Assembly: GCF_023653455.1 (NCBI RefSeq)
Contig: NZ_JAKEDR010000044.1
Coordinates: forward strand, 1 to 21,947
Source: Paraclostridium ghonii
GTDB taxonomy: Bacteria > Bacillota > Clostridia > Peptostreptococcales > Peptostreptococcaceae
Reading direction: 5' to 3'
DNA: 21,947 bases
The translations under genes were made by a program, and so were the position numbers. The notes beneath the pieces were generated by a model. The model did not search any database. It had not been told where the DNA came from and worked only from the letters and a program-made list of their open reading frames with translations. Below are positions 1 to 21,947 of this stretch, piece after piece (positions within the stretch are counted from its first letter, which is position 1; every line of letters starts with the position of its first letter).

Positions 1-67
1 CTTATATAAAAGAGGGCTTTATTCATTACTAAATATGTGATAAAATACATGAAAATATTTGTATTAC

Positions 68-96
68 TTGATTAGATTAAAAAAAGAAGATATTAT
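68..96 (+). promoter_or_regulatory. Putative sigma-A promoter for the ABC-F gene
   Basis: A TTGATT -35 box (68-73) and a TATTAT -10 box (91-96) are separated by exactly 17 bases, which fits a housekeeping promoter. Transcription would start near 103, about 27 bases before the ATG at 130. The rest of bases 1-129 is AT-rich with no other recognised feature; whatever gene lies to the left is outside the window. This is a visual consensus match only. Confidence 0.45.
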
Positions 97-129
97 GTTA
101 TAGATAACAAAATAAGAAGAGGTGTTTAG

Positions 130-1680
130 ATGCTAGTAGTTGAAAATGTTAGCCATGGATTTGGCGGAAGAACTATACTTGAAAATGTATCGTTTAGACT
201 TAGAAAGGGAGAACATATAGCCCTTATTGGAGCAAATGGAGAAGGAAAGTCTACATTTTTAAATATAATAACAAAAAAACTTATGCCTGATGCTGGAAAT
301 ATAAAATGGTCATCAAGGGTAACTGTAGGATACTTAGATCAACATACAGTGTTGACAAAAGGAAAATCTATAAGAGAAGTTTTAAGAGATGCTTTTAAGT
401 ATATGTTTGATCTAGAGCAAGAAATGATTGCAATGTATGATAAAATGGGCGAAGCTGATGAAGATGAAATGACAAAGTTAATGGAAAGTACAGCAGAAAT
501 ACAGACTATTTTAGAAAATAGTGGATTTTATATGATAGATGCTAAAATACAAGAAGTTGCCAATGGATTAGGTCTTGGAGAAATAGGATTAGATAAAGAT
601 GTAACTGACTTAAGTGGAGGACAAAGAACTAAAGTTTTACTTACAAAATTGCTTTTAGAAAATCCTATAATTCTTATATTAGATGAGCCTACTAATTACT
701 TAGATATAGAGCATATAGCTTGGTTAACTAAGTATTTACAAGAATATGAAAATAGTTTTATATTAGTATCTCATGATGTGCCGTTTATAAATGATACTTG
801 TAATGTAATTTATCATATGGAAAATGGAGAGCTTAATAGATACAAAGGAAATTATGATGAATTTGAAAGACTTAGAGATATAAAGAAAAGACAAGAAGAT
901 CAAGCTTATGAAAAACAAGTAGAAGAAAGAAAAAGGTTAGAAGACTTTGTTGCTAGAAATAAAGCTAGAGTTGCCACTCGTGGAATGGCAAACAGTAGAC
1001 AAAAACAATTAGACAAAATGGAGATTTTAGAAAGACCAAAAGAAAAGATAAAACCTACATTTAATTTTATGGAATCTAGAGCATCTAGTAGATTTGTTTT
1101 TACAACTGAGGATTTAATATTAGGATATGATGAAGCATTAACAAAGCCACTTAACTTCACATTAGAGAGAAATCAAAAGATTGCACTAAGAGGTATGAAT
1201 GGTATAGGAAAATCTACATTACTGAAAACTCTTTTAGGTATAATAAAGCCTTTTGATGGAAAAGTTGAATTGGGAGATTATTTAGAAGTTGGGTATTTTG
1301 AGCAAGAAAGCTCAAAAGAAAATAGTAATACTCCTATGGATGAAATATGGGCAGAATATCCAGGGCTTACAAACTTTGAGGTAAGACAATCACTATCTAA
1401 GTGTGGACTTACAAATGATCATATAACAAGCCAAATGAGGGTTTTAAGTGGAGGCGAAGCTGCTAAGGTTAGATTATGTAAATTAATGTTAAATAAAATA
1501 AACTTTTTAGTACTAGATGAACCTACTAATCACTTAGATGTAGAAGCTAAAGATGAGCTTAAAAAAGCTATAAGAGAATTTAAAGGAACTGTACTTTTAG
1601 TATCACATGAACCTGAGTTTTATGAAGATATAGTTGATGACGTATGGAATATAGAAGATTTTACAACTAAGATAGTATAA
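130..1680 (+). CDS. ABC-F family ATP-binding protein (YkpA/YbiT-like)
   Basis: This is a soluble protein with two tandem ABC ATPase domains and no membrane segment, the layout of ABC-F proteins that act at the ribosome E site in translation or antibiotic protection rather than in transport. Domain 1 has Walker A GANGEGKST (34-42), signature LSGGQ (161-165) and a Walker B-type LDEPTN starting at 184. Domain 2 has GMNGIGKST (355-363), LSGGE (439-443) and LDEPTNHLD from 462. Between them lies a charged, lysine- and glutamate-rich linker (about 240-320). The protein is 516 residues and lacks a long C-terminal extension, which fits the housekeeping YkpA/YbiT-type subgroup better than the known resistance subgroups. 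A ribosome binding site (AGAGGTG) lies just upstream of the ATG. Which ABC-F subgroup it belongs to, and whether it confers resistance, cannot be decided by eye. Confidence 0.9.
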   Translation: MLVVENVSHGFGGRTILENVSFRLRKGEHIALIGANGEGKSTFLNIITKKLMPDAGNIKWSSRVTVGYLDQHTVLTKGKSIREVLRDAFKYMFDLEQEMIAMYDKMGEADEDEMTKLMESTAEIQTILENSGFYMIDAKIQEVANGLGLGEIGLDKDVTDLSGGQRTKVLLTKLLLENPIILILDEPTNYLDIEHIAWLTKYLQEYENSFILVSHDVPFINDTCNVIYHMENGELNRYKGNYDEFERLRDIKKRQEDQAYEKQVEERKRLEDFVARNKARVATRGMANSRQKQLDKMEILERPKEKIKPTFNFMESRASSRFVFTTEDLILGYDEALTKPLNFTLERNQKIALRGMNGIGKSTLLKTLLGIIKPFDGKVELGDYLEVGYFEQESSKENSNTPMDEIWAEYPGLTNFEVRQSLSKCGLTNDHITSQMRVLSGGEAAKVRLCKLMLNKINFLVLDEPTNHLDVEAKDELKKAIREFKGTVLLVSHEPEFYEDIVDDVWNIEDFTTKIV

Positions 1681-1705
1681 TATAAAAATATATAGGGTGT
1701 TAAAT

Positions 1706-2335
1706 ATGAAGAAAATTTTAGGGTTTTTAATGTCATTAGCATTGAGTTTGTTAATAATAACCTCGGCTATAAAATTCACTGTTAATTTCAAACAATTATA
1801 TTATTTTGATATAGGTTATTTAAATATTTCCATGTTAAGTGATATGAGTAAGGAAGATATAAAATTAAATTACGATTATTTAATTGATTACAATACGAGC
1901 AATAAAGAAATGGATTTTAAGTTGCCTACATTGGAATCATCACCTCAAGGAAAAGTTCATTTTGAAGAAGTTAGAGATATATTTAAAAATATAAATACTA
2001 TAAATAAAATAACATTAATATTAGTTATAATAGGATCATATATATGTTTTAAATTTAAAAATATATATGTATTAAAATATAGTGCATGGACATTAATAAC
2101 ATTACCTATTTTAATATCCATACCAATCATTATAAATTTTGAAAAGAGTTTTGAATTATTTCATAAATTATTTTTCGATAATGACTACTGGATATTTGAT
2201 CCAACTATAGATCCAGTTATAAATATGTTACCTTCAGAATTTTTTCTTCATGCAGGTATAATGATATTAGGTATTATATTTTTAATAAGTATATTAATGT
2301 TACTTAGTTATAGGAAATTGAAAAAGGAGTGGTAG
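1706..2335 (+). CDS. TIGR01906 / DUF1461 family integral membrane protein
   Basis: A 209-residue membrane protein with an N-terminal hydrophobic segment (about 3-20), an extracytoplasmic stretch, and three further hydrophobic segments in the C-terminal half. The later region contains FHKLFFDNDYWIFDP followed by an aspartate and a short LPSEFF motif, the hallmark pattern of the TIGR01906 (DUF1461) family, whose function is unknown. I chose the ATG at 1706 over an in-frame GTG at 1697 because AGGGTG at 1694-1699 is well spaced as a ribosome binding site for 1706. It starts 25 bases after the ABC-F stop and is probably co-transcribed. Its stop codon lies inside the following hairpin. Confidence 0.75.
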   Translation: MKKILGFLMSLALSLLIITSAIKFTVNFKQLYYFDIGYLNISMLSDMSKEDIKLNYDYLIDYNTSNKEMDFKLPTLESSPQGKVHFEEVRDIFKNINTINKITLILVIIGSYICFKFKNIYVLKYSAWTLITLPILISIPIIINFEKSFELFHKLFFDNDYWIFDPTIDPVINMLPSEFFLHAGIMILGIIFLISILMLLSYRKLKKEW

Positions 2336-2349
2336 CCAACCACTCCTTT
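2323..2349. terminator. Intrinsic terminator, probably bidirectional
   Basis: A perfect 11-base-pair inverted repeat (AAAGGAGTGGT / ACCACTCCTTT) with a 5-base loop lies between two convergent genes. On the minus strand the stem is followed by a run of five T, so it best serves the cysteine-rich gene at 2368-2625. On the plus strand the trailing T run is short. It overlaps the last two codons of the TIGR01906 gene. Confidence 0.75.
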
Positions 2350-2367
2350 AAAAATATAGTAAATAAA

Positions 2368-2625
2368 CTATTTTTTCCCTAAATTTAAGATATCTCCTAT
2401 TTTGCTCATTATATAGTCATGACTTTTTTTATTGTGAGGAACTAAACAAGATGAGCAATCTTTTATTCCGTCATCTGTGTACTTAAAGTTGCCTCCGCAC
2501 TCATCTTTTAAAGCGTATAATGGACAATAGCAAAATAGGCAATTAAAGTTATCAGGATTACTTACTTTATGACAAGGAAAGTACTCACATTTATCATTTC
2601 TAAAAAACTTATAATTCTCAGACAC
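2368..2625 (-). CDS. Small cysteine-rich zf-like domain protein
   Basis: An 85-residue protein with eight cysteines (13, 18, 29, 32, 34, 43, 57, 60) in pairs such as CLFCYC and CSSC. This matches the 'cysteine-rich small domain' (zf-like, Pfam PF04071 as I recall it), probably a metal- or iron-sulfur-binding domain. In other organisms the domain also occurs fused to or beside cobalamin biosynthesis proteins, but nothing of that kind is nearby, so the role is open. The start is a GTG at 2625, chosen because a perfect AAGGAGG lies 7 bases upstream; the ATG one base further upstream is out of frame. It is transcribed divergently from hflX and has no signal peptide. Confidence 0.75.
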   Translation of the reverse strand: MSENYKFFRNDKCEYFPCHKVSNPDNFNCLFCYCPLYALKDECGGNFKYTDDGIKDCSSCLVPHNKKSHDYIMSKIGDILNLGKK

Positions 2626-2684
2626 ATTCTTACCTCCTTAATTATTTATAGTTTTAATATAATTATACTAAAAATTTACAAGAG

Positions 2685-2693
2685 TGGTATAAT
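2685..2693 (+). promoter_or_regulatory. Extended -10 promoter for hflX
   Basis: TGGTATAAT is a TGn-TATAAT extended -10 element about 30 bases upstream of the hflX ATG; such elements can work with a poor -35 box. The 98-base divergent gap also carries TATAAT on the minus strand (2667-2662), a candidate -10 for the cysteine-rich gene. The two promoters would lie almost back to back. Confidence 0.45.
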
Positions 2694-2723
2694 AAAAAAA
2701 AGTATATAAAATGAGGTGTTACA

Positions 2724-4007
2724 ATGGATAAAATAGTAGAAAAAGCATTGTTAGTAGGACTTAATATAACTACTAATGTAAAAAAAGTTGATGATATAGA
2801 TATTAACGAGTCTATGGAGGAATTAAAAGAACTTGCAAAAGCTGCAGGAGCAGAAGTTGTAGGTAGTATAATTCAAAATAGACCAGCTAGAGAGGCTGCT
2901 TTTTATATAGGAAAAGGAAAAGTAGAAGAGATAAAAGCTTATTGTGAGTCACTAGATGCTACAGTTGTTATATTCAATGATGAATTATCTGGAGCTCAAA
3001 TAAGAAACATAGAAGAATTAGTTCAAAGAAAAGTAATAGATAGAACTACATTGATATTAGATATATTTGCTCAAAGAGCTTTAAGTAAAGAAGGTAAATT
3101 ACAAGTTGAACTAGCTCAATTAAAATATAGAATGCCTAGGCTATATGGTATGGGTGGAGAAATGAGTAGAACAGGTGCAGGGATTGGAACAAGAGGACCA
3201 GGGGAACAAAAACTAGAAGTAGACAAAAGACATATATTAAATAAAATGGCAGACATAAGACAGGAACTTAGAGATGTTAAGAAAAATAGAGAGACTCAAA
3301 GAGCTCAAAGGTTAAAGTCTAATATACCTATTGTTGCATTAGTAGGATATACAAATGCAGGAAAATCTACACTGCTTAATGAGCTTATCAAAACACATAA
3401 AGATTATAGTGTTGAAAAAGAAGTTTTATCAAAAGACATGTTATTTGCAACTTTAGATGTAACTTTAAGAAAAGCATTACTTCCTAATAAGAAAGAGTTT
3501 TTAGTTGTTGATACAGTGGGGTTTGTAAGTAAATTACCACATGATTTAGTAGAAGCATTTAAAGCAACATTAGAAGAAGTACATTATGCAGATTTAATAG
3601 TGCATGTAGTAGATACAACTAATGATAGTTTTGAAATACAAGAAAACACAACTAAAAATGTTTTAAAAGAATTAGATGCAAATGATAAGCCGACAATAAT
3701 GGCTTATAATAAAATAGATAGATTAGAGCTTGATATTTATCCTAAAAATCAAGAAAATATAGTATATATATCTGCTAAACAAGGTATTAATATGGATAAA
3801 TTAATAGATATGATTCAAAATGCTTTAATGGAAAATACCCATAAAGTAGACTTATTACTTCCATACGATAAAGGGGACATATTTAATAAATTAAAAAATA
3901 AATACAATATTGAAAAATTTGAGTATGTAGAAAATGGAATAGAGTTAACTGTCGACTTAGATGAAGAAGATTACAATATGTACAAAAACTATATAATAAA
4001 TGAGTAG
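2724..4007 (+). CDS. hflX: GTPase HflX
   Basis: HflX is a ribosome-binding GTPase that splits or rescues stalled 70S ribosomes, mainly under stress. The 427-residue length is normal. The N-terminal HflX domain (about 10-110) contains the glycine-rich YIGKGKVEEI segment. A linker with RTGAGIGTRGPGEQKLE, typical of the family, comes before the GTPase domain. That domain has G1 GYTNAGKST (208-216), a DTVGFV G3 motif and an NKID G4 motif. The ATG at 2724 is preceded by GAGGTG. It lies 8 bases upstream of the HEAT-repeat gene and probably forms an operon with it. Confidence 0.97.
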   Translation: MDKIVEKALLVGLNITTNVKKVDDIDINESMEELKELAKAAGAEVVGSIIQNRPAREAAFYIGKGKVEEIKAYCESLDATVVIFNDELSGAQIRNIEELVQRKVIDRTTLILDIFAQRALSKEGKLQVELAQLKYRMPRLYGMGGEMSRTGAGIGTRGPGEQKLEVDKRHILNKMADIRQELRDVKKNRETQRAQRLKSNIPIVALVGYTNAGKSTLLNELIKTHKDYSVEKEVLSKDMLFATLDVTLRKALLPNKKEFLVVDTVGFVSKLPHDLVEAFKATLEEVHYADLIVHVVDTTNDSFEIQENTTKNVLKELDANDKPTIMAYNKIDRLELDIYPKNQENIVYISAKQGINMDKLIDMIQNALMENTHKVDLLLPYDKGDIFNKLKNKYNIEKFEYVENGIELTVDLDEEDYNMYKNYIINE

Positions 4008-4015
4008 GTAGTTGA

Positions 4016-4681
4016 ATGAACATATCGTGGGATAATATAGAAAAAATAGAAGATCATTTTATAACATATCTTTTATATAAAGAATCTAAGACAGTATCTC
4101 AAATAAGTAAAATAAGAAATATGGAAGTTCAAGAAATAAATGAGCAGTTAATAAAAGCAAAAATAGAAATAAAATCTATGCTAAAAAATAAAATAGAATC
4201 ATCAAAGGATATTATTGATAAATTTTTAGAACAGGGCAAAGATGACCGTATTAATTTGATGAATACTTTGGATGAAGAAAATTTATTATTATTTAAAAGA
4301 AAATTATACAAAAGAATTATGAATGAAAAAAATGCAGAAGATCTTATGACTTTAATATGGGCAACTGGAGAGTTAAATGATGATAGGTTTCTAAAGATAT
4401 TGCATAAACTTACAAATCATAGGCACTCAGATGTGAGAAGAATAACATACTCAGCTCTTAGAAAAATATCATCAGTAGATAGCCGAGAAATTTTCCATAA
4501 GGGGCTATATGACTCAAATCCTCAAACAAGACAATATTGTGCTAAAGCACTTGCAAAGGTTGGAAATGAGGAGAGTTTACTAATAATACAAAGGCTTAAA
4601 GATAAAAAAAAATCTGAAAAGGACTATGTTATAAGAACATATAAAGATACTATTAATCAATTAGAAAAAACTCCTCAATAG
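4016..4681 (+). CDS. HEAT-repeat protein with possible N-terminal helix-turn-helix
   Basis: A 221-residue, wholly soluble, highly charged protein. The C-terminal part (about 105-220) shows repeated paired helices with the pattern 'DVRRITYSALRKI' and 'TRQYCAKALAKVG', characteristic of HEAT or PBS-lyase-type repeats that form protein-binding scaffolds. The N-terminal 50 residues (YLLYKESKTVSQISKIRN and on) resemble the region-4-like helix-turn-helix of sigma factors, with a loosely conserved turn, but this is a weak resemblance. The gene starts 8 bases after the hflX stop, so it is likely translated from the same message. I do not recognise a named family and assign no function. Confidence 0.7.
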   Translation: MNISWDNIEKIEDHFITYLLYKESKTVSQISKIRNMEVQEINEQLIKAKIEIKSMLKNKIESSKDIIDKFLEQGKDDRINLMNTLDEENLLLFKRKLYKRIMNEKNAEDLMTLIWATGELNDDRFLKILHKLTNHRHSDVRRITYSALRKISSVDSREIFHKGLYDSNPQTRQYCAKALAKVGNEESLLIIQRLKDKKKSEKDYVIRTYKDTINQLEKTPQ

Positions 4682-4792
4682 GTAACATAAACACTATAAA
4701 TTTAACATATAATGGATTAACAAAAGAAATTACTAAAAAAGTTTAACTCCATAGCTTGGTTTTAAAATATAGTTTAGTAGGGGGAGTCTAAT

Positions 4793-5221
4793 ATGATACT
4801 AAGACGTTGTGCAGGTGGTATAGTATTTTATGCAAACAAAGTATTGATAGTAAAAAATGACAAAGGTGAATGGACTATTCCTAAAGGAAAAATAAGCGAT
4901 AATGATATTGCTAGTGAAGTAGCTACACAAAAGATTAAAGAAGAAGTTGAAGTTGATGCTAAGGTAGTAGACATGGCAGGAGACACTATGTATGAATTTT
5001 ACTCAAGAAGCAGACAACAAAAAGTATGTAACGCTATAATGTGGTACATAATGGAAAGTGATGATACAGACTATAGTATCAATGATAAAAGTATTGCAGA
5101 AGCTGGCTTCTTTAAGGTTAAAGATGCTTTAGATATGCTAGCTCATAACAAAGAAAAATCTCTTGTGGAAATTTCTTACAAAAAATTTAAGGATTTAAAA
5201 AAGAATAGTATAGATAATTAG
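4793..5221 (+). CDS. Nudix-fold protein with degenerate Nudix box
   Basis: A 142-residue protein with the Nudix fold layout: the CAGGIVF strand at 6-12, a WTIPKGK entry into the box at 27-33, and a helix with EE. Nudix enzymes hydrolyse nucleoside diphosphates linked to another group, using the box G-x5-E-x7-R-E-U-x-E-E-x-G-U. Here the aligned box (32-54) has G32, but D38 replaces E, Q46 and K47 replace RE, E50-E51 are kept, and E53 replaces the G. Loss of the first metal-binding glutamate of the REUxEE core makes normal catalysis doubtful; it may be a binding protein or have altered activity. The ATG is preceded by GGGGGAG at a suitable distance. The 111-base gap upstream contains a TATAAT at about 4710 but no clear -35. 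Confidence 0.75.
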   Translation: MILRRCAGGIVFYANKVLIVKNDKGEWTIPKGKISDNDIASEVATQKIKEEVEVDAKVVDMAGDTMYEFYSRSRQQKVCNAIMWYIMESDDTDYSINDKSIAEAGFFKVKDALDMLAHNKEKSLVEISYKKFKDLKKNSIDN

Positions 5222-5248
5222 TATTTTATTTATCTGCATTTAAATTAC

Positions 5249-5275
5249 AGAACAAGGCATTTGCCTTGTTCTATT
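5249..5275 (+). terminator. Intrinsic terminator after the Nudix gene
   Basis: A perfect 10-base-pair stem (AGAACAAGGC / GCCTTGTTCT) with an ATTT loop is followed by ATTTATAT. It starts 28 bases after the Nudix stop codon. The T tract is interrupted, so efficiency may be moderate. Confidence 0.75.
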
Positions 5276-5289
5276 TATATATATATAAT
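5261..5289 (+). promoter_or_regulatory. Putative promoter for the YigZ gene, overlapping the terminator
   Basis: TTGCCT (5261-5266) and TATAAT (5284-5289) are 17 bases apart. The -35 box lies inside the loop and descending stem of the preceding terminator. Transcription would start near 5296, before the AAGGAGG ribosome binding site of the gene at 5320. Confidence 0.35.
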
Positions 5290-5319
5290 TAGTATATAAA
5301 CAAGCTAAGGAGGATATAG

Positions 5320-5958
5320 ATGTATAAAACATTACATGAATTTGGTACGGATGAGATTACAATAGAGAAATCTACATTTATTGGGTATGCAAAGCCTATA
5401 AAAACGGAAGAAGAGGCTGTTGAATTTATAAATGAAATAAAGAAAAAACATAAAGATGCAAGACATAATGTATGGGCATATACAGTAGGAAAAAGTATGA
5501 ATATACAAAGGTATAGTGATGATGGAGAGCCTCAAGGAACGGCAGGTATTCCTACATTAGAAGTTATAAAAAAAGAGGACTTAAGAGATGTTGTAGTTGT
5601 TGTAACTAGATACTTTGGAGGAATAAAACTAGGTGCTGGAGGACTTGTTAGAGCTTATACAAAAGGAGCAAAAATAGGACTTGAAGCTGGGAAAATAATA
5701 GAAAAAGTAATGTATCAAGAAGTTAGAATAAAAATAGATTATAATCAGCTAGGCAAAGTTCAAAATGAAATAATGAATATGGGATACTTTATAAAAGATA
5801 CTGTTTATGAAGATAATGTAGAAATAATTGTTTATTCAAGAGTTAATGAAAAAGAAACTGTTATAGAAAAAATAAAGAATATAACAAGTGCGACTGCACA
5901 AATAAGTTTAGAAGAAGAGTTTTACTTATCTGAAAAAGATGGAAAAATAATATTATAA
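5320..5958 (+). CDS. YigZ/IMPACT family protein (UPF0029)
   Basis: A 212-residue soluble protein of the YigZ/YvyE family, related to the eukaryotic translation regulator IMPACT. The N-terminal UPF0029 domain (about 10-125) contains the diagnostic segment YSDDGEPQGTAGIP (67-80) and, later, VVVTRYFGGIKLGAGGLVRAY. The C-terminal domain (about 135-205), ferredoxin-like in solved relatives, ends the protein at the normal family length. The precise biochemical role in bacteria is unsettled; a translation or protein-turnover function has been proposed. The start is set by AAGGAGG nine bases upstream. It is bounded by a terminator on the left and the structured element at 5961-6067 on the right, so it is probably monocistronic. 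Confidence 0.92.
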   Translation: MYKTLHEFGTDEITIEKSTFIGYAKPIKTEEEAVEFINEIKKKHKDARHNVWAYTVGKSMNIQRYSDDGEPQGTAGIPTLEVIKKEDLRDVVVVVTRYFGGIKLGAGGLVRAYTKGAKIGLEAGKIIEKVMYQEVRIKIDYNQLGKVQNEIMNMGYFIKDTVYEDNVEIIVYSRVNEKETVIEKIKNITSATAQISLEEEFYLSEKDGKIIL

Positions 5959-5960
5959 AA

Positions 5961-6067
5961 AATTCGCTTCGCTCATGTCCCCAACGACCTTAAAAAGCAG
6001 GTCCGTTGCTCAAGTTTATGAGTTGGAAATTATATTTATCCAAAGTTCAGGATTAAATATAATTTCC
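5961..6067. repeat. Folded intergenic element with two hairpins, possible repeat
   Basis: This stretch has a base composition unlike its surroundings and contains nested inverted repeats. Hairpin 1 pairs CAACG-ACCT (5982-5990) with AGGT-C-CGTTG (5999-6008), with one bulged C, and is enclosed by CTCAT (5972-5976) pairing with ATGAG (6018-6022). Hairpin 2 pairs GGAAATTATATTTA (6025-6038) perfectly with 6054-6067, continued by TCC/GGA after a one-base bulge. There is no open reading frame of note. It may be a small interspersed (MITE- or REP-like) element or a structured RNA. Copy number cannot be judged from one window. Confidence 0.4.
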
Positions 6068-6077
6068 TAAGGATTAA

Positions 6078-6111
6078 AAAAGGAATGCTTAAAGTTTTGA
6101 GCATTCCTTTT
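6078..6111 (-). terminator. Intrinsic terminator of the TauE pair
   Basis: A perfect 12-base-pair stem (AAAAGGAATGCT, 6078-6089, with 6100-6111) has a 10-base loop. Read on the minus strand it ends in a run of six T, immediately after the stop codon of the downstream TauE half. On the plus strand it also ends in TTTT, so it may terminate transcripts from the YigZ side too. Confidence 0.8.
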
Positions 6112-6487
6112 AATCTTCACATTTATTTTTATTTGGACTAAAAATTCCATTTTTAACTTCTAAAACTCCGATTATAAGTAAAAATACTCCAAATACTTTT
6201 CTCAAAATTTCTGAAGATATGTATGTTGCTAAAAAAGAGCCACATATTGCTCCTAAAATACCAAATAAAGCTATAGGTATTACTAATTTAAAAATAACAT
6301 TTTTATTTTTTATATGTATTATTAAAGCAAATATACTCATAGGTATAGATGAAAGTAAGTTTATACTTTGAGCTATTTTAGGATCAATATTTGCAAATAA
6401 TATTAAAGCCGGAATCAATATAGTCCCACCACCCATACCCATTCCTCCTATTATCCCAGAGATAAAACCTAATATAACAAGTAACAT
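6110..6487 (-). CDS. Half-size TauE/SafE-family membrane protein (second of pair)
   Basis: A 125-residue, very hydrophobic protein with about four membrane segments. It opens with the family's glycine-rich repeat motif GIIGGMGMGGGTILIP (about 11-26). TauE/SafE proteins export sulfite, sulfoacetate or other organosulfur anions and normally have about 250 residues and eight membrane segments made of two homologous halves. This protein is one half only. It starts at an ATG overlapping the stop of the other half (TAATG), with AAGGATGGTG upstream, so translation is coupled. I infer that the two halves assemble into one transporter; the substrate is unknown. Its tail ends in a short charged segment with one cysteine. 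Confidence 0.82.
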   Translation of the reverse strand: MLLVILGFISGIIGGMGMGGGTILIPALILFANIDPKIAQSINLLSSIPMSIFALIIHIKNKNVIFKLVIPIALFGILGAICGSFLATYISSEILRKVFGVFLLIIGVLEVKNGIFSPNKNKCED

Positions 6488-6855
6488 TAAAACACCATCC
6501 TTAATGCGGCTATAATCATTATAGTGCCAAAAGATATTCTTAAAAATCTTCCAGTTAACTTACAAAGAATTTTAGCTCCAATAATACCTCCAATAATACT
6601 TCCTACTGCAACTTTAAACGTAATATCTAAGTCATATGTACCTTGAGAAATATATACAAATGAACTTGTTGTTGTCAAAAATACTATTATGGCAAGTGAT
6701 GTAGCGTGAGACTTATGTTCTTCTACTTTTAAAATATTATTCAATATAGGAACTAGAAGGGTTCCTCCTCCAGATCCAAAAACTCCATTTATAAAACCAG
6801 TTACTAAGCCTATAAATGAATTTTTTATATTAAAATTTAAAAATTTTTTTTTCAT
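6487..6855 (-). CDS. Half-size TauE/SafE-family membrane protein (first of pair)
   Basis: A 122-residue membrane protein with about four hydrophobic segments and the motif GFINGVFGSGGGTLLVP (about 19-35), equivalent to the motif in the gene that follows it. I chose the ATG at 6855 because AAGGTGAT lies just upstream; an in-frame ATG at 6942 would add 29 residues that run back through the promoter region of nadE and has no good ribosome binding site. It is the first gene of a two-gene minus-strand operon and is divergent from nadE. Both halves keep the family motif and have their own start signals, which argues for a genuine two-subunit transporter and not a broken gene. Confidence 0.8.
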   Translation of the reverse strand: MKKKFLNFNIKNSFIGLVTGFINGVFGSGGGTLLVPILNNILKVEEHKSHATSLAIIVFLTTTSSFVYISQGTYDLDITFKVAVGSIIGGIIGAKILCKLTGRFLRISFGTIMIIAALRMVF

Positions 6856-6921
6856 AATATCACCTTCTTGAATTATTTTTAACATAAAGCATAAATTATA
6901 TTTAATTAAAATAAAAATATC

Positions 6922-6930
6922 TGATATAAT
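6922..6930 (+). promoter_or_regulatory. Extended -10 promoter for nadE
   Basis: TGATATAAT is a TGn-TATAAT extended -10 element 34 bases before the nadE ATG. The -35 region (near 6902) is weak, as is common with extended -10 promoters. The leader would be about 27 bases, too short for a riboswitch. Confidence 0.5.
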
Positions 6931-6963
6931 TGGAGTATCCATAAAATGTAAGGAGGAAATATA

Positions 6964-7719
6964 ATGACAGATATAAATATTAAGATAGATAAAACTGTTG
7001 ATTGGTTAAGAGAAAAAGTTAAAGAATCAAATACTAAAGGATTAATAGTGGGAGTATCTGGAGGAATAGATTCTGCAGTAGTTGCTTATCTGATAAAGAA
7101 AGCTTTTCCAAATGATTCGATGGGTGTGATTATGAGTATAAAGAGCAATCCTCAAGATAGATTAGATGCTATTAAAGTAATTGATGGTTGCGAAATAAAC
7201 TATTTAGATTTAGATTTAACAGATGAACAAGTTGGAATATACAATAAAGTTACGCAAGGTTTAAAAGATAAAGGATTATATAAAGAAAATAATGATAGAA
7301 TGAGTGATGCTAATTTAAGAGCTAGAATAAGAATGAGTACTGTATATACAGTTGCAAATAATTTAGGATATTTAGTTGTAGGAACTGATAATGCAGCAGA
7401 AATTCACACTGGATATTTCACTAAGTATGGTGATGGGGGTGTTGATTTAGTTCCCCTTGCAAATTTAACAAAAAGAGAAGTTTATGAATGGGCTAAAACT
7501 TTAGGAGTTCATGAAGATATCATAAATAAATCTCCATCAGCAGGGCTTTGGGAAGGACAAACTGATGAGAATGAAATGGGTACAACATACGATATGATAG
7601 ATGCTATTGTACAAGGGCAAACAGAAAAAGTTCCTCAAAAAGATCAAGAAATAATAGATAGGCTTCATAGAATTAGCGAGCATAAAAGACATACTGCAAC
7701 AGCGCCACCTAAGTTCTAA
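6964..7719 (+). CDS. nadE: NH3-dependent NAD+ synthetase
   Basis: NadE converts nicotinic acid adenine dinucleotide to NAD+ using ATP and ammonia, the last step of NAD synthesis. The 251-residue length matches the short ammonia-dependent form, without the N-terminal glutaminase domain of the glutamine-using form. The ATP pyrophosphatase P-loop SGGIDS is at 32-37. Further family signatures are RARIRMSTVYTVAN, the segment VGTDNAAE, and SPSAGLWEGQTDE near the C terminus. A strong TAAGGAGG is placed 7 bases before the ATG. It stands alone between a divergent TauE pair and the YebC-family gene 123 bases downstream. Confidence 0.97.
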   Translation: MTDINIKIDKTVDWLREKVKESNTKGLIVGVSGGIDSAVVAYLIKKAFPNDSMGVIMSIKSNPQDRLDAIKVIDGCEINYLDLDLTDEQVGIYNKVTQGLKDKGLYKENNDRMSDANLRARIRMSTVYTVANNLGYLVVGTDNAAEIHTGYFTKYGDGGVDLVPLANLTKREVYEWAKTLGVHEDIINKSPSAGLWEGQTDENEMGTTYDMIDAIVQGQTEKVPQKDQEIIDRLHRISEHKRHTATAPPKF

Positions 7720-7842
7720 TTTACTAAATTAAGGTTTTATGCTAAAATTACGGTGTGTATATAGTATGACTTATTAAAATTTTATATTTATATAAAATAT
7801 AAGAATAACGCAATTTTAATTTACATAGCAAGGAGTGTAATT

Positions 7843-8565
7843 ATGGGACGTATAGGAAACATAATCAATAAAAAAGGTAAACAAGATGCTAAGAGAGCGA
7901 AAATATTTACAAAACATGCAAGAGCTATAGCAGTTGCAGCTAAAGAAGGTGGAGCAAACCCAGAATACAATGCAACACTAAAAGCGGCAATAGATAAAGC
8001 TAAAGCAGATAATATGCCAAATGATAACATAGATAGAGCTGTAGCTAAAGGTGCTGGTGGTGGAGCCAATGAAAACTTTGAAACAATAGTTTATGAAGGC
8101 TATGGACCAGGGGGTGTTGCAGTAATAGTAGAAACTTTAACTGACAACAAAAATAGAACAGCAGGAAATGTTAGATATTACTTTGATAAAAACGGTGGGA
8201 ACTTAGGAACTAGCGGTTGTGTTTCATTTATGTTTGATAGAAAAGGTCAAATATTAATAGAAGCAAATGATGAAGTATCTGAAGAAGAATTGATGGATAT
8301 AGCATTAGAAGCTGGAGCTGAAGATTTAATAGTTGAAGAAGATGGATTTGAAGTAGTAACTTCTCCAGAAGACTTCGAAGCTGTAAGAGGTGAATTAGAA
8401 GCTAAAGGATATAGTTTCATATCAGCAGAAGTTAAATTATTACCACAAACTACTACTAAATTAACAGAAGAAGAACAATTAAAGTTTATGAATAGATTAG
8501 TAGACATGCTAGAAGACGATGATGACGTTCAATCTATAGCTCATAACTGGGAAATAGAGGAATAA
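7843..8565 (+). CDS. YebC/PmpR (TACO1) family protein
   Basis: A 240-residue cytoplasmic protein with all features of the YebC family: the N-terminal [10 protein letters not shown] and [11 protein letters not shown], an alanine-lysine-rich helical region, [12 protein letters not shown] (about 59-70), and [14 protein letters not shown]. The acidic C terminus is normal. Members have been described both as DNA-binding regulators (PmpR) and, more recently, as ribosome-associated factors that help translate proline-rich stretches; sequence alone does not separate these roles. AAGGAGTG precedes the ATG. The 123-base gap after nadE holds an AT-only hairpin (7779-7798) and no obvious terminator. Confidence 0.95.
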
Positions 8566-8568
8566 AAA

Positions 8569-8600
8569 AAGGAGATATTTATATCTCCTTCTTTTATTTT
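8569..8600. terminator. Bidirectional intrinsic terminator
   Basis: A stem formed by AAGGAGATAT and ATATCTCCTT (8569-8578 with 8581-8590) lies between two convergent genes. It is followed by CTTTTATTTTTT on the plus strand and by a run of seven T on the minus strand, so it can serve both the YebC-family gene and the DUF1540 gene. Confidence 0.85.
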
Positions 8601-8920
8601 TTACATTTAAAACTATAACAACTTGTTTCTGAATAAAGATTAGGTCTACCTGTATCTTTAGAAACATCTATAGTCTCTAAAGTACATAGATTATTAGAGT
8701 TGTAAGAACAAGTATCTACCTTACAGCAAAGACAAGAACAAGGTCCATTATCATTAGTATTGTTAGTTAAATTGCTATAGACTGAACATTCTAAAAATGA
8801 TGCACATGCTGTGTGTTCTTTTGTTTGGGCGCTACTTCCTTGAATATTAACTCTATCTGAATAGCACAATCCTTTACTATTGTGAGAACAGTTGTTAACA
8901 CTACATTTAATTTTATCCAT
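8594..8920 (-). CDS. Protein with two DUF1540 domains
   Basis: A 108-residue soluble protein with 13 cysteines built from two copies of the DUF1540 pattern. Copy 1 is C6-x4-C11-x7-C19-x19-C39, and copy 2 is C66-x4-C71-x7-C79-x21-C101. Between them is a low-complexity asparagine/threonine stretch and the cluster CSCLCC. DUF1540 proteins are common in spore-forming Clostridia and probably bind metal through the cysteines; their role is unknown. The start at 8920 is chosen because a perfect AGGAGG lies 7 bases upstream; an in-frame upstream ATG at 8962 would read through that site. The gene ends beside the shared terminator. Confidence 0.88.
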   Translation of the reverse strand: MDKIKCSVNNCSHNSKGLCYSDRVNIQGSSAQTKEHTACASFLECSVYSNLTNNTNDNGPCSCLCCKVDTCSYNSNNLCTLETIDVSKDTGRPNLYSETSCYSFKCKK

Positions 8921-8937
8921 AATAAATCCTCCTAAAA

Positions 8938-9005
8938 TAATCTTTATTAAAATTATCTCCAAAAGGATTTATAGATATACTTTGTAAAATAATCCTTAAA
9001 GATTA
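8938..9005. other. Structured gap between two minus-strand genes
   Basis: TAATCTTTA (8938-8946) pairs perfectly with TAAAGATTA (8997-9005), enclosing a second pair AAGGATT (8963-8969) with AATCCTT (8991-8997). On the minus strand the inner stem ends in TTTT, so it may be a weak terminator for the gene at 9018-9335. The outer stem may form a cruciform or a protein-binding site next to the DUF1540 promoter region. Pairing is by eye. Confidence 0.35.
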
Positions 9006-9017
9006 TACTTACAAATA

Positions 9018-9335
9018 TTAATTATTTGAAGAGAATAATTTATTGAAATTTGATAGACTCATCAATACCTTTGAAATTAAAACTGAACTTTCAGGATAAT
9101 TTTTTAATTGAGGATTTAGCTCATACAAACCAGATTCAAAGCTTTTAAAGTCAAAATTATAACCATTATCTAAAAAATATTCAAAATTAGATACATACTT
9201 TTTAATTGATAAATAATCATATAAAGATAATTCTGCAAATACAGTTGCTTTGTGAGAAGGATGTTTTAAAAGTAAAATTTGTTGTTTAAATTCAATGAAA
9301 TCAAGTCTTGATGTTAAATCATTATCTATATTCAA
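9018..9335 (-). CDS. Hypothetical protein, 105 residues
   Basis: I do not recognise this protein. It is soluble, mostly helical in appearance, and rich in phenylalanine, tyrosine, leucine and asparagine; it has no cysteines, no signal peptide and no obvious motif. A TTG at 9335 is the best start because GGAGGTG lies 6 bases upstream; another in-frame TTG at 9350 overlaps that site and is less likely. The strong ribosome binding site and codon use like its neighbours support a real gene despite the rare start. It is divergent from the BofC-like gene across a 170-base gap and upstream of the DUF1540 gene on the same strand, but the structured gap between the two argues against one simple operon. 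Confidence 0.65.
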   Translation of the reverse strand: MNIDNDLTSRLDFIEFKQQILLLKHPSHKATVFAELSLYDYLSIKKYVSNFEYFLDNGYNFDFKSFESGLYELNPQLKNYPESSVLISKVLMSLSNFNKLFSSNN

Positions 9336-9419
9336 AATAATCACCTCCAATTAAAAATTATATTTATAAAGTATAATATGAAAAAATATAAATAAATGGG
9401 ACTGTTGATAAAAAAATAT

Positions 9420-9448
9420 TTGAAAAAAATTAAGATAATAAATATATA
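9420..9448 (+). promoter_or_regulatory. Possible promoter for the BofC-like gene
   Basis: TTGAAA (9420-9425) and TATATA (9443-9448) are 17 bases apart, giving a start near 9455 and a leader of about 50 bases. The whole divergent gap (9336-9505) is extremely AT-rich, so chance matches are likely. No clear sporulation sigma-factor consensus was recognised. Confidence 0.3.
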
Positions 9449-9505
9449 AAATGTATAAAAATTAAATAATTGGAAAAAATATCCGATATAAGGAGGTTGT
9501 TTTTA

Positions 9506-10105
9506 ATGTTCGAAAAGAAAAAAGAATTTCCTTGGCGAATACCAATTGTTATAATTTTAGGCATAGTAGTTCTCGCTGGAGGGATTTATGTAGGATTTAA
9601 ATCAACAGATAAAAATATTTCTAAAAAAGGTAATTTAGAGCAAAAAAAAGAAGAAACGTCAGCTAAAGAAACTTTCAAATTAAGCGAAGATTGTGAAATT
9701 TGGGTAGAAAAAACACTTGAAGATGGCAAACCTAGCAAAGAAGCTCCAACTATGATAGGAACTATACCAAAAGATTTAGTTGGAAAATCAAAAGATGAAA
9801 TAACTAAGTATCTATCAACTAAATATCCTAATAAAAGTATAAAAAAACTCGATACATATGAAATAACATTACAAGAAAATGAAATATTTAATGATGTTAG
9901 CAAAGCTAATCAATTTGCTATTATTGACAATAAAGGTGTGTTAAACGTTTATAAGTATAATGAAAAAGGTAACAGAGAACTTGTAGAAAATACAGAGATT
10001 GAAACGGAATCGCTACCTAAAAAAGTTCAAGAAGAAGTAAAATCTGGAATATTTGCAAAATCACAAGAAGAAATTTATTCAAAACTTGAAGACTTTGGAA
10101 GTTAA
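9506..10105 (+). CDS. Membrane-anchored BofC C-terminal domain-like protein
   Basis: A 199-residue protein with a charged N terminus, one membrane anchor (about 10-30) and an extracytoplasmic lysine/glutamate-rich domain. The C-terminal portion (about 135-199) resembles the BofC C-terminal domain: a short beta segment 'FAIIDNKGVLNVYKY', then an acidic spacer, 'LPKKVQEEVKSGIFAKSQEE' and a final short helix. In Bacillus subtilis BofC lies just before ruvAB and restrains the SpoIVB protease in the sigma-K checkpoint. The same position before the ruv genes here supports the assignment. AAGGAGG fixes the start at 9506; the in-frame ATG at 9470 lacks a site. Role in this organism is inference, because the sigma-K checkpoint differs in many Clostridia. 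Confidence 0.65.
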   Translation: MFEKKKEFPWRIPIVIILGIVVLAGGIYVGFKSTDKNISKKGNLEQKKEETSAKETFKLSEDCEIWVEKTLEDGKPSKEAPTMIGTIPKDLVGKSKDEITKYLSTKYPNKSIKKLDTYEITLQENEIFNDVSKANQFAIIDNKGVLNVYKYNEKGNRELVENTEIETESLPKKVQEEVKSGIFAKSQEEIYSKLEDFGS

Positions 10106-10127
10106 AATCAAAGATAAATTAATAACT

Positions 10128-10173
10128 AAACTATAAAGAGATGAAAGGGAAACTTTTCATCTCTTTATAGTTT
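10128..10173 (+). terminator. Long stem terminator after the BofC-like gene
   Basis: A perfect 19-base-pair inverted repeat (10128-10146 with 10155-10173) with an 8-base loop lies 22 bases after the stop codon. There is no clean T run after it, but the stem itself ends in TTTATAGTTT. It separates the BofC-like gene from the ruv operon. Confidence 0.75.
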
Positions 10174-10204
10174 ATAGCTAAATATGTTATTATATATTAA
10201 TATA

Positions 10205-10216
10205 GAACGTAAGTTT
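10205..10216. promoter_or_regulatory. Probable LexA (SOS) operator upstream of ruvC
   Basis: GAACGTAAGTTT fits the firmicute LexA site GAAC-N4-GTTC with one change in the last base; as I recall, GAAC-N4-GTTT is the form reported for Clostridioides difficile. It begins 34 bases before the ruvC ATG and 6 bases after a candidate -10 box TATATT (10193-10198, with TTTATA at 10171-10176 as -35, 16 bases apart). Bound LexA would therefore cover the transcription start. The ruv genes are classic SOS targets. Confidence 0.7.
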
Positions 10217-10238
10217 CATAAAGGAGTTATTTAAAAAT

Positions 10239-10748
10239 ATGATTATTTTAGGTATAGACCCAGGAATTGCTATTGTTGGTTATGGAATTATAGAATATAA
10301 GAATAATAAATTTAGAGTTATTGACTATGGAGCGGTAACTACACCAGCACATATGGATATATTAAGAAGGTTAGAACTTGTTTATAAAGGAATAGATACG
10401 CTTATAAAAAACTATAATATAGATGAAGTTGGAATTGAGGAACTATTCTTTAATAAAAATGTAAAAACAGCGATAACAGTTGCACAAGCGAGAGGAGTTA
10501 CTATGCTTGCATGTGCTCATAACAATATACCTGTATATGAATATACACCTCTTCAAGTTAAACAAGGGGTAGTTGGTTACGGTAGGGCTCAAAAGGCTCA
10601 GGTTCAACAAATGGTTAAATCATTTTTAAACTTAAAATCGGTACCAAAACCAGATGATGTAGCAGATGCATTAGCAGTTGGAATATGTCATTGTCATTCA
10701 AATAAATTAGAAAAAACATTAAAGAATATAGGGGGGCAATATGTATAG
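10239..10748 (+). CDS. ruvC: Holliday-junction resolvase RuvC
   Basis: RuvC cuts Holliday junctions symmetrically to finish recombination and repair. The 169-residue length is normal. The four acidic catalytic residues expected for the RNase H-like fold are visible: D7 in GIDPG, E67 in IEELFF, and D140 and D143 in DDVADALA. The segment AQARGV (82-87) and the YTPLQVKQGVVGYGRA stretch are further signatures. The ATG has AAAGGAG upstream. It is the first gene of a ruvC-ruvA-ruvB cluster behind a probable LexA operator, and its last eight bases overlap the start of ruvA. Presence of RuvC fits Clostridia, in contrast to Bacilli, which use RecU. Confidence 0.97.
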   Translation: MIILGIDPGIAIVGYGIIEYKNNKFRVIDYGAVTTPAHMDILRRLELVYKGIDTLIKNYNIDEVGIEELFFNKNVKTAITVAQARGVTMLACAHNNIPVYEYTPLQVKQGVVGYGRAQKAQVQQMVKSFLNLKSVPKPDDVADALAVGICHCHSNKLEKTLKNIGGQYV

Positions 10749-11343
10749 TTATATAAAAGGGCACATAGAAGAAATAAATTTAGATAGTTTAGTAATAGAA
10801 GCAAGTAGTATTGGTTATAAAGTAAATGTTTCTTCAAATACACTAGCAGACGTTAAATTAGGAAAAGAGTATAAAATACATACTAAGTTAATAGTTAGAG
10901 AAGATGATATGAGTTTATGTGGATTTTCAACAAAAGAAGAACTTAAAATGTTTGAATTATTAAACTCAGTATCTAAAATTGGGCCTAAGGTAGCTTTAGG
11001 AATTTTATCATTTGCTACACCGAAACAAATAGGAGCATATATAGTTAGTGAAGATGTGGTTAAAATGTCAAAAGCACCAGGGGTTGGGAAAAAAACTGCG
11101 GAAAGAATTATATTAGAATTAAAAGATAAGATTGACAAAAATAATATAGAATTTGAACCAACACTTCTTAGTCAAAGTCCAATATCTATATCTCAAGATG
11201 AAGCAGTAGACGCGCTTATTGCACTAGGATATTCTTCTCAAGAATCTAAAGAAGCGGTACAGAAGTTTAAAAAAGATGGTATGAATACAGAGGATATAAT
11301 AAAAAAATCATTAAGTTATATTATGAGCAAATCTCTTAGATAG
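10741..11343 (+). CDS. ruvA: Holliday-junction branch migration protein RuvA
   Basis: RuvA binds four-way junctions and loads the RuvB motor. The 200-residue protein shows the usual three domains: an N-terminal OB-fold (1-62, starting MYSYIKGHIEE), tandem helix-hairpin-helix motifs (about 70-130, with SKIGPKVALGIL and APGVGKKTAERIILELKDK), and a C-terminal RuvB-interacting three-helix domain (about 150-200, with AVDALIALGYSSQEA-like sequence). A run of G (10731-10736) inside ruvC is its ribosome binding site, so translation is coupled to ruvC. It ends 15 bases before ruvB. Confidence 0.97.
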   Translation: MYSYIKGHIEEINLDSLVIEASSIGYKVNVSSNTLADVKLGKEYKIHTKLIVREDDMSLCGFSTKEELKMFELLNSVSKIGPKVALGILSFATPKQIGAYIVSEDVVKMSKAPGVGKKTAERIILELKDKIDKNNIEFEPTLLSQSPISISQDEAVDALIALGYSSQESKEAVQKFKKDGMNTEDIIKKSLSYIMSKSLR

Positions 11344-11358
11344 AGGGGGAATTAAAGT

Positions 11359-12372
11359 ATGTTTGAAGATGAAAATAGAATAATAACATCAACTATGCAA
11401 AATGAAGATGTAGATATAGAAAGTAATCTAAGACCAAAAAGTTTGGATGATTATTTAGGGCAAGGTAAGGCAAAAGAGTTGTTAAAGATATTTATAGAGG
11501 CAGCAAAAGCTAGAAATGAACAACTAGACCATGTTTTACTGTATGGGCCACCGGGTCTTGGAAAAACAACACTTGCATCTATAATAGCTAGTGAAATGGG
11601 TGTTAACCTTAGAATAACTTCAGGGCCTGCAATAGAGAGAGCTGGTGATTTAGCCGCAATACTTACTAACCTAAATGAGAATGACGTTTTGTTTATAGAT
11701 GAGGTTCATAGAATAAGTAGAACAGTTGAAGAAGTTTTATATTCGGCGATGGAAGATTATTGTTTAGATATAATTATAGGAAAAGGACCATCGGCAAGAA
11801 GTATAAGACTTGATCTCCCGAAATTTACATTAATTGGAGCTACGACAAAAGCAGGTATGCTTACAAACCCATTAAGAGATAGATTTGGGGTTATATGTAA
11901 ACTAGATTATTATACAGTTGAAGAATTAGCACAAATTGTAATTAGATCATCAAGTATTTTAGGTGCGGAAATTCAAATAGGAGGAGCTACAGAGATAGCA
12001 AGAAGATCTAGAGGAACTCCAAGGATAGCAAATAGGCTATTAAAAAGAGTTAGAGACTATGCACAAGTTAGAGCAGATGGAAATATAACAGATGAAGTTG
12101 CAAATGATGCATTAGAATTATTAGGTGTAGATAGACTAGGGCTTGATTATGTAGATGAAAAGTTATTATGTACAATAATTGAAAAATTTAAAGGTGGACC
12201 TGTAGGGTTAGATACACTGGCAGCATCTATAGGTGAAGATAGAAACACTATAGAAGATGTTTATGAACCATACTTACTTCAGTTAGGATTTATAAATCGA
12301 GGGCCTAGAGGAAGAATAGCAATGCCATTAGCATATGAACACTTAAAACTACCTTATACAAAAGAAAAATAG
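11359..12372 (+). CDS. ruvB: Holliday-junction branch migration helicase RuvB
   Basis: RuvB is the hexameric AAA+ motor that drives branch migration with RuvA. The 337-residue length is standard. Seen are the N-terminal [11 protein letters not shown], Walker [10 protein letters not shown] (63-71), Walker B with D114-E115 in FIDEVHR, the sensor region LIGATTKAG, and arginine-containing segments typical of the family. The C-terminal winged helix ends with [12 protein letters not shown]. The ribosome binding site is GAGGGGGA. It is translated right behind ruvA. The next gene, queA, follows after 103 bases that contain an AT-only inverted repeat ending in a run of eight T (about 12400-12432), perhaps a weak attenuator. 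Confidence 0.98.
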
Positions 12373-12475
12373 TATAATTAGTTTATAGTAAATTTAATAA
12401 TATTATTAATATAGAAAAATATTATTTTTTTTGTTATGATGTAATTTGTACTAAAATATAGAAAGGACGTTTAAA

Positions 12476-13501
12476 TTGAAGACTAGTGATTTTTACTTTG
12501 ACCTACCAGAAGAATTAATAGCTCAAACACCTTTACAAGATAGATCGAATTCTAGACTTATGGTTTTAGATAGAGAAACAGGTGAAGTTGAGCACAAAAT
12601 ATTTAAGAATGTTATAGATTATTTAAATCCAGGAGACTGTTTAGTATTAAATAATACCAGAGTTATACCAGCTAGACTTATAGGTGAGAAAGTTGATACT
12701 GGTGGAAAAATAGAATTCCTTTTACTAAAAAGAACAGAAAAAGATGTATGGCAAGCATTAGTAAAGCCAGGAAAAAGAGCAAAAATAGGAACTAAGTTTT
12801 CTTTTGGAAATGGAAAACTTATAGGAGAGGTTGTAGCCCTTGCAGAAGAAGGTTCTAGATTAGTTAAATTTTACTATGAAGGAATATTTGAAGAAGTTTT
12901 AGATGAACTAGGAAATATGCCACTACCTCCATATATAACGAAGAGATTAGAAGAAAGAGAAAGGTATCAAACTGTTTATTCAAAACATAATGGATCAGCA
13001 GCAGCTCCTACAGCAGGGCTTCATTTTACAAATGAGCTACTTGAAAGTATAAAAGAAAAAGGCATAGATATAGCTTTTGTAACATTACACGTAGGGCTTG
13101 GAACTTTTAGACCAGTGAAAGTAGATGATGTATTAGCACATGAAATGCACTCTGAATATTATATGGTAGATAAAGAAGCGGCTGAGAAAATAAACAAAGC
13201 TAAGAGAAGTGGAAATAAAGTTATATGTGTTGGAACTACTAGTTGTAGAACTGTAGAATCAGCAAGTAATGAAAGTGGAGAAATAATGGAGTCTAGTGGG
13301 TGGACTAACATCTTTATATATCCAGGCTATAAGTTTAAGATTGTAGATAGATTAATAACTAATTTTCATTTGCCAGAATCAACTTTAATAATGTTAGTAA
13401 GTGCATTAGTATCTAAAGAAGATGTTTTAAATGCATATAACATAGCAGTTAAGCAAAAATATAGATTCTTTAGTTTTGGAGATGCAATGATAATTAAATA
13501 G
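12476..13501 (+). CDS. queA: S-adenosylmethionine:tRNA ribosyltransferase-isomerase QueA
   Basis: QueA transfers the ribosyl part of S-adenosylmethionine to preQ1-modified tRNA, making epoxyqueuosine. The 341-residue length and the motifs [16 protein letters not shown] at the start, [20 protein letters not shown] and [16 protein letters not shown] sequence are diagnostic. The start codon is TTG at 12476, supported by GAAAGGACG upstream and by the fact that the family's N terminus begins exactly there. Together with tgt, two genes on, it forms the queuosine branch of this cluster. No preQ1 riboswitch was seen in the leader. Confidence 0.97.
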
Positions 13502-13520
13502 ATAACCAAGGAGGCATAAT

Positions 13521-15162
<1,642 letters not shown>

Positions 15163-15163
<1 letters not shown>

Positions 15164-15219
15164 TTGTTTAAAGTTATAATGATTATTATATAAAACTAAA
15201 TTGTAAAGTTTTAAACAAT
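15163..15219. repeat. Inverted repeat between tgt and yajC
   Basis: ATTGTTTAAA (15163-15172) is repeated in perfect inverse orientation at 15210-15219, with 37 AT-rich bases between that can fold further. It starts on the last base of the tgt stop codon and ends before the yajC ribosome binding site. It has no T run and so is not a typical terminator. It may be an RNA stability or processing element, or chance in AT-rich DNA. Confidence 0.35.
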
Positions 15220-15240
15220 ATATATAAAGGAGTGATATAT

Positions 15241-15513
15241 ATGTCACAAGCAGTAGCAGGAATAATTATGTGGGTTGTACTTTTAGTAGTTTTCTATTTC
15301 TTCTTAATAAGACCACAAAAGAAAAAAGACAAACAACTTAAATCAATGAGAGAAAATTTAAATGTAGGAGATAAAGTTGTTACAATAGGTGGTATAGTAG
15401 CTAATGTAGCTAAAGTTGAAGAAGATGTTGTTATATTAGAAGTAGGACCAAGTAGAACAAAAATGCCATTTGAAAAATGGGCTATAGCATCTATACAGTC
15501 AAAAGAAAAATAA
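15241..15513 (+). CDS. yajC: Preprotein translocase subunit YajC
   Basis: YajC is a small single-pass membrane protein that joins SecDF at the SecYEG translocon. The 90-residue protein has one N-terminal membrane segment (about 5-22) followed by RPQKKKDKQLKSMRENLNVGDKVVTIGGI, which is highly diagnostic. AAAGGAGTGAT sets the start at 15241; an in-frame GTG at 15232 lies inside that site. Its place after tgt is conserved across firmicutes. secD and secF, often the next genes in other Clostridia, are not found in the part of the locus visible here. Confidence 0.95.
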   Translation: MSQAVAGIIMWVVLLVVFYFFLIRPQKKKDKQLKSMRENLNVGDKVVTIGGIVANVAKVEEDVVILEVGPSRTKMPFEKWAIASIQSKEK

Positions 15514-15576
15514 AACATATTAGTAATTACAAAGCCTTTCCTTGAATATATTTTATATGAGAGGGGAGGTTTTTTT

Positions 15577-15939
15577 ATGGAAAAATCAAATAGCATATTC
15601 AAAGGATTGGGATATGCCTATATAATAACATTAATTTGTTTGCTAACTTACAATGGACTACTTACTTTTACTAGTATATCAGGGGAAAGTATAGCAATGG
15701 CAACTTCAATTATAACTACAGCTTCTGCTGCATTTGGTGGGTTTTATGCATCTAAAAAAATACAAGAAAAAGGTCTTTTATATGGTATATTAGTTGGACT
15801 ACTTTACATAGTGTGCTTAATGGTAGTTGTGTTTTTAGCTAAAGATTCTTTTGAATTTGAAATTACATCTATATATAAAGTATTGTTGACATCACTGGCT
15901 GGTGGGATAGGTGGAGTTTTAGGAGTAAACTTTAAATAA
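15577..15939 (+). CDS. TIGR04086 family membrane protein (YrzE-like)
   Basis: A 120-residue protein with four predicted membrane segments (about 10-30, 38-58, 68-88, 99-118) and little else. Size, layout, the glycine-rich 'AAFGGFYASKKIQEKG' loop and the final 'GGIGGVLG' fit the TIGR04086 family, named for its position beside SCIFF and tgt-yajC genes; the Bacillus counterpart is YrzE. Function is unknown. GGGGAGG precedes the ATG after a 63-base gap from yajC. A role in export of the SCIFF product has no direct support but the neighbourhood makes it worth testing. Confidence 0.8.
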   Translation: MEKSNSIFKGLGYAYIITLICLLTYNGLLTFTSISGESIAMATSIITTASAAFGGFYASKKIQEKGLLYGILVGLLYIVCLMVVVFLAKDSFEFEITSIYKVLLTSLAGGIGGVLGVNFK

Positions 15940-15940
15940 A

Positions 15941-15970
15941 TTTCCACTAATGTAAAATTTATGATATAAT
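15941..15970 (+). promoter_or_regulatory. Promoter of the SCIFF precursor gene
   Basis: TGATATAAT (15962-15970) is an extended -10 element, and TTTCCA (15941-15946) is an acceptable -35 box 18 bases upstream. Transcription would start near 15977, about 29 bases before the ATG. A separate promoter fits strong independent expression of the peptide. Confidence 0.5.
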
Positions 15971-16005
15971 CAATAAAGGTTTATATAGGATAGGAGGTAG
16001 TTTCA

Positions 16006-16149
16006 ATGGAAAAGAAGCATATAAAAACTTTATCTAAAGCTACTTTAAAAGAAAGTGCGGCAAAAGGTGGATGTGGAGAATGTCAAACATCTTGTCAATC
16101 TGCTTGTAAAACTTCTTGTACAGTTGCAAATCAAGAGTGTGAAAGATAA
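16006..16149 (+). CDS. scfA: Six-cysteine ranthipeptide precursor SCIFF
   Basis: A 47-residue peptide, too short for ordinary gene calls, preceded by TAGGAGG. It has a basic leader of about 22 residues (KKHIKTLSKATLKESAAKGG) and a core with six cysteines at 23, 26, 30, 34, 38 and 45, each followed by small or polar residues such as T, S, A and Q. This is the SCIFF (six cysteines in forty-five residues) family, nearly universal in Clostridia. In characterised members a radical SAM enzyme links cysteine sulfur to a non-alpha carbon of a nearby acceptor residue, giving thioether rings (ranthipeptide class). The dedicated maturase is encoded next. Physiological role is unsettled; signalling has been suggested for some solvent-forming Clostridia. 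Confidence 0.96.
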   Translation: MEKKHIKTLSKATLKESAAKGGCGECQTSCQSACKTSCTVANQECER

Positions 16150-16170
16150 TAAATATATTATTAAAAAAGA

Positions 16171-16198
16171 AAAAGCAGCTAAAGTAGCTGCTTTTTTT
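16171..16198 (+). terminator. Strong terminator between SCIFF precursor and maturase
   Basis: An 11-base-pair stem (AAAAGCAGCTA / TAGCTGCTTTT) with a 3-base loop runs into a tract of seven T. It lies 21 bases after the SCIFF stop codon and 93 bases before the maturase start. It should end most precursor transcripts and let only a fraction continue into the maturase. Confidence 0.9.
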
Positions 16199-16215
16199 GA
16201 GTAAAATTAAATTTA

Positions 16216-16251
16216 TTGGATATAAAAGATAAATAGGCTATAAACCTATTT
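16216..16251 (+). promoter_or_regulatory. Possible maturase promoter and leader hairpin
   Basis: TTGGAT (16216-16221) and TATAAA (16239-16244), 17 bases apart, could form a promoter giving a start near 16251. The same stretch holds a 7-base-pair hairpin AAATAGG (16231-16237) / CCTATTT (16245-16251). Part of its right arm (ACCTAT) could instead pair with ATAGGT at 16264-16269. Pairing and promoter are by eye and compete for the same bases. Confidence 0.35.
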
Positions 16252-16291
16252 ATATGATAATATATAGGTATAAACAAACTAGGAGGGCATA

Positions 16292-17665
16292 ATGAGCATG
16301 ATACATAAATTTTCAATGAACGGATATAATATAGTTTTAGATGTAAATGGTGGAGCTGTTCATGTTGTTGATGAAGTTGCATACAACTTATTAGATTATT
16401 ATAAAGAAAAATCATTAGAAGAAATATTAAGTTTATTAAATAAATCTTATACAGAAGATCAAATTAAAGAAGCGTATAATGAGATAAGAACTCTAGAAGA
16501 AGAAGGTTTGCTCTATACACAAGACACATATAAACATCATCCAAATTTCATAGATAGAAAAAAAGTAGTCAAAGCTTTATGTTTACATGTTGCACATGAC
16601 TGTAACTTAAAGTGTAGTTATTGTTTTGCAGCACAAGGAGACTTTGGTGGATCTAAGGAAATAATGAGTTATGGAGTAGGTAAAAAAGCAATAGATTATT
16701 TAATAGCGAATTCGGGAAATAGAAGAAACTTAGAAATAGACTTCTTTGGTGGAGAACCATTAATGAACTTTGAGGTTGTAAAACAACTTGTTGAATACGG
16801 AAGAAGTATAGAAAAAGAAAATAACAAAAATATAAGATTTACTATAACTACAAATGGGATATTATTAGATGATGAAAAAATAAAATATATAAATGAAAAT
16901 ATGCACAATGTAGTTTTAAGTTTAGATGGAAGAAAAGAAATTAATGATAGAATGAGACCTACATTAAATGATAAAGGAAGTTATGACATAATAATGCCTA
17001 AATTTAAAAAATTAGTTGAAAGTAGACCAAAAGATAAATATTATTACATAAGAGGAACTTTCACTAGGGAAAATTTAGATTTCTCAGAAGATGTACTTCA
17101 CTTTGCAGATGAAGGATTTGAATTAACATCAGTAGAACCAGTAGTAGACGATGAAAGTAATCCATTTGCACTTAGAGAAGAAGATCTAGAAACTGTATTT
17201 AATGAGTACGAAAAACTAGCAGTTAAATACTCAGATAGATTATTAAATGGAGAAAACTTTAAATTCTTCCACTTTATGATAGACTTAAATCAAGGTCCTT
17301 GTGTAATAAAGAGAATAACTGGATGTGGAGCAGGAAATGAATATTTAGCTATAACTCCGAATGGAGATATATACCCATGCCATCAATTTGTTGGAAAAGA
17401 TGAGTTTAAATTAGCAAATATAAATGATGAAGAAATAGTAATACCAAGAGAGTTAACTGATACATTTAAAAATGCTCATGTATATAGTAAAGAAGACTGT
17501 AAGAACTGTTGGAATAAGTTTTACTGTTCAGGTGGATGTCATGCAAATGCTATGAACTTCAATGGTGATGTAATGAAGCCTTATGAATTAGGATGTGAAA
17601 TGCAAAAAAAACGTACTGAATGTTCTATAATGATACAAGCGAGATTAATGATAGAAGGGAACTAA
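16292..17665 (+). CDS. scfB: Thioether cross-link-forming SCIFF maturase, radical SAM/SPASM
   Basis: This 457-residue enzyme uses S-adenosylmethionine and iron-sulfur clusters to make thioether bonds in the SCIFF peptide encoded just upstream. Residues 1-80 form a PqqD-like peptide-recognition domain that should bind the leader. The radical SAM core has C104-x3-C108-x2-C111 (CNLKCSYC) binding the [4Fe-4S] cluster, followed by DFFGGEPLMNF. The C-terminal SPASM region carries cysteines at about 337, 345, 363, 403, 406, 412, 416, 435 and 444 for two auxiliary clusters. AGGAGGG stands before the ATG. Length and layout match the characterised clostridial enzymes. The next gene begins 5 bases after its stop. 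Confidence 0.97.
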   Translation: MSMIHKFSMNGYNIVLDVNGGAVHVVDEVAYNLLDYYKEKSLEEILSLLNKSYTEDQIKEAYNEIRTLEEEGLLYTQDTYKHHPNFIDRKKVVKALCLHVAHDCNLKCSYCFAAQGDFGGSKEIMSYGVGKKAIDYLIANSGNRRNLEIDFFGGEPLMNFEVVKQLVEYGRSIEKENNKNIRFTITTNGILLDDEKIKYINENMHNVVLSLDGRKEINDRMRPTLNDKGSYDIIMPKFKKLVESRPKDKYYYIRGTFTRENLDFSEDVLHFADEGFELTSVEPVVDDESNPFALREEDLETVFNEYEKLAVKYSDRLLNGENFKFFHFMIDLNQGPCVIKRITGCGAGNEYLAITPNGDIYPCHQFVGKDEFKLANINDEEIVIPRELTDTFKNAHVYSKEDCKNCWNKFYCSGGCHANAMNFNGDVMKPYELGCEMQKKRTECSIMIQARLMIEGN

Positions 17666-17670
17666 TTTTA

Positions 17671-18171
17671 ATGATTAAGGGGTACAAAGGAAATAAACCG
17701 AAAATTGATAGTAGTGTTTTTATAGCAGAGTCTGCAGATATAATCGGAAATGTTACTATAGGAAAAAACTCTAATGTATGGTATAACGTAGTTATAAGAG
17801 GTGATGAAAACAATATAACTATAGGTGAAAACACTAATATACAAGATGGTACGGTTGTGCATATAGAGTACAATAGAGAAACTATAATAGGAAACAATGT
17901 AACGGTTGGACATAAGGCTCTTATACATGGATGTACAATAGGAGACAATACTTTGATAGGAATGGGATCGATATTACTAGGTGGTGTTGAAATAGGTGAA
18001 TATACTTTAGTAGCTGCTGGTAGCTTAATCCCTCCAAATAAGAAAATACCTTCAGGAGTACTTGTAAAAGGAGTTCCTGCACAAGTTGTAAGGGAGCTTA
18101 CAGAAGAAGAAAAACAAAATATTGTTAATTCTGCATTAAAATATGTAGAAACTGCAAATAATTATAAATAG
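17671..18171 (+). CDS. Gamma-class carbonic anhydrase family protein
   Basis: A 166-residue left-handed beta-helix protein made of hexapeptide repeats such as IGKNSN, IGENTN, IGNNVT and IGDNTL. The metal-ligand pattern of the gamma-carbonic anhydrase group is present: a histidine in GTVVHIEYN and two in VTVGHKALIHGC. The segment VIRGDENNITIGENTNIQDG is also typical. Family members are carbonic anhydrases or related zinc or iron proteins (YrdA/PaaY type), and true carbonic anhydrase activity is often unproven. The ATG at 17671 is chosen because it matches the family N terminus and has AAGGGA 10 bases upstream; a longer in-frame start at 17620 would overlap the maturase. It follows the maturase by 5 bases, so the two are co-transcribed. 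Confidence 0.9.
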   Translation: MIKGYKGNKPKIDSSVFIAESADIIGNVTIGKNSNVWYNVVIRGDENNITIGENTNIQDGTVVHIEYNRETIIGNNVTVGHKALIHGCTIGDNTLIGMGSILLGGVEIGEYTLVAAGSLIPPNKKIPSGVLVKGVPAQVVRELTEEEKQNIVNSALKYVETANNYK

Positions 18172-18216
18172 AGAGAAAAAAGGGGCAATATAAGAATATT
18201 GTCCTTTATTCTCTTA
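18172..18216 (+). terminator. Intrinsic terminator after the carbonic anhydrase-like gene
   Basis: GGGGCAATAT pairs with ATATTGTCCTT with G-T wobbles, and the stem extends outward through AGAGAA / TTCTCT (18172-18177 with 18209-18214). It begins directly after the stop codon. The trailing T tract is poor, so the ending may be leaky. Confidence 0.65.
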
Positions 18217-18254
18217 TAAATTAAACTACTTAAACTAAGACTAGGGTGTGAAAA

Positions 18255-19919
18255 ATGAAAGTAAGTTATAGACATTTAAAAAGATATAAAGAAATAGTTC
18301 GTATACTTTTAAAATATGGATTTAGTATTATAGTTGAAAAACTTAATATAGAAGGAGTAGCTTATAAAATTCCTATAACAAATCCACCGGCAGAAATAAA
18401 AAATATGTCTACAGGGGAAAGACTTAGAAAAGCATTTGAAGAATTAGGGCCTACTTATATAAAATTAGGTCAAATTTTAAGCACAAGAAAAGACTTGCTA
18501 GATCAAAATATGGTAAATGAATTAGTAAAGTTAAGAGATGACGTTGAAGTATTTGATACAGAAATTGCTATGAACATATTTAAAGAAGAACTTAATATGC
18601 CTATAAATGAAATATTTGATGAATTTAATGAGACACCTATCGCAGCCGCATCACTAGGGCAAGTTTATGAAGCAAAGTTAATTAGTGGAGAAAGCGTAAT
18701 AGTAAAAATTCAAAGACCTAATGTAGAACAGTTAATTAAGTCGGACATAGAAATTTTAAAAACTATTGCATCTGGACTAACAGATATAAAAAAAGATTTA
18801 AATATAGATGCACAAGGATTAGTTGAAGATTTTGAAACTCAAATCTTAAGAGAGTTAGATTATAATTTTGAAGCCATAAATGCTCTTAAATTTCAAAATA
18901 TGTTTTCTCATACAAGTGAAGTCTATATACCTAAAGTATTTATGGAATATACTACTCAAAAAGTTTTAGTATTAGAAAAAATAGTTGGTGTAAAACTTAG
19001 TGATGTAAATAAAATGAAAAAACTAGGTTGGGATACAGAAAAAATAAGCGAAATAGGAATTAGGTCTTTATTTAAACAAGTTTTTGAATACGGATTTTTT
19101 CATGCAGATCCTCATCCAGGAAATATATTTGTTATAAATGAAAACTGTATATCATATATAGATTTTGGTATGATAGGGATAATTGACAAAAAAACATTGA
19201 ATATATTAAATTCAATAACACTTGCAGCTATAGATCAAAATATCGACAGGATAATATATTTGCTTATGGAATTAGATGTTATATCCCATGATACAAACTT
19301 AAGTGGATTAAGACAAGACTTGCTGTATTTAATGCACTATTATTACGATGTACCTATAGATAAATTAAATCTAGGGGATATATTAAATGAAGTATTTAGA
19401 TTTTTTAGGACATATAAAGCTGAGCTTCCTCCACAGTTAGTATTGTTAAGTAAGGCTCTTATTACACTTGAAGGAAGTGCGAGAGAATTAAATCCTAATT
19501 TTTCAATAACTGTTGCAGGTAAATCGTTTATGAAGTATTACTATTTAAACAGATTGAATCCTGAAAATTTAATAAAAGAATCAAAACAAAGTGCTCAAGA
19601 AGCAATTGCTGATATTAAAATAATACCTAGACAAGTGAAAGCTATTTTAAGGAATATAGAAAAAAATAATATTAAAATTCATATTGAAGATGTTAAGTTC
19701 TCTAAATTAGAAAAAATAATAACAGATCTTGCAACTCAGTTATCCTTAAGTTTAGTTTTAGCTGCATTGTTAGTAGGGTCATCCCTAATAATATCTTCAC
19801 CAAATGTAACTAGCAATTTAGGTGTTAAGGTATTGGCATTTTCAGGATTTACAGTTTCTTTCTTAGTAGGAATACTTTTAGTTGTGAAAATAATAAGATC
19901 ACAATATATAAAAAAATAG
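18255..19919 (+). CDS. AarF/UbiB (ABC1/ADCK) family atypical kinase
   Basis: A 554-residue protein of the UbiB family of protein-kinase-like ATPases. Characteristic motifs are K70-L-G-Q73 (the KxGQ element), the alanine-rich loop AAASLGQV (130-137) in place of a glycine-rich loop, K151 in the strand VIVKIQRP, HADPHPGN (283-290) and the DFG at 303-305. Two C-terminal membrane segments (about 500-520 and 528-548) anchor it. In proteobacteria UbiB supports ubiquinone synthesis; Clostridia do not make ubiquinone, so the substrate here is unknown and a lipid or isoprenoid role is possible. AGGGTGTG precedes the ATG. It follows a leaky terminator and precedes recJ by 12 bases. Confidence 0.93.
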   Translation: MKVSYRHLKRYKEIVRILLKYGFSIIVEKLNIEGVAYKIPITNPPAEIKNMSTGERLRKAFEELGPTYIKLGQILSTRKDLLDQNMVNELVKLRDDVEVFDTEIAMNIFKEELNMPINEIFDEFNETPIAAASLGQVYEAKLISGESVIVKIQRPNVEQLIKSDIEILKTIASGLTDIKKDLNIDAQGLVEDFETQILRELDYNFEAINALKFQNMFSHTSEVYIPKVFMEYTTQKVLVLEKIVGVKLSDVNKMKKLGWDTEKISEIGIRSLFKQVFEYGFFHADPHPGNIFVINENCISYIDFGMIGIIDKKTLNILNSITLAAIDQNIDRIIYLLMELDVISHDTNLSGLRQDLLYLMHYYYDVPIDKLNLGDILNEVFRFFRTYKAELPPQLVLLSKALITLEGSARELNPNFSITVAGKSFMKYYYLNRLNPENLIKESKQSAQEAIADIKIIPRQVKAILRNIEKNNIKIHIEDVKFSKLEKIITDLATQLSLSLVLAALLVGSSLIISSPNVTSNLGVKVLAFSGFTVSFLVGILLVVKIIRSQYIKK

Positions 19920-19931
19920 GGGGAGATGTCT

Positions 19932-21947
19932 ATGTTTAATAAAAAATGGACACTTAAGTATAAAGGTAGCATAAAAGAATATGATTTAGGTAAAAAAATG
20001 AAAATTTCCCCGGAAATAGGGCAAATATTAAAAAATAGAGGCGTAAACAATGAAGAGGATGCCGAAATATTTATAAATCCGTCATTGAATTACTTAAGAG
20101 ATCCATTTTTAATGAAAGATATGAAAAAGGCTGTAGATAGGATAAAGCATGCAGTAGAAAATAATCAGAAAATATGGATATATGGAGATTATGATGTTGA
20201 TGGAGTATCATCTACATCTATATTATGTATATATTTTGACTCTATAGGATACCCAGTTAAATATTATATACCCAATAGATTAGAAGAGGGATATGGTATA
20301 AATGAAGAGGCTATAAGAGTTTTAAAAGATCAAGATTGTGACCTAATAATAAGTGTAGATTGTGGAATAACATCTGTAAAAGAGGTTGAATTGGCAAATG
20401 AATTGGGTATAGATATTATAATAACAGACCATCATGAAGTTCAAGATCAAATACCAAATGCATATGCAGTTATAAATCCTAAGCAAAAAGAATGTAATTA
20501 TCCATTTGATATGCTATGTGGGTGTGGAGTGGCATTTAAAATTATACAAGCTTTAACTCCAAAAGAAGATTTCGGAATTTCTATGCATAAATACTTAGAA
20601 ATAGTAACGATAGCAACTATTTGTGATATAGTCCCTTTAGTTGATGAAAATAGGATAATTGTAAAAAATGGGTTAAGGATTATGAAAGATGGTGAAAATA
20701 TAGGACTAAGAGAACTTATAAATGTTTGTGGGATAGAGACAGATAAAATTGGATCGTCGCATATAGGTTTTTCTATAGGCCCTAGAATTAATGCTTCGGG
20801 GAGACTTGGTTATTCATACTTGGGAGTTGAATTATTTACAACAAAGTCAAAAGAAGAAGCAATGGAAATAGCTAGTCTTTTAGAGGAAAAAAACAACGAA
20901 AGACAAATGATAGAAGCTAAAATGTATCAAGAAGCAGAAGATATAATTTTAAGAGATAAAAACTATGAAAATGATAAAGTTTTAGTTGTTGCAAAAGAAG
21001 GATGGCAACATGGAGTTATAGGTATTGTTGCATCTAAACTTACAGAAAAATATTACAAGCCAACAATACTTTTAACTATTGAAGAAGGCGAAGCTACAGG
21101 GTCAGCAAGATCTATAAAAGGATTTAGTATATTTGATACATTAGTTAATTGTGCAGATCTTTTAAATAAATTTGGAGGACATGAACAGGCAGCAGGGTTG
21201 TCTATGGATTCTAAAAATATAGAAATTTTAAAAAGAAAAGTTAATGAAATTGCAAACTATCAGCTTGATGATGACGATATGATAGAAAACATATTTGCTG
21301 AGTTTGAATTAAATGAAAGCTCTATAGATTTTAATTTAATAGAAGAACTTCATAGTTTAGAGCCTTTTGGAATGAGTAATCCAAGTCCTAGGTTTATAAT
21401 TAGGAATCTAGAAATTAGAGGTATTTTTAGATTAGGAAAAGATAAGAATCACTTAAAACTAAGTCTAGAAAAAAATAACGTATATGAGTGTATAGGATTT
21501 AACATGGCATATATGGCAGAGCAATTTGATGTAGGTGATAAAGTCGACGTATTATTCCAAGTAGATGAAAATAATTACATGGGAAATAGAAAAATACAAT
21601 TTTTATTAAAAGATATAAGACTTGCACACCCAAAAGACATTAGCAAAAACCTAGAGAGTATAAACTTATTTAGAAATATAAAACCGTTGGTAAAAGAAAT
21701 AAGTGAAAATATTGGTTATAATAAAATTAATATAGATGGATGTAAAGATATAAATATATTTGAACATATAAATGAGAAAAGTCTAATTATTACAAACTCT
21801 GTAAATGGATTTTTAAAAGCTTTATCAGATATATCACTTACTGAGTATGAATTTGACGTAAATTACAGTATTATAGAGAGTATAAATAACAAAGTTCAAC
21901 TTATATTCTTTCCTTATATTGATAAAATAGATTTAAAAAGATATAAT
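19932..21947 (+). CDS. recJ: Single-stranded-DNA exonuclease RecJ (partial, 3' end missing)
   Basis: The frame is open from the ATG at 19932 to the right edge, 672 codons, with no stop. RecJ degrades single-stranded DNA from the 5' end in recombination and mismatch repair. The DHH phosphoesterase motifs are present: DYDVDG (86-91), SVDCGIT near 141, and D166-H167-H168. The DHHA1 motif GGHEQAAG is at 415-422. An OB-fold region follows (about 470-560), then an extra C-terminal domain typical of firmicute RecJ (which reaches about 750-800 residues), so roughly 100 residues are missing. GGGGGAG is 6 bases before this start; another in-frame ATG at 19926 touches that site. It is probably co-transcribed with the AarF-type gene. 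Confidence 0.96.
   Translation, partial: MFNKKWTLKYKGSIKEYDLGKKMKISPEIGQILKNRGVNNEEDAEIFINPSLNYLRDPFLMKDMKKAVDRIKHAVENNQKIWIYGDYDVDGVSSTSILCIYFDSIGYPVKYYIPNRLEEGYGINEEAIRVLKDQDCDLIISVDCGITSVKEVELANELGIDIIITDHHEVQDQIPNAYAVINPKQKECNYPFDMLCGCGVAFKIIQALTPKEDFGISMHKYLEIVTIATICDIVPLVDENRIIVKNGLRIMKDGENIGLRELINVCGIETDKIGSSHIGFSIGPRINASGRLGYSYLGVELFTTKSKEEAMEIASLLEEKNNERQMIEAKMYQEAEDIILRDKNYENDKVLVVAKEGWQHGVIGIVASKLTEKYYKPTILLTIEEGEATGSARSIKGFSIFDTLVNCADLLNKFGGHEQAAGLSMDSKNIEILKRKVNEIANYQLDDDDMIENIFAEFELNESSIDFNLIEELHSLEPFGMSNPSPRFIIRNLEIRGIFRLGKDKNHLKLSLEKNNVYECIGFNMAYMAEQFDVGDKVDVLFQVDENNYMGNRKIQFLLKDIRLAHPKDISKNLESINLFRNIKPLVKEISENIGYNKINIDGCKDINIFEHINEKSLIITNSVNGFLKALSDISLTEYEFDVNYSIIESINNKVQLIFFPYIDKIDLKRYN

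Follow-up and report, generated by a model that had tools for sequence, protein, structure and literature searches.

The locus and its neighbours

The window, by which we mean the whole stretch of DNA analysed here, measures 21,947 nt and is one entire contig. It carries a gene for a 47-residue peptide (scfA) followed on the same strand by a gene for a radical SAM enzyme (scfB). Their features and those of the neighbouring genes are as follows:

15232..15513, + strand: yajC, neighbour, accessory subunit of SecDF-YajC (TIGR00739, 84.0 bits, cut-off 44.2)
15577..15939, + strand: TIGR04086/DUF3792 membrane protein, neighbour (98.1 bits, cut-off 30)
16006..16149, + strand: scfA, SCIFF precursor, 47 aa, MEKKHIKTLSKATLKESAAKGG-CGECQTSCQSACKTSCTVANQEC-ER (TIGR03973, 84.8 bits, cut-off 50, E = 2.8e-24; PF13165, 87.1 bits, cut-off 27, E = 6.7e-25)
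16072..16140, + strand: six-cysteine core, residues 23-45, read from the sequence; predicted donor Cys34 and acceptor Thr36 (alternative Thr39) by analogy with CteA
16168..16198, + strand: hairpin resembling a rho-independent terminator, in the scfA-scfB spacer (stem of 14 bp, -16.7 kcal/mol, z -4.35)
16292..17665, + strand: scfB, SCIFF maturase, radical SAM/SPASM, 457 aa (TIGR03974, 729.5 bits, cut-off 425, best family; alignment with CteB)
16601..16624, + strand: CxxxCxxC radical SAM motif, C104/C108/C111 (cysteine positions; PF04055)
17324..17584, + strand: SPASM domain, auxiliary iron-sulfur clusters, residues 345-431 (TIGR04085, 74.9 bits)
17674..18171, + strand: gamma carbonic anhydrase-like gene, neighbour, directly 3' of scfB (NF050158, 193.6 bits, below the cut-off of 250)

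The gene order in the window is ruvC-ruvA-ruvB-queA-x-tgt-yajC-DUF3792-scfA-scfB-carbonic anhydrase-like-ubiB-recJ, with 142 bases from the end of scfA to the start of scfB, and the carbonic anhydrase-like gene adjoins scfB in the mapped relatives of the family too. The hairpin at 16168-16198 carries a T-run, and of the 112 distinct adjacent pairs 58 have a comparable hairpin after scfA, where shuffled sequences would give 0.6. No weight is given to a promoter-like sequence at 15941-15970, ahead of scfA, as 19 such sites were found in the region and 19.3 were expected, and the Rfam search gave no match over the gathering score. No peptide transporter, protease, receptor or immunity gene was found among the scanned ORFs of the window, a scan that took in part of the short ORFs, and this agrees with the initial annotation, which had seen no dedicated transporter or protease nearby. 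The sole transporter-like match among these ORFs lies about 9 kb upstream and is to a TauE/SafE anion exporter in two pieces: two adjoining ORFs at 6110-6942 on the minus strand correspond to the C-terminal and then the N-terminal half of the exporter model, and the region reads as a split transporter whose halves have changed places. Just before ruvC, 9470-10105 on the plus strand gives a weak match (24.2 bits, cut-off 21) to the BofC C-terminal domain, which is a domain from a sporulation checkpoint protein.

The two genes had initially been read as a complete SCIFF precursor and maturase pair, and a search with the family models had been proposed as a check. Both curated models, TIGR03973 and TIGR03974, score over their cut-offs. 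The ORF indeed encodes 47 residues with six cysteines at 23, 26, 30, 34, 38 and 45, in the conserved SCIFF spacing, and the adjacent enzyme has the radical SAM motif and the SPASM region that had been described for it. Residues 1-451 of ScfB align with CteB (PDB 5wgg, E = 2.7e-195), its best solved relative (5wgg and 5why), and besides C104, C108 and C111 the enzyme contains ten more cysteines, of which the nine from residue 337 on match cysteines of CteB. The N-terminus of CteB is a leader-binding RRE (PMC8326336), and the RRE domain of ScfB is assigned by homology only, from the alignment with CteB that starts at residue 1. We regard 16006-17665 as almost certainly a SCIFF precursor and maturase pair and, by analogy with the studied homologues, a thioether is very probably made in the ScfA product. 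The locus itself is ordinary and typical for Clostridia, being a member of the known SCIFF family.

Several known systems can be compared with this pair. CteA/CteB (thermocellin) of Clostridium (Acetivibrio) thermocellum has, like ScfA, the fourth cysteine as donor and candidate threonines at +2 and +5 (PMC8326336); it differs in host lineage, and here the carbonic anhydrase-like gene and ubiB follow scfB. Tte1186a/Tte1186 of Caldanaerobacter subterraneus is also a SCIFF precursor with its maturase and has the same donor cysteine (PMC8326336). Freyrasin (PapA/PapB) of Paenibacillus polymyxa is a ranthipeptide from a related radical SAM/SPASM enzyme, with Cys-X3-Asp motifs and six links (PMC8172795), and a freyrasin-type assignment was rejected for ScfB, which scores 270.4 bits with the PapB model (cut-off 340). 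The orphan maturases of NF040492 (‘not_ScfB’) are close relatives of ScfB, and this family was likewise rejected, being next best at 606.7 bits, below its cut-off of 855. The nearest named relatives of ScfB belong to [Eubacterium] tenue (95%) and Paraclostridium benzoelyticum (93%), records of the window's own genome having possibly been left out, and this places the host among the Peptostreptococcaceae close to Paraclostridium. To our knowledge, no SCIFF product has been isolated from the lineage of Paraclostridium.

Conservation of the core and the candidate cross-link threonines

For the comparison of the core, 209 loci gave 139 distinct precursors; the 40 class genomes with the lowest scores among the 124 with scfA were included. 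This set was built by alignment; for 40 of the 209 loci the ORF was chosen by a five-residue core string, and all 40 of these string-chosen loci contain the ten-residue stretch SCQSACKTSC in a looser search by cysteine spacing or string. Fifteen of the 25 core positions are identical in all 139 peptides, namely C23, E25, C26, S29, C30, Q31, S32, A33, C34, K35, T36, S37, C38, N42, and C45. A separate set of 198 peptides, partly overlapping with the first, required the cysteine spacing, so that cysteines are invariant there by construction, and nine peptides failing the spacing, several of which look like single-residue variants, were dropped from it. For the named relatives whose locus holds both genes (67 in all), the median identity to the window is 92% for the core, 61% for the leader, and 60% for the enzyme. 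In the 55 relatives whose ScfB is less than 65% identical, the core still matches the window at 23 or more of its 25 positions (at least 92%), with a leader median of 56%. Antimicrobial and pheromone precursors usually show the reverse, that is, a conserved leader and a variable core. Judged by these alignments it is the core, not the leader, that selection preserves, under strong purifying selection across Clostridia, and a single cellular task in common is thus the likeliest role of the product.

For the fourth cysteine there are two published assignments, to Thr at +5 or to Thr at +2 (PMC8326336; PMC8172795). The former was assigned in vitro for Tte1186a and CteA and was first taken for an alpha-carbon link, the latter was assigned for CteA made in E. 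coli as a gamma-carbon link, and the reviews leave the discrepancy open (PMC8326336; PMC8172795). Counting from Cys34 as the fourth cysteine, the equivalents in the window peptide are Thr36 (+2) and Thr39 (+5). Thr36 is present in 139/139 distinct relatives. Thr39 is present in 128/139, the other 11 having glycine (L042, L139, L149, L155, L195, L201, L217, L220, L227, L230, L234), and these eleven peptides are spread over six families (f2, f8, f11, f18, f20, f22). The 198-peptide set gives a similar picture, with Thr36 in 198/198 and Thr39 in 193/198 (5 Gly). Ten of the eleven peptides come from the 148-genome sample of the class, and scfB is over the cut-off in all ten of those genomes.

Glycine lacks a side chain, which means that a beta- or gamma-carbon link at +5 cannot hold for all relatives, while one at +2 can. 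The Cys34-Thr36 bond would then be the conserved link, and it is moderately favoured provided that a side chain is what the sulfur is joined to; our confidence was lowered to this level because an alpha-carbon link at +5 would tolerate glycine. Against Thr36, the residue assigned in vitro on two homologues, Thr39, is present in the window peptide, and the invariance of Thr36 alone is weak evidence, as 14 other core positions are invariant too. The published cross-link of Tte1186a is to the +5 threonine, whereas the variation among ScfA relatives favours +2. The two reported cross-link sites thus differ in how much natural change they tolerate.

Distribution and gene order of scfA and scfB

SCIFF is described as widespread in Clostridia (PMC8326336), and 5,793 relatives of the peptide were found in protein collections at E up to 0.01. 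The TIGR03973 search detected scfA in 68 of the 71 genomes of the window's family, and in 245/291 and 124/148 genomes of two evenly drawn samples of the class, where absences may include stretches read as N and all absence counts are upper limits; in 14 control genomes the same search gave no match. scfB is over the cut-off in the same 68 family genomes and in 122 of the 148 class genomes, all 122 of which have scfA, so that none in this class sample has scfB over the cut-off without scfA. With G090, where scfB is in two pieces below the cut-off, 123 of the 124 scfA-bearing class genomes possess scfB. G164 (99% complete; L164, G164:C17) has a clear scfA at a locus without N, and no scfB over the cut-off. 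At another locus (L201; G074:C84:13700-14300) two tandem SCIFF matches lie in one 95-residue open frame, which constitutes a double-core precursor.

Three of the 71 family genomes gave no scfA or scfB over the cut-off. In G030 (L129, G030:C77), which belongs to the window's genus and is 75% complete, the site is empty and without N: DUF3792 is kept in place, followed by a stretch aligning to 16161-16198 (the scfA hairpin) and then by the carbonic anhydrase-like gene, with scfA and scfB both absent. This genome is also without spo0A over the cut-off. G047 was left out as a case of loss, as part of its locus reads N, and G048 was left out too.

In the family, 32 of 68 genomes have scfB no more than 1 kb from scfA, fragmented assemblies inflating the number of cases where the two are placed on different contigs, and DUF3792 lies directly upstream of scfA in 52 of the 52 genomes with both, at 72-183 bp between the ends of the model matches. 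Across the class, scfB is within 600 bp of scfA in 98/124 genomes and DUF3792 in 51/95 of those with both. Only in the family, then, is the maturase tied less firmly to scfA than DUF3792 is; across the class the proportions differ. In the mapped family loci with scfA and scfB apart (L128, L130/L131, L132/L032, L133, L135, L136, L137), the break falls between the two genes and each half keeps its own neighbours. A published survey that applied a 500-bp rule counted 234 radical SAM genes next to those for SCIFF and treated the pair as neighbours (PMC5300114); the family departs from this neighbour pattern.

DUF3792, spo0A and the function of SCIFF

It had been suggested that export may rely on the membrane protein at 15577-15939, and the 52/52 adjacency of DUF3792 to scfA in the family looked strong, with its proximity in 51/95 class genomes also in favour, but this candidate partner fell once its presence was compared with that of spo0A. 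DUF3792 and spo0A were counted only over the cut-off (200 bits for spo0A). Among the 148 class genomes, 101 have both, 10 DUF3792 only, 5 spo0A only, and 32 neither (odds ratio 65, p 1.4e-18, Fisher), the 15 discordant genomes counting against the association. For scfA and spo0A the counts are 88 both, 36 scfA only, 18 spo0A only, and 6 neither (odds ratio 0.81, p 0.81, Fisher), and for scfA and DUF3792 they are 95 both, 29 scfA only, 16 DUF3792 only, and 8 neither (p 0.31); DUF3792 is thus missing in 29 of the 124 class genomes with scfA and present in 16 of the 24 without a SCIFF match. These are plain Fisher tests, and collapsing to genus or family, which lessens and does not remove the effect of relatedness, gives p 1.7e-15 for 113 genera and p 1.9e-9 for 61 families with DUF3792 and spo0A, and p = 1 at both levels with scfA and spo0A. 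When the 123 genomes that are at least 90% complete are taken, 92 have both DUF3792 and spo0A, 4 DUF3792 only, 2 spo0A only, and 25 neither. Three of those with DUF3792 only have spo0A matches just short of or below the cut-off of 200 (G119, 199 bits; G081, 183.9; G147, 171.8), and G184 has DUF3792 without any such match, which counts against the link. In the 71 family genomes the corresponding counts are 52, 2, 5, and 12, and DUF3792 is absent in 16 of the 68 that bear scfA. The control genes yajC (p 0.061) and secD (p 0.13) showed no such link with spo0A in the same 148 genomes.

The B. subtilis control, in which the SCIFF model has no match, also carries DUF3792, as yrzE. In a literature search that lay mostly outside subscription papers, the one paper found on TIGR04086/DUF3792 concerns a fungus, to judge by its title, and none joins yrzE with sporulation. 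By co-occurrence, DUF3792 goes with the sporulation regulator and not with the peptide, SCIFF does not need it, and it is not part of the SCIFF pathway. The pattern suggests that DUF3792 is a sporulation-linked membrane protein, and it is very unlikely that it exports or senses the SCIFF product.

A different proposal is a secreted signal, for quorum sensing or for sporulation, whose export would rely on machinery encoded elsewhere. In the solventogenic C. beijerinckii, disruption of the precursor and enzyme genes is reported to have lowered sporulation genes and raised agr, and the same source adds that a tie between SCIFF and sporulation could not be made in C. ljungdahlii (PMC8102284); SCIFF has also been tabulated as quorum sensing (PMC8326336). 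Sporulation is unlikely as the general purpose of SCIFF, because spo0A over the cut-off is missing in 36 of the 124 class genomes with scfA (and in 13/68 in the family), and the effects on sporulation and agr may be real in C. beijerinckii as a host. The SCIFF core, near-identical across families, differs from species-specific pheromones known in other systems, and the scanned window ORFs include no exporter, protease or receptor; the relatives were mapped with the window proteins only, a mapping that would overlook such genes. A secreted signal is on balance rather doubtful. Antimicrobial activity is known for several radical SAM thioether peptides (PMC8326336), so a bacteriocin with unusual maturation might be considered, but no immunity or transport gene is among the scanned window ORFs, the peptide is near-universal and near-invariant in Clostridia, and its wide spread has been held to argue against an antimicrobial role (PMC8326336); we consider this reading highly improbable.

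One reading takes the position of scfA between yajC and secD in many lineages as a sign that its product acts together with the SecDF-YajC translocase accessory complex. Of the 121 class genomes with both yajC and scfA, 66 have them no more than 3 kb apart; for secD, a distance of at most 3-3.5 kb from the pair is seen in 55/101 (using the rows of 117 genomes, of 125 with any secD match), and nine genomes keep scfA near both genes with scfB elsewhere (G073, G082, G090, G124, G140, G151, G179, G192, G201). On the other hand, 41 of the 124 class genomes with scfA have no yajC, secD or DUF3792 nearby, SecD has no match in the window's genome (G000) nor in the other sampled family members G038 and G044, although all three have yajC, and retention of an old gene order explains the pattern equally. 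No literature joining SCIFF with YajC was found in the same search, mostly outside subscription papers, and an action with this complex seems distinctly unlikely. A further idea, in which SCIFF would be neither signal nor weapon but a conserved peptide that stays inside the cell and may act at the Sec membrane complex, is put forward because of the frozen core, the independence from spo0A, the lack of an exporter beside the pair in the window, and the frequent stay of scfA by yajC and secD even where scfB has moved away; we regard it as speculative and unlikely in this specific form. The overall pattern speaks more for a conserved task in common than for a variable signal, and a conserved housekeeping task for the product is somewhat probable.

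The preferred reading is that of a standard SCIFF locus with a leader-guided thioether and a conserved product for a shared task, to which as a whole we assign a probability of roughly 0.73. According to this model, ScfA would be translated as a leader (about residues 1-21) and a core (about 22-47), and the N-terminal domain of ScfB would bind the leader. The radical SAM cluster of ScfB would abstract a hydrogen from the acceptor side chain, and the sulfur of Cys34, held by an auxiliary cluster, would close the thioether, most likely to Thr36 in a Cys-X-Thr arrangement. This chemistry is drawn from the studied homologues. Most transcripts would stop at the terminator after scfA, so that the peptide transcript may exceed that of the enzyme, with scfB expressed by read-through or from its own promoter. 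The product would serve a shared cellular task and not act as a variable pheromone or bacteriocin, and DUF3792 would not be its dedicated exporter. The transcript ratio, the shared-task function, and the place of action are all inferred.

Few modified peptides of Clostridia are as widespread as SCIFF, and the present comparison narrows what its job may be: a general purpose in sporulation is unlikely, and the membrane neighbour of the precursor gene follows the sporulation regulator.
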